Shown: positions 1 to 64,000 of the stretch, in pieces
Layout: the number at the start of each line of letters is the position of its first letter
Position numbering within the stretch: position 1 is the stretch's first letter
Source of the DNA: Candidatus Nitrosoglobus terrae
GTDB taxonomy: Bacteria > Pseudomonadota > Gammaproteobacteria > Nitrosococcales > Nitrosococcaceae
Assembly: GCF_002356115.1 (NCBI RefSeq)
Contig: NZ_AP014836.1
Coordinates: 1,737,091 to 1,801,090 of the forward strand
Length of the DNA: 64,000 bases
Direction of reading: 5' to 3'
Position numbers and translations under genes: made by a program
The notes under the pieces: generated by a model
What the model was told of the DNA's origin: nothing
The model's database searches: none
The model's input: the letters and a program-made list of their open reading frames with translations, nothing else

Positions 1-2
1 TG

Positions 3-122
3 ATTAAATCTTCGCTTAAAACCCCTGTAATATTTGATGGCCGCAATCTCTATGATCCCATTTTAATGGCTAACCAAGGTATCATTCATTACTCTATTGG
101 CCGATTACCCGCAGTTAAATAG
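3..122 (+). CDS. UDP-glucose 6-dehydrogenase, C-terminal end (partial)
   Basis: Only the last 39 codons lie in the window, and the gene runs off the left edge. The frame beginning at base 3 contains the motif [11 protein letters not shown] followed by a short tail ending in LPAVK. That motif is typical of the C-terminal NAD-binding end of UDP-glucose/UDP-mannuronate dehydrogenases, which make UDP-glucuronate for surface polysaccharides. The stop at 120-122 lies 46 bases before gatB on the same strand. The UDP-glucose form is the likeliest member of the family, but the substrate cannot be fixed from this fragment. Confidence 0.75.
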
Positions 123-168
123 GCTTAAATAACAATTTAATCTTCTTAATCTTTACCAGGACTTAGAT

Positions 169-1605
169 ATGCAGTGGGAAACAGTGATTGGGCTAGAAAT
201 CCATGCCCAGCTTGCAACAAAATCTAAAATCTTCTCAGGAGCCGCTACTACCTATGGAGCGCTGCCAAATACTCAAGCCTGCGCCATCGATTTAGGATTA
301 CCCGGTGTATTGCCAGTATTAAATGAAGCTGCCGTACGCATGGCCGTTAAATTTGGATTAGCCATTGAAGCTGAAATTGCCAAACGCTCTATCTTTGCCC
401 GTAAAAATTATTTTTACCCTGATTTGCCCAAAGGCTACCAAATCAGCCAATATGAACTGCCCATTGTTGCAGATGGCCATATAGTCATCAGCTTAGAAGA
501 TGGAACTGAAAAATCTATCATGATTACCCGAGCGCACTTAGAAGAGGATGCTGGAAAATCTTTACACGAAGATTTCCATGGCATGACGGGAATTGATTTA
601 AATCGAGCAGGAACACCCTTATTAGAAATTGTCTCTGGGCCAGATTTGCGATCAACCCGAGAAGCCGTAGCTTATATGAAAAAAATTCACACCCTAGTAC
701 GTTACCTTGAAATCTGCGACGGTAACATGCAAGAGGGATCTTTTCGTTGCGATGCTAACATTTCCATCCGCCCTCAGGGGCAAAAATCCTTGGGTACTCG
801 TACTGAACTTAAAAATATCAACTCTTTCCGCTTTGTAGAACGCGCGCTCCAGTATGAAATTGAACGTCAAATTGAGATCTTAGAATCGGGGGGTAAAATT
901 ATTCAGGAAACCCGTCTTTTTGATCCGAGTAAAAATGAAACCCGGTCTATGCGTACAAAGGAGGAGGCTACCGATTATCGCTACTTCCCCGATCCCGATC
1001 TATTGCCCTTAATACTAGATGATGAATTTATTCAAAAAATTAGAGTAACTTTACCCGAACTTCCCGATACCAAACGTAACCGCTTCATGTTGGCATATAA
1101 ACTCTCCACCTATGATGCCAGCGTTCTAACCGTCAGCCGAGAATTAGCTGATTACTTTGAAGCCATGGTTGAAGCCACCGGAGGAGAACCTAAACTATGC
1201 GCTAATTGGGTAATGGGTGATCTCGCAGCTGCCCTTAATAAAGAAAACAAAAATATTGAAGACAGCCCAGTCTCTCCACAACAGCTCGGAGGGTTGATCA
1301 AGCGTATTGTAGATAACACGATCTCTGGCAAGATTGCCAAGACTGTATTTGAAGAAATGTATACCCAACAAGGCGACACCGATGATATCATCGAGCGCCT
1401 TGGCCTAAAACAGGTCACGGATACCGCAAGTATTGAAAGCCTTATTGATGAAGTGCTTACTGCCAATCCTCAGCAGCTAGAGCAATATCGAGCAGGAAAA
1501 GATAAGCTCTTTAGTTTCTTTGTGGGTCAAATCATGAAAATTTCTAAAGGTAAAGTTAATCCGCAGCAGCTTAATGAACTATTGAAGAAAAGGCTTAGCA
1601 TGTAA
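169..1605 (+). CDS. gatB: Aspartyl/glutamyl-tRNA(Asn/Gln) amidotransferase subunit B
   Basis: GatB is the kinase/transferase subunit of the GatCAB amidotransferase, which converts Glu-tRNA(Gln) and Asp-tRNA(Asn) to their amide forms in the cytoplasm. The 478-residue product is full length. The N-terminal catalytic core shows LEIHAQL, the metal/substrate-binding stretch [20 protein letters not shown] and [16 protein letters not shown]. The C-terminal helical YqeY-like tail (from about residue 330) binds tRNA. gatC and gatA are not in the window; they may lie elsewhere, or left of the dehydrogenase gene. The ATG is preceded by a modest AGGA motif. Identity is secure. Confidence 0.97.
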
Positions 1606-1640
1606 GAAACAACTTGATTTTATGTTACTTTGAATTAGCC

Positions 1641-1660
1641 TTAGCTGGCTAGCCAGCTAA
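1641..1660. terminator. 20-bp palindrome between convergent genes, possible bidirectional terminator
   Basis: TTAGCTGGCT is followed directly by its exact reverse complement, and the stem extends by two more pairs beyond one mismatch. It sits between the convergent gatB and the copper-storage gene, where a shared terminator is expected. There is no clear T-run on either side, so intrinsic termination is only possible. Confidence 0.4.
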
Positions 1661-1689
1661 AGCTAAAAAACCTACAAGTGACGGTTAAT

Positions 1690-2085
1690 CTAGGCTACTG
1701 CTAATAGCTCTTGACAAGCTTTTTCACAGGCACGGCAGGATTGGGCACACAGCTGGCAATGCTCATGCATTTTAGCATGCTTCTCGCATTCCACAGCACA
1801 GGTATTACAAGCTACGACGCAGGCCTCTAATTGCTTGCGCAGCATATTCTGGCTTGGCTCAGTCTGTCGAGCCACCACCTGCCCTGTTACTTCACAAATG
1901 GCAGCGCAATCAAGGCAAGTTCGGATACAGCGCCGGACATGGGCTACATCCTCCTCAGCTAGACAGGCATCAGCGCAGAGAGTACAGGCCTCTAAACAAG
2001 CGTAGCAAGCCTTAATACAAGAGGCTATTACATTAATATTGCTAGGTTTTAGAGGGTGGGTTTGCAAAAAATCATTGACACTCAT
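1690..2085 (-). CDS. Cysteine-rich four-helix-bundle copper-storage protein (Csp3/DUF326-like)
   Basis: The 131-residue product has 19 cysteines, nearly all spaced CxxxC or CxxC along predicted helices (CIKACYACLEAC, CVVACNTCAVEC, CQLCAQSCRACEKAC). In Csp1/Csp3 proteins these line the core of a four-helix bundle and hold many Cu(I) ions. There is no signal peptide or Tat motif, so it should be cytosolic like Csp3 rather than exported like Csp1. It stands alone, convergent with gatB, with an ATAAGGAG-like ribosome site just upstream (AGGAGATAAATAATG). Family assignment is strong. Copper storage is inferred from the family; the cysteine count is seen directly. Confidence 0.88.
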   Translation of the reverse strand: MSVNDFLQTHPLKPSNINVIASCIKACYACLEACTLCADACLAEEDVAHVRRCIRTCLDCAAICEVTGQVVARQTEPSQNMLRKQLEACVVACNTCAVECEKHAKMHEHCQLCAQSCRACEKACQELLAVA

Positions 2086-2277
2086 TATTTATCTCCTTAT
2101 GAAATAAATGCTAGCAGTTATTATTTTAATAGTAGCAGGCATTAGAAAAATTTAAATAGAGGAAAATCATTATTTAGGTAGAACGATGGCCTTCCAGTGG
2201 TTATTCTTAGCCCTGCTCTTTAAAAGAGCAATACTACTTTGCGTTACAAGATTTAACTCTAGATGAAATTCAATCTG

Positions 2278-3009
2278 CTATAAATCCCCCCAAAGTAGCT
2301 GCACGCTTGCTAACGCCGCTACCGTGGCCGTTTCAGTGCGTAAAATACGGGGCCCAAGGCGAGTACCAATAAATCCTGCATGTTGCGCCTGCTTAATTTC
2401 TGCCTCACTTAGCCCGCCCTCTGGCCCAATCAATAAAGCTAGCTGTCCACCCAGTGGCGGAGGTAGCGCTTTTAATGACTGATTATTCTCTGGATCTAAT
2501 ACAATCTTCATCCCTTCATAGGAGGTATGAAGAAAAACAGTCAATTGTTGAGGGTTATCTATCGAAGGAAGGTAGCTACGGCCACATTGCTCGCAAGCGC
2601 TAAGAATCACTCCCTGCCAATGGCGCAAACGCCTCGCCACCCGATCCAGCGACAGCTTTACCGTACTATATTCAGTAAATAAGGGAATAATACTGCTTAC
2701 TCCAAGCTCTACTGCCTTCTGCAAGGCATAATCCATTCGCTCACCGCGAGAAATTCCTTGTCCAAGGGTAATACGCAGTGGCGATTCGGTATGGCGTGTG
2801 ATCTGACCCAATATCTGTGCTTCCACCCCTTGCTTTCCCACTATCTCTAGTACTGCTTGGTACTCAGCCCCTTGGCCATCAAACAAATATAATTGATCGC
2901 CAGGCTTAAGACGCAGTACCTGAGACACATAAAGCACAGCCCGCTCATCTAAGGCTACCTTAGCGTGAGCGGATAAAGGTAAAGAGGAATAAATACGGGG
3001 AACGCGCAT
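2278..3009 (-). CDS. rsmE: 16S rRNA (uracil-1498-N3)-methyltransferase
   Basis: RsmE methylates N3 of U1498 in 16S rRNA of the 30S subunit, using S-adenosylmethionine. The 243-residue protein has the family layout: an N-terminal PUA-like RNA-binding part (MRVPRIYSSLPLS, HYVSQVLRL-type region), then a SPOUT knot domain with LIGPEGGLSEAEI and LGPRILRTETA, the trefoil-knot SAM-binding signature. Length is normal. It lies 64 bases downstream of bioA on the same strand and may be cotranscribed with it. Confidence in function is high. Confidence 0.95.
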   Translation of the reverse strand: MRVPRIYSSLPLSAHAKVALDERAVLYVSQVLRLKPGDQLYLFDGQGAEYQAVLEIVGKQGVEAQILGQITRHTESPLRITLGQGISRGERMDYALQKAVELGVSSIIPLFTEYSTVKLSLDRVARRLRHWQGVILSACEQCGRSYLPSIDNPQQLTVFLHTSYEGMKIVLDPENNQSLKALPPPLGGQLALLIGPEGGLSEAEIKQAQHAGFIGTRLGPRILRTETATVAALASVQLLWGDL

Positions 3010-3073
3010 ATTACATAAGTATAAGAAGAATCCTTTCTCTAAGGTTGCCCTTAGACATAATCAGACTCTGAGC

Positions 3074-4423
3074 TTAGTCTTGGGTTGCCCGCCTAATACC
3101 TTCCCAAGCAACCTGAGCGAGATCCCTAATTTGCTCAGACGTAATCACATAAGGAGGCATAAAATAAACCACATTACCTAAGGGCCGAAGCAATACCCCT
3201 TGCTCTAATCCATATTGATAGACTTTCAACCCGCGCCGCTCTTGCCAAGGGTAAGGCTCACGGGAGACTTTATCCTTAACCATTTCAATAGCCAAAATCA
3301 TTCCCCGCTGACGTACCTCGGCCACATGGGGATGATCGGTAAAATGGGCGGTAGCCTCTTGCATAGTTTTCGCTAGGAAACGGTTATTTTCTAGCACTGA
3401 GTCCTCTTTAAAGAGATCTAGTGTTGCTAACGCTGCACTACAACCCAGCGGGCTACCGGTATAGCTATGTGAATGGAGAAAAGCCCGTAAGGTCGTATAG
3501 TCATCATAAAAAGCTTGATATACCTTTTCATGGGTCAGCACGACGGCAAAAGGTAGATAGCCTCCCGTCAAACCTTTAGATAAACAAAGAAAATCTGGGG
3601 TAATATTTGCTTGCTCACAGGCAAACATCGTTCCCGTACGACCAAAACCAACGGCCATCTCATCAGCAATCAGATGAACCTCGTACCGATCACAAGCCTC
3701 CTTTAACAGAGACAAATAAACGGGATCATACATTCGCATATTCCCAGCACACTGAACTAAAGGCTCAACAATCACCGCGCACGCTTCTTGCCCGTAGCGT
3801 TCAAGGGCTTTTTCCATATGGATAAATTGGCGCTCAGCGTAAACCCGTTCGCTCTCCCCTTTTTCTCGGAAAAAACTATCAGGAGAGGGAGCTGTAATCA
3901 CATCCATGAGCAGTGGTTTATAGATCTCCTTGTATAAAGCCACATCTCCTACTGCTAACGCCCCTAAGGTTTCACCATGATAGCTATTAGCAAGGGTGAT
4001 AAAACGAGTCTTATTTTTTTTCCCTAGATTATGCCAATAATGGTAGCTCATCTTAAGGGCAACCTCGATTGCTGAGGAACCATTATCGGCATAAAAACAA
4101 CGTGCTAGCTTTCCTGGGGCAAGCTCTCGTAATTGCTCCGAGAGGCGAATAACTGGCTCATGGGAAAATCCAGCTAATAATACATGTTCTAATTGATCGA
4201 GCTGTTCCCGTATCGCTTGATTAATCCTAGGGTTTGCATGGCCAAATAAATTAACCCACCAAGAGCTGATAGCATCCAGATAACGCCGACCCTCAAAGTC
4301 CTCTAACCAGACCCCTTTCCCGCTTCGAATAGGAATGAGTGGTAATTGTTCGTGATCTTTCATCTGGGTGCAAGGATGCCAAAGCACGTTTAAATCCCGC
4401 TGCACCCATTGTTGATTATTCAT
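3074..4423 (-). CDS. bioA: Adenosylmethionine-8-amino-7-oxononanoate aminotransferase
   Basis: BioA is the PLP-dependent transaminase that makes 7,8-diaminopelargonic acid in biotin synthesis, with S-adenosylmethionine as amino donor. The 449 residues include the N-terminal LWHPCTQM motif characteristic of BioA, the substrate-site SSWWVNLFGH, ADNGSSAIEVALKM, ADEMAVGFGRTG and the Schiff-base lysine in LSKGLTGGYLP. SHSYTGSPLGC is also present. The other bio genes are not adjacent here, so biotin genes are at least partly scattered in this genome. The ATG at 4423 lies 6 bases after the end of an uncertain small ORF. Confidence 0.97.
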   Translation of the reverse strand: MNNQQWVQRDLNVLWHPCTQMKDHEQLPLIPIRSGKGVWLEDFEGRRYLDAISSWWVNLFGHANPRINQAIREQLDQLEHVLLAGFSHEPVIRLSEQLRELAPGKLARCFYADNGSSAIEVALKMSYHYWHNLGKKNKTRFITLANSYHGETLGALAVGDVALYKEIYKPLLMDVITAPSPDSFFREKGESERVYAERQFIHMEKALERYGQEACAVIVEPLVQCAGNMRMYDPVYLSLLKEACDRYEVHLIADEMAVGFGRTGTMFACEQANITPDFLCLSKGLTGGYLPFAVVLTHEKVYQAFYDDYTTLRAFLHSHSYTGSPLGCSAALATLDLFKEDSVLENNRFLAKTMQEATAHFTDHPHVAEVRQRGMILAIEMVKDKVSREPYPWQERRGLKVYQYGLEQGVLLRPLGNVVYFMPPYVITSEQIRDLAQVAWEGIRRATQD

Positions 4424-4429
4424 ACTATT

Positions 4430-4684
4430 TTAGAAGTTTTTTAAAAGATAGCTTATTAAATGCTTATCTATGGAGGGTATACAATCAGGGACATAATTTC
4501 TATAGTTTAAAAATTTTCTCACTTCGTTCTTGGCTAGCAAATCCTCTGAAATCATTATTTTTTCAGAAACTCCATAGGCTATATGATTGTGAAATACCTC
4601 AAAAAAACTCATCGCTAAACTCAAAATCATCCTTGTAATAAAAACATTAGATGATTCCATCCACTGGATAAAAAATAAAGTCAC
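4430..4684 (-). CDS. Uncertain small ORF upstream of bioA
   Basis: An 84-codon open frame with no recognised domain fills most of the gap between bioA and the divergent glycerophosphotransferase-like gene. Its product has a hydrophobic N-terminal third and a charged C-terminal half ending DKHLISYLLKNF. It ends 6 bases before the bioA start, which would suit an operon. Against it: the region is AT-rich, no clear ribosome site is seen, and an overlapping frame is open on the other strand. It may be a chance ORF or a gene remnant. Confidence 0.22.
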   Translation of the reverse strand: MTLFFIQWMESSNVFITRMILSLAMSFFEVFHNHIAYGVSEKIMISEDLLAKNEVRKFLNYRNYVPDCIPSIDKHLISYLLKNF

Positions 4685-4721
4685 TTCAAAAAGAAAAATA
4701 CTATTTCACGGGCACAGCGAA

Positions 4722-5825
4722 ATGAATTTCAACGTGATCAAACCTCTCTACAGAAAAGTATCATCATGCTCAAATACAGAAATGTTTTTCTCTTTCAATA
4801 ATGACATTAGTGAAAAGGGTAAAGCACCCTCTAAATTTAATTTAGAGTCTATAAATCAATATATTAAACCAAAATACATATTACCTATTGAGAAAACAAA
4901 ATACATAAAATGGGACGCAGTTATTGACTCTGATGTCTACACCCCTTGGTTTTATAGAAACACTCAATTTATTCAGATATTTCATGGCGTAGCTGCTAAG
5001 GCCGTTACCCTCGAGGATGGGACTATTGTCAACTACAACTACCATCCCAATCTGAAAAGATATGATATTTGCTTTTTTACAAATAAGCTTTTCTTTAATA
5101 ACGCTAAAGAGGCGGGGTTAGGGAAAAAAGACGATACTGGGGAAATCATTGGATTATGTTATTTAGATGATTTGATAGAAAAAAACAACGAAAAATCAAT
5201 AAAAGAGATAAAAGAAAAATTAGTTCCAGAAAAATTTAGATCTAAAAAGATTATTCTTTATGCCCCTAGCTGGGGGAACCACAATTCATTAGCTTGTAAA
5301 GGGGCAGAAATTCTAAGAATATTAGCTCAAATGGATATGTTTACCCTTATAAAGCCACATCCAAACTCCATCATGGATGACATAAAAGACATGGAAGAAG
5401 GCTTAGAACTATTTTTAAGTAAAACATTTAAAGACAATAATTTTTCCCTTATCACAAGCTCACCTTATGAACCTGCTGTCATCTCAGATGCCTTAATCAC
5501 AGATTTGGGCTCTCTAGCCTTAGAATATGCATTGCTACGCAAGCCTATTTTTTTATTTTGCGGTACTGATCACAAAAAATACATAGCAGATCTAAAACAA
5601 TTCGATATGACGCTTAAATGTAGCACTCCTGTTTATGAATCAGAGCCCATCACTCAAAAAACTTTTGAGATACCGGAAATGAGTGAAGAAAGGCGTACTG
5701 CAATGATAGATCTAGAAAATAGTTATTTTGCTAATGTCGGTCATGCTACAGAGGCGGCATTTAATGCCTTACTACGCCGGAATATTATCTGTAGTAAAAA
5801 ACCCTTAGCATCAATATTACAATAA
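4722..5825 (+). CDS. CDP-glycerol glycerophosphotransferase-family protein
   Basis: The 367-residue product resembles the TagB/TagF-type family that transfers polyol-phosphate units onto a surface glycan. Recognisable parts are QIFHGVAAKAV (acceptor-side histidine motif), ILYAPSWGNHNSLAC, LIKPHPNS and SDALITDLGSLALEYALLRKP, the order expected for the GT-B-like C-terminal domain with its HP and SD/SxxxE-type motifs. There is no signal peptide, so the enzyme is likely cytoplasmic and membrane-associated. Its bases are more AT-rich than the neighbours and it sits next to glycosyltransferase genes, which suggests a transferred surface-polysaccharide gene. The exact donor and product are not known. 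Confidence 0.75.
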   Translation: MNFNVIKPLYRKVSSCSNTEMFFSFNNDISEKGKAPSKFNLESINQYIKPKYILPIEKTKYIKWDAVIDSDVYTPWFYRNTQFIQIFHGVAAKAVTLEDGTIVNYNYHPNLKRYDICFFTNKLFFNNAKEAGLGKKDDTGEIIGLCYLDDLIEKNNEKSIKEIKEKLVPEKFRSKKIILYAPSWGNHNSLACKGAEILRILAQMDMFTLIKPHPNSIMDDIKDMEEGLELFLSKTFKDNNFSLITSSPYEPAVISDALITDLGSLALEYALLRKPIFLFCGTDHKKYIADLKQFDMTLKCSTPVYESEPITQKTFEIPEMSEERRTAMIDLENSYFANVGHATEAAFNALLRRNIICSKKPLASILQ

Positions 5826-6019
5826 TGCATAGAATAATAAAGCAAGACGGAGGAGTTCTAGCCATCGTTCTTCCTGCCTATGACCTCTACTTAGATAGAA
5901 CGCAGGATATTTCAACTACAGAACTAAAAAAATCATTAAAAAAACTCATCACAATTAGCCCAGATGAATTAAAAGCGGCCTTATCAGTCATTGCTCAGCT
6001 ACAGAAAGATTTAGAGTAA
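5825..6019 (+). CDS. Small unknown protein translationally coupled to the glycerophosphotransferase-like gene
   Basis: A 64-codon ORF whose ATG shares one base with the TAA of the preceding gene (TAATG), the classic geometry of translational coupling. The product has a short hydrophobic N-terminal segment (GGVLAIVLPAYDLYL) and a charged amphipathic C-terminal helix ending IAQLQKDLE. No family is recognised. The junction favours a real gene that works with the upstream enzyme, but it could be a remnant of a longer reading frame. Confidence 0.5.
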   Translation: MHRIIKQDGGVLAIVLPAYDLYLDRTQDISTTELKKSLKKLITISPDELKAALSVIAQLQKDLE

Positions 6020-6214
6020 TCCTTAAATAATGTTAATTTTAGGGTTTAGTCATTAGTAATATTTCTCTATACTTCTCTTTCCTATCTATTCATACTAAGC
6101 CATCTATAGATAAATCAATTTTGTCAGCTATAAATAACCTTATTGATTGGCACCCCACAGTATTTCATTAATAATAGTAACTCCCAAAATTAGCTATCAA
6201 TCCTACTCTAGTTG

Positions 6215-6991
6215 ATGTTAAAAAATAATATAAATGAAAGTTCTAATTCACCCCTTGTTATTACTCCCTGCTGGCCTGCACCAAGCAATATCCGTGCTTA
6301 TACTACAACTCGTAACGGTGGGGTAAGTTGTCCACCCTATGATTCATTTAATTTAGCCGATCATGTGGGAGATAGGACAGATAAAGTACAGGAGAATCGA
6401 AAGATTTTAGCTAAATCTTTAGCTTTACCTAGCGAACCTGTTTGGCTAGAGCAAGTACATGGGAATAACATTATTGACGCTGCTCATGGTATAGGCCAAG
6501 GGGATGCCAGTATTGCCCATAAGCCCGATATTGTTTGTGGGGTACTCACGGCTGACTGCCTACCCTTACTTTTGTGTAATCAACAAGGCACCCGAGTAGC
6601 CGCTGTTCATGCCGGCTGGCGTGGCCTTGCTGCTGGTATTATTGAACGTATCATCAAAGCACTGGATATTTCTAGCGAACATTTACTCGCTTGGATGGGA
6701 CCTGCTATCGGCCCAACAGCCTTTGAAGTAGGCTCTGAGGTAAAACAAATCTTTATCCATCAAGATAGCCGTAATACTGTAGCCTTTAGTGCCCTCAGTC
6801 CCCTCAGCCAAGGACGCTGGTTAGCAGATATTTATCAATTAGCCCGTTTAGCACTTACAAAACTAGGGATTCGATATATCTATGGGGGTCACTATTGCAC
6901 CATGACCGAATCTAAGCGCTTTTATTCTTATCGACGGGATGGGGAAACCGGACGTATGGCCACCTTAATTTGGTTAGCAAATTCTTACTAG
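6215..6991 (+). CDS. pgeF: Laccase-domain protein, peptidoglycan editing factor / purine nucleoside phosphorylase-like
   Basis: A member of the YfiH/PgeF family. Members have been described as polyphenol oxidases, as purine nucleoside phosphorylases, and in E. coli as an editing factor that removes misincorporated serine-containing muropeptide precursors. The metal-site residues are visible: His in EQVHGNNI, Cys in TADCLPLLL and His in AVHAGWRGLAAG. C-terminal GGHYCTMTESKRFYSYRRDG is also typical. The ATG at 6215 is chosen over an in-frame TTG at 6212. Length (258 residues) is normal. In many genomes the gene follows rluD, but here it lies in a surface-glycan region. Confidence 0.9.
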   Translation: MLKNNINESSNSPLVITPCWPAPSNIRAYTTTRNGGVSCPPYDSFNLADHVGDRTDKVQENRKILAKSLALPSEPVWLEQVHGNNIIDAAHGIGQGDASIAHKPDIVCGVLTADCLPLLLCNQQGTRVAAVHAGWRGLAAGIIERIIKALDISSEHLLAWMGPAIGPTAFEVGSEVKQIFIHQDSRNTVAFSALSPLSQGRWLADIYQLARLALTKLGIRYIYGGHYCTMTESKRFYSYRRDGETGRMATLIWLANSY

Positions 6992-7010
6992 TCTAGCAAA
7001 TACTTCTATT

Positions 7011-7961
7011 TTGGCAAAAATCACTCAACAAGAGGTGCGCCAAATATTACTTATTACCTTAAGTAATATCGGCGATGCTATTCTTACTACTCCTGTCCTA
7101 GAGGTTTTACATCAACGTTTCCCTAAAGCTGCTATTGACTTAGTAACAGATCAGCGATCAAGTATCGTTTTCAACCACTGTCCTTATCGAGGTCAGATCT
7201 TCCATAAAGACAAAAAAGCGGGCTGGCAAGGGTTAATTCAGCTTATTTATCAACTACGCCATACCTCTTATGATTTAATAGTCGATCTTCGCACCGATGG
7301 TCTAGCCTATTTATTAAAGGGGCAAAAACGACTCACCAAATGGCAGGCCAAACCTGTCGGTGACCATGCGGTAGAGCGTCATATGGCAGTAATCGCTTCC
7401 TTATTATCTTCATCAATTCCTATCCCCTCTTGCCGGATCTGGCTGCAAACAGCACAAATACAATTTGCTAGAAAACAATTATCCCAGCTACCTAGAAATC
7501 GCTGGTTAGCTTTAGGGCCAGGGGCTAATTGGACACCCAAGATCTGGCCTGTACCGGCCTTCTCCACGCTAGTACAGGCAGTTAAAGCATACTTTGATGG
7601 TATCATCTTTATCGGTAGCTTGGATGATCAAGAACGAAGCCAGAGGATAGCTGCCGATATTTCTTTGCCTTGGGTAGATTTATGTGGAAGGACTGATTTA
7701 TTACAAGCAGCTGCAGTGCTTCAACAAGCCAATGTCTTTGTGGGTAACGACTCCGGTTTAGGTCATCTTGCGGCTGCAGTGGGAACCCCTACGTTCACTG
7801 TATTTGGTCTTGGCCACCCAGAACGTTATCATCCTTGGGGGAAATATAGTCATTGGCAAGTAGCTCCAAACAATAAGCTCCAAGAATTAAGTGGAGAGAT
7901 GATTGCTAGCCAAGTGATTAAACTGGCAACATATAGTCAAAAAACTTACTCAGGCGCTTAA
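7011..7961 (+). CDS. Glycosyltransferase family 9 (heptosyltransferase-like)
   Basis: A 316-residue GT9 protein of the kind that adds ADP-heptose or a related sugar to the LPS core at the inner membrane. The N-terminal ILLITLSNIGDAILTTPVLEVL is the family's acceptor-side signature. The C-terminal donor site is VFVGNDSGLGHLAAAVGTPTFTVFG. The only reasonable start is a TTG at 7011, since no ATG precedes the conserved N-terminal strand, and no strong ribosome site is seen. It begins 19 bases after pgeF and ends 7 bases before the next glycosyltransferase, so the three genes likely form one transcript. Confidence 0.85.
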   Translation: MAKITQQEVRQILLITLSNIGDAILTTPVLEVLHQRFPKAAIDLVTDQRSSIVFNHCPYRGQIFHKDKKAGWQGLIQLIYQLRHTSYDLIVDLRTDGLAYLLKGQKRLTKWQAKPVGDHAVERHMAVIASLLSSSIPIPSCRIWLQTAQIQFARKQLSQLPRNRWLALGPGANWTPKIWPVPAFSTLVQAVKAYFDGIIFIGSLDDQERSQRIAADISLPWVDLCGRTDLLQAAAVLQQANVFVGNDSGLGHLAAAVGTPTFTVFGLGHPERYHPWGKYSHWQVAPNNKLQELSGEMIASQVIKLATYSQKTYSGA

Positions 7962-7968
7962 AACACTC

Positions 7969-9015
7969 ATGAAGATTTCCCAGATTATGCTCTCCAAAGG
8001 ATTCGGGGGCGCAGAGCGCTATTTTGTGGATTTATGCTTAGCGTTAACAGCTGCTGGACATCAAGTTCAAGCCATATGTCATCCTAAATTCCAACAGCAA
8101 GGGCTATTAGAGCATTGTCCTCAACTTACCTTGTCATCCGCGCGTACCTATGGCCCTTGGGATAGATGGGCAGCACATAAAATTAAACGGCGAATCGCCT
8201 CTTTTCAACCTACACTGATTCATACTCACCTCGCGCGTGGTGCTTGGATCGGCGGTAAAATAGCGGCAAATTTAGACGTTCCTTCCTTAGTCAATATCCA
8301 TAACTATGTAAAGCTTAAACGCTATACTTATATCGACACGTTTATACCTTCCACCATTGATCAAGAAAAATTCTTAATTAATGAAGGAATCTCGCCAGAA
8401 AAAATCGTTTGTATACCTCATTTTTCACGGCTACAGCCAGTAGATACTCCCCATATCCTTACCAATAATACCCCCGTCTTTGCTACCCTAGGACGTTTTG
8501 TAAAGAAAAAAGGTATGGATGTACTTCTACGCGCCTTTGCCCATTATATTAACCAAGGAGGACAGGCTAAACTTCGTATTGGAGGCGCAGGAGAAGAAGA
8601 AGAGGCACTATTTCGCTTATGCCAAGATTTACATTTATCTAAGCAGGTGGAATTTTGCGGCTGGATCAATGATATAAGTGAATTTCTAAGCCAAGCAGAT
8701 ATTTTTATCTTACCCTCTCTGCATGAGGCTTTTGGTATCGTGGTGTTAGAAGCTATGGCCTTAGGGGTACTTATTATTACTACTCGTACCCAAGGCCCTT
8801 TAGAGATTCTAAACCCAGAGGCTGCTTATTTTGTGGAGGTTGGAGATAGTATTGGATTAGCAAAAGCGATGGCAGAGGCTGCTGCTCATCCTCAACTCGC
8901 CCATCAAAAAGCCGCTACCGCTCTAGCATTATTCAAGGATAAATATACACTTGCAGCGGTGCTCCCTAAAATACTGCAACTTTATCAAACAATAGAGGCA
9001 CGTTCATTTATTTAA
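7969..9015 (+). CDS. Glycosyltransferase family 4
   Basis: A 348-residue retaining GT-B glycosyltransferase. The N-terminal half begins ISQIMLSKGFGGAERYFVDL, the usual acceptor-side glycine-rich loop. The C-terminal half has PVFATLGRFVKKKGMDVLLRAF and the nucleotide-sugar motif ADIFILPSLHEAFGIVVLEAMALG with the paired glutamates. It follows the GT9 gene after 7 bases and converges with a second GT9 gene. LPS core or related surface-glycan assembly is the natural setting. The sugar transferred cannot be read from the sequence. Confidence 0.88.
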   Translation: MKISQIMLSKGFGGAERYFVDLCLALTAAGHQVQAICHPKFQQQGLLEHCPQLTLSSARTYGPWDRWAAHKIKRRIASFQPTLIHTHLARGAWIGGKIAANLDVPSLVNIHNYVKLKRYTYIDTFIPSTIDQEKFLINEGISPEKIVCIPHFSRLQPVDTPHILTNNTPVFATLGRFVKKKGMDVLLRAFAHYINQGGQAKLRIGGAGEEEEALFRLCQDLHLSKQVEFCGWINDISEFLSQADIFILPSLHEAFGIVVLEAMALGVLIITTRTQGPLEILNPEAAYFVEVGDSIGLAKAMAEAAAHPQLAHQKAATALALFKDKYTLAAVLPKILQLYQTIEARSFI

Positions 9016-9021
9016 ATTTAT

Positions 9022-10017
9022 TTACAATAAACCATCATTACGAATACAGGCTAACACTTTTTCCGGGCTTAAGGCTACCAAACACTGATGTGCCCGCTCT
9101 GTAGGGCACTGAGGCAGGTAACAGGGACTACAAGACACTGAATGGGTAAGTACCCGCTCCTTCTGGCCAACAGCGTGACTACGTTGCCAATCAGTAGGCC
9201 CAAATAGTGCATACACTGGAGTACCCGCAGCCGCTATAATATGCATAGGGGCTGAGTCAGTAGTAATTGCAAATCGAGCTTGGCGCGCCAGTGCAGCAAG
9301 TTCCAAGAGAGAGAAAGCTTCTGAAGCATCGATACCGATCACCTGAGCTAATTTTTGATTTAGACTAGAATCCTCTGCACCGCCTATCCAAATCACCGCT
9401 AACCCTTGCTGCTCAAGTATGGTTGCTAAGGTGATAAAATGAGCTTCTATCCAGCGCTTACTTTCCCAACGAGCGCTAGAACCAGCATGAATTAGGATCA
9501 TATCCCGTCCTAGTAATTTTTTTTGAGCTAGCCAGTCACGAACTACCCAATATTGCGCCCCACCAGCACCCAGATAAGGGCTAGTGGGAGCTATAGGTAA
9601 ATCCGCTGCTTCTAGTAATCTGTTAAGACGGCTAAAACTATGAACTTCGCCCGCTACAATACCCCGATTAGGGGGACAATGAGTATAGGGAAACCCAGAC
9701 CCAAGACCGTAGCGCTCATTCGCGCCAGAAAGCGCTACCATTGTTTTACTACGATCACTTCCTTGCAGATCAAAGAGGATTTGAAAAGATTGGCTGCGTA
9801 TCCATTGAATTGGAGCGGCTAGAGACTTAAGGCCTCTTCTTGGAAAAGATTGAATTTTTAAATAAGGAAATTCTGTAAACAGAGAAGCAAATTCAGGCGC
9901 CGTTAATAGCCAAACCTCTTTAGCTTTAGAATAATACTCCATAATTTGCTTTATATGGGGCATAGCAATAATCACATCTCCCAAGGCTCCCAGCTTGACA
10001 ATCAGTACTTGTTCCAT
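9022..10017 (-). CDS. Glycosyltransferase family 9, LPS heptosyltransferase-like
   Basis: A second GT9 protein, 331 residues, opening with VLIVKLGALGDVIIAMPHI and carrying the donor-binding stretch TTDSAPMHIIAAAGTPVYALFGPTDWQRSHAVG, which closely matches heptosyltransferases I-III. A cysteine-containing CSPCYLPQCP segment precedes the C-terminus, as in several WaaC/WaaF/WaaQ-type enzymes. It ends 6 bases from the convergent GT4 gene. Together with the 7-9 kb genes it points to an LPS inner-core cluster. Which heptose is added is not decidable here. Confidence 0.85.
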   Translation of the reverse strand: MEQVLIVKLGALGDVIIAMPHIKQIMEYYSKAKEVWLLTAPEFASLFTEFPYLKIQSFPRRGLKSLAAPIQWIRSQSFQILFDLQGSDRSKTMVALSGANERYGLGSGFPYTHCPPNRGIVAGEVHSFSRLNRLLEAADLPIAPTSPYLGAGGAQYWVVRDWLAQKKLLGRDMILIHAGSSARWESKRWIEAHFITLATILEQQGLAVIWIGGAEDSSLNQKLAQVIGIDASEAFSLLELAALARQARFAITTDSAPMHIIAAAGTPVYALFGPTDWQRSHAVGQKERVLTHSVSCSPCYLPQCPTERAHQCLVALSPEKVLACIRNDGLL

Positions 10018-10868
10018 GTAATTTACTATATATGTGGCCTTAGTTTAAATAAATTAAAATTTTATCAAAATGTAACATCAACAACTTGACTGACAAAAAG
10101 TAAAATAAAACCAATAACCATTTATGAAACGCTTAACATCAATGATGACGATGTGAGGCCTAGTGAAATTATAAAATAAATTACTCCTGCTACATGAAAA
10201 ACCAATCCTAAAAAACATCTAAAAATGTTGTAAACCGCTATAAACCTAAATGTTATTATATACTAATATTTATTAGTTTGATTGCCGTAGGGCTATGAAC
10301 AACTATTTTTACAACAGGCAAAATATGTAACAATTCGTTGTTAACAGTGTTTATAATTTCGTTTATTATCCTTTTAGATCATTTCTAATTTTATTTCAGG
10401 TCTACCATTGGTATATGAGATCAGCTAGCAATAAAACTGACACTAAATCAATGCGCTACAACGTAGGCAAATAAACTTATAATTAAATTTCGAATGTAGG
10501 TCATAAAACTTAGATTTTCTTTCATCGGTATGATAACATAAATTTGATATAAAATCAAACAGACAAGACCCATTGCACCTAATAAAAGTAAATATAAACT
10601 AATAAACCCGATACCCATAGATAAAATGGATTGGATTGTAACGTTATCAGAACTTAGTATTTGCAGAGGCGTAGTATTTTCCTAAAACTAAAAAATTAAA
10701 GATTTGTCCATTTTTTACGGGTACCTACAACCGTGTTTTAACTGATCTTCCAATTCGGTATCAGAGTTAACGGTTTACGCTTCACGACCGGCTAACCTGT
10801 ATCGGTTAACCTGAATTCTCGCTTGCTACGTTTTTCTTGCTTCATCCTAGCCCGTATTCTCATTTAGC
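10018..10868. other. AT-rich gap between a GT9 gene and the tnpB remnant
   Basis: About 850 bases, clearly poorer in G+C than the flanks. It holds one plausible small membrane-protein ORF (10448-10618, minus), a small inverted repeat TAACAA-TTCG-TTGTTA at 10329-10344, and, next to tnpB, sequence that should correspond to the right end of the IS200/IS605-type element. I see no tRNA or other named element in it. Most of it looks like decayed or non-coding DNA left by rearrangement. Confidence 0.5.
10448..10618 (-). CDS. Possible small hydrophobic protein in the AT-rich gap
   Basis: A 56-codon ORF on the minus strand starts at an ATG (10618) and would give a small membrane protein: a hydrophobic N-terminal helix (ISLYLLLLGAMGLVCLILYQ), a polar linker with PMKENL, and a second hydrophobic segment (LIISLFAYVVA). 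The same frame stays open upstream for about 20 further codons, without a standard start until the ATG. AT-rich DNA yields hydrophobic ORFs by chance, and no ribosome site is evident. This may be a decayed gene or noise. Confidence 0.25.
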   Translation of the reverse strand: MGIGFISLYLLLLGAMGLVCLILYQIYVIIPMKENLSFMTYIRNLIISLFAYVVAH

Positions 10869-11840
10869 TTATACTAAACAAGCTTCCGGTTTGTCTGCCA
10901 GTCCACAAGCTTTAATTCCCGTGCGCCTCACGGTATCCTGTCTGCCCGACCTGTCTTGCCGACAGGCAGACAGGCAGGTTAGTGCTTTCTGTAGGATAAC
11001 TTTAGCTGCTGCACTATCTCTATCATGATGAGCATGACATTCCTTGCATTCCCATTCTCGGACATTTACCAGCAGTTTCTCACCTATTGAGCCACAATCA
11101 GGGCAAATGCCAATAGAGCGTTCAAACCGGCCTATGGTCATTAATTGTCTACCATACCATTGGGCTTTATAGGTCAGTTGACAGCGTAGCTCAGACCAAT
11201 CGCAGTCCCCAACCGCTCTCGCTAGCTTTCCGTTGGCCATGATGCCACGCACGTTTAAGTCCTCAATTGCTGTTACTTGGTTTTCGCGTACGATTGAAGT
11301 ACTTAAGTCGTGCAGAAAATTCCCTCGCTTGCTGGCTATTCTTTGGTGGATACGGGCTACGCCTATTCTGTTTTTGGCTCTGTTACTTGAGCCTTTTACT
11401 TTTCTTGATAAGTCCCGTTGTGCAGATTTAAGCTTACGTAGATACTTGAAATAAAACTTCCTTGGTTTAACTCTATTACCGTTGCTATCGGCTATGAAGG
11501 GGGTTAACCCAAAATCTAACCCTATCGCTTTATCGGTTTCAGGGGGATTAATGACATCTATGTAATCACATTGAAGTGAGATAAACCATTGTCCTGAAGA
11601 ATTACAAGATACCGTAGCACTATTTGGGGTTACGGGTATCTCTTGAAAGCTCCAGACTACTTTAACCTTGCCTAGTTTCGGTAAATCATTTGGTTTAAAG
11701 ATTTTAGCACCTCTACGTTTATCTAACGTATAACAGCAAGACTTTACTTGATGACGCTTTTTAAACCTTGGGTATTTGCTTTGTTTAGAGAAAAAGCGCT
11801 TAAGGGCTTCATCTTGTGTCCAGAGTACATTAATATACAT
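10869..11840 (-). CDS. tnpB: IS200/IS605-family TnpB (RNA-guided nuclease), N-terminally truncated
   Basis: The 323-residue product matches TnpB/OrfB from the middle of its N-terminal region onward: ALKRFFSKQSKYPRFKKRHQ, then the RuvC-like nuclease with all three acidic motifs (IGLDFGLTPFI, AIEDLNVRG, HHDRDSAAAK) and a zinc ribbon CPDCGS...CKECH. Typical TnpB proteins have roughly 60-80 more residues before the FF..K.YP.FK segment. Those are missing here, and the similarity stops where the 36-bp palindrome begins. The apparent ATG start lies inside that palindrome, so the present start is an accident of the truncation. No tnpA is present, so the element is a remnant and probably inactive. Confidence 0.85.
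   Translation of the reverse strand: MYINVLWTQDEALKRFFSKQSKYPRFKKRHQVKSCCYTLDKRRGAKIFKPNDLPKLGKVKVVWSFQEIPVTPNSATVSCNSSGQWFISLQCDYIDVINPPETDKAIGLDFGLTPFIADSNGNRVKPRKFYFKYLRKLKSAQRDLSRKVKGSSNRAKNRIGVARIHQRIASKRGNFLHDLSTSIVRENQVTAIEDLNVRGIMANGKLARAVGDCDWSELRCQLTYKAQWYGRQLMTIGRFERSIGICPDCGSIGEKLLVNVREWECKECHAHHDRDSAAAKVILQKALTCLSACRQDRSGRQDTVRRTGIKACGLADKPEACLV
10937..10974 (-). repeat. Nested inverted repeat at the 3' end of tnpB
   Basis: CCTGTCTGCC (10937-10946) pairs with GGCAGACAGG (10965-10974), and inside it CCTGTC (10950-10955) pairs with GACAGG (10961-10966). On the tnpB strand the right arm continues as an 8-base tandem repeat CTGCCTGT. It encodes part of the C-terminal tail. In IS200/IS605 elements the guide (omega) RNA overlaps the 3' end of tnpB, so a structured segment here is expected, but no guide boundary could be placed. 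Confidence 0.45.
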
Positions 11841-11861
11841 ACATGTATGTATATTAATGTA
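11826..11861. promoter_or_regulatory. Perfect 36-bp palindrome, probable TetR/AcrR-type operator
   Basis: The half-site TACATTAATATACATACA is followed with no spacer by its exact reverse complement. The core TACATACATGTATGTA contains the TACATACAT half-site found in AcrR operators of enterobacteria. It ends 10 bases before the ATG of a tetR-family gene, the usual place for an autoregulatory operator that also serves a divergent efflux operon. The divergent side now holds only the truncated tnpB. Confidence 0.8.
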
Positions 11862-11871
11862 AGGGTTAGTT

Positions 11872-12492
11872 ATGGTTCGGAGGACAAAAGAGGATGCTCA
11901 AGAAACACGGGAAAATATCCTAGAGGCTGCATCTATTATCTTTGTAAAAAAAGGAGTAGCTAAGGCAAGTCTTGAGGAGATAGCCCAAGAAGCTAGAGTC
12001 ACACGGGGAGCAATATACTGGCATTTCAAAAATAAGATGGATATTTTCCAAGCACTTCATGATCAGCTGTATAAGCCATTAACAGATATGATCTTACAAG
12101 ATTTGGAAAAAGGACACCCAAATCCATTAAAGCAGCTAGAAGAGCTATGTGTAAAATTACTTATAGATTTAGAGCATAATGCTCAGAAAAAACGTATTCT
12201 TACTATTTTTTTCCTAAAGTGCGACTACTCTGGCGAAATGGAAGAAATTCTAAGGAAGCAAAATGCAAGAAAAATAGAAAGCTTTAGCTTATTTACTCGT
12301 TATTTCGAGCGCGCTCAGCATAAAAAATATTTACCCCCTGAGACTAATCCAAAAATTCTTACCTTATCCATCTCTTGTTATTTGACTGGCATTGCTCAAG
12401 AGTATATCCGTAATCGAGGCTATTTTAGCTTGGAAGAACAAGGGCCTGCTATGATGCGGCAGTTTTTTGCAGGGTTTAGTAAAAAAGTATAA
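11872..12492 (+). CDS. TetR-family repressor, AcrR/TtgR-like
   Basis: A 206-residue TetR regulator. Residues 10-60 form the DNA-binding domain (ETRENILEAASIIFVKKGVAKASLEEIAQEARVTRGAIYWHFKNK), nearly identical in style to AcrR, TtgR and MtrR, which repress RND multidrug pumps and bind varied ligands. The C-terminal domain (FFLKCDYSGEMEEILRKQ, YISGL-like LTGIAQEYIRNRG) matches the AcrR type. A perfect 36-bp palindrome sits just upstream. No efflux pump gene adjoins it now, so its target was either lost when tnpB landed there or lies elsewhere. Autoregulation is likely from the operator position. Confidence 0.9.
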   Translation: MVRRTKEDAQETRENILEAASIIFVKKGVAKASLEEIAQEARVTRGAIYWHFKNKMDIFQALHDQLYKPLTDMILQDLEKGHPNPLKQLEELCVKLLIDLEHNAQKKRILTIFFLKCDYSGEMEEILRKQNARKIESFSLFTRYFERAQHKKYLPPETNPKILTLSISCYLTGIAQEYIRNRGYFSLEEQGPAMMRQFFAGFSKKV

Positions 12493-12570
12493 TCTCGGAG
12501 ATGATTCAATATTTTTCAATGAATATGCTTCCTAGAGCGAACTCGCTTTAGCTAAATATAATAGGAAAAT

Positions 12571-13284
12571 CTACTTTCTTTCCTCGCCAGTGGGTGAGAG
12601 GTGGAATTCTTTAACCGACTTCAGCCGACCCAAAACCTCCGCTAATCTACTGATATTGGAGGCACGATGGGTACAAATAACCATACTGTATTCGAAGAAT
12701 TCCTTATCACCATTTAGCCAATACTTAAGATTTGACATAGTAAAACCATACTCAGCAATAAGGTGTCGTACCTCAGCTTCTGGCATCCTATCGCTATAAG
12801 CAAAGCGTACGATCAAATAAGCATAGGACTGCGCTGGAATTTTAGTCTCAATCCATTTAAAAACAGACAATATCCCCAGAGTAAGCAAAGCTGCTAACGC
12901 AGCTGGAAAATAAAAACCAATACCAATCAGGATACCAATAGCGGCAGTTGCTAAGATAGAAGCGGCGGTAGTAAGACCCCGAACTGACCCTCCATCCTGC
13001 ATGATAACACCAGCGCCAAGGAAACCAATACCCGTCATGATTCCTTGTGCCATCCTAGTGGGATCCATACTGGTATGTCCTAGGGCGGCACTTGAAAGCC
13101 AATGGGTTTCGTATACTGTAATGAGCATCAGTAGGCAGGTAGAAAGACACACTAACGCACAAGTACGAAACCCAGCGGGCCGACTATGATAGCTTCGCTC
13201 AAGGCCAATGGCAGCCCCTACCAAAAGCGCTGCCAATAACCGTAAAATAAGCTCATTATAGATCCCATTGAAAACATTCTGCAT
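12571..13284 (-). CDS. MgtC/SapB-family inner-membrane protein
   Basis: A 237-residue protein with the MgtC/SapB fold: an N-terminal membrane part of about five helices (LLAALLVGAAIGLERSYHSRPAGFRTCALVCLST, GIGFLGAGVIMQDGGSVRGLTTAASILATAAIGILIGIG) and a soluble ACT-like C-terminal domain of about 90 residues. The GLERSYHSRPAGFRT stretch is the family signature. Some members inhibit the F1Fo ATPase or support growth in low magnesium; many environmental homologues are uncharacterised. It converges with the tetR gene and is divergent from the metal-sensor cluster. Confidence 0.88.
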   Translation of the reverse strand: MQNVFNGIYNELILRLLAALLVGAAIGLERSYHSRPAGFRTCALVCLSTCLLMLITVYETHWLSSAALGHTSMDPTRMAQGIMTGIGFLGAGVIMQDGGSVRGLTTAASILATAAIGILIGIGFYFPAALAALLTLGILSVFKWIETKIPAQSYAYLIVRFAYSDRMPEAEVRHLIAEYGFTMSNLKYWLNGDKEFFEYSMVICTHRASNISRLAEVLGRLKSVKEFHLSPTGEERK

Positions 13285-13466
13285 ATTATCCCACCCTGAG
13301 TCTTCCCCTGTTTTTTACTTTAATACATGTTTTAAATAACAAGCACAACTTCCGGCATAGCATCTACATAATTAAGCGTAGACAGCGAAGGTTTTTCATT
13401 ATCAGATCGTATAACTCTATGTATCCTGAAATCAGGGGAACATTAACTACCTAAAAGAGGAAGGAA

Positions 13467-13922
13467 ATGAAAAGATTACTTATTGCTATACTCGCCACCT
13501 CACTTATTACTGGATTTGCTACTGCAAACGAGGGTAAAGAAGGCGATTGGAAACAACGCCACCATGAACAAATGGAACAGGCGCTTTCCCAGATTCCACA
13601 AGATAAAGCAACATTGGTAAGGAACTGGATGCAGCAAATGAAGCAAGAAAGGAAAGCCGCCCATCAACAGCTAAAGGAGTTACATAAGCAAGTAAAGACA
13701 ATAGCATCAGCCGAGACTTTTGATAAGGGAGCCTTCCTCGCTAAAATGACTCAAATTAGGCAGATCAAATCCCAAAGAGCAGAAAAATACGCCCTAACAG
13801 CCGCTGATCTAGGCGAAAAATTAACAGCTCAAGAACGTAATACGCTGCTAAAAGCCTTTAAAGGTCATGATGGCCATGGCCATCACAACGAAAAACAAGA
13901 GGATCAGCACCACAGCAACTAA
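13467..13922 (+). CDS. Periplasmic Spy/CnrX-like metal-responsive protein with His-rich tail
   Basis: A 151-residue exported protein: signal peptide MKRLLIAILATSLITGFATA with a cleavage site near residue 20, then a helical body rich in Q, K and E with conserved spacing for the Spy/CpxP/CnrX heavy-metal-resistance family (LTAQERNTLLKAF near the end resembles their LTPEQR motif). The tail is KGHDGHGHHNEKQEDQHHSN, a likely metal-binding segment. AGAGGAAGGA precedes the ATG. It is followed after 21 bases by an ECF sigma gene, so it probably feeds into or is controlled by that system. The metal is unknown; copper, nickel, cobalt or zinc are possible. Confidence 0.75.
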   Translation: MKRLLIAILATSLITGFATANEGKEGDWKQRHHEQMEQALSQIPQDKATLVRNWMQQMKQERKAAHQQLKELHKQVKTIASAETFDKGAFLAKMTQIRQIKSQRAEKYALTAADLGEKLTAQERNTLLKAFKGHDGHGHHNEKQEDQHHSN

Positions 13923-13943
13923 GAGGACGCAGCGCCAAGTAGG

Positions 13944-14537
13944 ATGGCTATAGCCTCCATTATCCAAGAGAGCGCTATTTCGACTCTTGCTAGAGAAGAG
14001 GATAATTGCGGTGATGCCATCCTTATGGGGTGGGTGCGGCAAGGAAATCATACCGCATTCACTCGCCTTGTTGAACGCCATGCAGAGCGATTCTATCGCC
14101 TTGCTTATCGCTATCTACAGCACCGCCAAGAAGCTGAAGATATCGTACAGCAATCATTCACCCGATTATGGGGGCAGCCAGAATTATGGAATCCAGCAAA
14201 GCAAGTGCAGTTTACTACTTGGTTTTATCGAGTCATTATCAATGCCTGCCTAGATGCGCGTAAGGGGCGACGTATATGGGTGGAGGTGTCAGAAGAGATT
14301 AATGATACTGCGTTATTGCCCGACGATAGGCTGCAAAAACATGAAGAACAGCGGGTACTAGAGCGTGAGATTCAAGCATTACCCGAACGGCAACAAACTG
14401 CATTAAACCTCTGTTTCTATGAAGGAATCAGTAATCAAGAAGCGGCTGAAATCATGGGCATAGGACTTAAAGCACTACAATCGCTCCTCATACGCGCTAA
14501 AACCACATTAAAAGAGCGGATGAAAATCTGCCTGTGA
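13944..14537 (+). CDS. ECF-type RNA polymerase sigma factor (CnrH-like)
   Basis: A 197-residue sigma factor with region 2 (HAERFYRLAYRYLQHRQEAEDIVQQSF, binding core polymerase and the -10 element) and region 4 (LPERQQTALNLCFYEGISNQEAAEIMGIG, the -35 helix-turn-helix). There is no long region 1 or 3, so it is an ECF sigma. Gene order sensor-sigma-TM protein-sensor resembles cnrYXH of Cupriavidus metallidurans, where CnrH drives metal-efflux genes. The ATG at 13944 has only a weak ribosome site, hinting at coupling with the upstream gene. Its targets are not evident in the window. Confidence 0.9.
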   Translation: MAIASIIQESAISTLAREEDNCGDAILMGWVRQGNHTAFTRLVERHAERFYRLAYRYLQHRQEAEDIVQQSFTRLWGQPELWNPAKQVQFTTWFYRVIINACLDARKGRRIWVEVSEEINDTALLPDDRLQKHEEQRVLEREIQALPERQQTALNLCFYEGISNQEAAEIMGIGLKALQSLLIRAKTTLKERMKICL

Positions 14538-14544
14538 GCAGCCA

Positions 14545-14895
14545 ATGGAGCATGAAGAACAAGAAGATCAAGAAGCATTAAAGCTGGATAGACTGCTTAA
14601 GCAGCGAGCAGAGCCTCCAGAATCACCAAAACTAGTAGCCCGTATTATTGGAGCAACAATGCAGTCTGTACCCAAAAAACAAGTTTACCCCAATCTAGGA
14701 GGCATAATGGGGCTACTCGCCGAAGTCATACCCCAACCCATCCATATTCTCTTCACTGTGCTACTCTTGGGTTTTCTATGCGGGTATGTGATACCACTGC
14801 AAATATCGGACTCAATCCCTTCCCCTCTGCAGCTGACAAAAACCTTAGCGCAAGATTTTTTCATGACTGATGAAACTGAAACACTTTTTCCATGA
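14545..14895 (+). CDS. Single-pass membrane protein, probable anti-sigma factor (CnrY-like position)
   Basis: A 116-residue protein with a charged cytoplasmic N-terminal region (EEQEDQEALKLDRLLKQRAEPPESP), one transmembrane helix at about residues 66-86 (PIHILFTVLLLGFLCGYVIP) and a short periplasmic tail. Size and topology fit small anti-sigma proteins such as CnrY, which hold the ECF sigma at the membrane through the N-terminal segment. It starts 7 bases after the sigma gene and overlaps the next gene by ATGA. Sequence similarity to a named anti-sigma is not obvious. The role is inferred from position and topology. Confidence 0.6.
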   Translation: MEHEEQEDQEALKLDRLLKQRAEPPESPKLVARIIGATMQSVPKKQVYPNLGGIMGLLAEVIPQPIHILFTVLLLGFLCGYVIPLQISDSIPSPLQLTKTLAQDFFMTDETETLFP

Positions 14896-15320
14896 AAAAA
14901 TTAAAGGGATTACTCGCCGTTTCATTGCTCACTAACGTCATGCTTGGGGGGATAATTGTAGGCCATCTCTCTCACCGTTGGGGTCATAGTATGATCACTG
15001 CCATACAAGAATCACTTAAAACCTCTAGCCTACCAAAAGCACGGCAGGAGGCGCTCCAAATGCAGCTCGTCAAGGTACGGCAAGAAGGGAAAGCTACTCA
15101 TAAAGAGATACGCGCTGCGCATAAGGCGTTGCTGGCTATATTGGCAGCTCCCGTATTTGATGGACAAGCCTATGATATCCAGATTGATCACGTACATACT
15201 TTGTACAGTCAGCAACTGAATCGGGTCTCAAAGACCATTAAGGAAACAGCAGAAGAAATGAATCCCGCAGAGCGAGCCGCACTGGCGGATGCACTGCGGC
15301 ATTTATCCCAAAAGAAATAA
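14892..15320 (+). CDS. Membrane-anchored periplasmic metal sensor (CnrX-like)
   Basis: A 142-residue protein with one N-terminal transmembrane anchor (residues 7-24, LLAVSLLTNVMLGGIIVG) and a helical periplasmic domain. His28 and His32 (HRWGH) lie just outside the membrane with the HxxxH spacing of the CnrX metal site. Further His residues occur in DHVHTLYSQQ, and MNPAERAALADAL resembles the C-terminal LTxxQR-type motif. It overlaps the probable anti-sigma gene by 4 bases (ATGA), so the two should be made in step. CnrX signals through CnrY to release CnrH, and the same logic is inferred here. Confidence 0.72.
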   Translation: MKKLKGLLAVSLLTNVMLGGIIVGHLSHRWGHSMITAIQESLKTSSLPKARQEALQMQLVKVRQEGKATHKEIRAAHKALLAILAAPVFDGQAYDIQIDHVHTLYSQQLNRVSKTIKETAEEMNPAERAALADALRHLSQKK

Positions 15321-15355
15321 TAGCCACCTAATATTATCTGTGTAGATATTAGAGC

Positions 15356-15404
15356 GGCGCTGCTGAAGGGTAAAAGAAGCTCATCATCACCCCTCAGCAG
15401 CGCC
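15356..15404. terminator. Strong hairpin between convergent genes
   Basis: GGCGCTGCTGAAGGG (15356-15370) pairs with CCCCTCAGCAGCGCC (15390-15404): 15 positions with one mismatch and a 19-base loop. It lies between the metal-sensor cluster and the convergent PEP-CTERM gene, the right place for a shared terminator. No T-run follows on either strand, so it may act as an mRNA 3' end stabiliser or a weak terminator. Confidence 0.5.
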
Positions 15405-15460
15405 AGTGGTACTTATCCTCCGATTAATCTGGGGAATATTTTTCTACGACGTTTTACCGC

Positions 15461-16621
15461 TTACCCTTCCCTTCTGGTCTGCCGTCGGCCTATGATACCT
15501 AACAACCCTAGCCCCAAGCTTAAAAGAGCCAGACTTGAGGGTAGAGGTACACTCGCTGTAGTAGGAATAGCTAGGAAGGGAACATCAACACTACCATTAT
15601 TAGTTGCCCCTGTTCCCAAAATCCAGCCTTGATTATTAATACCAGTTGCTTGATTTAAGCTGCTAAACATCGTCTTGCTCGCAGGCGTGAGTAAATTATA
15701 CAGATTATACTGAGCTCCCTGATCGTCGAGAAAAGCGCCACCACTACTGCTCTGGCCTACTATTTCGCCACTATCATTGATACCATAACCCGTGCCACCT
15801 AAAGAAATAATCTGACCAGTACTAGGATTATAAAGCCCAAAACTCCCCACTGCCTGACCGCTATTATTAATAGCATAGCCCGTACCCCCTAGGGAGGTAA
15901 TTTTGCCGGTGGTGGGATTATAAAAGCCAAAACTCCCCGTAGCTTGACCGTTATCGTTAACAGCGTACCCTGTCCCTGCCCCTAAATTAATCCCTTTATC
16001 CGTATTAAAATTAAAAATAACCGCATCATTCCCAATCTGACCAATGGCTTGATTATTGTTACTGATACCATAAAATTCGCCGCCTGTTACTGTTATCTGA
16101 TCTGGTGATACCGGCTGGCCGGTGCTTGGATCTGTTACAAAGCCATCATTGTTTATAGCATAGGTTTGATATATACCATTATTGTCTAATCCGACTGCTA
16201 ACCCCGTACCCCCACTAAAGACGGCCGCAGAACCCCCAAATGAGTTCCCTGGGGAGGTGAAGGCGCTACCCGCTACCTGACCGTTGTTATTCAAATCATT
16301 ACCAAAATAATCTCCATCGCCTGGGGATACTGGAGAGCTAGTAAGGAAGTCACCGTTGTTAAGATTGGTATAAGAACTAACAAAAACATCAAAACCGGCC
16401 TGCTCTGCATTAATCAGTAGCTGGTTATTATTATTAATCCCACTAACACCAGTAAAACCAGGTACGCTTGGGCTAAGTTCAATCACCCTATAAGAAGGCA
16501 CGGCCCAAGCGCTGGAAGTAGTAATCACTCCGATTAGAATCAAACCAGTACAAAGCAGTGCCTTGAAATAAGGCCCTATCTTAGAGGCACCCTTTAAGCT
16601 TTCTAGATAAAGAAATTTCAT
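15461..16621 (-). CDS. HAF-repeat extracellular protein with PEP-CTERM-like sorting signal
   Basis: A 386-residue secreted protein. A long N-terminal region ends in a signal peptide (LLCTGLILIGVITTSSAWA). The body is built of HAF-type repeats, each with a (I/V)N(N/D)xGQ(A/V)xG core; two adjacent copies are close (GKITSLGGTGYAINNSGQ and GQIISLGGTGYGINDSGE) and give DNA repeats near 15.78-15.96 kb. The C-terminus is VPLPSSLALLSLGLGLLGIIG followed by RRQTRREG: a VPLP motif, one hydrophobic helix and an arginine cluster, which is the PEP-CTERM signal for exosortase processing. AGAGAGG precedes the ATG. The role is unknown; such proteins are usually surface- or biofilm-associated. No exosortase is in the window. 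Confidence 0.82.
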   Translation of the reverse strand: MKFLYLESLKGASKIGPYFKALLCTGLILIGVITTSSAWAVPSYRVIELSPSVPGFTGVSGINNNNQLLINAEQAGFDVFVSSYTNLNNGDFLTSSPVSPGDGDYFGNDLNNNGQVAGSAFTSPGNSFGGSAAVFSGGTGLAVGLDNNGIYQTYAINNDGFVTDPSTGQPVSPDQITVTGGEFYGISNNNQAIGQIGNDAVIFNFNTDKGINLGAGTGYAVNDNGQATGSFGFYNPTTGKITSLGGTGYAINNSGQAVGSFGLYNPSTGQIISLGGTGYGINDSGEIVGQSSSGGAFLDDQGAQYNLYNLLTPASKTMFSSLNQATGINNQGWILGTGATNNGSVDVPFLAIPTTASVPLPSSLALLSLGLGLLGIIGRRQTRREG

Positions 16622-17116
16622 ATAATAAAACCTCTCTAATAATTGAAATTCGAAATGATGATAGATCCATTATTAAGTTTACTTTACTATGTTATCTATT
16701 CCATAAAAGATTAGGCAAAACCCATGCCTGTATTGTTTATATTTATGATTTGATGAAATATCAAAAATATATATAGCTATCTTTATAAGTAAAAGTGTAA
16801 AAATTTATGACAATTTTATCTGGCTATAACAGGAGTATCCTAACCGCTAAAGGCTTATTAAAAGCTGGGTAATTATGATTATTTTCCTAATAAAATCAAT
16901 TCAATAACCGTAATAGCTTAATAGCAATGACCTTAATTTACTTTCGATAAAATCAAGTTTAGGGGAGAATGTTAAATTAATTGACAGTCAGGCCAAGGTG
17001 AGGATAGAGAAGCTGCGAGCACCTTAGGGAACCTTGCCCTATGGCTAATTATCATGAACTCAGTCAGTGTAAAGATTTAGAACAGTGGGGATAATAATAA
17101 GCTGTTGTGAGGTATT
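16622..17116. other. Non-coding gap between hisC and the PEP-CTERM gene
   Basis: About 495 AT-rich bases between the end of hisC and the start of the leftward PEP-CTERM gene, so it should hold that gene's promoter. A 17-codon open frame at 17041-17094 beginning MANYHELSQCKDL looks protein-like but is too short to judge and may be a gene fragment. No tRNA, strong terminator or riboswitch is seen. Confidence 0.45.
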
Positions 17117-18226
17117 CTACTTTTTAGCTTTCGCGCCTTGAACTTTATCTTCGTTGATTAAAATATCTTTTAGAGTCTCGATAAAAATACGATTTTCCTC
17201 TGGAGTGCCCACCGTCACTCGAAGACAATCTGCTAGTAACCCTCCATGACTAGAGAGATTTTTAATCAATATCCCTCGGGATTTAAGGGCAGTAAAAATC
17301 TCCTGAGCTTGATAAGGGAGAGTACGGAATAGAATAAAGTTTGCATCGCTAGGATATATCTGAAGCCCCGGTAATTGCTGCAAAGCATGTTGCAGCGAAG
17401 ATCGATCGGATCGAATATTTTGAGCTTGGCGATCTAATTCCCCTCCATGCTTCAAAGCAAACTCAGTGCTAACTTGGGTGAGCAGGTTAATATTATAGGG
17501 CAATCTTATCTTTTCCAGCTCTCTCATCCAAATGGGGCTACCCACTAGCATTCCTAGTCGAAGGCCCGCTAAACCTACCTTAGAGAGGGTTCTCATCACC
17601 AGTAGCTGATCATAATCACTTAATTGAGGCATAAAAGTTTTGCCTGCAAATACACTGTAAGCTTCATCTACTACCACCAACCCCGGAGCTGCTTCAATAA
17701 TCGTTTGAATTTCTTTCTCTGAAAAAAGATTACCCGTGGGGTTATTCGGGTAAGCCAAAAAAACTACTGCAGGCGCTTGCTTTTGGAGTACCTGCAGCAT
17801 TGCAGGTAAATCCAAAGAAAAATCATCTCGAAGAGGTACGCCTTGATAGCGCAACCCAAGCATGGTTGCAATTTGACGATACATGACAAAGGTGGGTTCA
17901 GGGGCAACAATCACCCGATCTGAGCCTGCCACAGCTAACAATATCATCTGAATGATCTCATCAGATCCATTGCCTAGAATGATCTCTTTATCCTTGGGCA
18001 CTTCCATATAGTGCTGGAGTCTTAGCTTAAGGCTTCGGGATTGAGGATCGGGATAGCGATTGACACTTACCTCTCGCAGCTGTGCTAACCAAGCCTCCAC
18101 AAGCTCAGGGGGCCAAGTGTAAGGATTTTCCATAGCATCTAGCTTAATTAACCCTGCTGCATCCATCACCTGATAAGCAGAGAGCTGCCGTACTTCAGGG
18201 CGAATCCATTGATCTACCCGGTTCAT
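17117..18226 (-). CDS. hisC: Histidinol-phosphate aminotransferase
   Basis: HisC is the PLP enzyme that transaminates imidazole-acetol phosphate in histidine synthesis. The 369 residues show the class I/II aminotransferase fold: LDAMENPYTWP near the N-terminus, LGNGSDEIIQMI, FLAYPNNPTGN, VVDEAYSVFAG and the PLP lysine in RTLSKVGLAGLRLG. It starts 2 bases after hisD ends, in a hisG-hisD-hisC run downstream of murA, a common order in beta- and gammaproteobacteria. No terminator is obvious after it. Confidence 0.96.
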   Translation of the reverse strand: MNRVDQWIRPEVRQLSAYQVMDAAGLIKLDAMENPYTWPPELVEAWLAQLREVSVNRYPDPQSRSLKLRLQHYMEVPKDKEIILGNGSDEIIQMILLAVAGSDRVIVAPEPTFVMYRQIATMLGLRYQGVPLRDDFSLDLPAMLQVLQKQAPAVVFLAYPNNPTGNLFSEKEIQTIIEAAPGLVVVDEAYSVFAGKTFMPQLSDYDQLLVMRTLSKVGLAGLRLGMLVGSPIWMRELEKIRLPYNINLLTQVSTEFALKHGGELDRQAQNIRSDRSSLQHALQQLPGLQIYPSDANFILFRTLPYQAQEIFTALKSRGILIKNLSSHGGLLADCLRVTVGTPEENRIFIETLKDILINEDKVQGAKAKK

Positions 18227-18228
18227 TA

Positions 18229-19525
18229 TTATTTTGCTTTTAAACGGTATTCTGCTGAACGGGCATGAGCGGTGAGTCCTTCGCCACGAGCTAATACGGA
18301 AGCCGCCCGGCCTAAAGTTTGGCTACCTTGAAGTGAGCACTGAATTAGGCTAGATCGTTTTTGAAAATCATATACGCCAAGGGGTGAGCTAAAACGGGCG
18401 GTACGAGAAGTAGGCAACACATGATTCGGACCAGCACAATAATCCCCTAGACTCTCAGCGGTATATCGTCCCATGAAAATAGCACCCGCATGACGAACAC
18501 GAGTCACTAGCGCTTGCGGATCTTTTACCGATAACTCTAAATGCTCAGGGGCAATAAAGTTAATAACCTCTAGCGCCTGATCCAAGCTCTCCACTTCAAT
18601 GAACATACCGCGAGATTGTAAAGAGGCAGTAATAATTTCCCGTCGCTCAAGCGTAGGTAGTAGCCGTACCATAGCCTGCGCTACTTTATCCAGAAAAACA
18701 GGATCGGGGGAAATTAGAATAGCTTGTGCATCCTCATCATGCTCGGCTTGAGAGAATAGATCCATGGCAATCCATTCTGGGTCCGTTTCTCCATCGCAGA
18801 GTACCAGGATTTCAGAAGGACCGGCAATCATATCTATACCTACCTGACCAAAAACTAAACTTTTCGCTGCCGCGACATAGATGTTGCCAGGACCTACGAT
18901 CTTATCAACCCTTGGAATAGTTTCTGTACCAAATGCTAGGGCAGCAATAGCTTGAGCACCTCCAATAGTAAATGCCCGATCCACACCTGCGATAACAGCC
19001 GCAGCCAGTACCAGATCGCTAACTTCACCATGGGGTGATGGAACAACCATAATGAGCTCTGAGACTCCAGCTACTTTTGCCGGCAGAGCATTCATCAGCA
19101 CTGAAGAAGGGTAAGCCGCTTTACCGCCTGGAACATAAAGACCCACCCGATCTAAAGGCCTTACCTGTTGGCCTAGGATAGTGCCATCTGCCTCGGTATA
19201 AGTCCAAGATTCTTGTTTCTGATGATGATGGTAAGCCATAATACGCTCGGCTGCCATTTCCAGTGCTTCCCGCTGTACTATGGGAATAGTAGCCAGTGCA
19301 GCTTGAAGACGCTGAGCTGATATTTCAAGCTCTGTAGCGCTTGCTATCTTTAAGTTATCAAAGCGCTGAGTATATGCTAATAAAGCAGTATCTCCTTGAG
19401 TACGAATAGCATGGATAATATTGCGTACCACGCCTATCACTGCTTCATCGGCGATACCCTCCCAAGATAAGCGCTGCTCTAAACGGGGCCAGAAATCTTT
19501 CTGGGCGATGTTCAACCGAGTAATA

Positions 19526-19533
<8 letters not shown>
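18229..19533 (-). CDS. hisD: Histidinol dehydrogenase
   Basis: HisD is the zinc- and NAD-dependent enzyme that carries out the last two oxidations from L-histidinol to L-histidine. The 434-residue protein has [45 protein letters not shown], the catalytic region [15 protein letters not shown] and FIAPEHLEL with the zinc-site and base residues, and [15 protein letters not shown]. Its start overlaps the end of hisG by 8 bases, and hisC follows after 2 bases, so translation of the three genes is tightly linked. Confidence 0.97.
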
Positions 19534-21482
<1,949 letters not shown>

Positions 21483-21512
21483 CTATTTTTTATAAGCTGA
21501 GCAGAAAAATTT

Positions 21513-21740
21513 CTAATTTTCTCCAGGTGCTTGGGTACGTAGAGCTAAGGCATGCAACTTAGATTTAAAACTATCACCTAACGCTTGATATACCATCCGA
21601 TGGCGCTCAAGTAAGCTTTTATTACTAAAGTGCTCATATATTACAAGAGCCTCAAAGTGGAATCCATCCTCGCTATATACGGTTACCTCCGCTCCAAGCA
21701 AGCTCGTTTCTATCATATGTTTGATTGTATTAGCGTCCAT
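21513..21740 (-). CDS. ibaG: BolA-family protein IbaG
   Basis: A 75-residue BolA/IbaG protein, which partners monothiol glutaredoxins in iron-sulfur cluster handling. Seen are the N-terminal IKHMIETSLLGAEVTVYSEDGFHFEALVI and the FSNKSLLERHRMVYQALGD stretch with the helix-turn-helix-like motif and the invariant histidine. Its place between the mla operon and murA matches E. coli and many other gammaproteobacteria (mlaFEDCB-ibaG-murA). A hairpin 95 bases upstream suggests it may be transcribed separately from mla. Confidence 0.93.
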   Translation of the reverse strand: MDANTIKHMIETSLLGAEVTVYSEDGFHFEALVIYEHFSNKSLLERHRMVYQALGDSFKSKLHALALRTQAPGEN

Positions 21741-21834
21741 TTAAGTTATTCCAATTTAAATCCGTATAGGCAAAAAATTCCTATTCATAGCCTGAATAGT
21801 ATATTCCTCTTTCTTCTATTTCCCTGCGCTTAAA

Positions 21835-21854
21835 AGACTCTTTATAAAGAGTCT
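21835..21854 (-). terminator. Probable terminator after mlaB
   Basis: AGACTCTTTATAAAGAGTCT is a perfect 20-base palindrome. On the minus strand it is followed by TTTAAG, a short T-rich stretch. It lies 58 bases downstream of mlaB and before ibaG, so it would separate the Mla genes from ibaG-murA-his. Confidence 0.55.
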
Positions 21855-21911
21855 ATTGAGCTAAGAATGCTCAAATATAGAAAGATAACTCCTGAGAAAA
21901 TAACTACCTCC

Positions 21912-22214
21912 TCAGCGTAGACGGAAGACTTGATCTAAGTTGTAAGATTTAGCAAGCGCTAGCATTTGATTTGGGATATTTAAAAATTGAAGCGTTTTAT
22001 TTTTTCTGCTTGCATAACGCACCCACGCAATAAGCAGAACAAGGCCAGCACTATCGGTATGGGATATTTCCTGTAAATCAATATAAAGATCTTCTCCCTC
22101 CGTCATATCAAACAAAACCATTCCTTTTTCATCAACCCCTGATACGGTATTAAAGGTCAATTCACCTATAATCCGAAAATCTCCGTTTTGTGCTGATTCA
22201 ATATGCAAAGCCAT
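21912..22214 (-). CDS. mlaB: STAS-domain component of the Mla phospholipid transporter
   Basis: A 100-residue STAS protein that binds the MlaF ATPase and stabilises the MlaFEDB complex on the cytoplasmic face. Typical parts are DLYIDLQEISHTDSAGLVLLIAWVRYASRKNKTLQFLNIP, with the conserved D-SAG loop. Its ATG follows the mlaC stop with no spacing (TAA directly before ATG). It is the last gene of the mlaFEDCB run, with a probable terminator behind it. Confidence 0.9.
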   Translation of the reverse strand: MALHIESAQNGDFRIIGELTFNTVSGVDEKGMVLFDMTEGEDLYIDLQEISHTDSAGLVLLIAWVRYASRKNKTLQFLNIPNQMLALAKSYNLDQVFRLR

Positions 22215-22856
22215 TTATGCTCCAGCTTTCTTATTTTTTTCAGCTAGCTTTTCAATCAATTGATCAAGCCCTCCATTTCGAATTTGAGAAGCAAAATCAG
22301 CTCGATAATTGGTCACTAAACTCACACCATCAACGGCAACATTAAAAATTTTCCAGCTACCATTTTTATTATAAAGATGCACATTCATGAGTATAGAAGG
22401 ACTGCCCTCACCTGGCTGAATTTCAAGTCGCACTATAGTATCATTTGCTTCAGCCGATCCACGGATCGGTAAATAATGAACCTTCTGCTCAGAGTATTTC
22501 AGTAAAGCTACAGAATAGGTTCGTACTATAAGTACACGAAACTCATTCGTAAACCGTTGTCGCTGCTCTAGCGTAGCTTGCCGCCAATACTTCCCTAAAG
22601 CCAGCTGGGCTACACGCCAAAAATCAAAATGAGGTACTACAATATTCTCAACTATAGAGTAAATACGATCAGGGTGATCATCCAACTCTTTTTGATGCGC
22701 TTTAACCGTTTTTAACAAACGATCTGAGGTTTGTCTCACTAGATCCTGGGCAGAGGCTGTAGATAAACCGTCAGCAGAAACTGACAAGGGCGTAGCCCCC
22801 CACCCAATTATCACTAATATCAAGATAGTACTATATAGCTTTCTCTTGTGATTCAT
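22215..22856 (-). CDS. mlaC: Periplasmic phospholipid-binding protein MlaC
   Basis: MlaC (Ttg2D) shuttles phospholipids across the periplasm between the MlaA complex in the outer membrane and MlaFEDB in the inner membrane. The 213-residue product has a signal peptide (ILVIIGWGATPLSVSA, cleavage near residue 28) and the family body: IVENIVVPHFDFWRVAQLALGKYWRQATLEQRQRFTNEFR, then SWKIFNVAVDGVSLVTNYRADFASQI near the C-terminus. Length is normal. It lies 60 bases after mlaD and abuts mlaB. Confidence 0.94.
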   Translation of the reverse strand: MNHKRKLYSTILILVIIGWGATPLSVSADGLSTASAQDLVRQTSDRLLKTVKAHQKELDDHPDRIYSIVENIVVPHFDFWRVAQLALGKYWRQATLEQRQRFTNEFRVLIVRTYSVALLKYSEQKVHYLPIRGSAEANDTIVRLEIQPGEGSPSILMNVHLYNKNGSWKIFNVAVDGVSLVTNYRADFASQIRNGGLDQLIEKLAEKNKKAGA

Positions 22857-22916
22857 TATCTAGTTACTCAATGGTAATGCCATTAAAATAAAGCCAGCTA
22901 AATTCCATTAATCCAC

Positions 22917-23393
22917 TTACTTAGAATCCCCAGCAGCCTTACTGTAAATAAACTGGCCAATAAGCTTCTCTAACACTAAAGCAGATTGAGTAAGGGTTAT
23001 CTCGCTACCTTCCTTAAGATAAGTGTCCGATCCCCCTGGCTCTAATGCAACATATTGCTCCCCAAGTAACCCTGCTGTGTAAATACTCGCCGAAGTATCA
23101 TCCGGTAGATAATCATACTCAGAATTAATTCGAATGATTACCTCTGCTTCGTAGGTTTGGGGATCAATCTTTATTGAGGCAATTCGACCTACAGTTACCC
23201 CAGATAGGGTAACCGCAGATCGCACTTTAAGCGTTCCAATATTCTGGAATTTTGCAGTTACCGAGTAGGTATTTTCTTTATTAATGAGACTTAAATTACT
23301 TACTTTTATGGCTAGTATAAATAGTGCTATTAGACCCGCAGCTACAAACACACCCACAGTAAGCTCCACCGCTGGAGATTGTCTCATCGTCAT
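22917..23393 (-). CDS. mlaD: MCE-domain protein MlaD
   Basis: MlaD forms the hexameric lipid-binding ring of the Mla transporter, anchored in the inner membrane by one N-terminal helix ([22 protein letters not shown]) and projecting an MCE domain into the periplasm. The 158-residue protein has [22 protein letters not shown] and [14 protein letters not shown], the pore-loop region. The C-terminal [18 protein letters not shown] is the hydrophobic tail helix. The ATG overlaps the end of mlaE by 4 bases. Confidence 0.94.
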
Positions 23394-24172
23394 CCAGCCC
23401 CAAACATTAATGCCGTTAGTACAAAATCTAGTGCTAACACGGCAAATGCGGAATGGACAACCGTACGAGTAGTTGCTTGAGCCACTCCTTCAGAAGTAGG
23501 AATCGCATCATAGCCCTCAAAAACCGCTATCCAAGTCGCTACAACTCCAAATACAATACTTTTAATAATACCGTTAAGCACATCTTCCTCCCAATCAGTC
23601 TTAGCTTGCATCTGTGACCAAAAGGCACCGTCATCTACTCCTAATAATCCTACACCTACAAAATACCCTCCTGCTACCCCCACAACACTAAACATTGCTG
23701 TTAGCAGAGGCATAGAAATACAGCCAGCAAAGAATCGAGGCGCTGCAACTCGGCGTATTGGATCAACCGCCATCATCTCCATTCCAGAGAGTTGCTCGGT
23801 AGCCTTCATTAACCCAATTTCAGCAGTCAGGGCAGATCCTGCCCGCCCAGCAAAGAGTAAAGCACTAATCACTGGCCCCAATTCCCGAACTAAAGAAAGA
23901 GAGACCATTACCCCTAGCGATTGTTCGGCTCCAAAATCCACGAGCGTATTATAACCTTGAAGTCCCAACACCATACCCACAAAGACCCCAGACACCACAA
24001 TAATAGGTACTGTTAATACCCCCACTGAGTACATCTGAGCAACCACTAAAGAGAACCGCAGTAACAAAGTAGTACAGCTAAGGAAAAGCTGGATCAGAAA
24101 AAGGTGGCTACGGCATAGACGTTTAAAGGTTCCTATTCCCTGATAGCCTAAATAACGAAGAGATTTAATCAC
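23390..24172 (-). CDS. mlaE: Mla transporter permease MlaE
   Basis: MlaE is the dimeric permease of the phospholipid ABC transporter. The 260 residues contain five or six membrane segments and the family motifs [44 protein letters not shown] and the C-terminal [12 protein letters not shown]. It overlaps mlaF and mlaD by 4 bases each, so the three are translationally coupled. Length is as in E. coli. Confidence 0.95.
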
Positions 24173-25083
24173 GTAGGCTCCACTATAGCACGTCGTTTAA
24201 ATAAGGATTTAACTCCACTTAGAAAATGAGAAGAGGCTCGCTCTGCCCCTGCCAATAAATCTTCACTGTAATCTATACCTGGATAATGAAATGGCACAGG
24301 CCCATCGGGTAAACCCTGCATAAACTGTTTAACCGCTGCTGAATTAGAGCAATAGATTTGTTCAGGTGCACCATGATCTATTACTTTTCCTTCCGATAAA
24401 ATATATATATAGTCCGAAATAGAGGCAGCTTCTTGGACATCGTGGGAGACGATGATACTCGTTAGACCTAAAGCATCATTAAGCTCGCGTATCAGCTGCA
24501 CCAAGGTACCCATAGAGATAGGATCTTGGCCAGTGAAAGGCTCATCATACATAATTATCATGGGATCTAAAGCAATAGCCCGGGCTAAAGCAACGCGACG
24601 AGCCATACCTCCAGAGAGTTCATTAGGCATCAGGTAACGAGCGCAGCGTAAACCCACGGCTTGAAGTTTAATAAGGACTAAATCTCGAATCATAGATTCA
24701 GATAAACGGGTATGTTCGCGTAATGGGAAAGCGACATTATCAAATACGGAAAAATCAGTAAGTAAAGCGCCCGTTTGAAATAACATGCCAATACGTCGAC
24801 GTAAAGCATAAAGCCTCCTACTAGATAAAGTAGGGACATTACAGTTATCCACTTCAATTGTACCTGAATGAGGGTATAGCTGTCCGCCGATCAACCGTAA
24901 CAAAGTAGTTTTACCTGTTCCGCTAGGCCCCATAATAGCCGTTACCTTACCCCGCTGGATATCAATATCAATGCCCTTAAAAATAGGACGGCTGCCATGG
25001 AAGAAATGCAAATCCCGAATTTTTACTAAAAGTGTATCAAATTCTGTATTCATACTCATTAACTTATTGATTTCATTTTCCAT
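24169..25083 (-). CDS. mlaF: Mla transporter ATP-binding protein MlaF
   Basis: The ATPase of the Mla phospholipid transporter. It has Walker A ([16 protein letters not shown]), the ABC signature [19 protein letters not shown], Walker B ([14 protein letters not shown]) and the switch histidine ([11 protein letters not shown]). At 304 residues it is longer than E. coli MlaF because of a C-terminal extension of about 35 residues ([20 protein letters not shown] onward); such tails contact MlaB in the family. Internal ATGs at residues 9 and 11 are possible alternative starts. Confidence 0.94.
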
Positions 25084-25432
25084 TAACTCAGCTTACCATC
25101 ATTCCCTAGGCAGCTAAAGAACATACTTAGGTCAAAACCTAAGACTCATTTTTAGTTTTCCTAGCACATCAATTTCGCTATATTTAAGGAGTACGATAAT
25201 TAATTCATTAGCGTTATAGCTTTAAAGTTGATCCACGTTCATCTACCATGCGATGATAGGGATTACTTAGATTTCAGGTTGAAAACTATCAAAAATATAG
25301 TGGATATTACCCAGAGATCAATGAAAAAATATATTTTATCAGGAATTAAGCTAGCTATTGGTGTTAGCAGTAGATCTTTAAATCTATAGCGAGCTATTAA
25401 AAATCTACTTTGAACGTAAATCGATCGGAATC
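25084..25432. other. Intergenic region between divergent mlaF and mlaA
   Basis: About 350 AT-rich bases that must hold promoters for both the mla operon and mlaA. A 22-codon ORF (25321-25389) beginning MKKYILSGIKLAIG lies just upstream of mlaA on the same strand; it looks like a truncated signal peptide or leader and may be chance. No strong terminator, palindrome or riboswitch is seen. Confidence 0.4.
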
Positions 25433-26260
25433 ATGAACTGGGCGCCTATAATAACATCGTGGAATCGATATAAATTACTACTACTTATTAGCTTATTAGC
25501 TGGTTGCACCGCCGTAGCCCATAAAGATCCCAAAGATCCCTATGAGAGCTTCAACCGCTCGATGTACAAATTTAACGATAAGGTAGATCGCCATTTTATG
25601 AAACCTGTAGCTAAAGGTTATCATAAAGTCATACCGGGGCCCGTTAATAAAGGTATCTCTAATTTCTTTAGCAATATTCAGGATTTAATCGTCACTGCAA
25701 ACGATATCCTTCAAGGAAAATTTCAGCAAGGATTAACGGATTTTGCCCGTTTTTTAACTAATACCACTGTGGGGGTAGCCGGTTTTATTGATGTCGCAAG
25801 CTCAGGTGGTATGGTGAAACACGAGGAAGATTTTGGGCAAACGTTAGGGGTTTGGGGCTTTCATACTGGTCCTTATCTGGTACTGCCTTTTCTGGGACCA
25901 AGTTCTGTTAGAGATGGGGTTGGTCTGGGAGTCAATGCAGCTGCTTGGCCTGTTACCTATTTGAACAATCTGTGGATACAAACTGGGCTGTCTGGCGTAC
26001 GAACAATAGATCTCAGAGCAGATCTTCTTCAAGCTACGGATATCTTGCAACAAGCAGCTTTAGACCCCTATGTTTATGTTCGCGAGGCTTATCTGCAGCG
26101 CCGGAAATTCCTAGTATATGACGGCAAAATACCTGAAAGTGAAATGTCTAAGGAAGAAGAATTCGAATTTGATGATGAAGGTGCACCTGAAGAGCCTGCC
26201 GAAATTCCTGCTCCAGTTCCTACTGAGATCCCCTCAAAACCGCTATCATCACAGAAATAA
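25433..26260 (+). CDS. mlaA: Outer-membrane lipoprotein MlaA (VacJ)
   Basis: MlaA is the outer-membrane component that removes phospholipids from the outer leaflet and hands them to MlaC. The 275-residue precursor has a lipobox LISLLAGC (lipidated Cys near residue 25) followed by DPYESFNRSMYKFNDKVDRHFMKPVAKGY, FSNIQDLIVTANDILQGK, and EDFGQTLGVWGFHTGPYLVLPFLGPSSVRDGVG, all diagnostic. The C-terminus carries an acidic, proline-rich extension (EEEFEFDDEGAPEEPAEIP). In E. coli mlaA is unlinked from mlaFEDCB; here it is next to the operon and divergent. Confidence 0.95.
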   Translation: MNWAPIITSWNRYKLLLLISLLAGCTAVAHKDPKDPYESFNRSMYKFNDKVDRHFMKPVAKGYHKVIPGPVNKGISNFFSNIQDLIVTANDILQGKFQQGLTDFARFLTNTTVGVAGFIDVASSGGMVKHEEDFGQTLGVWGFHTGPYLVLPFLGPSSVRDGVGLGVNAAAWPVTYLNNLWIQTGLSGVRTIDLRADLLQATDILQQAALDPYVYVREAYLQRRKFLVYDGKIPESEMSKEEEFEFDDEGAPEEPAEIPAPVPTEIPSKPLSSQK

Positions 26261-26395
26261 GATTATCAGCAACCATATCCCTAAGCTAGCTCAGCTCATA
26301 TAATATAGTTAGGGAAAAACCCTTAACCGCTCAGCTTTTGCGCCCTGTTAATTCTAGAATAACGCTAGAAACGTTTTATTAGCTCAAAAATTACT

Positions 26396-27406
26396 ATGAC
26401 ACCCCATCCATTAGGCTTATCTTCAATAGGCGACGATATCGATAAACGACTCGCCCAGTTAGGAGCAGCAGTCATTGAAACTGAAGCTAACGCAGTTGCT
26501 GCATTAAAATCTAGGATTAATAGTTATTTTGTTACTGCTTGTAAATACATGCTGGCCTGCACAGGCCGTATTGTTATCCTCGGCATGGGTAAATCAGGCC
26601 ATATCGGCGCTAAAATTGCGGCAACCCTTGCTAGCACCGGTACCCCTGCTTTTTTTGTCCACCCTGGAGAAGCTAGCCATGGGGATTTAGGTATGATCAC
26701 TGAAAAAGATGTGGTGCTAGCTCTTTCCAATTCCGGAGAAACTGAGGAGATTTGTGTTCTACTCCCCCTTATAAAACGCCTCGGTATTCCATTGATAGCC
26801 TTAACCAGCGAACCACAGTCGACCCTTGGAAAAGCAGCTGATATTCACATTGACATCAGCGTAGAAAAAGAAGCTTGTCCATTAGGATTGGCTCCAACTG
26901 CAAGTACCACAGCAACCCTGGCAATGGGTGATGCTCTCGCTATTGCCTTATTAGAGGCGCGAGGATTTACGGCAGAAGATTTCGCTCGCTCTCATCCGGG
27001 GGGCCGCCTAGGACGGCGTCTCCTGCTTCGCATTAACGATATTATGCACACAGGGGAAGAAATTCCAATTGTTACAGATGAGGTTTCCCTGAGTAGCGCT
27101 TTACTGGAAATGACTCGAAAAGGATTAGGAATGACCGCTATAGTGAATAAACAAAATTGCGTAGCAGGAATATTTACCGATGGTGATTTACGTCGAACTC
27201 TAGACCGAGAAATTAATATCCATACCACACCTATTACCCAGGTAATGACCATCCACTATAAAACCATGAGTCCTGATCTGCTTGCAGCTGAGGCATTACA
27301 AATGATGCAACGTTATCGTATTAATGCGCTCTTAATTGTTGATCAGTCCCAGCATTTAATTGGTGCTTTAAACATGCACGACCTGCTTCGAGCAGGTGTC
27401 TTATAA
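26396..27406 (+). CDS. kdsD: D-arabinose 5-phosphate isomerase
   Basis: KdsD converts ribulose 5-phosphate to arabinose 5-phosphate for Kdo synthesis. The 336-residue protein has an N-terminal SIS domain (IVILGMGKSGHIGAKIAATLASTGTPAFFVHPGEASHGDLG, LALSNSGETEEI) and two C-terminal CBS domains (from about residue 210). The KSGHIG and SxSGxT loops bind the sugar phosphate. It heads the kdsD-kdsC-lptCAB-rpoN-pts run. kdsC follows without a gap. Confidence 0.95.
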   Translation: MTPHPLGLSSIGDDIDKRLAQLGAAVIETEANAVAALKSRINSYFVTACKYMLACTGRIVILGMGKSGHIGAKIAATLASTGTPAFFVHPGEASHGDLGMITEKDVVLALSNSGETEEICVLLPLIKRLGIPLIALTSEPQSTLGKAADIHIDISVEKEACPLGLAPTASTTATLAMGDALAIALLEARGFTAEDFARSHPGGRLGRRLLLRINDIMHTGEEIPIVTDEVSLSSALLEMTRKGLGMTAIVNKQNCVAGIFTDGDLRRTLDREINIHTTPITQVMTIHYKTMSPDLLAAEALQMMQRYRINALLIVDQSQHLIGALNMHDLLRAGVL

Positions 27407-27419
27407 AGAGGCGATTAAA

Positions 27420-27953
27420 TTGCTTCACCCTACGCATGATATCTTAGACAAGGCTTTAGTAATAAAGCTTGCTATTTTCGATGTTGACGGAGTATTGACC
27501 GATGGTGGACTCCACTTTGGCAGCAATGGCCAAGAGTATAAAGTTTTTCACGCACGGGATGGTCACGGGATGAAAATGCTCCAGCATACGGGAGTTAGGA
27601 TTGGAATCATTACTGGCCGAACCTCGCTAGTTGTTGACCATCGCATGAAAGATCTCGGAATAATTGATGTCTATCAAGGACAACAACCTAAGCTACCTGC
27701 TTATGAACACCTACTACAAAAATGTAAACTCCAACCCCATGAAATTGCTTATGTAGGCGATGATTTAGTGGATTTAGCCATCATGCAGCGAGTAGGGTTA
27801 GCGATTACTGTCCAAGATGCTCATCCCCTAGTCAAACAGCATGCCCATTGGATTACTCCTAACGTAGGCGGACGAGGTGCTGCTCGTGACGTCTGTGAAC
27901 TCATTATGGAAGCTCAAGGCACTTTCAAAGCGTTACTGGAGAGTCATTATTAA
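27420..27953 (+). CDS. kdsC: 3-deoxy-D-manno-octulosonate 8-phosphate phosphatase
   Basis: KdsC is a HAD-superfamily C0 phosphatase releasing Kdo from Kdo 8-phosphate. It shows the nucleophile motif LAIFDVDGVLTDG, motif II IITGRTS and motif III/IV YVGDDLVDLAIMQRVGLAI. No ATG fits. A TTG at 27420 with AAGAGG 8 bases upstream gives 177 residues and is preferred. An in-frame GTG at 27396 would overlap kdsD and give 185 residues. Either way the gene is translationally close to kdsD. Confidence 0.93.
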   Translation: MLHPTHDILDKALVIKLAIFDVDGVLTDGGLHFGSNGQEYKVFHARDGHGMKMLQHTGVRIGIITGRTSLVVDHRMKDLGIIDVYQGQQPKLPAYEHLLQKCKLQPHEIAYVGDDLVDLAIMQRVGLAITVQDAHPLVKQHAHWITPNVGGRGAARDVCELIMEAQGTFKALLESHY

Positions 27954-28533
27954 ATCAGCGCGCACTTGGGGTATTGTAGCGCTTGTACTTATCGCCACTT
28001 TAACCGCTTGGGAATTATTGCGTGAAGAACCTACATCCCAGCCCAGCCTTAATATCGATTCAAACTCACGTACTATAGATTATTTTATGGAGCAGTTTAT
28101 CTCAACAGTGATAGATCAGAAAGGTTTACTTCTCTACCAATTATCAGGCGCTTATATGGCTCATTATCCCGATAACGACACTATAGATATCACTGCACCT
28201 CACATGTTGTTTTATCATCAGGTTGCAACTCCCAGCTGGGATGTTATTGCTGAGCGGGGGCTGACTAATAGCAATGGTGATGAAATTTATCTTCTGGGTA
28301 AAGTAATTATCCATCAACTTAAGGACAGCTCCCAAACCAGCCACATGAAGATATTAACTCGAGATGTACGAGTTGAGCCTGCTGCAAAATATGCTGAGAC
28401 TCAGCAGCCAGCTACTTTATTAGATAATTATGGAAGAACTGATGGTATAGGCGCCAGAATCTACTTTAAAGAGGAGCGTGTAGAAATTTTATCTCAAGTT
28501 AGAGGAGACTATGCCGCAGCAGATAAGCCTTAG
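27877..28533 (+). CDS. lptC: LPS export ABC transporter periplasmic protein LptC
   Basis: LptC sits in the inner membrane with one N-terminal helix (TWGIVALVLIATLTAWELL) and a beta-jellyroll periplasmic domain that passes LPS from LptB2FG to LptA. Family features are SRTIDYFMEQFISTVIDQKGLLLYQLSGAYMAHYPDND and [13 protein letters not shown] at the end. The start is unclear: the ATG at 27877 and a GTG at 27895 both lie inside kdsC, and no standard start lies just before the membrane helix. Long overlap with kdsC is therefore real or a rarer start is used. Identity rests on sequence and position before lptA. Confidence 0.9.
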   Translation: MLLVTSVNSLWKLKALSKRYWRVIIKSARTWGIVALVLIATLTAWELLREEPTSQPSLNIDSNSRTIDYFMEQFISTVIDQKGLLLYQLSGAYMAHYPDNDTIDITAPHMLFYHQVATPSWDVIAERGLTNSNGDEIYLLGKVIIHQLKDSSQTSHMKILTRDVRVEPAAKYAETQQPATLLDNYGRTDGIGARIYFKEERVEILSQVRGDYAAADKP

Positions 28534-29917
28534 ATTAATAATTTTTTGGCTTATTACCCAAAATCTAGCTTATGAAACTGCTTTAGCTTTCTCTAACGAT
28601 TCAGGGCAACCCATTCATATTGAAGCTGATCGAGGGGAGCTAGACAACCGCAAACAGGTTGCTATTTATTATGGTAACGTACACCTTACCCAAGACAATT
28701 TACGTATTGACTCCGATACGCTTACTATTTTTTATACTCCAGAGAAAAAAATCAAGAAAGCCATTGCGGAAGGTCAGCCTGCTTGGTATCGGCAGCAATC
28801 TAATGATGATAGTGAAGATATGCGAGCTAAAGCCCTCAAAATAGAATACCATGCCGATAATGCCACTATCTATCTCTTCCAAAAAGCCCATGTTTGGCAA
28901 GGTACAAACGAGTTTACTGGAGATCGGATTGTATATGATACAGAGCACCGTATTGTCAGAGGCCAAGGCTCTAAAGCTGGATCTGGGCGTGTACACGTTA
29001 CTATCCGCCCTGATGAAGTCGAACCCTCACCCAATAATTCTAACTCTACTCCTAAAAACTCAGATTCTACACCATCTCTAGCAGCTCCTCCTAAAAATCA
29101 GGTAGCCGATAATCAGCAGCTTAAAAGCGGAGAAGATCAAGGCCGTACCACAGATTGGCTGGCTTTATACGATAGCGCTAATATTAAGAGTAACCAAATA
29201 ATACTTCTCCAGCCACGTACTCAAGTCACCATTATTAATCGCAAAGATGAGTGGCTCCATATCACTACGCTCATAAAAGGTGAGCTGCTAGAAGGCTGGG
29301 TCGAAAAGAAGTTTATTCGGTTACCTGAATCAAATACAGATTCTATATCCTCCTCTCCCATCCCTATAGAATCTTCTAAAAATCAGGTAGTTAAAAATCA
29401 AAAATCTGAAAGCAGGCAGGCTCAAAATCGTACCACAGATTGGCTAAATTTATACGCTAGCACTGATATTAAAAGTAACAAGGTAGCCCGTCTTCAGCCC
29501 CAGACCCAAGTCACTATTATAGATCGCAAGGATGAATGGCTCTATATCACTGCTCTTGTAGAAGGCGAGCTACTGGAAGGTTGGGCTGAGAAAAAATTTA
29601 TTCAATTACCCGAAACAAGTATGAATTCTACGCACCCCTCTCCCATCCCTATAGAATCTTCTAAAAATCAGATAGTTAAAAATCAAAAAATTGAGATCGG
29701 ACAAGATCGGGGTCGCACTGCAGATTGGCTAAGTTTATACGCTAGCGCTAATATTAAAAGTAACAAGGTAGCCCTTCTTCAGCCCCATACCCAAATCACC
29801 ATTATAGATCGCAAAGGAGCCTGGATCTATCTCACTGCCCTCGTAGAAGGCGAGCTACTGGAAGGTTGGGCCGAAGGGAGATTTATTCAACTACTAGAGT
29901 CCAGTCAGCCGAAATAA
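28511..29917 (+). CDS. lptA: LPS transport protein LptA fused to three SH3-like domains
   Basis: The N-terminal half is LptA, the periplasmic bridge for LPS: signal peptide to about residue 26 (ending YETALA), then the OstA/LptA fold ([51 protein letters not shown]). After a Ser/Pro/Asn-rich linker at about 176-205 come three bacterial SH3-like modules, each with DWLxLY, SNxxxxLQPxTQ(V/I)TII and GELLEGW, the Trp falling at residues 216, 311 and 406. They repeat with a 95-residue period. Normal LptA is about 160-190 residues, so the 468-residue protein is unusual. AGAGGAG precedes the ATG, which overlaps lptC by 23 bases. The SH3 modules may bind peptidoglycan or a protein partner (inference). 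Confidence 0.9.
29132..29917 (+). repeat. Three in-frame tandem repeats (period 285 bp) inside lptA
   Basis: The conserved TGG codon of the DWLxLY motif falls at 29156, 29441 and 29726, so the period is exactly 285 bases. Copies 2 and 3 are closer to each other than to copy 1, and the linkers (ESSKNQ(V/I)VKNQ) are also repeated. This points to duplication of a module inside the gene. Confidence 0.9.
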
Positions 29918-29928
29918 TTACATTATCC

Positions 29929-30654
29929 ATGAGCAGACTATCAGCAGATCATCTCGCCAAGCGCTATCAATCTCGATGGGTTGTTAAAGATGTCTCTCTA
30001 GAGCTTTTAAGCGGTGAAGTTGTGGGATTATTAGGCCCAAATGGTGCAGGTAAAACGACCTGTTTTTATATGTTAGTGGGATTAATTCCATCTGATAAAG
30101 GGCTAATTTCCCTAGATCACCATGACATTACTCACTACCCTATTCATCGTCGCGCTCGTCTAGGAATCAGCTACCTTCCCCAAGAAGCTTCAGTTTTTCG
30201 TAAGCTAACCGCCGCTGACAATATTGCTGCTATAGCTGAAACTAGATCCGATCTGACAAAGCCTCAGCGCAAGGATTTAGTCGACAGTTTACTACATGAA
30301 TTAAATATTATGCATGTAAAAGATACCCTAGGCATGAGTCTCTCAGGCGGGGAACGTCGACGAGTTGAGATCGCTCGTGCACTGGCAGTAGATCCACAGT
30401 TTATATTATTAGATGAGCCTTTTGCTGGCGTTGATCCTATCTCAGTACTTGATATCCAAGGTATTATTCGGCACCTCATAGCCCGCGGCATTGGCGTTTT
30501 AATTACTGATCATAATGTTCGAGAAACTCTCGGGATCTGCAAACATGCCTATATTGTTAATGCAGGGGAGGTCATTGCTAAAGGCGAGCCTCAGGAAATT
30601 CTTAATAATGAGCGGGTAAAAGAAGTTTATTTAGGATATAATTTTTATCTTTAG
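29929..30654 (+). CDS. lptB: LPS export ATP-binding protein LptB
   Basis: LptB is the cytoplasmic ATPase of the LptB2FG LPS extractor. The start is the ATG at 29929 ([13 protein letters not shown]); an upstream frame from 29866 would read 21 codons inside lptA without homology. It has Walker [17 protein letters not shown], the Q-loop [12 protein letters not shown] typical of LptB, signature [19 protein letters not shown], Walker [13 protein letters not shown] and switch DHNVRETL. The 241 residues are normal. It begins 11 bases after lptA. Confidence 0.96.
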
Positions 30655-30722
30655 CTGCCTTTGTGGCACATTTATTGCTTAATATTATAGCTAATCTTGC
30701 CATAACAACAGATTTTCCAAAC

Positions 30723-32177
30723 ATGAAAACTTCTCTTCAGTTACACTTGGGGCAGCAGCTCACCATGACCCCCCAAATGCAGCAAGCAATCCGCCTGCTG
30801 CAGCTCTCCTCCCTAGAGCTACAAACTGAGATTCAGCAAACGCTAGAATCTAACCCATTACTAGAGCAAATTGAAAGCGAGGAGGATCAGGAATATTTAC
30901 CCAGCCATGCTTTACAAAAAGAGTGTAATTCTGACAATAACGAATTAAACTCCTCTCTAAAAGAGGAAATTATCCCTGAAGATTTACTCTTGGATTCCAG
31001 CTGGAGCGATACTTATGATAGCGTATTGTTACTCACTTCCTCCGAGCAGGAGATCTTATCAGACTTAGCTCACCAAAAAAATAATGAAGAAACCTTGCAA
31101 GAATATCTGCTTGGGCAAGCCTATTTATCTTTTACTGATAAAAAAGATTTTACTATTGCAGCTAGCATTATTGATGCTATTAATGATGAGGGATATTTAT
31201 GCGATTCTCTCACAGAAATAATGCAAGATTTACAAAAAAATATAGTGATTGATCCTAATGATGTCAAAGTAGTGCTACACCGCATACAAAATTTTGATCC
31301 CCCAGGTATTGGAGCAAGTAACCTAAGTGAATGCCTACTACTACAACTCAAGCGCTACCCACCTGATACTCTCTGGTTAGAAGACGCTAAAAAACTGATT
31401 TCTCACCACCTAGAGGCACTTAGTAAACGAGATTACGCCCAAATAATGCGGGGAATGAAATTATCCGAACAGGATCTACTCGCGACTATTCGCTTAATTC
31501 AAACGCTTAACCCTCGTCCAGGAAATAAAATACAAGCCAATAGAGTAGAATATATAGTACCTGATATCTATGTTACTAAACGTGGTAATGGCCGCTGGGA
31601 AGTTGAGCTTAATCCTGACATAGTACCCACCCTCAGAGTGAATAATTATTATGCTAATCTTATTAAACGCGCGGATAGTAGTTTCACTAACAGCTACCTT
31701 AAAAACCAGCTCCAAGAAGCCCGTTGGTTTTTAAAAAGCCTGCATAATCGTAATGAAACGCTACTTAAGACCGCTTGCTGCATTATCGATCGTCAGCAAG
31801 CATTCTTAGAATATGGCGATAAAGCTATGCAACCTTTAGTTTTACATGATATCGCTAAGGCAATTTCTATGCATGAATCAACTATCTCTCGCGTGACTAC
31901 TAACAAGTACATATATACCCCCCAAGGAATTTATGAGCTGAAGCATTTCTTCTCTAACCACGTGGCTTCACAAAATGGTAAGGAATGTTCTGCAACAGCT
32001 ATTCGCGCAATCATTAAAAAACTCATTGCAGTAGAAGATCCCCGCAACCCCCTAAGCGATGACAAAATTGCGCAAAACCTAGCTAAGCAAGGAATTAAAG
32101 TAGCGCGGCGTACTATTGCTAAATATCGAGAGTTCCTAAATATATCCACCTCTCATGAGCGAAAACGTTTAATCTAA
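30723..32177 (+). CDS. rpoN: RNA polymerase sigma-54 factor
   Basis: Sigma-54 directs polymerase to -24/-12 promoters that need AAA+ activators. The ATG at 30723 starts the conserved region I (MKTSLQLHLGQQLTMTPQMQQAIRLLQLSSLELQTEI); a longer frame from 30663 is not supported. The core-binding domain follows, then the DNA-binding HTH (SMHESTISRVTTNKYIYTPQGIYELKHFFS) and the RpoN box as ARRTIAKYRE, a close match to the canonical ARRTVAKYRE. At 484 residues it is full length. Position between lptB and hpf is the standard gammaproteobacterial order. Confidence 0.97.
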   Translation: MKTSLQLHLGQQLTMTPQMQQAIRLLQLSSLELQTEIQQTLESNPLLEQIESEEDQEYLPSHALQKECNSDNNELNSSLKEEIIPEDLLLDSSWSDTYDSVLLLTSSEQEILSDLAHQKNNEETLQEYLLGQAYLSFTDKKDFTIAASIIDAINDEGYLCDSLTEIMQDLQKNIVIDPNDVKVVLHRIQNFDPPGIGASNLSECLLLQLKRYPPDTLWLEDAKKLISHHLEALSKRDYAQIMRGMKLSEQDLLATIRLIQTLNPRPGNKIQANRVEYIVPDIYVTKRGNGRWEVELNPDIVPTLRVNNYYANLIKRADSSFTNSYLKNQLQEARWFLKSLHNRNETLLKTACCIIDRQQAFLEYGDKAMQPLVLHDIAKAISMHESTISRVTTNKYIYTPQGIYELKHFFSNHVASQNGKECSATAIRAIIKKLIAVEDPRNPLSDDKIAQNLAKQGIKVARRTIAKYREFLNISTSHERKRLI

Positions 32178-32202
32178 CCTGCTATAAACAATAGGAGTAG
32201 TT

Positions 32203-32523
32203 ATGCAAATAAATATTACTGGTCACCATATCGAAGTCACTCAAGCGTTACGTCATTACGTAGAAAATAAATGCCAGCGCTTAGAGCGTCACTTCGATCA
32301 ATTGTCTAGTATTCATGTAGTACTTAGCGTTGAAAAAACAAGGAAAAAGGCTGAAGCAACCTTGCACCTTGGAGGGGTTAGCGTGTTTGCTTCATCTGAA
32401 GATGAGGATATGTATGCGGCTATAGATAATCTAGTTGATAAATTACACCGACAGACTAAAAAACAACGAGATAAACTCAACGATCATCATCGTAGTGAGG
32501 GGATAGAAGAAAAAAATAAATAA
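32203..32523 (+). CDS. hpf: Ribosome hibernation-promoting factor, short form
   Basis: A 106-residue HPF/YfiA-family protein that binds the decoding centre of stalled ribosomes and promotes 100S dimers in stationary phase. It starts MQINITGHHIEVTQALRHYVENKCQRLERHFDQL and has the HxDGxDMYAAID-like segment as SSEDEDMYAAIDNLVDKLHRQTKKQRDKL. It lacks the long C-terminal dimerisation domain, so it is the short type. AATAGGAG precedes the ATG. It lies 25 bases after rpoN. Confidence 0.95.
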   Translation: MQINITGHHIEVTQALRHYVENKCQRLERHFDQLSSIHVVLSVEKTRKKAEATLHLGGVSVFASSEDEDMYAAIDNLVDKLHRQTKKQRDKLNDHHRSEGIEEKNK

Positions 32524-32542
32524 AGAATTATACAGAAAGCAC

Positions 32543-33028
32543 ATGCGAGTTACCGAGATCCTAGTTCCTCAAAAAATTGCTATTGGCGCTACTGCCAGCA
32601 GCAAGAAGCGAGTATTAGAGCAACTTAGCGAGTTACTGGCGCACGGTGCAGATGACGTAGACTCAAAAGAAATCTTTGAACGTTTACTTGCTAGGGAACG
32701 TCTTGGAAGTACTAGCCTTGGGAAAGGAGTCGCTATTCCCCATGCCCGTATAAGTAGTAGTCAATACCCTTTAGTTGCATTTATGCGTCTAGAACAAGGA
32801 ATTGATTTTGATGCCATAGATCAGCAGCCAATAGACCTATTTTTTGCCTTACTCGTCCCTGAAGAGTCAACAGAAACTCACTTACAACTACTCTCCCAAT
32901 TAGCAGCAATATTTCGTAACCATAAGCTACGGGACCATTTACGAGATGCTAAAGATCCAAATACTTTGCTAGAAGCCCTGAAAAAATGGGAACAAACCAC
33001 AACAGTCAATAACATTATTAATCATTAA
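32543..33028 (+). CDS. ptsN: Nitrogen-type PTS EIIA component
   Basis: EIIA-Ntr receives phosphate from NPr/HPr-type carriers and regulates potassium and nitrogen/carbon processes by protein contact instead of transporting sugar. The 161-residue protein has the EIIA type-2 fold with the phosphorylatable histidine at residue 67 in LGKGVAIPHARI, and DLFFALLVPEESTETHLQLLSQLAAIF. It sits between hpf and the short hprK, followed by rapZ and the rest of the PTS. Confidence 0.95.
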   Translation: MRVTEILVPQKIAIGATASSKKRVLEQLSELLAHGADDVDSKEIFERLLARERLGSTSLGKGVAIPHARISSSQYPLVAFMRLEQGIDFDAIDQQPIDLFFALLVPEESTETHLQLLSQLAAIFRNHKLRDHLRDAKDPNTLLEALKKWEQTTTVNNIINH

Positions 33029-33043
33029 GCGAGCTCATACGAA

Positions 33044-33568
33044 ATGGATTCCCCTAGCCAAAGCAGCGCAATAGGCCATGGGGTACTGCTAGTGATTTTT
33101 AACTTAGGAGTCCTATTAACTGGAGAAAGCGGTATTGGCAAAAGTAGTTTAGCTTTAGAGTTAATTAGACGAGGGCACCATCTAATTGCTGATGACACTC
33201 CCATTTTTCATCGCGAAGGATCTACTAAACTAATAGGCAGCTGTCCTTATATATTACAGGATTTTTTAGCAGTACCCGGCCTAGGAGTCATCAATATCCG
33301 CGCTATTTATGGCGATCAAGCTATTATTGATCATCACCCACTTGATTTCGTTATTCGCCTTATTCCTAATAAGTATATTGAGCCACTAACCCGTAGCTTA
33401 GGCCAATGGGAGCAATTAGGCATTAAAATGACTGAGCTTACCTTACCTTTAGCAGGAAATATTCCACAGGCAACCATGATAGAAACAGCTGTTCAAGATT
33501 ATCAGCTACGGTTGAAAAACTATGATGCCTTACTTGAGCTACAAAAGCGACAAAATAAATCTATCTAA
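33044..33568 (+). CDS. hprK: HPr kinase/phosphorylase, kinase domain only
   Basis: A 174-residue protein that matches the catalytic half of HprK: HGVLLVIFNLGVLLTGESGIGKSSLALELIRRGHHLIADD holds the Walker A loop (GESGIGKS) and the following His/Asp. VPGLGVINIRAIYGDQAI is the signature region, and LPLAGNIPQATMIETA is the C-terminal K-loop region. Canonical HprK has about 130 more residues at the N-terminus; only 15 bases separate this gene from ptsN, so that domain is absent. Short HprK proteins are known in Alphaproteobacteria. HPr phosphorylation at Ser is the likely activity, inferred from the family. Confidence 0.88.
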   Translation: MDSPSQSSAIGHGVLLVIFNLGVLLTGESGIGKSSLALELIRRGHHLIADDTPIFHREGSTKLIGSCPYILQDFLAVPGLGVINIRAIYGDQAIIDHHPLDFVIRLIPNKYIEPLTRSLGQWEQLGIKMTELTLPLAGNIPQATMIETAVQDYQLRLKNYDALLELQKRQNKSI

Positions 33569-33677
33569 TGCTTACTGCTAGGTTAAGAAAAAGATAACAG
33601 TTTTTATAATATTCTATTTTGTATACATACATTATTCATAGATGAACTTCGCTTAAAATAAAACTAGTGTAGATCCA

Positions 33678-34523
33678 ATGAGATTGATTATCATTAGCGG
33701 GGTATCAGGATCAGGAAAAAGCATCGCTCTTCATGCTTTAGAAGATCAGGGTTATTACTGTATTGATAACCTCCCTATCGATCTTCTCCCCCATTTTGCC
33801 CAGAAAATGCAAGGAAGTACTAATCGACTGCGAGCTGCTGTTGGTATCGATGTGCGTAATCTCTCCCAAGAATTAAAACAATTTCCTCAGATTCTAAAGG
33901 AAATTGAAAGCACAGGAATTGAGTGTCGTATTATCTTCTTGGATGCTAATGATGCAACACTCCTTAAACGTTTCAGTGAAACCCGTCGTAAGCACCCATT
34001 CGGTCATATCCCTCTAGCAGAGGCAATTCGCCATGAACGAAACTTACTAGAAGCTATTTCTGAGAAAGCTAACCTTAGGATAGACACCACGTGCACTACA
34101 GTGCACCAGCTACGAGATTTAATTAGCGAACGAATTGGCAATAGCGCCTCTACAGAGATGTCAGTATTATTTCAATCCTTTGGCTATAAGCATGGAGTTC
34201 CTTTAGATGCTGATTTTGTGTTCGATGTCCGCTGCCTACCTAATCCTCATTGGGAACCCCATTTACGCCCCTTGACGGGGCGCGATCCAGAAGTTATTTC
34301 CTATCTTGAGCGCCATAAGATCGTCGCCAATATGAAACAAGATTTAATTATATTTTTACAACACTGGCTACAACATTTTCAAAATACCAATCGCAGCTAT
34401 TTAACTGTTGCTATTGGCTGTACAGGAGGACAACATCGTTCTGTTTATTTAGTAGAGCAGCTTACAGCTCATTTCCGCTTCCTTCACGACCAAGTGCTTT
34501 GCCGTCATCGAGAGTTATCATGA
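33678..34523 (+). CDS. rapZ: RapZ nucleotide-binding protein
   Basis: RapZ (YvcJ family) binds nucleotides. In E. coli it is the adaptor that brings the sRNA GlmZ to RNase E to control GlmS. The 281-residue protein has Walker [30 protein letters not shown], Walker B-like region, and the C-terminal IGCTGGQHRSVYLVEQL motif. It follows hprK after a 109-base AT-rich gap that could hold a promoter. Its stop overlaps the next gene by ATGA. Whether GlmZ regulation exists in this organism is not known. Confidence 0.94.
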   Translation: MRLIIISGVSGSGKSIALHALEDQGYYCIDNLPIDLLPHFAQKMQGSTNRLRAAVGIDVRNLSQELKQFPQILKEIESTGIECRIIFLDANDATLLKRFSETRRKHPFGHIPLAEAIRHERNLLEAISEKANLRIDTTCTTVHQLRDLISERIGNSASTEMSVLFQSFGYKHGVPLDADFVFDVRCLPNPHWEPHLRPLTGRDPEVISYLERHKIVANMKQDLIIFLQHWLQHFQNTNRSYLTVAIGCTGGQHRSVYLVEQLTAHFRFLHDQVLCRHRELS

Positions 34524-34936
34524 CTGTCGGCGTACTTATCATTACCCACGACAATATTGGTCCGTCTTTACTAAATATCGCCAACGATATACTAGGGAGC
34601 TGTCCTTTGCAGCTTAAGGTATTACACGTTACCCGAGCATCTCATCTAGAATTCTTGCAAGCACAAGCACAAGTATTGATAAATAGCTTAGATACAGGCC
34701 ATGGGGTCTTGATTTTAACAGACATGTATGGCTCTACACCTAGTAATATTGCCTGCAATGCAGCTGATAAAAAACACGCTCAAGTAGTATCAGGTCTTAA
34801 CCTGCCCATGCTAATACGGGTACTTAATTATTCACGCCTAAGCCTTAATGAGCTAACAGAAAAAGCAATCAGCGGTGGACGTGAAGGAGTCCATATCTGC
34901 CTGACTACGATAGAGAAACATAATGATACGCGGTGA
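34520..34936 (+). CDS. Mannose-family PTS EIIA component
   Basis: A 138-residue EIIA of the mannose (fructose IIA, type 4) family. The ATG at 34520 overlaps the rapZ stop (ATGA) and gives MTVGVLIITHDNIGPSLL with the phosphorylatable His10. A longer frame from 34499 inside rapZ is not supported. LILTDMYGSTPSNIACN and GLNLPMLIRVLNYS are also typical. No EIIB, EIIC or EIID is near, so it is probably a regulatory relay, not a sugar carrier. Its end overlaps ptsH by 14 bases. Confidence 0.92.
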   Translation: MTVGVLIITHDNIGPSLLNIANDILGSCPLQLKVLHVTRASHLEFLQAQAQVLINSLDTGHGVLILTDMYGSTPSNIACNAADKKHAQVVSGLNLPMLIRVLNYSRLSLNELTEKAISGGREGVHICLTTIEKHNDTR

Positions 34937-35192
34937 GGTCATTATTCTAAATAAATTAGGGTTACACGCCCGGGCTGCGGCCAAATTCGTTACTCTAGCT
35001 TCACAGTTTACCAGTGAGATACGAATCCAGCATAAAACAAAAGAGGCTAATGGTAAAAGTATCATGGGGATAATGATGCTTGCAGCTTCCCAAGGATCTC
35101 ACTTATGTATCACAGCCTCAGGATCCGATGAGATAGCAGCACTACAACAATTAGAAGCCTTAATTAATGAGCGCTTCGGGGAGCATGAATGA
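34923..35192 (+). CDS. ptsH: Phosphocarrier protein HPr (NPr-like)
   Basis: The 89-residue carrier has the phosphorylatable His15 in LNKLGLHARAAAKFV and a serine in NGKSIMGIMMLAAS, the HprK target region (Ser46-type). It takes phosphate from EI and passes it to the EIIA proteins of this cluster. The presence of both His and Ser sites agrees with the nearby hprK. It overlaps the end of the EIIA gene by 14 bases and is followed by ptsI after 34 bases. Confidence 0.95.
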   Translation: MIRGEVIILNKLGLHARAAAKFVTLASQFTSEIRIQHKTKEANGKSIMGIMMLAASQGSHLCITASGSDEIAALQQLEALINERFGEHE

Positions 35193-35226
35193 GCATTAGA
35201 GCCAATACCTCTCTCAGGACTAGAAT

Positions 35227-36975
35227 ATGACCTTAGCATTACATGGTATTGGAATCTCACGAGGCATTGGTATTGGTAAACCGCACATACTTGCACGAGA
35301 TCAGCCCGAGACTAATAAACGTATATTAGCGCCAAACCTCATCGAAGGTGAAATTCATAGATATCAAGCAGCCCTCAACACAGCTAAAGCGCAGCTACAC
35401 ACTATTCGAGAACAAATCCCCAGTAATGCTTCTATTGATATAGCCGCCTTTATCAATACCCACTTATTGATGCTTGAGGACAAGGCGCTTGCTACTGCCC
35501 CCATAGAGTTAATACAAACGCAACGCTGTAATGCCGAGTGGGCACTCATGCTACAGCATGATCTCCTAACAAAGATTTTTAATGAAATGGATGATCCTTA
35601 TCTTCGTGCCCGCAAAAATGATATAGATCACGTTGTCAATCGTATTCTAGGAATCCTCACTAATTCAGAGATATTCCGCCATGAGGATACGGGTAACCGG
35701 CTTAAAGGTTATATTGTATTGGCTGACGATTTAACGCCCCCGGATCTTGTGTTAATGCAGCAACAGCAAATCACGGGCTTTGTTACCGAACAAGGCGGCA
35801 CTAATTCCCACACTAGCATACTTGCTCGCAGTTTGGGAATCCCTGCAATTATCGGCCTGCGAGGAGCTCGGCGCTACATTCAAGATAATGAGATTATTAT
35901 TATTGATGGTGAACAAGGCGTTCTTCTTGCTGGGGTTGACGGGTTTCTTATTGGTAAATTTCAAGAAATACAAGCTGCTCAACGACGCAGGTTTTCCGTC
36001 TTGGCAAAACTCAAGCGCCAACCTGCTATCACCCTTGAAGGCCAAGCTATCACTTTAGAAGCCAATATCGAGCTGCCAGAAGATTTACCGTTAGTGGCTG
36101 ACTCCGGAGCCAGAGGCATAGGACTCTACCGCACTGAGTTCCTATATATGAACCGCACCACCCCGCCTAGCGAAGAAGAGCAGCTAGAAGCCTATACTCT
36201 CGTAACAAAAACCCTAGGAAACGTACCTATTACTATCCGTACTATCGATCTGGGTGCTGATAAAACAATCAATGGGAACTACGCAACTGTACCTGCGGCA
36301 ACTAATCCCGCCTTAGGCTTGCGCGCGATTCGTCTTTGTTTACGGGAACTAGGATTATTTCGGCCACAGTTACGGGCTATCCTCAGAACATCTGCACAAG
36401 CCTCTGTACGGCTATTACTACCTATGATCTGCACCCTACAAGAACTCATGCAAGTCATGGCATTACTAGAAGATTGTAAGCGAGAGCTTAAACAACAAGG
36501 CTTAAAGTATGATCCTGCTTTACCTGTAGGGGCAATGGTTGAAGTCCCAGCTACTGCTATCTGTGCTGATATTTTCGCACAACATTTAGATTTTCTTTCT
36601 ATTGGTACCAACGATCTTATCCAATACACATTGGCTATCGATCGCATTGATAATGAAGTTAATTATCTCTACGATCCCTTACATCCAGCGATACTACAGC
36701 TTATTTATCGCACTATTACCGCCGGAAAAAAGAGAGGGATAGCTGTCTCGATGTGCGGTGAAATGGCGGGAGATACTCACTATACTCGGTTACTATTAGC
36801 CCTAGGGTTACAGAATTTCAGCATGCATCCCGCCTCTCTACTGGAAGTGAAACGAATCATCAACAATAGTAACCAGCAGCGTCTCGCCCAATTTTCTCAA
36901 CGAATCTTGAGCTATCACGGATTTTCAGAAATACAAGCCTTATTGAGTCAAATGAACGAAGATCTCCCAGGTTAA
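35227..36975 (+). CDS. ptsI: Phosphoenolpyruvate-protein phosphotransferase (EI)
   Basis: EI takes phosphate from PEP and starts the PTS relay. The 582-residue protein has the swivelling phosphohistidine domain with the active His at residue 195 (GGTNSHTSILARSLGIPAIIGLRG) and the TIM-barrel PEP-binding domain (GARGIGLYRTEFLYMNR, TIRTIDLGADK, DFLSIGTNDLIQYTLAIDR, and SMCGEMAGD with the catalytic Cys). There is no N-terminal GAF domain, so it is not the EI-Ntr (PtsP) type. It ends the cluster. No sugar permease gene follows. Confidence 0.96.
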   Translation: MTLALHGIGISRGIGIGKPHILARDQPETNKRILAPNLIEGEIHRYQAALNTAKAQLHTIREQIPSNASIDIAAFINTHLLMLEDKALATAPIELIQTQRCNAEWALMLQHDLLTKIFNEMDDPYLRARKNDIDHVVNRILGILTNSEIFRHEDTGNRLKGYIVLADDLTPPDLVLMQQQQITGFVTEQGGTNSHTSILARSLGIPAIIGLRGARRYIQDNEIIIIDGEQGVLLAGVDGFLIGKFQEIQAAQRRRFSVLAKLKRQPAITLEGQAITLEANIELPEDLPLVADSGARGIGLYRTEFLYMNRTTPPSEEEQLEAYTLVTKTLGNVPITIRTIDLGADKTINGNYATVPAATNPALGLRAIRLCLRELGLFRPQLRAILRTSAQASVRLLLPMICTLQELMQVMALLEDCKRELKQQGLKYDPALPVGAMVEVPATAICADIFAQHLDFLSIGTNDLIQYTLAIDRIDNEVNYLYDPLHPAILQLIYRTITAGKKRGIAVSMCGEMAGDTHYTRLLLALGLQNFSMHPASLLEVKRIINNSNQQRLAQFSQRILSYHGFSEIQALLSQMNEDLPG

Positions 36976-37080
36976 CAATCTCCTTCTTCTAAACCTCACA
37001 AATCTGACTTAGCCTAGGTTAAGGCACCTCGCCAGCGCCTAGGAATTACAAACTCAAAATTCCCAATTCCATCAGTCTTA

Positions 37081-37098
37081 ATAGTGTTCCAACACTAT
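37081..37098. repeat. Short inverted repeat upstream of the GmrSD-like gene
   Basis: ATAGTGTT-CC-AACACTAT is a perfect 8-base inverted repeat with a 2-base centre, 158 bases before the gmrSD-like ATG, in the 280-base gap after ptsI. Its compact form resembles a protein-binding site more than a terminator. No binding protein can be named. Confidence 0.35.
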
Positions 37099-37255
37099 AT
37101 AGCTAAGCGGTTAACCCTAAGCCTTTTAGAAATACAGTCGATAATGCAACTATAGCGTTATTTTTGTATTTTTTAGAATAGCGATACCGTGTTTAGTAGC
37201 TACCAAAATTTCTAACGGTAATGAGTCAAGTATGGATGTAGCATAAGGAAAAATA

Positions 37256-39004
37256 ATGAGTAAAAAGATCAGTGGTTCAGAATATCCTTTAGCTAAAATT
37301 TTTAGTTCAGAGTTTGAATATGTCATACCTCCATACCAAAGACCCTACGCTTGGGAAATAGAGCAGATAACTACCTTATTTGATGATTTATATGATTTTT
37401 TTGAAGCAAATAAAGATGAGGACTATTTTCTAGGAAGTATTGTACTCATTAAAGAAGAAAGAGGAGCTCGTTCAGAAGTAGTTGATGGGCAGCAAAGATT
37501 AACGACGTTAACGATATTACTCGCTATTATCGCCTCCAAAATGGAGGAAACAAAAAGACAAAATATTTCTATATATATTTCAGAACCGGGCAATCCGTTT
37601 GAGAATTTAACACCTAAGTCAAGATTAACACTCAGATCACAAGATAAAGACTTTTTTAAGCATTATGTCCAAGAATTCAGGTTTGAAGGACTATTTAAGC
37701 TTGATGAAAAGCAGCTTAAAAATGAAGCCCAAATCAATATTAAACGTAATAGCCAAGCGTTACATTCCAAAATAATGGAGATTTTTGGCGAAGATATCAA
37801 AAAACTTAAAGACTTTACCAGCTTTCTTATACAACGATGCTTTATTATCGCTGTAACAGTATCTAACCAAAACACAGCCTTACGTATATTTTCCGTGATG
37901 AATAGCCGAGGCTTAGATCTACAGGAAACTGACATTATTAAAGCTGATATCATACGTTTATTAACAAGTGAATCTGAGCAAAATTATTACAGTAAAAAAT
38001 GGGAAGAGCTAGAAATTGAGATAGGTCGTGAGAGCTTCAAGGATTTATTTAGTCATATCAGAATGATATATGCAAAAGAAAAAGCAAGGCGTAATATTTT
38101 AGAAGAGTTTAGAAAGCATGTTCCTAATAAGAATACTGATCCTAATAAATTTATTGATGACATTTTAGATCCATATGCACAAGCTTATACTTTATACTAT
38201 TGTTAAAAATAGTGCCTATACGGCAGATACGGCAGAAACTCATGCTGTGGAGGTCAATAATTATCTAAAATGGTTAAATCGTATAGGAATAAAATCTAAT
38301 AATCCCCATTCCTATAGAGACTGGGTACCTGCTGCAATTCAGTTTACCGTTCAGAATAAAAATTACCCTGAATATATGGCTAGCTTTTTTAGGCAATTAG
38401 AAAGTTTAGCCGCTTATATGTACATTTGTAAATTGCAGATTAATGATCGTATAAAACGCTACAAGCCAATACTCTCGGCTTTAGAGAATCCTAACTCAAT
38501 TGATAAATCTATTGATAAGTCTATTCGAGCTGCTGAATTAACAGATTCAGAAAAACAAGAAATGCTGAAAATCCTAGATGGCGAAATCTATAACTTAACT
38601 CAAGGTCGTATGCCCTATATTATTTTGAGACTAGATTCTTTCGTTACTGATGGGGCAGCCACATACGATGGTAAACAACTAACGATTGAACATGTCCTTC
38701 CTCAAACAGTAGCAGATAATAGCGATTGGGCAAAAATATGGCCTAATTCTGAGGATCGTCAAACTTGGTGTCATCGTTTGGCAAACTTGGTTCCTTTAAG
38801 TAGAAAAAAGAATTCTGAGGCCCAGAATTACGATTTTGAAAAGAAAAAACAGCTTATTTCTCAGGAAAGAACGGGGTTTCATCCTATGCATTAACAACGC
38901 AAGTGCTTAAGGAATCTAGCTAGACTTTAGAGGTAGTTCAGCAAAAACAAGAATATTTACTTGAAATATTTAAAGACAATTGGGATCTAAAATACTCATG
39001 TTAA
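37256..39004 (+). pseudogene. GmrSD-type modification-dependent restriction gene (DUF262-DUF1524), broken by three mutations
   Basis: The frame from 37256 encodes the DUF262 domain, with the catalytic motifs YVIPPYQRPYAWE and VVDGQQRLTTLT, and stops at 38206. The C-terminal DUF1524 domain continues in another frame to 38894, with TIEHVLPQ and HRLANLVPLSRKKNSEAQNYDF, the HNH-like nuclease signature. The break coincides with TTATACT twice in tandem at 38185-38198; taking out one copy rejoins the frames as DPYAQAY-TIVKNSAY. A second frameshift lies near 38877-38879 (one T short), after which the tail reads SSYALTTQVLKESS. A TAG at 38921 then stands where TGG (Trp) is expected, followed by TLEVVQQKQEYLLEIFKDNW to a TAA at 39002. 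Intact, the enzyme would cut DNA with glucosylated hydroxymethylcytosine, as GmrSD does. It is now inactive. Confidence 0.88.
38185..38198 (+). repeat. 7-bp tandem duplication causing the first frameshift
   Basis: TTATACT occurs twice head to tail. The reading frames before and after differ by exactly the shift a 7-base insertion makes, and removing one copy restores an uninterrupted DUF262-DUF1524 junction. Confidence 0.9.
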
Positions 39005-39005
39005 G

Positions 39006-39021
39006 TAGGTTAAAAAACCTA
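39006..39021 (+). terminator. Possible weak terminator after the GmrSD pseudogene
   Basis: TAGGTT-AAAA-AACCTA forms a 6-base stem with a 4-base loop directly behind the ancestral stop codon, followed by TTCT. The stem is AT-rich and the T-run is short. Confidence 0.3.
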
Positions 39022-39146
39022 TTCTAATAGATATAGAAACTCACTCAGCTAAATTGATCGAAATTCCGTTAAGCGGATCATTTTACCAGCAGTACTCACT
39101 GATATATTTATTCTCATTGGATTTCTAAGTAACCGAGGTCAGTACA

Positions 39147-40301
39147 ATAACTTTTCCCTACCGGCGCTTATCCAGCTTTTATCTGCTCTATTTTGCAGCT
39201 CTAGGCGCATTACTTCCTTACTGGGGGCTTTATCTACAATCTTTAGGATTCTCTTCCCAAAGCATTGGCGAGCTGATGGCGCTATTAATGGCTGCTCGGA
39301 TTCTAGGCCCTAGCCTCTGGGATCAGGTTACTAATCATAGTGGCAGAAGAATGGCTACTATTCGCCTAGCTTCCCTGTTTGCTACCCTTACCTTCAGCAC
39401 CGTGTATTTCTGTCAGAGTTACTTGGCCCTAGCCGTAATGATAGTAGCCTTTGGTCTTTCTCGAAATGGCATACTACCGCAATTTGAGGTAGTTACCCTT
39501 TCTTATTTGGATATAGCGAAACAACTCCACTATTACGGCCGAATACGGTTATGGGGTTCTATTGGCTTTATCCTTAGCGTTATTTTGCTTGGCCCAGTAT
39601 TAGATCGGGTAAATATCCATCTGTTACCTACCGTTATTTTAACTTTAACCATGAGTATCTGGATACTCAGTCTCACAATACCTGAGAGTAATGCCCATAA
39701 CTACCATAGTAGTCCCCATGACTCTGTATGGAAAATACTAAAAAGCTCGGAGGTTTTAGCTTTTTTTACCCTAGCTTTCTTAATGCAGGCCAGCCACGGA
39801 CCTTATAATATTTTTTATACCATTTATCTGGAAGACTATGGCTATAGCCGTAGCCTCATTGGCGGCTTATGGGCTTTAGGGGTGATTGCCGAAGTAGGGA
39901 TATTTCTCTTTATGCCTCGGTTATTACTCAGACTAGGCGTTCGCCGAATATTGCTTGGCAGTCTACTCCTTGCCAGTCTTCGCTGGCTCCTCATTGGCTT
40001 ATTTCCTGTTCATTTACTGGTAATAATTTTCGCGCAACTATTACATGCAGCTACCTTTGGTGCTTTTCACGCAGCCGCCATTGATTGGGTCTATCATCGC
40101 TTTCGAGGTATCCATCAAGGCCAAGGACAAACCCTTTATAGCAGCCTAGGATTCGGCATCGGCGGCGCTTTCGGCAGTTTTTACAGTGGCCATTTATGGG
40201 CTATCAATCCTAGCGGTACTTATTTTATTGCGGCTGCTATTACCGTTATTGCTTTTTTTCTTGCTTATTTTACCATTGCTGAATCACCAGCAAGCGAGTA
40301 A
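39147..40301 (+). CDS. MFS transporter, HcaT-like (MFS_1-like)
   Basis: A 12-helix major-facilitator protein close to the HcaT/nucleoside-H+ symporter-like branch (ARILGPSLWDQVTNHSGRR between helices 2 and 3, IRLWGSIGFI, SLGVVAEV-like ALGVIAEVGIF, LLHAATFGAFHAAAIDWV). The first ATG is at 39276, but the first helix is encoded upstream in the same frame (FPYRRLSSFYLLYFAALGA, LPYWGLYLQSLGF). That frame opens after a TAA at 39126 and has no ATG, GTG or TTG before 39276. ATA at 39147, with CGAGG 9 bases before it, is the likeliest start, giving 384 residues. Substrate unknown. Confidence 0.8.
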   Translation: MTFPYRRLSSFYLLYFAALGALLPYWGLYLQSLGFSSQSIGELMALLMAARILGPSLWDQVTNHSGRRMATIRLASLFATLTFSTVYFCQSYLALAVMIVAFGLSRNGILPQFEVVTLSYLDIAKQLHYYGRIRLWGSIGFILSVILLGPVLDRVNIHLLPTVILTLTMSIWILSLTIPESNAHNYHSSPHDSVWKILKSSEVLAFFTLAFLMQASHGPYNIFYTIYLEDYGYSRSLIGGLWALGVIAEVGIFLFMPRLLLRLGVRRILLGSLLLASLRWLLIGLFPVHLLVIIFAQLLHAATFGAFHAAAIDWVYHRFRGIHQGQGQTLYSSLGFGIGGAFGSFYSGHLWAINPSGTYFIAAAITVIAFFLAYFTIAESPASE

Positions 40302-40349
40302 TAGCAATAAAACTTATGATAGGTTTGCGGCAGCATTCAGCCCTCAGTT

Positions 40350-41705
40350 TTACATCTCCTCAAACAAATGAGTAATTCCAGGGAATTTTTTAACCGCCTG
40401 CTGATAATCATGAGCTAGTAACCTTTTTGCGGCAGCAGCAAAAGCGCGTTGGTTATCCGTCTGAGGGGTAGGTACAGATACAGGTACGGTTGCGTTAAAA
40501 ATAGTATTTTGCGGTGACGCAGGTATATCAGCTCTTGGCTGGGCAAGTCCCGCTTGGATAAGTACTTGCGATACACTTTGTATCCCAAGATCCTTCCGCC
40601 GTTTAACCTCCTCATTGTAGTCTGGGGTGCCCGCAAATTTTTCCGATAATAATTGTAATATGGAGGTATGATCCAGAACCCCCTTGAATACCATGCTAGG
40701 AGGTATCCATGGTGATATAACAAAAGCAGGCACCCGAGGGCCGGTACTCTCAAATCCTACCGAATATAGGGCTTTAGGCGGTACTGGGGTAGGAATGGTT
40801 AACGGTGGAATATGATCGAAAAAGCCTCCATGTTCATCATAGGTAACAATCAATAAAGTACGTTGCCATTTAGTGGGATTATGCGTCAAGATAGTATAAA
40901 TATCACGCAGAAAATGTTCTCCAGGACCAATAGAGGTAGGTGGATGATTATCATTTGGAATCTGTTCAAAATGAATCGGTGAATCAGTATATTCAGGCTC
41001 GATAAAGATGACCTCTGGCGCTGCTGCTAAAGACTCTGATTCCCAATCTGCAGACAAATCCTTGAAGCTGCGGAAATTAGGCCCTAACACATCTTCAAGC
41101 CGATCAAACAATGTAAAAAGCGAGAATCCACAATGATAGTTACGCCAGCGTACCTTGTGCGCGCTTAACCAATCAAAAAAAAAGCTCCCTGGAACTAAGG
41201 GAATCATTTGAGCTTTTGTATCATCAATTAAAGCATAACCACTGTAGGCCACTGAACGGTTTGGCTGTGTGCTGGTAGGTATAGGCGCAAACCAATGATC
41301 ACATACAGCATATTGGTTGGCAAAGAAGTTCGATATGGGTACATCTTCAGGCGTATGAAAACCCATTGGCAGATGAACGTCAACCTTACGCTTAGTTTGC
41401 TGGTAGTAGGCATCCACGAAACCCCGCATCGTAAACTGGCCATCCTTTTTTGCTAGCTGTACTGCTACTAAATCCCGACTATGAGGGAGATCACTGGGTA
41501 AAGGTCCATCTTTTAGATGGAAAGGCTGATAGCCTTGGCTATCCAAGAAATTGGTATAGTCAGGGTTTGTTTCTGGATTAATAAGACCGATGATATCTTT
41601 TCGGTTACCATATTGAGCCATACTCAGATGCCCAAGAACATGATCAAAAGAACGATTTTCCATCATTACAATGACAATGGTTTGGATCTGATCAAGAATA
41701 TTCAC
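40350..41705 (-). CDS. Phosphoesterase-family protein (phospholipase C / acid phosphatase type)
   Basis: A member of the PF04185 phosphoesterase family, which includes phospholipases C and AcpA-type acid phosphatases. Seen are IVIVMMENRSFDHVLGHL (metal-binding, near the N-terminus), WFAPIPTSTQPNR, IVTYDEHGGFFDHIPPL and PRVPAFVISPWIPP. A GTG at 41705 with GGAGG 8 bases upstream is preferred; a GTG at 41720 lies 5 codons earlier and overlaps that ribosome site. No signal or Tat sequence is seen, which is unusual since most relatives are exported. It converges with the MFS gene. Substrate unknown. Confidence 0.85.
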   Translation of the reverse strand: MNILDQIQTIVIVMMENRSFDHVLGHLSMAQYGNRKDIIGLINPETNPDYTNFLDSQGYQPFHLKDGPLPSDLPHSRDLVAVQLAKKDGQFTMRGFVDAYYQQTKRKVDVHLPMGFHTPEDVPISNFFANQYAVCDHWFAPIPTSTQPNRSVAYSGYALIDDTKAQMIPLVPGSFFFDWLSAHKVRWRNYHCGFSLFTLFDRLEDVLGPNFRSFKDLSADWESESLAAAPEVIFIEPEYTDSPIHFEQIPNDNHPPTSIGPGEHFLRDIYTILTHNPTKWQRTLLIVTYDEHGGFFDHIPPLTIPTPVPPKALYSVGFESTGPRVPAFVISPWIPPSMVFKGVLDHTSILQLLSEKFAGTPDYNEEVKRRKDLGIQSVSQVLIQAGLAQPRADIPASPQNTIFNATVPVSVPTPQTDNQRAFAAAAKRLLAHDYQQAVKKFPGITHLFEEM

Positions 41706-41994
41706 AAATCTGCCCTCCACAATTCTCTAACCTCTTAAAACGAGCTAATGACTCATAGTGTTTATCACTATTACACAATTAATATAGACTATCCGCGCTG
41801 ATCCTCAAGCCATAAGTGATGTGTATAAGCATAATCATTGGAAAGCACTGGTCTGGGGGAATGATTATTTCTATAATCGAAAAGAGGTTCTAACGAAGGC
41901 TATCTATCACTGTTAATTTTAAGCTTCAATAGAGATACTTCCATTCCATCATTTTATTTAGCAGGATTTAATTCTAGGTAGGTAATTTGCACAA

Positions 41995-42507
41995 ATGAAG
42001 ACCCAATCATTATCAATTTCTGGCTGGATGCTTATTGTTACTATTCTATGGATAGGGTTTTTGCTTACGATAAGTTCCCTAGAGAGTCCACTTAAATCCT
42101 CTGCCACCTTACCTACGCTATTTCGAATTCAGCTTATCGTAGAAATTTTATTTACCGTATTTATCATTTTAGCTGCTTATTTTGGCAAAATCCCTCGAAA
42201 TACCCGAGTTTTAATCACAATTATTGCCATTACGCTCATTCTTCAGCTAGTCCTTTTATTTGCCATACTGAATGAAAACATGAATCATGGATCAGAAGCA
42301 CTAGCTTCACCCTATCATATTGTGCATGTTGTAATAGCAGGGCAAATTATTCGCGCGGTAACCCTACCTTCGTACCCTATCATGTACATGATGATAAAAA
42401 ACCTCAAATTATTAATCTTAACAATCTTAGCCTTCAGACTATATAGTGAATTGAGATCAGGAAAATCGACTCCGAGAGATCCAGAAAATTCCACTTATAT
42501 TCAATAG
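41995..42507 (+). CDS. Small integral membrane protein of unknown function
   Basis: A 170-residue protein with about four predicted membrane segments (ISGWMLIVTILWIGFLLTI; LIVEILFTVFIILAAYF; VLITIIAITLILQLVLLFAIL; IVHVVIAGQII) and a final hydrophobic stretch near LLILTILAF, ending in a charged tail. I recognise no family. It stands alone between the divergent phosphoesterase gene and the HI0933-type oxidoreductase. Codon use resembles the neighbours, so it is probably real. Confidence 0.6.
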   Translation: MKTQSLSISGWMLIVTILWIGFLLTISSLESPLKSSATLPTLFRIQLIVEILFTVFIILAAYFGKIPRNTRVLITIIAITLILQLVLLFAILNENMNHGSEALASPYHIVHVVIAGQIIRAVTLPSYPIMYMMIKNLKLLILTILAFRLYSELRSGKSTPRDPENSTYIQ

Positions 42508-42601
42508 CAGCTCCTATTTTTTGCTAGCGCTAAGAATATTAAAAAGAATGCGCTAACTAAATAGCTTGGATACTCTACTTAAGATTTAATTCCCTTAATT
42601 C

Positions 42602-43780
42602 ATGACCACTTGGGATGTAGTGATCATTGGAGGGGGCGCTGCCGGTTTAATGTGCGCTATTGAAGCCGGTAAGCGCCATCGGCGAGTATTAATAATCGAG
42701 CATAGCAACCGCGTGGGTAAGAAGATTCTCATGTCCGGTGGCGGTCGTTGCAATTTCACTAATCTTTATACTACCCCTGAAAATTTTCTATCCGCTAACC
42801 CCAATTTTTGTAAATCGGCGCTGGCCCGCTATAGTCCATGGGATTTTATTGCCATGGTAGAGCGTTATGGGATTGCCTATCATGAAAAAGAACAAGGGCA
42901 ACTGTTTTGCAATCAATCTTCAAAATTGATTGTAAACATGCTAGTGGATGAATGTCAGCAGGCTGGGGTGAGAATTGAGATTAATTGCCATATCACTGCC
43001 GTTGAAAAAAATGTTACTGGCTTTGCACTAGAAACTAGCCTCGGCTCATTTCAAACCGTAACCCTAGTGATTGCCACTGGTGGATTATCTATCCCAAAAA
43101 TGGGCGCTACCAGCTTTGGCCATGGACTTGCTAAGCGCTTTGGCCATAGTATCCTTCCTCTTCGCCCAGGGTTAGTGCCCTTAACTTTAAGCAAAAAAGA
43201 GTTAGTACAGTATCAAGACTTAACTGGTATCGGGCTTTTAGCTGAAGTTTACTGCCACCACCAGTATTTTACGGATAGTATATTATTTACCCACCGAGGC
43301 ATAAGTGGCCCAGCTATCTTACAAATATCTTCCTATTGGCAATCAGGCGGTGAACTAAAAATAAATTTACTGCCGGGGATAGCCATTGATGCTTGGCTGT
43401 TCGATTGGCAGCGGCACTACCCAGCCACTACACTTAAAACCGTACTGGCTGAGCGGCTACCTAAACGCCTTGCTCAGCGCTTAGGTGAATTAGCCTTTGA
43501 TAACCGCCCCTTGCGACAATACCATCCACAAGAAATACTAGCAGTCGCTAAGCAGCTACAACGTTGGAGCTTCCATCCTAGCGGAACTGAAGGCTATCGT
43601 ACGGCTGAAGTTACCTTAGGCGGGGTAAATACTCATGAGCTTTCTTCAGCTACGATGGTCTCAAAAAAAATACCAGGGTTATATTTTATTGGCGAGGTGG
43701 TAGATATAACTGGTCATTTAGGGGGATTTAATTTCCAATGGGCTTGGGCCTCTGGTCACGCGGCTGGAAATGCGATTTAA
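42602..43780 (+). CDS. FAD-dependent oxidoreductase of the HI0933/YhiN family
   Basis: A 392-residue flavoprotein with the Rossmann FAD site DVVIIGGGAAGLMCAIEAG, the family motif GKKILMSGGGRCNFTN, and the C-terminal GEVVDITGHLGGFNFQWAWASGHAAGNAI that closes over the flavin. These are diagnostic of the BaiN/YhiN group. The E. coli member's physiological role is not established; BaiN in gut clostridia reduces bile-acid intermediates. Length is normal and all glycine-rich motifs are intact. Function here is unknown beyond a redox enzyme. Confidence 0.9.
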   Translation: MTTWDVVIIGGGAAGLMCAIEAGKRHRRVLIIEHSNRVGKKILMSGGGRCNFTNLYTTPENFLSANPNFCKSALARYSPWDFIAMVERYGIAYHEKEQGQLFCNQSSKLIVNMLVDECQQAGVRIEINCHITAVEKNVTGFALETSLGSFQTVTLVIATGGLSIPKMGATSFGHGLAKRFGHSILPLRPGLVPLTLSKKELVQYQDLTGIGLLAEVYCHHQYFTDSILFTHRGISGPAILQISSYWQSGGELKINLLPGIAIDAWLFDWQRHYPATTLKTVLAERLPKRLAQRLGELAFDNRPLRQYHPQEILAVAKQLQRWSFHPSGTEGYRTAEVTLGGVNTHELSSATMVSKKIPGLYFIGEVVDITGHLGGFNFQWAWASGHAAGNAI

Positions 43781-43851
43781 GCTACTTAAAAATAACCTAC
43801 AATAGTTCTCTGCTAAGCTTTTTCTTCAAATTTAGCTTAAGGAATTGACTC

Positions 43852-44667
43852 ATGGATCGTATCGATATTAACCGCCTAGCAATTGCAGCTGTTATTGCTA
43901 TTATTTCAATTATCAGCTACTTCTCCGCCTCTGATAATAACCCTATTACTGGTGAAAAACAGCAGGTAGCTCTCAGCACTAGAGAAGAAATTAACCTTGG
44001 ATTGCGTGCTGCACCAGAAATGTTACAGCAATATCAGGGATTACTGCCTAATCAGCAGGCGCAAAACCATGTAAATAATATAGGTAATCAGCTAATTACA
44101 GCGCTAAATAGTGCTTTAGAAAGAAAGAGTAGAAAAAACCCCTATCCCTTCAAATTCTACTTATTGGCAGATAATCAAACCATAAATGCTTTTGCCCTTC
44201 CGGGTGGGCGGGTATTTATAACAGCTGCACTATATCATCGGCTCGCTACTGAAGGCCAGCTCGCCGGTGTATTAGGGCATGAAATTGGCCACGTTGTTGC
44301 CCGGCATAGCGCACAACAGCTTGCTAAACAGAATCTCACCCAAGGGCTCACTGGAGCTGCTGATATCGCCGGTGGCGATATTAAAACTGCGCGGATAGCT
44401 CAAGCTATTGGGCAGCTCATTCATATGAAATATGGTCGTGCTGATGAATTAGAAGCGGATACGTGGGGTGTAAAACTAGCTGCTCAGGCGGGCTATGATC
44501 CTCGCAGTATGCTCAACGTAATGCAAATTCTTGAGCGTGCTGCTGGCGGGCAAAGCCCGCCTGAATTTCTCAGTACCCATCCTAAGCCTACTAATCGGAT
44601 TGTCTATATTCAGCACGTTATTCACGAAGCATTTCCTAATGGCGTACCCGAAGGTTTACGTCCATAA
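43852..44667 (+). CDS. M48-family metallopeptidase
   Basis: A 271-residue membrane-anchored zinc protease. One N-terminal segment (LAIAAVIAIISIISYFSA) is a signal anchor or signal peptide. The catalytic zinc site is LGHEIGHVVARHSAQQ (HExxH), and the third ligand is Glu in ADELEADTWGVKLAAQAGYDPRSM. FALPGGRVFITAALYHRLA is also typical of the periplasmic M48 proteins related to LoiP/BepA. It lacks the TPR domain of BepA, so it is closer to LoiP/YcaL, which cut outer-membrane proteins. TAAGGA precedes the ATG. Confidence 0.9.
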   Translation: MDRIDINRLAIAAVIAIISIISYFSASDNNPITGEKQQVALSTREEINLGLRAAPEMLQQYQGLLPNQQAQNHVNNIGNQLITALNSALERKSRKNPYPFKFYLLADNQTINAFALPGGRVFITAALYHRLATEGQLAGVLGHEIGHVVARHSAQQLAKQNLTQGLTGAADIAGGDIKTARIAQAIGQLIHMKYGRADELEADTWGVKLAAQAGYDPRSMLNVMQILERAAGGQSPPEFLSTHPKPTNRIVYIQHVIHEAFPNGVPEGLRP

Positions 44668-44742
44668 ACCACTGCACCCTTAAAAACGGAGTAGTCCCTT
44701 TTATACTAGCCTTTAAGACTTAATCCTCCTACAATAGATCCT

Positions 44743-45855
44743 ATGTCAGGTGATACTATTGGTAAACTTTTTACCGTAACTACTTTTGGTGAGAGCCATG
44801 GGGCAGCGTTAGGTTGTATCGTCGGCGGCTGTCCCCCAGGATTGGCTTTATCTGAGGCTGATCTTCAAACTGATCTGGATCGGCGACGCCCTGGTAAATC
44901 CCGCCATACCACCCAACGTCGTGAGCCTGATCAAATTAAAATCCTCTCTGGGGTATTTGAAGGAAAAACTACAGGCACCTCCATTGGCCTGATGATAGAG
45001 AATATGGATCAACGATCTAGGGATTACGACAAAATTAAAGATCAAATCCGACCAGGCCACGCGGATTATACTTATTGGCAAAAATACGGCCTGCGGGATT
45101 ATCGAGGCGGCGGTCGTGCTTCAGCCCGAGAGACAACAATGCGTGTAGCGGCAGGAGCCATCGCTAAAAAATATTTAGCCCAACGATATAGAATACAGAT
45201 CCGAGGGTATTTAGCTCAGTTAGGCCCTATTCAAGCAGAAGTATTTGATTGGAGCACAATTGAAGAGAATCCATTTTTTTTCCCAGATGCTAATAAAATA
45301 TCTCAATTAGAATCCTATATGGATGCCCTTCGTAAAGAAGGTAATTCTATTGGCGCCCGAATTAATATTGTTGCTACTGGGGTTCCTCCAGGCCTTGGGG
45401 AACCAGTTTTTGATCGCCTAGATGCTGATTTAGCTCATGCTTTAATGAGTATCAATGCAGTTAAAGGCGTGGAAATTGGCGCAGGCTTTGCTGCTATTAC
45501 GCAAAAAGGTACCGAGCATCGCGATCCCATTACCCCTAAGGGGTTTCTCAGTAACCATGCAGGAGGAATTTTAGGTGGGATTTCTACTGGACAAGATATC
45601 CTTGCCAGTATTGCTTTAAAACCCACTTCTAGCCTTCGCTTACCTGAGCGTAGTATTAATATTCGTGGTGAACCTGTAGAGGTCATTACTACGGGCCGCC
45701 ATGATCCTTGTGTTGGAATCCGAGCCACCCCTATTGCAGAGGCGATGACCGCTATCATTTTAATGGATCATATGCTGCGCCATCGGGCGCAAAATATGGA
45801 TGTCGTACCAAAATTATCACCGATTGCGGCTCATCCTAGTGATACTGTTAGCTAG
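44743..45855 (+). CDS. aroC: Chorismate synthase
   Basis: AroC makes chorismate from EPSP using reduced FMN, the last common step of aromatic synthesis. The 370-residue protein has [78 protein letters not shown] and the C-terminal [18 protein letters not shown] with the catalytic His/Asp residues. Length is normal. It stands as a single gene between the M48 protease and a small membrane protein gene. Confidence 0.97.
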
Positions 45856-45903
45856 AAATTTTCTTTTCAAGTATCCAGTATTTTCTAAAAACTTAAATTA
45901 GCT

Positions 45904-46110
45904 ATGATATATATCTCTCTTTTTCTGTTCTATCTTTTTTTTGCCATTATTCTCTATTTTGTAGCTAAAAAAAAGGGGCGAGAACCAATATTCTGGGCTG
46001 GGCTAGGATTTTGTTTTGGCCCATTAGCCCTTTTCTTCTTATTATTTTCTAATAGCATGACTACGCTTAGTCAAAAACATCCTAAAAAAAATGGTAAACG
46101 ACTTGCTTAA
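45904..46110 (+). CDS. Small two-helix membrane protein
   Basis: A 68-residue protein with two hydrophobic segments (IYISLFLFYLFFAIILYFVA and FWAGLGFCFGPLALFFLLF) joined by KKKGREP, and a basic tail ending HPKKNGKRLA. The segment between the helices (KKKGR-xxxW-G) is common in small phage-shock-like or hypothetical proteins with a glycine-rich second helix. No function can be assigned. It follows aroC by 48 bases. Confidence 0.55.
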   Translation: MIYISLFLFYLFFAIILYFVAKKKGREPIFWAGLGFCFGPLALFFLLFSNSMTTLSQKHPKKNGKRLA

Positions 46111-46208
46111 ACCAAATTGCTTTTAGCAATCATCTTTTACAAGATGAATCACTATCCTGCAGATAGAGTTTTACATAGTGATAAAAATTAAAATTACTAG
46201 AGATAAGC

Positions 46209-46952
46209 ATGGTTAATACAAAAGCAGAGCGATTATTCTCCGGTTTAATTGGTGAAGAGTATAAATGGCTTCACATTATGCTGCCTGAGGCTACTAAAAT
46301 GAGCACTTTAATCGGTGAATTTGTTGCTCGTAGCAATAAGCTGAATAAGGAACAAGCACTCAATGTCTTGGAAATAGGCTGCGGTACCGGGATAACTACC
46401 CTTGCGCTTGTTAATTCTAGGGAAGATATTTGCCTGACTTCCGTAGATAACGAGCCTACTATGCTCAATCAGGCTCGAAAACTTCTATCTCAATGGATTG
46501 AACAGGGAAAAATCACTTTAATAGAAAATGATGCTCTCTCCACCCTGCGTGAACTACCTCCTAACAGCGTCGATATTGTCGCTTCAGCTTATACATTACA
46601 TAATTTTATTAACAGCTATCGGGATAGAGTGCTGGCTGAAATTTTCCGCGTATTAAAACCGAATGGAGTTTTTGTTAACAGCGATCGCTATGCGTTAGAT
46701 GATTTTGAAGCGCAAACCCAACAAGTACAAGCAGAGGTAAAACGCTACTTTGAAACCCTATCAAAAATGAATCGGATAGATATATTAGAGCAATGGATTA
46801 TTCACTTATTTAGCGATGAGTCACCTCATCATGTGATGAGAACCTCACAATCTCTTCAAACAATGGAAGCAATTGGCTTTCATTCAATAGAAGAGCATTA
46901 TCGCCATGGTCTTAATGCCCTTATTAGCGGAACTAAGCCAAAAGATTCCTAA
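46209..46952 (+). CDS. Class I SAM-dependent methyltransferase
   Basis: A 247-residue protein with the Rossmann methyltransferase motifs: VLEIGCGTGITTLALV (motif I), TSVDNEPTML (acidic end of strand 2), VDIVASAYTLHNF (motif for strand 4) and RVLKPNGVFVNSDRYALDDF (motif post III). The core is of the type acting on small molecules or lipids; no domain points to a substrate. It converges with hemE, leaving 9 bases between the two genes. Confidence 0.85.
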   Translation: MVNTKAERLFSGLIGEEYKWLHIMLPEATKMSTLIGEFVARSNKLNKEQALNVLEIGCGTGITTLALVNSREDICLTSVDNEPTMLNQARKLLSQWIEQGKITLIENDALSTLRELPPNSVDIVASAYTLHNFINSYRDRVLAEIFRVLKPNGVFVNSDRYALDDFEAQTQQVQAEVKRYFETLSKMNRIDILEQWIIHLFSDESPHHVMRTSQSLQTMEAIGFHSIEEHYRHGLNALISGTKPKDS

Positions 46953-46961
46953 ATATTCCTT

Positions 46962-48029
46962 CTAAATAAGGTGATATGGCCTGCTTAATTCATGCACCAT
47001 ATCAACAAGAGCAGCTACCTTTTCTGGATCCACCGTTGGATAAATACCATGGCCTAGATTAAAGATATGGCCACTACCTAGGCCATAGCCTTTAAGGGTA
47101 TTACTTGCCTCTTGGCGTATTCGATCGATCGAGGCGTAAAGCACACAAGGATCCATATTACCTTGCAGAGCAACCTGTTTCCCTACCTGAGCTCGAGCTT
47201 TAGCAATATCCACAGTCCAATCCAGACCTAAAGCATCACAACCCGTCTTAGCCATCGCTTCTAACCATAAACCTCCCCCTTTGGTAAATAAAATAACAGG
47301 TACTCGATAACCCTCATTCTCTCGCAATAAACCTGCCACTATTCGGGACATATAAGAAAGGGAAAAATTTTGATAATCACCATGACTCAGCGCCCCACCC
47401 CAAGTATCAAAGATCATTACCGCTTGGGCACCTGCCGCTATCTGTGCATTGAGATAAACAGTCACAGCACTAGCAAGAGTCTCCAGTAACCGATGCATCA
47501 TCTGGGGCTGATCAAACAGAAGGCTTTTAATCATAGCAAAATTTTTGCTAGATCCTCCCTCAACCATATAACAAGCTAGAGTCCATGGGCTTCCAGAAAA
47601 CCCGATTAATGGTACGCGCCCATCTAATTCTTTTCTAGTTAACCGAAGCGCATCCATCACATAACGCAATTCTGTTTCTGGATCTGGAACTCCAAGGGCT
47701 GATATCTGGCTTTCAGTCCTAACAGGACGTTCAAAACGCGGCCCTTCGCCTTCAGAGAAATATAAACCTAATCCCATCGCATCGGGGATCGTCAAAATAT
47801 CCGAAAAAATAATGGCTGCATCCAAATCAAAGCGACGTAAAGGTTGTAAAGTCACTTCGCACGCAAGCTCAGGGGTCATGCACATAGTTAAGAAACCCCC
47901 AGCTTTAACACGTACTTCCCGATATTCAGGAAGATAACGCCCTGCTTGGCGCATAATCCATATAGGGGTTTTATCTACGGGTTGCCGCAACAACGCTCGA
48001 AGTAGACGATCATTTTTCAGCACTACCAT
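46962..48029 (-). CDS. hemE: Uroporphyrinogen decarboxylase
   Basis: HemE removes four carboxyl groups from uroporphyrinogen III in heme synthesis. The 355-residue protein starts near [34 protein letters not shown], the invariant active-site segment. Later come [18 protein letters not shown] with the catalytic aspartate, [25 protein letters not shown] and [16 protein letters not shown]. All are intact and length is normal. The gene stands alone on the minus strand; a 214-base gap separates it from purE. Confidence 0.97.
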
Positions 48030-48243
48030 GGGTAAAATCTATCCCCTAAAAATAATAAAAGATTTCTTTGTCTATTCATTAAAAGCCCTAATTTATATTG
48101 AAATATTGGCTAAGCATTATTATCGCTATCTAGCAAATTTTGAAGATGATCTGTCTACTATTATATATAATTATTTCTTTCTAGCCTTTGGCTTATACCA
48201 GCATTAGCATGCTTTGAAGTATTTTAATTAGATTATAAAACGC

Positions 48244-48744
48244 TTAGGAATAGCCCGGTACCATATCGGCCTTAGCAAGAATGGACTGTGCCATCGCTTG
48301 GCGATCAGAAGCCAGACGTTGTGCCAAAGCCGGATCACTCAGTCCCAAAATCTGAGCAGCTAGATAAGCGGCATTTTTCGCCCCCGCCTTACCAATAGCT
48401 ACACAGGCCACAGGGACACCTCCCGGCATCTGCACCGTTGATAATAAAGCATCCATTCCATTTAATGGCCCTCCAGCCATGGGTATACCAATCACTGGCT
48501 TTAAAGTATTAGCAGCTACTGTGCCGGCAAGATGGGCAGCTAACCCAGCTGCAGCTATAAATACCGCACAACCACGAGCATCAGCCTCTTTAACATAGCT
48601 AGCAGTAGCCTCAGGTGTTCGATGAGCAGAAGTAATCCGAGCCTCAAAAGATAGCTCTAACGCTTTTAATACCTCCAAAGTAGCCTGCATCACTGGTAAA
48701 TCTGAATCAGATCCCATCAGTACTGCAACAAAGGGTTTATTCAT
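48244..48744 (-). CDS. purE: N5-carboxyaminoimidazole ribonucleotide mutase
   Basis: PurE (class I) moves the carboxylate of N5-CAIR to give CAIR in purine synthesis. The 166-residue protein has VLMGSDSDLPVM, the SAHRTPEATASYV segment with the catalytic histidine, and FIAAAGLAAHLAGTVAANT, GGPLNGMDALLSTVQMPGGVPVACVAIG. The partner purK is not adjacent in the window. It lies upstream of hemE and downstream of topA on the same strand, with gaps of 214 and 61 bases. Confidence 0.96.
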   Translation of the reverse strand: MNKPFVAVLMGSDSDLPVMQATLEVLKALELSFEARITSAHRTPEATASYVKEADARGCAVFIAAAGLAAHLAGTVAANTLKPVIGIPMAGGPLNGMDALLSTVQMPGGVPVACVAIGKAGAKNAAYLAAQILGLSDPALAQRLASDRQAMAQSILAKADMVPGYS

Positions 48745-48805
48745 CCAAGATTTTCCTCCATAAAAAAACTTTAAATCTAATCTATAGCGCTTTATCTTAA
48801 AACAA

Positions 48806-51208
48806 TTATCCTTTAGCCTTCTTTTGTGTACTCACTCGATGCGCCTGTTTTTTTACGAGTACTTTGTCGCCTAGAGTTTCGGCTTTACGACGACTTTGTT
48901 TTCTTATTGGTGCTTCACTTATTAGCGTTTGCACCTGTTCTAGGCTCAGATCTTTAGGCGCTTGATCTTTAGGAACCCGAACATTACGCTCACCATCAGT
49001 GATATAGGGTCCATAACGGCCGTTGAGAATCTGGATATTACTTTCTGGAAAAACCTTGATAACTCGGCTAGCATCCGCCTGATTTTTCTCTTCAATGAGA
49101 TCAAGGGCACGCGCTAAGGTTATGGTGTAGGGATCCTCTCCCCTTATAGAGAGATATTTATTATCGTATTTAACATAGGGGCCGAAACGGCCAATATTAA
49201 CACTAATCAATTTACCTTCGGCCGTAACCCCCAAATCCCGCGGTAACTCAAACAACGCTATGGCTTCCTCTGAAGTAATGGTATCCATTTTCTGCCCTAG
49301 TCGTAAGCCAGCAAAGCGGGGTTTTTCTTCATCATCTTTAGATCCTATTTGGACATAAGGTCCATAGCGCCCCATACGCACCGATATAGGGCGACCACTT
49401 TTAGAATCGATACCTAATTCTCGAACTTGGATGGCTTCTTCTCGGCTAACACTTTGTTCTTTTTCTTGTACTCGCATAAAAAAAGGCTCCCAAAACTCCT
49501 CTAATATGGGAATCCAGTCTTTTTCTGCCCGAGAAATAGCGTCAAGATTATCCTCTAAACGGGCGGTAAAATCATAATCCACATAAGGGTTAAAATGTTC
49601 TGTTAAAAACCGATTAACTACACGCCCTACATCGGTTGGCTGAAACCGTTTATTTTCTAACACGGCATAATTGCGCTGCTGAAGAGTGGAGATAATCGCA
49701 GCGTAGGTAGAAGGTCGCCCAATCCCAAACTCCTCCAAGATACGTACCAAGCTAGCCTCAGTATAACGGGGGGGTGGTTCAGTGAAATGCTGCTCCGGCC
49801 GTATCTGTAGTAATTTTACGATATCTCCTTCTTTCATTAACGGCAGTGTCCGCTGCTCCTCCTCTTTAACCTCATCTTGTCCTTCCTGGTACACGGCCAT
49901 AAAACCGGGATCTACAATAGTGGCTCCCGTCGCTCGAAAAAGATTACCACTACCCTTACTAATAACTCCCTTTATCACAGGTCTTTGTACGTCTAAATCT
50001 ACAGCAACGGTATTAATAGTGGCATGAATCATCTGGCAAGCAACAGTGCGATTCCAGATAAGCTGATAAAGCTTAAATTGCTCAGGTTTTAAGTAAGACT
50101 CCAAACCCTCAGGTATTCGATATACTGAGGTCGGGCGAACAGCTTCATGAGCCTCCTGAGCATTCTTAGCTCGGGTCTTAAATACCCTAGGTTCAGCTGG
50201 CAAATTAGTTTTACCAAAACGCTCAACAATAAAATTACGAAGCTCATCCATTGCTTCATGGGCTAAATTAACTGAATCAGTTCTCATATAAGTAATCAAG
50301 CCTACAGATTCAGTTCCGATCTCGATCCCTTCATACAGCTGTTGGGCTATAGTCATCGTCCGTTTTGTCGTGTAACCAAGCTTACGAGAAGCTTCCTGCT
50401 GTAAAGTAGAAGTAATAAAGGGGGATGCGGGGTTGCGCCGTCGTTGTTTACGCTCTACTTTCAGTACATGCAGTTTATTTTCCGCTGCCCTAGTGAGTTG
50501 TTCTACCAAAGATTGAGCCTGATCTTTATTTTCGATAGAAAACTGCTCTAATTTTTTGCCCTCTAGGTGAGTCAATTTAGCTACAAATGCTACTTGATCT
50601 GCTTCAGAATCAGCCTCAAGAGTCCAATATTCCCGTTTCTTAAATTCTTCAATTTCTTTTTCTCGCTCGCAAATTAAACGCAATGCAGGACTCTGCACTC
50701 GCCCTGCGGACAAGCCACGGCGAATCTTCTTCCATAGTAATGGAGAGAGATTAAACCCGACTAAATAATCCAAAGCACGGCGAGCTTGCTGGGCATTGAC
50801 TAAATCTACAGAAATATCCCGGGGGTGAGCAATCGCTTCGCTGACTGCCTGACGGGTAATTTCATGAAACACTACCCGTTTAACCGGTTTATCCTCTAGC
50901 GCTCCTTGTTCTTTAAGAAGCTCTAAGAGATGCCAAGAAATCGCCTCCCCCTCTCGATCTGGATCAGTGGCTAAAAAAAGGAAATTAGCTTTTTTCAAAG
51001 CTTTAGCAATAGCATTCACATGGCGGTTATTTTTTTCAATGACTTGATATTTCATAGCAAATCCATGCTTAGGATCTACTGCGCCTTCTTTAGGAATTAA
51101 ATCTCGTACGTGCCCATAAGAGGCTAAAACTTCAAAATCCTTCCCTAAGTATTTTTTAATCGTCTTAGCCTTAGCAGGTGATTCTACGATAACCAGACTT
51201 TTACTCAA
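48806..51208 (-). CDS. topA: DNA topoisomerase I without zinc fingers
   Basis: TopA relaxes negative supercoils. A TTG at 51208, preceded by AAGGGG, gives the expected LSKSLVIVESPAKAKTIKKYLG start and 800 residues; a frame from 51292 adds 28 residues without homology. The TOPRIM domain (VIVESPAKA, LATDPDREGEAISWHL), the active-site Tyr region GLITYMRTDSVNL and HEAVRPTS are present. The C-terminus has several G-R-(Y/F)-GPY(V/I) repeats (topoisomerase C-terminal repeats) and a basic tail. CxxC zinc ribbons as in E. coli TopA are absent. Such repeat-type tails occur in many bacteria. Confidence 0.95.
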   Translation of the reverse strand: MSKSLVIVESPAKAKTIKKYLGKDFEVLASYGHVRDLIPKEGAVDPKHGFAMKYQVIEKNNRHVNAIAKALKKANFLFLATDPDREGEAISWHLLELLKEQGALEDKPVKRVVFHEITRQAVSEAIAHPRDISVDLVNAQQARRALDYLVGFNLSPLLWKKIRRGLSAGRVQSPALRLICEREKEIEEFKKREYWTLEADSEADQVAFVAKLTHLEGKKLEQFSIENKDQAQSLVEQLTRAAENKLHVLKVERKQRRRNPASPFITSTLQQEASRKLGYTTKRTMTIAQQLYEGIEIGTESVGLITYMRTDSVNLAHEAMDELRNFIVERFGKTNLPAEPRVFKTRAKNAQEAHEAVRPTSVYRIPEGLESYLKPEQFKLYQLIWNRTVACQMIHATINTVAVDLDVQRPVIKGVISKGSGNLFRATGATIVDPGFMAVYQEGQDEVKEEEQRTLPLMKEGDIVKLLQIRPEQHFTEPPPRYTEASLVRILEEFGIGRPSTYAAIISTLQQRNYAVLENKRFQPTDVGRVVNRFLTEHFNPYVDYDFTARLEDNLDAISRAEKDWIPILEEFWEPFFMRVQEKEQSVSREEAIQVRELGIDSKSGRPISVRMGRYGPYVQIGSKDDEEKPRFAGLRLGQKMDTITSEEAIALFELPRDLGVTAEGKLISVNIGRFGPYVKYDNKYLSIRGEDPYTITLARALDLIEEKNQADASRVIKVFPESNIQILNGRYGPYITDGERNVRVPKDQAPKDLSLEQVQTLISEAPIRKQSRRKAETLGDKVLVKKQAHRVSTQKKAKG

Positions 51209-51306
51209 CGTACTACCCCTTGAAAATCCAATACTTTGGTTTTGTACACACCAAATAGACCTATAAAGCGAATTTCCATAAGGGCTAAGCAAAATAATTT
51301 CATTTT

Positions 51307-51786
51307 TTAATGTAAAAAATCTCCTATCTCATCAAAAATAAAATCTTCCATCCAAACATAAGCCGCCTCATGCCCTGGCTGATGAGATAACACCATCAAA
51401 ATAACCCATTTGAGTTGCTCTAAGTCAAAATCCTCTGCCTCTAGCGCCATCACTCGATCGATAACCAATTCTCGCGTCATAGGATCTAATACCCCTACTC
51501 GCTCTAAAAACAGTAAAAGCCCCTGACATTCAGTATCTAATTTTTCCTTTTCCTGCAAGGTAAAAATTCGAATTGAAGAATTGGTCACTGGGAACTGCCA
51601 TGGTTTGCTCTGCTGGAGGATTACCAACCCTTCTAACCAGTCCAATGCTTTACCTATTTCAGTATGATGGAAACCTACCGCTGCTAATTCTACTGCTAGC
51701 GACTCTTTAGTAGGTTTTACCTCGGCTTCACTATCCATATAATTCTGAAATAAGTACATCAGCACATCGAGCACATTTTCTTTCAT
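51307..51786 (-). CDS. smg: Smg family protein (DUF494)
   Basis: A 159-residue acidic protein of the Smg/DUF494 family, always found near dprA, topA or def in gammaproteobacteria. The N-terminus MKENVLDVLMYLFQNYMD and the central helix FHHTEIGKALDWLEGL are typical, as is REL(V/I)IDRVMAL with LEQLKWVILMVL. The biochemical role is not established. Its start overlaps the end of dprA by 4 bases (ATGA), so it is cotranslated. Confidence 0.92.
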   Translation of the reverse strand: MKENVLDVLMYLFQNYMDSEAEVKPTKESLAVELAAVGFHHTEIGKALDWLEGLVILQQSKPWQFPVTNSSIRIFTLQEKEKLDTECQGLLLFLERVGVLDPMTRELVIDRVMALEAEDFDLEQLKWVILMVLSHQPGHEAAYVWMEDFIFDEIGDFLH

Positions 51787-52889
51787 AACTGGCCCTCTTT
51801 ACTGCAACGAAAATAACGCCCTCCTGGCAATGTTGTAATAAGACCCTGTAGCTCTAAAATTAAAAGCATGGAGGAAAGCCGCTCTGCCGTCAATCCACAT
51901 CGCTCAACTAATACGTCTACAGAAACCGGATCATAACCTAAATTATCCAGTAAAAGCTGGTATTCTGGATCCTGACTTAATGAGCTAGTTTCTTTAAATA
52001 CTTCTCTAGGTTGTGGTCTAGCCACTACATTTATTAGAGACCCTAATTCCTCCAAAATATCCTGAGCAGATTCCACTAATTTAGCTCCTTCACGAATTAA
52101 ACGATGACAACCGCGGGCTAACGGATTATGAATAGATCCTGGAATTGCAAATATCTCTCGCCCCTGATCGGCCCCTAGACGGGCAGTAATCAGCGATCCA
52201 CTCTGCAGGGCCGCTTCAATCACTAGAACACCCAAGCTAAGACCGCTAATAATCCGATTCCGGCGTGGAAAATTCTGAGGTAACGGTGGCGTTCCGATAG
52301 GAAACTCTGATACGAGGGCTCCCCCTTCGCTGATAGCATAGGCTAAAGCCCGATGACGGGCAGGATAGACTCTATCTAATCCAGTTCCCACTACAGCAAT
52401 AGTAGGTGTCTTTGCCGCTAGCGCGCCCTGATGAGCGGCAGCATCAATTCCTAGAGCCAATCCACTGTCGATCACAAGCCCAGCACCGCCGAGATAATGG
52501 GCAAATTGAGCAGCCATCTCTGATCCAGCTGGCGAAGGATTACGGCTACCTACAATGGCTAACTGAGGTGACGAAAGTAAGGACAAATCACCATGAATAA
52601 ATAATACAGGAGGAGGATCTGGGATCTCCTTCAGTAAAACCGGATAGCATTTATCCGCTAGGGTTAACAAATGGCAATTAGGCTGCTTCAGCCATGCTAA
52701 ATCCTGCTCTATCCCCTTCCAATCTGGCTGCCTCAGATAGCGCTGTGTTTCATCGCTAAGATGAGTAATCCTAGCGGAGGCGGCAAATACCTCAGCGGGC
52801 GAACCATATTGTTCCAAAAGTTGACAAAAAATCGCGCTACCAATCCCCGGAGCACGGTGCAATGCCAACCAATAGGAGCGTTCGTTCAT
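51783..52889 (-). CDS. dprA: DNA-processing protein DprA
   Basis: DprA loads RecA on single-stranded DNA taken up in natural transformation. The 368-residue protein has an N-terminal SAM-like region (LALHRAPGIGSAIFCQLL), the Rossmann-like DprA/Smf domain (LAIVGSRNPSPAGSEMA, VVGTGLDRVYPARHRALA, SEFPIGTPPLPQNFPRRNRIISGLS, VIEAALQSGSLITARLGADQGREIFAIPGS) and a C-terminal winged helix (SVDVLVERCGLTAERLSSMLLILELQG). It lies between an envelope protein gene and smg. Transformation capability cannot be concluded from dprA alone. Confidence 0.96.
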   Translation of the reverse strand: MNERSYWLALHRAPGIGSAIFCQLLEQYGSPAEVFAASARITHLSDETQRYLRQPDWKGIEQDLAWLKQPNCHLLTLADKCYPVLLKEIPDPPPVLFIHGDLSLLSSPQLAIVGSRNPSPAGSEMAAQFAHYLGGAGLVIDSGLALGIDAAAHQGALAAKTPTIAVVGTGLDRVYPARHRALAYAISEGGALVSEFPIGTPPLPQNFPRRNRIISGLSLGVLVIEAALQSGSLITARLGADQGREIFAIPGSIHNPLARGCHRLIREGAKLVESAQDILEELGSLINVVARPQPREVFKETSSLSQDPEYQLLLDNLGYDPVSVDVLVERCGLTAERLSSMLLILELQGLITTLPGGRYFRCSKEGQL

Positions 52890-52916
52890 CGGATTATAAA
52901 AACAATGTAACTAAAA

Positions 52917-53789
52917 TTATAGCGTGCTGACAATATCATAAATATAGATAGCCTGTTCTGATCTCATCACTAGCCCATAGCTCACATGATCAAAAACGGA
53001 AAAAACTATAATTTCCCCTACACGTTTATTGGGTAGCTGGACTTTATTCTCAGCTAGGGGGCTGATAAAATCAGAAATTGTTTCACCGGATCGGTATACG
53101 GTGAACATTAATCCTTTCTCTATACCCTCTGCCACCCCTAGGTTCAATGCAACCACTTGATGTTGGCCAAGCTCAGAGATACCTTCTACTATGGAAATAA
53201 TCTTGCCCTTTATTAAAAAAGAGGATGTATGGGGGGAGAGATCCTCAAGTTCCTGATCAACTACTGGCAATAAACGATCTCCTATCAACACCTCTTGCTT
53301 AGAACTTAAAATAGCTAATGTAGCTGGATCACCAAATTGGTGTACCTTACCATCAGCGATAAAAATAGCTTCATAGCCTAAAATTTTATCGGGATAATCA
53401 GGATCTCGATAAGCCTCTCCCTCCCGATATATCCCATATTCTGTTATAGCAGCATCGCTCACACCACGGGCATAAACCTCATCTCCGGCTCCTAAAGTCA
53501 AACGCCCTTCTACCCCAGCAACAATATAAGGGGCGTTCTCTAGCGTCTCTTCGGTGACTACCTGAGAGCGTAATAAAAACTGTTGGATAGCTTCCATCGG
53601 TATGATAACAGCAGAATTTTCCGATTTGAGAATACGGGTCTTGGGTGAAAGCTTATATAGAGGCAGGATTTGGCGTGATTCTAGCTTAAAGTTATGAGGA
53701 GGACTAGCACTATGGATTGTAGGATCTCCCCAAACTTCATCAGCAATAATATATAATAGAGTAATAATTAATAATTGTTTAAGTCCCAT
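52917..53789 (-). CDS. Exported envelope protein of the dprA-def locus (PA0020-like), lacking an obvious LysM domain
   Basis: The ATG at 53789 (MGLKQLLIITLLYIIADEVWG) gives a signal peptide and 290 residues; a frame from 53852 adds 21 residues before it. The body matches the protein usually found between dprA and def, with LPLYKLSPKTRIL, AIIPMEAIQQFL, PYIVAGVEGRLTLGAGDEVYARG and the EGxxxxGYEAIFIADG stretch. Relatives normally begin with an N-terminal LysM module that binds peptidoglycan. Here only about 30 residues separate the signal peptide from the conserved part, so that module is missing or reduced. It is followed by dprA after 27 bases. Confidence 0.75.
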   Translation of the reverse strand: MGLKQLLIITLLYIIADEVWGDPTIHSASPPHNFKLESRQILPLYKLSPKTRILKSENSAVIIPMEAIQQFLLRSQVVTEETLENAPYIVAGVEGRLTLGAGDEVYARGVSDAAITEYGIYREGEAYRDPDYPDKILGYEAIFIADGKVHQFGDPATLAILSSKQEVLIGDRLLPVVDQELEDLSPHTSSFLIKGKIISIVEGISELGQHQVVALNLGVAEGIEKGLMFTVYRSGETISDFISPLAENKVQLPNKRVGEIIVFSVFDHVSYGLVMRSEQAIYIYDIVSTL

Positions 53790-53948
53790 TAAAATCTTCT
53801 CTATAATAGAACTATAGGGCAAGTCAACTATTATAGTGACGTAATAGTTCAATTCTAGAATGAGTTACCCTATGGGTACCCTTTCAAACAAGGTGCCTTT
53901 TTTTATAATACTAGGAAAACATCCAATATAATATTTGGTTAAAATCCC

Positions 53949-54452
53949 ATGGCGATACTAAACATATTGCATTACCCTGATCCACGGTTACGGCAAAAGG
54001 CTCAACCTGTAACAGTTATCGATAGTTCTATTAAGAAACTTGTCGATAATATGCTAGAAACTATGTATCAGGCTCCTGGTATTGGGCTTGCTGCAACGCA
54101 GGTAAATATCACTAAGCAGGTAGTGGTTATCGATATCTCTGAAGATAAATCTTCCCCATTGATTCTGATTAACCCAGAAATCACAGCGCGGCAAGGAACT
54201 GTTGAGAGTGAAGAGGGATGTTTATCTGTGCCTGAAATTTTTGAACCTGTTACACGCGCTGCAGAAATTACAGTTCATTATTTAGATTATAACGGCCAAG
54301 AAAGAGAAGCCCAAGCACAGAATCTACTTGCAGCCTGTATTCAACATGAACTAGATCATTTAACAGGTAAGCTTTTTATTGATTATCTCTCGAATCTTAA
54401 ACGTAACCGTATCCGGAAAAAAATGGAAAAACGACGGCGCCTTTCTGCATAA
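53949..54452 (+). CDS. def: Peptide deformylase
   Basis: PDF removes the formyl group from nascent proteins. The 167-residue metalloenzyme has the three signature motifs [18 protein letters not shown] and [12 protein letters not shown], with Cys and the two His of HExxH as metal ligands. The N-terminal [18 protein letters not shown] is typical of type 1. It is divergent from the envelope protein gene and starts the def-fmt-rsmB-trkA run, with fmt 136 bases on. Confidence 0.97.
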
Positions 54453-54588
54453 TAAAGTAAATAGCTACTTGCCTGAACAATACTAAAGTGTCACGGCTAA
54501 AAAGCTCGGCTGGCCTTCTAGTAAGATTAAAATAACTTCCAAGGCAAGCTATCTTTTATTAATTATTTAACAATATACAACGCTATCA

Positions 54589-55545
54589 GTGCAGATTATC
54601 TTTGCTGGAACACCAGATTTTGCAGCTATTATCTTACACCAGATTCTTGAAGCGGGATATCCCGTTAAAGCTGTCTATACTCAACCCGATCGCCCTAGCG
54701 GTCGAGGCCGGCACCTAACGCCAAGCCCAGTTAAAATAATAGCGATAGAACAACAGATTCCTATATATCAACCTATCACGCTACGAGACAAAGCCTCACA
54801 AGATCAGTTGGCAGCACTTACTCCGGATATTTTAATCGTTGCTGCCTATGGTCTTATTCTACCTGCAGCGATACTTCAAATCCCCCCGCTAGGCTGCATT
54901 AATGTTCATGCTTCTCTATTACCACATTGGCGAGGTGCGGCTCCAATTCAAAGATCTTTACTCGCAGGAGATAAGGAAACAGGTGTCAGTATTATGCAGA
55001 TGGATTCTGGAATGGATACTGGGGCTGTTCTACATATAATTAGCCATCCTATACAGCCTAATGATACAGCCGCTACTTTGCATAACGATCTGGCTAGACT
55101 TGGAGCAACCGCCCTACTCCAATGCCTACCCCTCCTTGCTGAAGGTACTATCACTGCTATCCCTCAAGATGAAAGCCAAGCGTGCTATGCGCCTAAAATC
55201 CACAAAAAAGAATCTTGGATCAATTGGTCTCAATCCGCAGTACAGTTAGAGCGGCAAATACGAGCCTTTAACCCTTGGCCCATAGCACAAACTCAGATTC
55301 AAAACCAAATCTTACGAATATGGTCAGCTGCTGTTCTTACCCAAAAAACTGAGGCTTTACCTGGAACTGTAATCTCTGCCAATAAAACAGGAATTAACGT
55401 AGCCACTGGTGACGGAAGAGCGCTGAATCTACTAGAAGTGCAACCTACAGGTAAGCGAATCATGGCAGTTCAAAACTATCTTAATGCCCGCCCGTTAACA
55501 CCAGGCACTGTATTGGTCAGCGCTTTAGAAAATCCACAAGATTAA
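54589..55545 (+). CDS. fmt: Methionyl-tRNA formyltransferase
   Basis: Fmt formylates initiator Met-tRNA using 10-formyl-tetrahydrofolate. The 318-residue protein starts at a GTG (54589), giving MQIIFAGTPDFAAIILHQIL; no ATG is available before the conserved strand. The catalytic region is CINVHASLLPHWRGAAPIQRSLLAGDKETGVSIMQMDSGMDTGAVL with the Asn/His/Asp triad. The C-terminal OB-like domain follows from about residue 205 (RAFNPWPIA). It is 11 bases before rsmB. Confidence 0.97.
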   Translation: MQIIFAGTPDFAAIILHQILEAGYPVKAVYTQPDRPSGRGRHLTPSPVKIIAIEQQIPIYQPITLRDKASQDQLAALTPDILIVAAYGLILPAAILQIPPLGCINVHASLLPHWRGAAPIQRSLLAGDKETGVSIMQMDSGMDTGAVLHIISHPIQPNDTAATLHNDLARLGATALLQCLPLLAEGTITAIPQDESQACYAPKIHKKESWINWSQSAVQLERQIRAFNPWPIAQTQIQNQILRIWSAAVLTQKTEALPGTVISANKTGINVATGDGRALNLLEVQPTGKRIMAVQNYLNARPLTPGTVLVSALENPQD

Positions 55546-55556
55546 TTTTTCCCTAA

Positions 55557-56873
55557 ATGGGCAATACACTTAGATCCCTTAGCGCTCGGGTCATTGCTGC
55601 CGCTGTGTTAACTCAAGTCTTTAGCCAAGGACGTTCTCTAACTGCAGTTTTGCCCTTAGCAGTAACGTCTCTCTCAGAGCGAGATCAAGCGTTTGTGCAA
55701 ACTTTGTGTTATGGCGTTCTGCGCTGGTTCCCTCGACTTGAATATCTAACTCAACAGCTGCTACATAAACCATTACGCGCTCGAGATACGGATATTCATA
55801 CCTTATTGCTTCTAGGGCTATATCAGCTGATAGAAATGAGTATTCCTGCTCATGCCGCATTATCTGAAACCGTAGCGGCTGCTGAAAATCTAGGGAAACC
55901 ATGGGCAAAAAAGCTTATCAACGCTACTTTACGTACCTATTTACGTAATGAAGCTACGCTGCAAGCTAAGCTTATCACCCATGATATCGCCAATACGGCA
56001 CATCCTTGGTGGCTTTTAGAAGCTATTCGCCACTATTGGCCCGATAGCTGGCCTCAGATCATCGCGGCGAATAATAACCATCCGCCGCTGAGTCTACGGA
56101 TTAACCGCCTGCAGAAAAATCGTGAGGATTACCTAAAAACGCTTCAATATAATCATATTAAGGCACATGCTATACCCTATACTGAATCTGGAATAATACT
56201 AGAGCAGCCTTGCTCGGTAACTACTTTGCCTGGATTTTCTCAAGGCCATATCTCAGTCCAAGACGGATCTGGGCAGCGAGCTGTACCATTACTAGCTTTA
56301 AAACCAGGGTTACGGATCTTGGATGCCTGCGCTGCCCCTGGCGGTAAAACTAGCCATATCCTTGAATTGGAGCCTCAGCTTGATACTTTAATTGCTTTAG
56401 ATATAGACACCTCTCGTTTAGAACGAATCAAGGAAAATTTAAACCGCCTGCAGCTCACTGCTCAAATAATTCAAGGGGATGCCACCAATCCTAAAACTTG
56501 GTGGGATGGAATATCTTTTGATCGCATCTTGCTGGATGCTCCCTGTTCGGGCACAGGGGTTATTCGCCGTCACCCTGATATTAAAGTATTACGACGAGAA
56601 GATGATATTTCCAAGCTAATAACTCTACAGAAACGTTTATTATCTGCCTTATGGTCGCTACTTACCCCACGCGGCCTACTACTTTATTGCACCTGTTCTA
56701 TATTGCCATCAGAAAATGAGCAGCAAATACTTGAGTTTCTTTCTACTCATCCCAATGCAAGAGAGCAACCGCTACAGGTACCATGGGGGATACCTCAAGC
56801 TGTAGGACGACAACTGCTAACGGGCACAGAAGAATTAGACGGGTTTTATTATGCTTGTCTGGAAAAATACTAA
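55557..56873 (+). CDS. rsmB: 16S rRNA (cytosine-967-C5)-methyltransferase
   Basis: RsmB (Fmu/Sun) methylates C967 of 16S rRNA. The 438-residue protein has an N-terminal NusB-like helical domain (to about residue 140) and a C-terminal SAM domain: VQDGSGQRAVPLLALKPGLRILDACAAPGGKTSHILEL, LDAPCSGTGVIRRHPDIKVLR with the catalytic cysteine, and LLYCTCSILPSENEQQI with the second cysteine. It begins 11 bases after fmt. Length is normal. Confidence 0.96.
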   Translation: MGNTLRSLSARVIAAAVLTQVFSQGRSLTAVLPLAVTSLSERDQAFVQTLCYGVLRWFPRLEYLTQQLLHKPLRARDTDIHTLLLLGLYQLIEMSIPAHAALSETVAAAENLGKPWAKKLINATLRTYLRNEATLQAKLITHDIANTAHPWWLLEAIRHYWPDSWPQIIAANNNHPPLSLRINRLQKNREDYLKTLQYNHIKAHAIPYTESGIILEQPCSVTTLPGFSQGHISVQDGSGQRAVPLLALKPGLRILDACAAPGGKTSHILELEPQLDTLIALDIDTSRLERIKENLNRLQLTAQIIQGDATNPKTWWDGISFDRILLDAPCSGTGVIRRHPDIKVLRREDDISKLITLQKRLLSALWSLLTPRGLLLYCTCSILPSENEQQILEFLSTHPNAREQPLQVPWGIPQAVGRQLLTGTEELDGFYYACLEKY

Positions 56874-57031
56874 AATCCGGCCGTGCCAATCTTAGCTATT
56901 AAATTGATTAACCTATACCTTTACCGCTTAAGTATAGGCTATCGAGAGGGATTCGTTTTGAATGAACTACTAAACGTAAAAAGCCCATCAAAATATCATT
57001 AAGCCGGTAACATAGTAAATAAATATATTCT

Positions 57032-58408
57032 ATGAAAATTATTATCCTAGGCGCAGGCCAAGTGGGCTCTTCAGTAGCTGCTAACCTTGCTAGTGAATCT
57101 AATGATATTACGTTAGTAGATATCAACGGCAGATTATTGCAAAACCTTCAAGATCGCTTAGATATTCGTACCGTAGAGGGATTTGCATCCCATCCGGATG
57201 TACTGGCTCAGGCTGGCGCTGAAGATGCAGATATGCTGATAGCTGTTACCAGTAGCGATGAAACTAATATGATTGCCTGTCGGATGGCCTATAGCCTATT
57301 TCATACCCCTACCAAAGTAGCCCGAATCCGTTCCCCCGCTTATCTAGCATACCCGGAGTTATTCTCCTCTACTCAAATTCTTCCTATTGATATGATGATT
57401 AGCCCAGAACAGCTAGTCACTGACTATATTAAACGTCTAATCGATAACCCAGGCACCTTACAAGTACTCAGCTTTGCCAATGGCAAGGTTCAACTAGTAG
57501 CCGTTAGAGCCTATTATGATGGTTTATTAGTAGGCCACCAACTTCGAGAATTACCCAAACATATCCCGGGGGTAGAAACCCGCGTGGCTGCAATTTTCCG
57601 CCATAACAAACCCATCTTCCCTCAAGGGGATACCATTATTAATGCTGGAGATGAAGTTTTCTTTATTGCGGCACAAAAAGATATACCAAAAGTGATGAGG
57701 CAATTACGCCGCCTAGATAATCCTTATAAACGAATCATGCTAGGAGGGGGCGGCACTATTGGTCAGCATCTAGCTAAAGTCTTGGAAAATAACTATCAAG
57801 TCAAAATTATTGAATCTAACCCTGAGCAGGCAAAAATACTCTCCGAATATCTCAACAAAAGCATTGTTCTTTTAGGCGATGTAGCGAACGAAGAGCTGTT
57901 ACTAGAAGAAAATATTGAAGATACGGATATTTTTTGCGCGCTAACGAATGATGATGAGATCAATATCCTCTCTGCTATGCTGGCCAAGCGACTCGGCGCG
58001 GGTAAAGTGATGTCCTTGATCAACCGGGCAGCTTATGTGGATCTAGTAGAAAGTGGAGTGATAGATATTGCAGTCTCTCCGCAACAAGCTACTATTGATC
58101 TACTGCTTACTCGTATCCGCCGAGGGGACATAGTTGCGGCTCACTCTCTACGCCGAGGCGCAGCTGAGGCCCTTGAAGCGGTTGCCCATGGAGATCCCGC
58201 CTCCTCTAAAGTAATAGGCCGCGCCATTAATGAGATTAAACTTCCTTCAGGAACCGCTATCGGTGCTATTGTGCGAGGTGATGAAGTCTTCATGGCACAT
58301 CATGACACAGTCATCCAGTCTGAAGATCATGTGATTTTATTCTTGGTGGATAAGCGTCGGATTCCTGAGGTAGAGCGCCTATTCCAAGTAAGCTTTACAT
58401 TCCTGTAG
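57032..58408 (+). CDS. trkA: Trk potassium transporter regulatory protein TrkA
   Basis: TrkA is the peripheral NAD-binding regulator of the TrkH/TrkG potassium channel. The 458-residue protein is a tandem of two RCK units, each with a Rossmann fold: [20 protein letters not shown] at the N-terminus and [19 protein letters not shown] at about residue 232, with RCK_C domains after each. Typical segments are [15 protein letters not shown] and [21 protein letters not shown]. No trkH is in the window. It ends the def-fmt-rsmB run; the following DNA is GC-rich and of foreign type. Confidence 0.96.
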
Positions 58409-58588
58409 CTTAATAGCTTATTTAATATCCATCAAGATAGCTATTATCTAAGCATGGTGGCAGGACTGTGGTAAGACAGTGTGCGCTTGGTGGTTAGAGC
58501 GGACACTAGCATGTCCAGAAGCACTATTTACAAACATGCCGGAGCAGAGTAGTCACACCGGCAACTGTAACAAGATAATGAGGTAAAG

Positions 58589-58804
58589 ATGAACCTAGCC
58601 ATTGCTGAGTCTCCTATGCTGCAAGGAATCGCTGACGTGAAAAGTATTATCGACGAGTTCCTAGAACGTGATGGTGTTGTCATCCTGCCGCCGCAAGATG
58701 TGAAACAAACTCTCGCACTGGTGCGATTGTGGGGCTTCCCGGAGATAGCTGCGCCGTTCATTGCCAGCGCCGGTGATCTACGTGATGACATTTCCCATTC
58801 ATAA
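58589..58804 (+). CDS. Small unknown protein in the GC-rich islet
   Basis: A 71-residue acidic protein: NLAIAESPMLQGIADVKSII then LERDGVVILPPQDVKQTLALVRL and WGFPEIAAPFIASAG. The ATG is preceded by TGAGGTAAAG, a good ribosome site. No family is recognised. It sits 98 bases upstream of the abortive-infection gene on the same strand and shares its high G+C, so the two probably arrived together and may be partners. It could be an N-terminal fragment of a longer gene. Confidence 0.5.
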   Translation: MNLAIAESPMLQGIADVKSIIDEFLERDGVVILPPQDVKQTLALVRLWGFPEIAAPFIASAGDLRDDISHS

Positions 58805-58902
58805 ACATTTGCCACGGATATCAAGGCGCTATCTCAGCGCGGCTTTACGATGATGAGATGAGGATAGGTAGATCAGCTATTGACTTCTGTGCTGGAAAAT
58901 AG

Positions 58903-59727
58903 ATGTCTGATCTAACCAGAATGGAACGTCGCCAGCTGGAAAATCTGTTTGGTATGGGTAGCGGCTACGTCCTAGATTTCACAAACTACACCTTCAGTAA
59001 CTTTTTCTACGATCGCAGAGTCAATATTGATGCTAAGCGGTACGAGGAAGATGGCGCGTCCAAAGCCAAGCGGATGCGCACCTTTTGGGACGTTGAGGGC
59101 AATCATGTCGTGGGGCGCGTCATTGATGGGCTGATCAAGTATGCGACCGATGAGCAATGTTTCGGTGACAGTGACCCGTTGCTGATCAATGACTGCCGGA
59201 AGATTGCCCAGCGTCTTCTCAGCGACCAGCCGGTGACTGAGCTGGACGCGCTGACGGCCATCGCAAATGAGAAGGACTTTGAGGTAGTTGCGGAGCATGT
59301 CCGCGAAGCCATCGAGAAGAACCAGCCCGAGGGCGGGCTGGATCGACTGCATACCTTCGTTAACAAATTCATCCGGGTGACGTGCGAGTCGCACGGCATC
59401 TCGATCACTCGTGACAAGCCACTGCACAGCGTCTTCGGCGAGTACGTGAAGACACTACGGGAAGGCGGCCACCTTGAGTCGGCCATGACTGAGCGGATTT
59501 TGAAGTCCAGTATCTCGGTGCTCGAAGCCTTCAATGATGTGCGCAACAACAAAAGCCTCGCACACGACAACCCGATCCTGAACTACGAAGAAAGCCTGCT
59601 GATCTTCAACCACGTCGCGGCATCCATCCGCTTCATCAAGGCGCTGGAGACGAAGATCAAGGCTCGAGCCAAGGCGGCAGAACAGCAAGCGGCACGGTTT
59701 CCATGGGATGAGAGCATCCCTTTTTAG
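58903..59727 (+). CDS. Abortive-infection family protein (Abi_C domain)
   Basis: A 274-residue protein. The N-terminal part (RMERRQLENLF-like, MGSGYVLDFTNYTFSNFFYDRRVNID) and the C-terminal Abi_C-type domain (VLEAFNDVRNNKSLAHDNPILNYEESLLIFNHVAASIRFIKALE) match proteins annotated as abortive-infection family. The C-terminal RNNKSLAHDN motif is the RxxxxxAH-type signature shared with HEPN-like RNase folds, which suggests RNA cleavage. Codon use and G+C differ from the chromosome. A role in phage defence is inferred from the family name; nothing in this locus proves it. Confidence 0.78.
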   Translation: MSDLTRMERRQLENLFGMGSGYVLDFTNYTFSNFFYDRRVNIDAKRYEEDGASKAKRMRTFWDVEGNHVVGRVIDGLIKYATDEQCFGDSDPLLINDCRKIAQRLLSDQPVTELDALTAIANEKDFEVVAEHVREAIEKNQPEGGLDRLHTFVNKFIRVTCESHGISITRDKPLHSVFGEYVKTLREGGHLESAMTERILKSSISVLEAFNDVRNNKSLAHDNPILNYEESLLIFNHVAASIRFIKALETKIKARAKAAEQQAARFPWDESIPF

Positions 59728-59887
59728 ATAGCTGCTAAGCAGTCCACTGTAAAAGCCATATGCTATTCAGCAGCGTACTGAAAATCGGGCTAATCGAAAA
59801 TTACACAGACAGTGTCGGGCATTGATCGGAGTTTTTCGAGCGCGGCAGTGGTTTTATGATCTATTTAAGGATAAGCAGCTGTAGGCA

Positions 59888-62713
59888 TTATCTTGATAGA
59901 ATTTGGGCTAAATAATGGCCAGTATATGAATCTCGAACAGTCGCTATCTCTTCTGGTGTACCCGTAGCGATAATTCTTCCCCCGCCTTTGCCGCCTTCTG
60001 GCCCTAGATCTACAATCCAATCAGCAGTTTTAATGACATCAAGATTATGCTCTATGATGACAATCGTATTCCCTTCATCTCGCAGTCTTAGTAACACTTG
60101 GACAAGTTGCGCTATATCATGGAAATGTAACCCAGTAGTCGGCTCATCAAGAATATACAAATTCCTTCCCCTCCCTCGCTTTGATAGCTCCCGAGCTAAT
60201 TTAACCCGTTGAGCTTCACCGCTAGAGAGAGTCATCGCATTTTGTCCTAATTTAAGGTAAGAAAGCCCCACATCTAATAAAGCTTGGAGCTTACCTATAG
60301 CGGTTGGAATATGGATAAAAAAATCTCGAGCCTCTTCAATAGTTATCTCTAATATTTCATAAATATTCTTTCCCTTATAGCGGATTTCTAAGGTCTCTCG
60401 ATTGTACTGCTTACCCTGACAAGTATCGCAAGGGATGTAGATATCGGGAAGAAAGCGCATCTCTACCTTAACCAGACCCTCCCCTTGGCAGGATTCACAA
60501 CGTCCCCCTTTCACATTGAAGCTAAAACGCCCTGGACCATAACCTCTAGATCTAGCTTCAGGGGTTTCTGAGAGCAAAGCACGAATAAGGGTAAACAAAC
60601 CCGTATAGGTTGCTGGATTAGAGCGAGGCGTACGACCAATAGGGCTTTGATCAATGCTAATGACTTTATCTAATTGTTGCAGGCCAGTAATTTTTTGATA
60701 GGGCGCAGGATTAGTTGAAGCCCGATTAAGGATTTGGGCAGCAGCTCGAAATAAAGTCTCATTCACCAAAGTTGATTTACCAGAGCCGGAAACTCCCGTT
60801 ACACAGGTCATTAATCCTAAAGGAATATCCAGATCTAAGTGATATAAGTTATTACCATGTGCCCCTCGTAAAGAAATTAGACGGTGAGGATCTGGAGTTA
60901 CCCGCCGTAAGGGTAAAGGAATTATTTTTTCACCGCTTAAATACTGTCCAGTTAAAGAGGTGGCATTGGCCATAATCTCTGCGGGGGTACCTTGAGCAAT
61001 AACCTCCCCTCCATGAATACCAGCACCTGGCCCCACATCAATCACGTAATCAGCTGCACAGATAGCGGCTTTATCATGCTCTACTACAATCAGGGTATTG
61101 CCTAAATTGCGTAGACAAGTCAAGGTATTTAATAATCGTTGATTATCTCGTGGATGTAGGCCAATGGAAGGCTCATCTAAGACATACATTACCCCTACCA
61201 AACCCGCACCTAATTGGCTAGCAAGGCGAATCCGCTGAGCTTCGCCGCCTGAAAGGGTTTCCACTGATCGATCCAAAGTTAAATACTCTAACCCTACGTT
61301 ATTCAAAAACGTTAATCGAGCTTGAATCTCTTTAATTATTTTGGCAGCAATCCTACCCCGCTGCCCCGGTAAATGTAGCTGAGAAAACAATGCTAATGTC
61401 TGCCCCACGGGTAAAGCCGTGATCATAGGAAGACTATAGTTAGCTACAAATACATGGCGAGCTTTTAAACTCAGACGAGCACCTTGACAATCAGGGCATA
61501 CGCCTACAGCTAGATAGGCAGATAATTGCGCTTGTATCTCAGGCGATTGAGCTTCTCGGTAACGACGCTCCATATTAGGCAATATGCCTTCAAAGGGATG
61601 ACCGCGAATAACTTCTTTGTCTGCGCTATTACGATACTGAAAACTAATCTCCTCTTGGCCACTGCCATAAAGTACGGTTTGGCGTATAGCGGTAGGTAAA
61701 TCCTGAAAAGGCGTTTCTACACTAAAACCATAATGTTGCGCCAAGGACAGGATTAAGCGGTAGTAATCGCTATTGCGCTGATCCCAGCCACGTATAGCCC
61801 CAGTGGCTAAGCTTAATTCAGGATGAAGCACTACCTTTTCAAGATTAAAAGACTGTTTCACCCCCAACCCATTGCAGCTTGAGCAAGCCCCTTTTGGATT
61901 ATTGAAGGAAAAAAAAGCAGGATCCAAATCGCTTAAGGTATAGCTACAAATAGGGCAAGCAAAGTTAGCAGAAAATTCCCACTCTTTCTGATCAAGATCA
62001 TCCAGAGAAACTATCCGCGCTAAACCGCCCGCTAGCTGTAACGCACTTTCAAAGGATTCTGTTAACCGCAATCGAATATCAGGCCGAATCCTAAATCGAT
62101 CCACCACCACCTCAATAGTAGGTTTTTTATCTAGCCTGAGTTTTAAAGCTTGACCTAACTCTATCACCTCACCATTAACCCGAACGCGGATAAAACCCTG
62201 CTGTGCAAGATTGTCTAATACCTCTAGATATTCCCTCTCATACTCTTTTCTCAGCGGTGCTAGTAACATATACCGCCTCTCTAAAGGGAGGCTTAAAACC
62301 TGATCCACCATCTGGCTTATAGTTTGAGATTTCAGTACCGTTCTATGCTCAGGACAACGAGGCTCACCTACACGGGCATACAATAACCGTAAATAATCAT
62401 AAATTTCGGTAATAGTACCCACAGTTGAACGAGGGTTGTGAAAGTTAGATTTCTGCTCAATAGCTATGGCTGGAGACAGCCCTCCAATATGATCTACATC
62501 AGGCGCTTCCATAATTGAGAGAAATTGGCGAGCATAGGTAGGTAGCGATTCTAGATAGCGACGTTGCCCCTCGGCGTAAAGCGTGTCAAAGGCTAAAGAT
62601 GATTTTCCTGAACCAGATACGCCGGTAATCACTACTAACTGATTCCTAGGTAAATCTAGATCAATTCCTTTCAAATTATGGGTACGGGCACCTCGAATAT
62701 AAATATAATCCAC
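59888..62713 (-). CDS. uvrA: Excinuclease ABC subunit A
   Basis: UvrA recognises DNA damage and loads UvrB in nucleotide excision repair. The 941-residue protein has two ABC ATPase halves: [37 protein letters not shown], with signature [16 protein letters not shown], and [18 protein letters not shown], with signature [18 protein letters not shown]. Zinc-binding cysteines appear as [12 protein letters not shown]...CSSCNGLG and CESCQGEG...[10 protein letters not shown]. All nucleotide motifs are intact and length is normal. It is divergent from the MFS gene, the usual arrangement in gammaproteobacteria. Confidence 0.98.
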
Positions 62714-62792
62714 AATTTTTAGCCTATAATCTCTATATCTTGCTAATATACACGGCTTAATAAATACAGCAGCTATATCAGGATGGGGAACA

Positions 62793-64000
62793 ATGAAATC
62801 TGATAAGTCAAAACGCCAATTTACTTTTGGGATGACACCGTTAGAGCGGCGCAGTATCTTATCTTTAATAGGAATCTACTCCCTGCGCATGCTAGGGCTA
62901 TTTTTAATTTTACCTGTTTTCTCTCTTTATGCTCATGACCTTCAAGGCGCTACACCCGCATTAATCGGTCTAGCGCTAGGTGCCTATGGTATTACTCAAG
63001 CCTTACTTCAGATTCCTTTTGGTCTGCTTTCCGATCGTATTGGGCGTAAACCAATCATTACCGCTGGACTTATTTTATTTGCCCTAGGCAGTGTAGTAGC
63101 CGCCATGGCTAATACTATTACTGGCGTGATTATCGGTCGAGCTTTACAGGGCAGTGGAGCGATTGCAGCAGCAATCATGGCACTAGTAGCGGATCTCACC
63201 CGAGAGGAACAACGGACTAAAGCCATGGCCTTAATAGGGCTTTCTATTGGAGCATCCTTTGCAATTGCTTTAGGAGTAGGGCCAGTGCTTAATCGTTGGA
63301 TTGGGGTACCCGGCCTATTCTGGATGACCGCCGTCTTAGCAATGCTAGCGATTGCGGTGCTTCACTTAGGCGTTCCTCAGGTCACTATTCCTCGCCACCA
63401 TTTGGATGTAGAGCCTACTCCCAAGCAGTTTCTCCGAATTCTAGGAGATTCTCAGATTATGCGGCTAGCTTTAGGTATTTTTATGCTGCATGTCCTGCTC
63501 ACCGCCACATTTGTGGTTCTACCTATTAGCTTGCGAGATGAAAGCGGTCTTGATCCGGTATATCACGGTTATATTTACCTGCCAGTGCTCATCGTTTCAA
63601 TTCTCACCATGGTGCCGTTTATCATCTTGGCGGAAAAAAAGCACCACATGAAAGAGGTTTTTATTGGCGCAGTTATCACCCTTGGCCTAGCAGAGATTAC
63701 CTGGATTTATTTTCATGCCTCCCTCACCGCCACTGTTATCGCCTTATGGTTATTTTTTAGCGCTTTTAATTTGTTAGAAGCCACCTTACCTTCTTTGGTC
63801 TCCAAACAAAGCCCAGCAGGTAGCAAAGGCACTGCTATGGGAGTTTACTCTACTTGCCAATTTTTAGGCGCTTTTGTGGGGGGATGGTCTGGAGGCGCTG
63901 TGTATGGTCACTTCAGCTTTACAGGAGCTTTTACCTTCTGCGCTGGTATCGTAGGGGTATGGCTGTATTTTGCTGCCACCATGAAGCCTCCTCAATACTT
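62793..64000 (+). CDS. MFS transporter (partial, runs off the right edge)
   Basis: An open frame from the ATG at 62793 ([20 protein letters not shown]), preceded by ATGGGGA, continues past the end of the window, giving at least 402 residues. It is an MFS drug/solute exporter: helix 1 [25 protein letters not shown], then motif [18 protein letters not shown], helix 5 [16 protein letters not shown] with motif C-like residues, and [20 protein letters not shown]. The length and motifs match the YajR-like family that commonly lies divergent from uvrA. The C-terminal end is outside the window. Confidence 0.9.

What the first reader, a model, noticed from the sequence alone, without database searches (positions are those of the whole stretch)
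11821..11872. Perfect 36-bp palindromic operator with its divergent target replaced by a tnpB fragment
Seen: two 18-base half-sites with no spacer, ending 10 bases before a tetR start. TnpB similarity begins flush with the outer edge of the palindrome, and the apparent tnpB ATG lies inside it. Known: AcrR/TtgR/MtrR operators lie between the repressor and a divergent RND pump. Inference: an IS-linked deletion removed the pump genes and left an orphan repressor.
Basis: partly seen in the sequence, partly recalled or inferred. Interest (0 to 1): 0.6.

Follow-up and report, generated by a model that had tools for sequence, protein, structure and literature searches.

The report
Repressor operator beside a transposon scrap
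A perfect 36-base mirror-image DNA site is very probably where an efflux-pump repressor shuts off its own gene; a broken piece of a jumping gene is joined to its edge, but the likely partner pump was not deleted there: it lies elsewhere in the genome, and a second copy of the site sits in front of an outer-membrane channel gene.

Summary
The palindrome is real: 11826-11861, 2 x 18 bases, no spacer, unique in the 2.02-Mb genome, ending 10 bases before tetR. The repressor is AcrR/TtgR/NalD-like. Of 98 relatives, 65 have a divergent RND pump and 64 the operator core upstream, so the operator reading stands. "Pump deleted by an IS" is not supported. A likely partner pump persists beside hemH here and in the sister genus (67% identical), where tetR also lacks a divergent pump and no IS was seen. 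The tnpB junction is recent: copy 2 is identical over 1,023 bp. A 1-mismatch operator precedes tolC, at the same place in both genera. The genera decayed oppositely: here acrA and mlaE lack the operator but tetR is intact; in the sister, acrA, tolC and mlaE keep it but tetR has a stop codon. Unexplained: 18/18 symmetry (best of 64 relatives 15/18) ending within 0-9 bp of the tnpB junction, which hints at fold-back repair. Binding is untested.

The parts
11826..11861 (.). Perfect 36-bp palindrome; predicted autoregulatory operator of the TetR repressor (core ATATACATACATGTATGTATAT)
11872..12492 (+). tetR: 206-aa AcrR/TtgR/NalD-type repressor (TetR_N + TetR_C_2), the only TetR_C_2 protein found in the genome at E <= 0.001
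10869..11840 (-). ORF holding a 5'-truncated IS200/IS605-type tnpB (about the first 80 residues missing; OrfB_IS605 and TNB domains kept); its apparent ATG lies inside the palindrome
10760..11825 (-). Insertion-sequence fragment: left boundary = end of the sequence shared with copy 2 (100% over 10760-11782); right boundary = palindrome edge (0-9 bp uncertain)
11808..11813 (+). Place where, in the alignment, the sister tetR and the acrA, tolC and mlaE upstream regions have a TnGACA -35-like element; here it is tnpB sequence (ttcatc)
   Evidence: columns counted by eye
12571..13284 (-). mgtC-family gene, convergent with tetR; tetR-mgtC order shared with the sister genus

Best explanation
The palindrome is the operator through which an AcrR/TtgR-type TetR repressor represses its own gene. 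The same repressor acts in trans on tolC, about 1.39 Mb away in contig coordinates, through a second operator kept in both genera. The pump it probably once served (acrAB, next to hemH) is unlinked and in this genome no longer has an operator. Much later, a truncated tnpB (IS200/IS605 type) was joined to the outer edge of tetR's operator, displacing the -35 side of the tetR promoter. The junction did not remove the pump. Shown: sequences, positions, conservation and context. Inferred: binding, repression, which regulator uses the tolC site, and the order of events.
For: TetR family: TetR_N and TetR_C_2 domains; best solved relatives NalD, TtgR, AcrR. Operator core in the same register upstream of 64 of 98 relatives, 0 of 98 in the control; divergent RND pump parts in 65 of 98, and in 10 of the 11 nearest. 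Operator pattern at up to 3 mismatches in six family genomes: this genome 2 places (tetR palindrome with 2 mismatches, tolC with 1), sister genome 4 (tolC 0, acrA 0, mlaE operon 2, tetR 3), four genomes of a third genus 0; three of these four gave no match to the TetR and one only a weak one (E 9.8e-4); the backwards-read control gave 3 hits in the six genomes. The tolC site keeps TAACATACATTCAyGTATGTATA in both genera within poorly conserved flanks. Orthologous acrAB beside hemH in both genera. tnpB copy 2 is 100% identical over 1,023 bp, so the junction is young.
Against: No binding or expression data. acrA, the expected main target, has no operator in this genome (best score 18, best 8 of 20 mismatches, background level). 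In the sister genus the operators survive although this tetR has a stop codon, so another regulator may use the site. One relative only carries an orthologous tetR (75-76% identical), so ancestral gene order rests on two genomes. In the pump tree this acrAB joins the base of a group of 40 tetR-linked pumps on a long branch, but 9 other tetR-linked pumps fall in the other half with two Nitrosococcus-type pumps, and the TetR's nearest relatives are Micavibrio/Alteromonadales: partnership is consistent, not proved. No promoter passes the consensus scan at the palindrome.
Confidence: 0.72

Rival explanations
1. One reading: an IS-linked deletion removed a divergent pump operon at this locus and left an orphan repressor.
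For: The common context of this repressor type is a divergent RND pump (65 of 98); a truncated IS lies where the pump would be.
Against: The sister genus has the same tetR-mgtC pair without a divergent pump and without a transposase-like ORF seen; an orthologous acrAB persists beside hemH in both genera and carries the operator in one; the IS junction is recent; a matching operator lies before tolC.
Confidence: 0.1
2. The perfect symmetry is selected: two repressor dimers bind the 36-bp site side by side, giving tighter autorepression, and the meeting of palindrome edge and tnpB junction is chance or deletion at the base of a cruciform.
For: By eye the palindrome can be read as two overlapping half-site pairs 10 bp apart; some TetR-family repressors bind long sites as pairs of dimers (QacR, recalled, not from a call).
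Against: None of 64 relatives with the core reaches it (9-15 of 18 paired), nor do the five other sites of the two genomes (9-12 of 18, best centre).
Confidence: 0.35
3. The left arm was made by fold-back or template-switch copying of the right arm at a broken end, which was then joined to tnpB; this gives a perfect palindrome that ends at the junction.
For: 18/18 symmetry as an outlier; palindrome edge within 0-9 bp of the junction; template switching is reported to turn imperfect palindromes into perfect or more perfect ones (PMC7202029, abstract and passages).
Against: The ancestral left arm is unknown; the left arm matches other sites in 8-14 of 18 positions at four of five sites (1 of 18 at mlaE, whose register may be off), so descent with ordinary substitutions is not excluded.
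Confidence: 0.25

Closest known systems
AcrR / TtgR / NalD / MtrR group of TetR repressors of RND pumps
   Same: TetR_N + TetR_C_2 domains; operator core with TACATACA/TGTATGTA half-sites upstream of the gene; the E. coli acrAB site 5'-TACATACATTTGTGAATGTATGTA (PMC10597343, passages) shares the half-sites; E. coli AcrR also has targets in trans (same passages)
   Different: No pump divergent from tetR; the operator is a perfect 36-bp palindrome; a second site lies before tolC; acrA has no site in this genome; scores below the curated AcrR and MtrR cut-offs
IS200/IS605-type tnpB
   Same: OrfB_IS605 and TNB domains, homology over most of the protein
   Different: About the first 80 residues and the left end are missing; the second copy has an internal deletion and a broken frame
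QacR operator of paired dimers (recalled)
   Same: Similar site length, TetR family
   Different: QacR's site has spaced arms (recalled); pairing of dimers is not shown here

Membership tests
AcrR/TtgR/NalD-type TetR repressor | TetR_N HTH plus TetR_C_2 (MAATS-type) C-terminal domain | tested here: met
   4.9e-15 and 1.9e-13, both over the cut-offs
AcrR/TtgR/NalD-type TetR repressor | Closest solved structures are members of the group | tested here: met
   NalD 5e-32, TtgR 4.1e-31, AcrR 2.7e-28
AcrR/TtgR/NalD-type TetR repressor | TACATACA-type operator just upstream | tested here: met
AcrR/TtgR/NalD-type TetR repressor | Gene divergent from an RND pump operon (usual, not universal: 65 of 98 relatives) | tested here: not met
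   tnpB fragment and DNA without a listed ORF instead
AcrR or MtrR proper (NCBIfam) | Curated score cut-off | tested here: not met
   140.3 of 271 (AcrR), 144.7 of 280 (MtrR)
AcrR/TtgR/NalD-type TetR repressor | Binds the operator, released by a ligand | not testable with these tools
   needs gel shift and ligand assays
IS200/IS605-type TnpB element | OrfB_IS605 and TNB domains | tested here: met
IS200/IS605-type TnpB element | Complete protein and both element ends | tested here: not met
   profile position about 81 onward; the protein's start, kept at copy 2, is absent here

The most novel reading that the evidence does not exclude
Half of the operator was newly written by fold-back repair at a chromosome break: the broken end folded on the palindromic core, copied 18 bases of the right arm, and was sealed to a tnpB scrap. 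This would turn an ordinary imperfect repressor site into a perfect, possibly stronger, paired-dimer operator while removing the gene's own -35 element.
Probability: 0.22. Interest if true: 0.5.

Novelty: new variant of a known kind. Interest (0 to 1): 0.36.

Why it matters
It corrects a natural but probably wrong inference (a repressor beside an IS scrap means its target was deleted) by finding likely targets elsewhere. Two sister genera seem to have lost opposite halves of the same control circuit, the regulator in one and pump operators in the other. If binding is confirmed, that is a small natural experiment on how efflux regulons come apart in small-genome, probably acid-tolerant ammonia oxidisers.

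Tried and rejected
A symmetric divergent promoter inside the palindrome: the hexamers that looked suitable are 14 bases apart (counted by eye) and the consensus scan finds none there; its one promoter-like and one terminator-like site lie at the end of tetR. IS end or mobile palindrome: rejected, one place in the genome and none at the other tnpB copy.

More sites in this genome: the exact pattern with spacing 0-12 gives only the palindrome and the 20-base pattern gives tetR and tolC. The 18-base half-site at 3 mismatches gives three further places, one overlapping the tolC site and two not followed up (C1:1015187, C1:1675292), against 2 hits of its control. Seven loci around RND pumps and tnpB copies (L064-L070) stayed at background (score 19-22; 3 shuffles of the window 21-22) except one TATA-rich place in L066 (score 25, 5 mismatches), not followed up. 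A full weighted scan of the genome was not made.

Exact tnpB boundary: MAFFT with three other TnpB reads did not align the short N-terminal stretch, so it stays at 0-9 bp.

Rows dropped: from the relative counts, the weaker hits (E 3.2e-21 or worse); five of them were looked at (L004-L008): none showed the operator, and L008 has a divergent pump. From the pump tree, 3 of 52 permease ORFs found by the script (L106, L147, L151). The first orientation of minus-strand loci was wrong and was redone. The 22-point operator threshold was my choice, and its control stretch is coding DNA. Of the 98 loci, 18 have only 1.5 kb flanks and some others end early, so a missing pump gene there is weak evidence of absence. 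Plasmid and viral searches gave only distant relatives (under 60% identity) and were not used further.

Full report
Observation. The palindrome is as described: arms 11826-11843 and 11844-11861, fully complementary, no spacer. It is the longest perfect palindrome in the window, half length 18 against 10 for the next and at most 10 in 20 mononucleotide shuffles, and it has one place in the genome at up to 3 mismatches. tetR starts at 11872. The tnpB ORF runs 11840-10869 on the minus strand, its ATG inside the palindrome. TnpB similarity starts at ORF residue 6-9 in the best comparisons, so it meets the palindrome edge within about 0-9 bases.

Where it is. The window lies in a 2.02-Mb genome of two contigs. 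Its family relatives are a 1.85-Mb genome of another genus (G002) and four genomes of 3.4-4.1 Mb of a third genus. From sizes and grouping I infer Candidatus Nitrosoglobus, Ca. Nitrosacidococcus and Nitrosococcus.

The repressor. TetR_N and TetR_C_2 domains; nearest solved proteins NalD, TtgR, AcrR; below the curated AcrR and MtrR cut-offs. It is the only TetR_C_2 protein found in the genome. Compared with the four aligned relatives it has R instead of G at residue 42, in the turn of the helix-turn-helix.

The operator. Of these, 65 have a membrane-fusion protein divergent from tetR, 58 of them with an RND permease in reach; 1 has pump genes downstream, 12 have pump genes upstream in another arrangement, 20 have none found. 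Among the 11 nearest (43-49% identity), 10 have the divergent pump. A core close to TATACATwCATGwATGTATA lies within 250 bp upstream in 64 of 98, and in 0 of 98 in an equal control stretch inside tetR. The window palindrome has this core in the same register. That TetR-type repressors mostly sit divergent from a neighbour, and are likely to control it when it is under 200 bp away, is the finding of PMC3511530 (abstract and passages).

The pump was probably not deleted here. This genome has five RND permeases over the family cut-off. One, beside a membrane-fusion gene and hemH (L067), has an ortholog beside hemH in the sister genus (RND 67%, membrane-fusion protein 60%, HemH 68% identical). In a tree of 53 permeases these two join the base of a group of 40 tetR-linked pumps; 9 other tetR-linked pumps fall in the other half with the two Nitrosococcus-type pumps included. 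Long branches and a midpoint root make this tentative. In the sister genus, tetR and mgtC are adjacent as in the window, tetR has an in-frame stop, a cupredoxin-like gene lies upstream, and no transposase-like or pump ORF is seen next to it (by eye in the ORF list); acrA lies about 8.5 kb away beyond hemH and carries the operator. So repressor and pump are apart in both genera, and nothing shows that the IS separated them. The tnpB fragment is recent: copy 2, elsewhere in the genome, is identical over 1,023 bp, lacks an internal stretch, keeps the protein start, and has no palindrome.

The distant target. A 20-base operator pattern (up to 3 mismatches) was sought in six family genomes. This genome has two places: the tetR palindrome and a 1-mismatch site just upstream of an outer-membrane efflux (TolC) gene in a pcm-tolC-waaA order (pcm and waaA named from recall; TolC). 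The site overlaps the first in-frame ATG of that ORF, and TolC similarity begins some 26-40 residues in, so the true start probably lies downstream. The sister genome has four places: tolC (exact), acrA (exact), an MlaE-type lipid transporter operon (2 mismatches) and the broken tetR (3). The four Nitrosococcus-type genomes have none; the backwards-read control gives 3 hits in the six genomes. Across the tolC upstream region of the two genera the operator block is kept with one change while the flanks are poorly kept. Here acrA and the mlaE ortholog (60% identical) have no site (best 8 of 20 mismatches, background). So each genus seems to have lost a different half of one circuit. Against this: the sister's sites are kept although its tetR is broken, which could mean a very recent break or another regulator using the same site.

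Promoter geometry. Aligned, the acrA, tolC, sister tetR and mlaE sites share TnGACA, about 17 bases, then a -10-like stretch overlapping the operator (spacing counted by eye). At the window tetR the -35 position is tnpB sequence. The consensus scan finds no promoter at the palindrome, so how tetR is now transcribed is open.

The symmetry. In the 64 relatives with the core, 9-15 of 18 positions pair (best centre) and the longest uninterrupted half is 11; in the five other sites of the two genomes 9-12 pair; the window has 18 of 18. The symmetry ends where tnpB begins. Selection for a paired-dimer site and fold-back copying of the right arm both explain it; template switching that makes imperfect palindromes more perfect is documented (PMC7202029, abstract and passages). 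The left arm matches other sites in 8-14 of 18 positions at four of the five sites, so ordinary descent is not excluded.

Literature. Seven searches were made (listings seen) and passages of seven papers were read: PMC10597343, PMC3511530, PMC7202029, PMC10427799, PMC9769551, PMC8115276, PMC13170337. None of the listings or passages described this regulon. In the passages of PMC10597343 and PMC9769551, E. coli AcrR acts on acrAB, marA, soxS, puuA, the mdtJI/mdtUJI operon and flhDC; in PMC9769551 the words 'tolC promoter' occur once, in a reference on MarA, SoxS and Rob. The library is limited to open-licence papers, so this is no proof of absence.

Noticed in passing
G002 locus L032 6777-7424: The sister-genus tetR has one in-frame TAG at codon 18 and is otherwise open, while operator-like sites remain at acrA, tolC and mlaE: perhaps a recently lost regulator with surviving sites.
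   Followed up: yes
L220 6518-10111 (sister genome): The operator also precedes a four-gene MlaE/ATPase/MlaD/ABC-auxiliary lipid transporter operon; the ortholog of its first gene in the window's genome lacks it.
   Followed up: partly
10018-10759: About 740 bp without a listed ORF of 60 aa or more between the heptosyltransferase gene and the IS end; hydrophobic reading-frame pieces (by eye) suggest a decayed membrane-protein gene.
   Followed up: no
L064 5007-6250 and 8021-8124: Second tnpB copy with an internal deletion and a broken frame, and a further 104-bp remnant (87%) of the same element 2 kb away; short remnants also at C1:782097 and C1:959107.
   Followed up: partly
28511-29917: ORF that reads as an LptA/OstA-like N-terminal part followed by three similar SH3-like repeats (by eye, no family search).
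   Followed up: no
15461-16621: ORF with internal glycine/asparagine-rich repeats and a PEP-CTERM-like C-terminal end (by eye).
   Followed up: no
37256-38894: Two overlapping ORFs that look like one DUF262-type gene broken by a frame shift (by eye).
   Followed up: no

Follow-up and report, generated by a model that had tools for sequence, protein, structure and literature searches.

What might three SH3-like modules do at the C-terminus of LptA, a protein commonly regarded as one minimal domain? The Lpt bridge consists of LptC, LptA and LptD joined via the edges of their jellyrolls, and this bridge must cross the peptidoglycan layer. Other descriptions have the two membranes holding it in place, and to our knowledge little is known about its placement or stabilization at the peptidoglycan. 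The window analyzed here, which is the whole 64-kb stretch of DNA, encodes an LptA with 300 more residues than the familiar proteins, indicating that LptA accepts accessory domains. The explanation that we consider best as a whole, and hold with middling confidence, is that the protein is a working LptA of an ordinary LPS bridge that carries an accessory C-terminal SH3b arm.

Anatomy of lptA and its repeat array

The lptA reading frame is unbroken from ATG to stop and, as for other LptA members, sits between lptC (identified by Pfam) and lptB (identified by its ORF; Table 1). The genes rpoN, hpf and ptsN come after lptB, which is the customary lpt neighborhood. Genes that are hprK-like, rapZ-like and PTS EIIA-like, named by translation alone, occupy positions 33044-34936 downstream of rpoN-hpf-ptsN. 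A search of the 64-kb window against Rfam gave no match.

Table 1. Positions of the lpt genes, protein domains and repeat units in the window.
Feature	Coordinates	Strand	Evidence
lptC, overlaps the start of lptA	27877..28533	+	Pfam LptC 7.6e-41; ORF
lptA, 468-aa LptA-SH3-SH3-SH3 protein	28511..29917	+	ORF and translation; TIGR03002 1.6e-42; Pfam LptD_N 4.3e-30; SH3_3 3.1e-15, three stretches
Probable signal peptide (N-terminal hydrophobic helix), residues 1-27	28511..28591	+	AF2 helix 3-23; similar leader of relatives ends near ALA/WAL; cleavage putative
LptA beta-jellyroll, residues 28-167	28592..29011	+	TIGR03002; AF2; PDB matches LptH 4uu4, LptA 2r19
Flexible linker 1, residues 166-208, S/P/N-rich	29006..29134	+	AF2 pLDDT <50 at 175-205; composition
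Repeat unit 1, 285 bp (end of a linker, SH3, part of the linker that follows)	29088..29372	+	
SH3b module 1, residues 209-271	29135..29323	+	SH3_3; order-specific SH3 profile, domain E 5.5e-19
285-bp repeat unit 2	29373..29657	+	
SH3b module 2, residues 304-366	29420..29608	+	SH3_3; order-specific profile 1.7e-18; AF2 pLDDT 93.7
Repeat unit 3, cut off by the stop codon	29658..29917	+	Repeat search carries the match on to 29942
SH3b module 3, residues 399-461	29705..29893	+	SH3_3; order-specific profile 2.8e-16
lptB (ABC ATPase), ATG start inferred	29929..30654	+	ORF translation; recognizable ABC motifs

The LptA domain is complete, with a score of 144.8 bits against TIGR03002 (cut-off 71.7) and residues 28-167 aligned to profile positions 3-141/142. 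A candidate partner with an N-terminal jellyroll, named LptD from its size, is a 775-aa frame at C1:1505156 of the source genome that matches PF03968 at 24.9 bits (cut-off 20.4). Behind the LptA domain, the repeat search found three gapless 285-nt copies with 285/285 spacing, of which copies 2 and 3 share 75% and 67% nucleotide identity with copy 1. Each unit is 95 codons long and comprises a linker of ~30 residues and a domain of 63 residues. Tandem Repeats Finder (TRF) assigned the array a period of 285, 2.7 copies, 0% indels and a score of 931. Nothing else in the window comes near it; the one further tandem array is a trivial one of 41 bp. The tandem array is far above chance. The first-pass annotation, which had described an intact LptA followed in frame by three modules with an exact 285-bp period, was thus borne out, including the Trp codons that it placed at 29156, 29441 and 29726, all of which are in frame.

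The same annotation had called the modules SH3-like, a reading that a profile search placing them outside any SH3 family would have refuted. Instead, SH3_3 (PF08239) matched the whole protein over three stretches at 56.5 bits, above the gathering cut-off of 27, with the single modules scoring slightly under that cut-off (22.6-26.6 bits, 7e-6 to 1e-4). When the order's module profile was searched against the PDB, the best matches were the bacterial SH3b chains 2krs (2e-8) and 2kq8 (8e-7), one of which comes from a cell wall hydrolase. PF08239 detected no second SH3_3 protein across the source genome, which thus shows neither a donor nor a paralogue.

AlphaFold2 (AF2), run on the whole protein with 36 relatives, predicted with confidence a jellyroll (residues 31-150, pLDDT for the most part 87-95) and three SH3 barrels, with disorder before and between the barrels at residues 175-205, 275-303 and 370-396. 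The low whole-protein pTM (0.41) fits a model of independent beads on flexible linkers. Module 2 predicted alone from a 43-module alignment formed a six-strand SH3 barrel, and VIA-align matched it best to SH3b domains from NlpC/P60 enzymes, from the phage endolysin 4krt and from LytB (Z 8-10.5, rmsd mostly 1.6-1.9 over 57-60 residues; best match Z 10.5, 1.7 A over 59 residues), with eukaryotic SH3 domains ranking lower at a Z of about 7. Foldseek against the PDB returned no match at E <= 0.001, and the fold assignment therefore rests on the profile, AF2 and VIA-align.

Distribution and history of the SH3b modules

Relatives were retrieved with an alignment as query, five from the source family and many from the second family of the order. 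We identified the latter as Methylophagaceae because several of its LptA proteins are identical to those of named Methylophaga records. As counted from the matches listed, 57 of the 59 LptA matches in the order extend through the C-terminal SH3 part, and genomes of 2-4 Mb have retained the SH3 domain. The two exceptions are a match that is a fragment (G062, profile 2-99) and a 178-aa LptA without SH3 from a 1.1-Mb genome (G009). The others all have one SH3 module except those of a sister genus of 1.8 Mb (G002), with two, and of the source genome, with three.

The short LptA of G009, which is the Methylophagaceae genome DT_60, lies at L078:5944-6480 / L127:1058-1594, and its absence of SH3 is a secondary loss in a reduced genome. 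At L006:1501-2802, genus g3 of the source family encodes an LptA whose two SH3 modules stand apart on a long, acidic linker (about 77 residues), apparently an independent duplication. A lipoprotein-like ORF of Methylophagaceae (L129:946-1884) has a similar SH3b at its C-terminal end (E 8e-9), a possible hint at the origin of the SH3 in the order's LptA.

Outside the order, we sampled 369 gammaproteobacterial genomes in an even draw (308 with matches) and 299 genomes in a phylum-wide draw (66 with matches at a stricter threshold). Among the matches listed, none covers the SH3 part and all end at or before profile position 225 of 270; a fused match would have ranked at the top of the gammaproteobacterial listing. 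A search of a plasmid collection found ordinary LptA only. Within this sampling the LptA-SH3 fusion looks specific to the order, and independent fusions elsewhere, with an unlike SH3 or in unsampled genomes, are possible. Long LptA frames from other gammaproteobacteria (L116-L126) were considered as candidate C-terminal fusions; none matches the order's SH3 profile, and their extra length consists mostly of upstream reading-through or short low-complexity tails.

Judged from these comparisons, one SH3b is the ancestral state of the order, the fusion being old and only the triplication special. LptA with one SH3 is the usual form throughout the order, as the first-pass annotation could not see from the sequence alone. 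In the module tree, modules 1 to 3 (m1 to m3) form one clade (UFBoot 97) within which m2 and m3 are nested (97), separate from both modules of G002, which places the triplication in the source lineage and makes it stepwise. Values of dS between the domains are 1.06 (m1-m2), 0.77 (m1-m3) and 0.35 (m2-m3), and omega for the same pairs is 0.15 (bootstrap upper limit 0.31), 0.27 (0.52) and 0.40 (0.90). Third codon positions vary most (28 versus 18 and 13), and the domains share 65-76% amino acid identity. By these codon-level measures, the SH3 copies are old, diverged and under purifying selection, which makes recent turnover of copy number at the strain level unlikely. The idea that module number varies between strains by recombination holds to the extent that genera differ in having one, two or three modules, but the divergence of the copies argues against ready change among strains. 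We are highly confident in this account of the protein's anatomy and history.

A possible tether for the Lpt bridge

The surface that would face a ligand differs between the source protein and its relatives. In the relatives, the RT-loop reads LNVRTGPGTQY, with N, R, G, P and Y conserved at 90% or more, and genomes of 3.4-4.1 Mb from the source family retain this loop (LRTGPDTDY or LRTGPGTDY). The motif LNVRxGPxxxY, which was derived from the relatives and is not a requirement of SH3_3, is absent from all three source modules; these instead read L-x-LY-x-S-x-x-IKS, having lost its R, G, P and Y. Since all three modules share the altered sequence, the RT-loop was most simply changed before the triplication, and with its loss the ligand may have changed as well. 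All 43 modules retain Trp W39 and the GW pair without exception, so that the binding surface, as read from the alignment, seems to be in part retained and in part rebuilt. Mutation of a conserved Trp in an SH3b ligand site abolished binding elsewhere, according to work cited in PMC7614798, and a positive pocket is discussed for the SH3b of TagV (PMC7614798). The source modules, unlike that pocket, are close to neutral in net charge.

In the source lineage, two tandem duplications of the 285-bp linker and SH3 unit turned the ancestral single SH3b into three, the first giving rise to m1 and the precursor of m2/m3 and the next to m2 and m3. In a mechanism consistent with these features, the exported jellyroll would join LptC and LptD in the bridge, and the long flexible linker would let the SH3 arm hang without blocking the edge strand. 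The SH3 beads would then hold a fixed component of the envelope, for which the likeliest candidates are the peptidoglycan sacculus and a protein bound to the wall, and the tether may position or stabilize the bridge, with three beads adding avidity. We consider it probable that the arm is a tether of some kind, which is also the most economical role for it. Given that the solved structures nearest in fold are SH3b domains from peptidoglycan hydrolases, a peptidoglycan tether is our best guess; by this fold company peptidoglycan would be the leading ligand, with a protein partner close behind, and our confidence that peptidoglycan itself is bound falls somewhat short of even. The source genome encodes PBPs and OmpA-type wall binders, indicating that there is a wall to bind. 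Against a wall tether are that the fold alone shows no ligand, the loss of the RT-loop, the near-zero charge and the absence of SH3 in G009. Because this reduced relative keeps an LptA without the arm, the arm is accessory, lies outside the LPS conduit and is not needed for the core function. In E. coli, an LptA with a shortened C-terminus remains able to support growth (PMC5575297).

Alternatively, the SH3 modules may bind a protein partner, such as LptC, LptD/E, the Pro-rich linker of a neighboring LptA or a wall enzyme, and thereby control how the bridge assembles or link LPS export with growth of the wall, a reading to which we give limited credence. SH3 folds generally bind peptides, and in the relatives Pro-rich linkers adjoin the SH3, but the inter-module linkers of the source protein have few prolines (2-3 per 32 residues). 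A changed RT-loop beside a W39 and GW that are invariant across the order would fit an altered protein ligand, whereas the nearest folds, the SH3b domains of wall enzymes, point away from a protein partner.

It is also conceivable, if improbable, that a reduced genome has expanded the modules neutrally or with slight degeneration, in which case one SH3 or none works and copies 2 and 3 are ballast. Every copy has kept its frame and an intact core at dS values of 0.35-1.06, omega is below 1 in 3/3 pairs and AF2 predicts three confident folds, which together argue against such an expansion despite the disappearance of the RT-loop motif from every copy, the high upper limit on omega for m2-m3, the pair with the highest value, and the confinement of copy gain within the family to its two small-genome genera (1.8 and 2.0 Mb). 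An assembly artefact, or the wrong joining of a separate gene to lptA, is an exceedingly improbable source of the extension, and we found no evidence supporting it. The source genome (2.02 Mb) is 99.98% complete in two contigs, the copies (67-75% identical in nucleotides) are too diverged for an assembly duplication, and relatives carry the same fused gene, not the separate gene that would have refuted the first-pass annotation.

Extended to the order, the tether model would have the LPS bridge fastened to peptidoglycan or to a wall-bound machine by the SH3b arms of LptA, with one lineage having multiplied the arm threefold and altered the loop that faces the ligand; we put this forward as a rather doubtful proposal. 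If true, it would mean a cell-wall anchor for the Lpt bridge. As the SH3b-armed LptA is kept across the order, including culturable Methylophaga, the question of bridge placement is testable by a small truncation of the gene. In the open-access literature that we searched, which is part of the whole literature, we found no description of LptA-SH3, and as far as that literature goes, the order-wide LptA-SH3b and its lineage-specific triplication are new.

Comparison with known systems

The source protein resembles LptA of E. coli (YhbN) and LptH of Pseudomonas aeruginosa in its probable signal peptide, its jellyroll and its position between lptC and lptB, as reflected in the matches to TIGR03002, 2r19 and 4uu4. 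Those proteins end soon past the jellyroll (about 175-185 aa), whereas the source protein continues through its three SH3b modules. With the single-SH3 LptA of Methylophagaceae and the source family it has the fused architecture and the Trp/GW core in common, but the relatives have one module with an intact RT-loop of the LNVRTGPGT type and the source protein has three with LxLYxSxxIKS. The source modules have the fold (VIA-align Z 8-10.5) of the SH3b domains in NlpC/P60 enzymes, in endolysins and in LytB, and match Pfam SH3_3; they differ in being borne on an LPS carrier with no catalytic domain, and their wall binding is putative. TagV, an accessory lipoprotein of the T6SS, offers an earlier case of an SH3b accessory to a machine that spans the envelope; there too, holding of the machine to the wall is only proposed (PMC7614798). 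TagV is a separate lipoprotein that is unfused to its machine, whereas the source SH3b is fused to LptA, and the likeness is thus one of working and not of membership.
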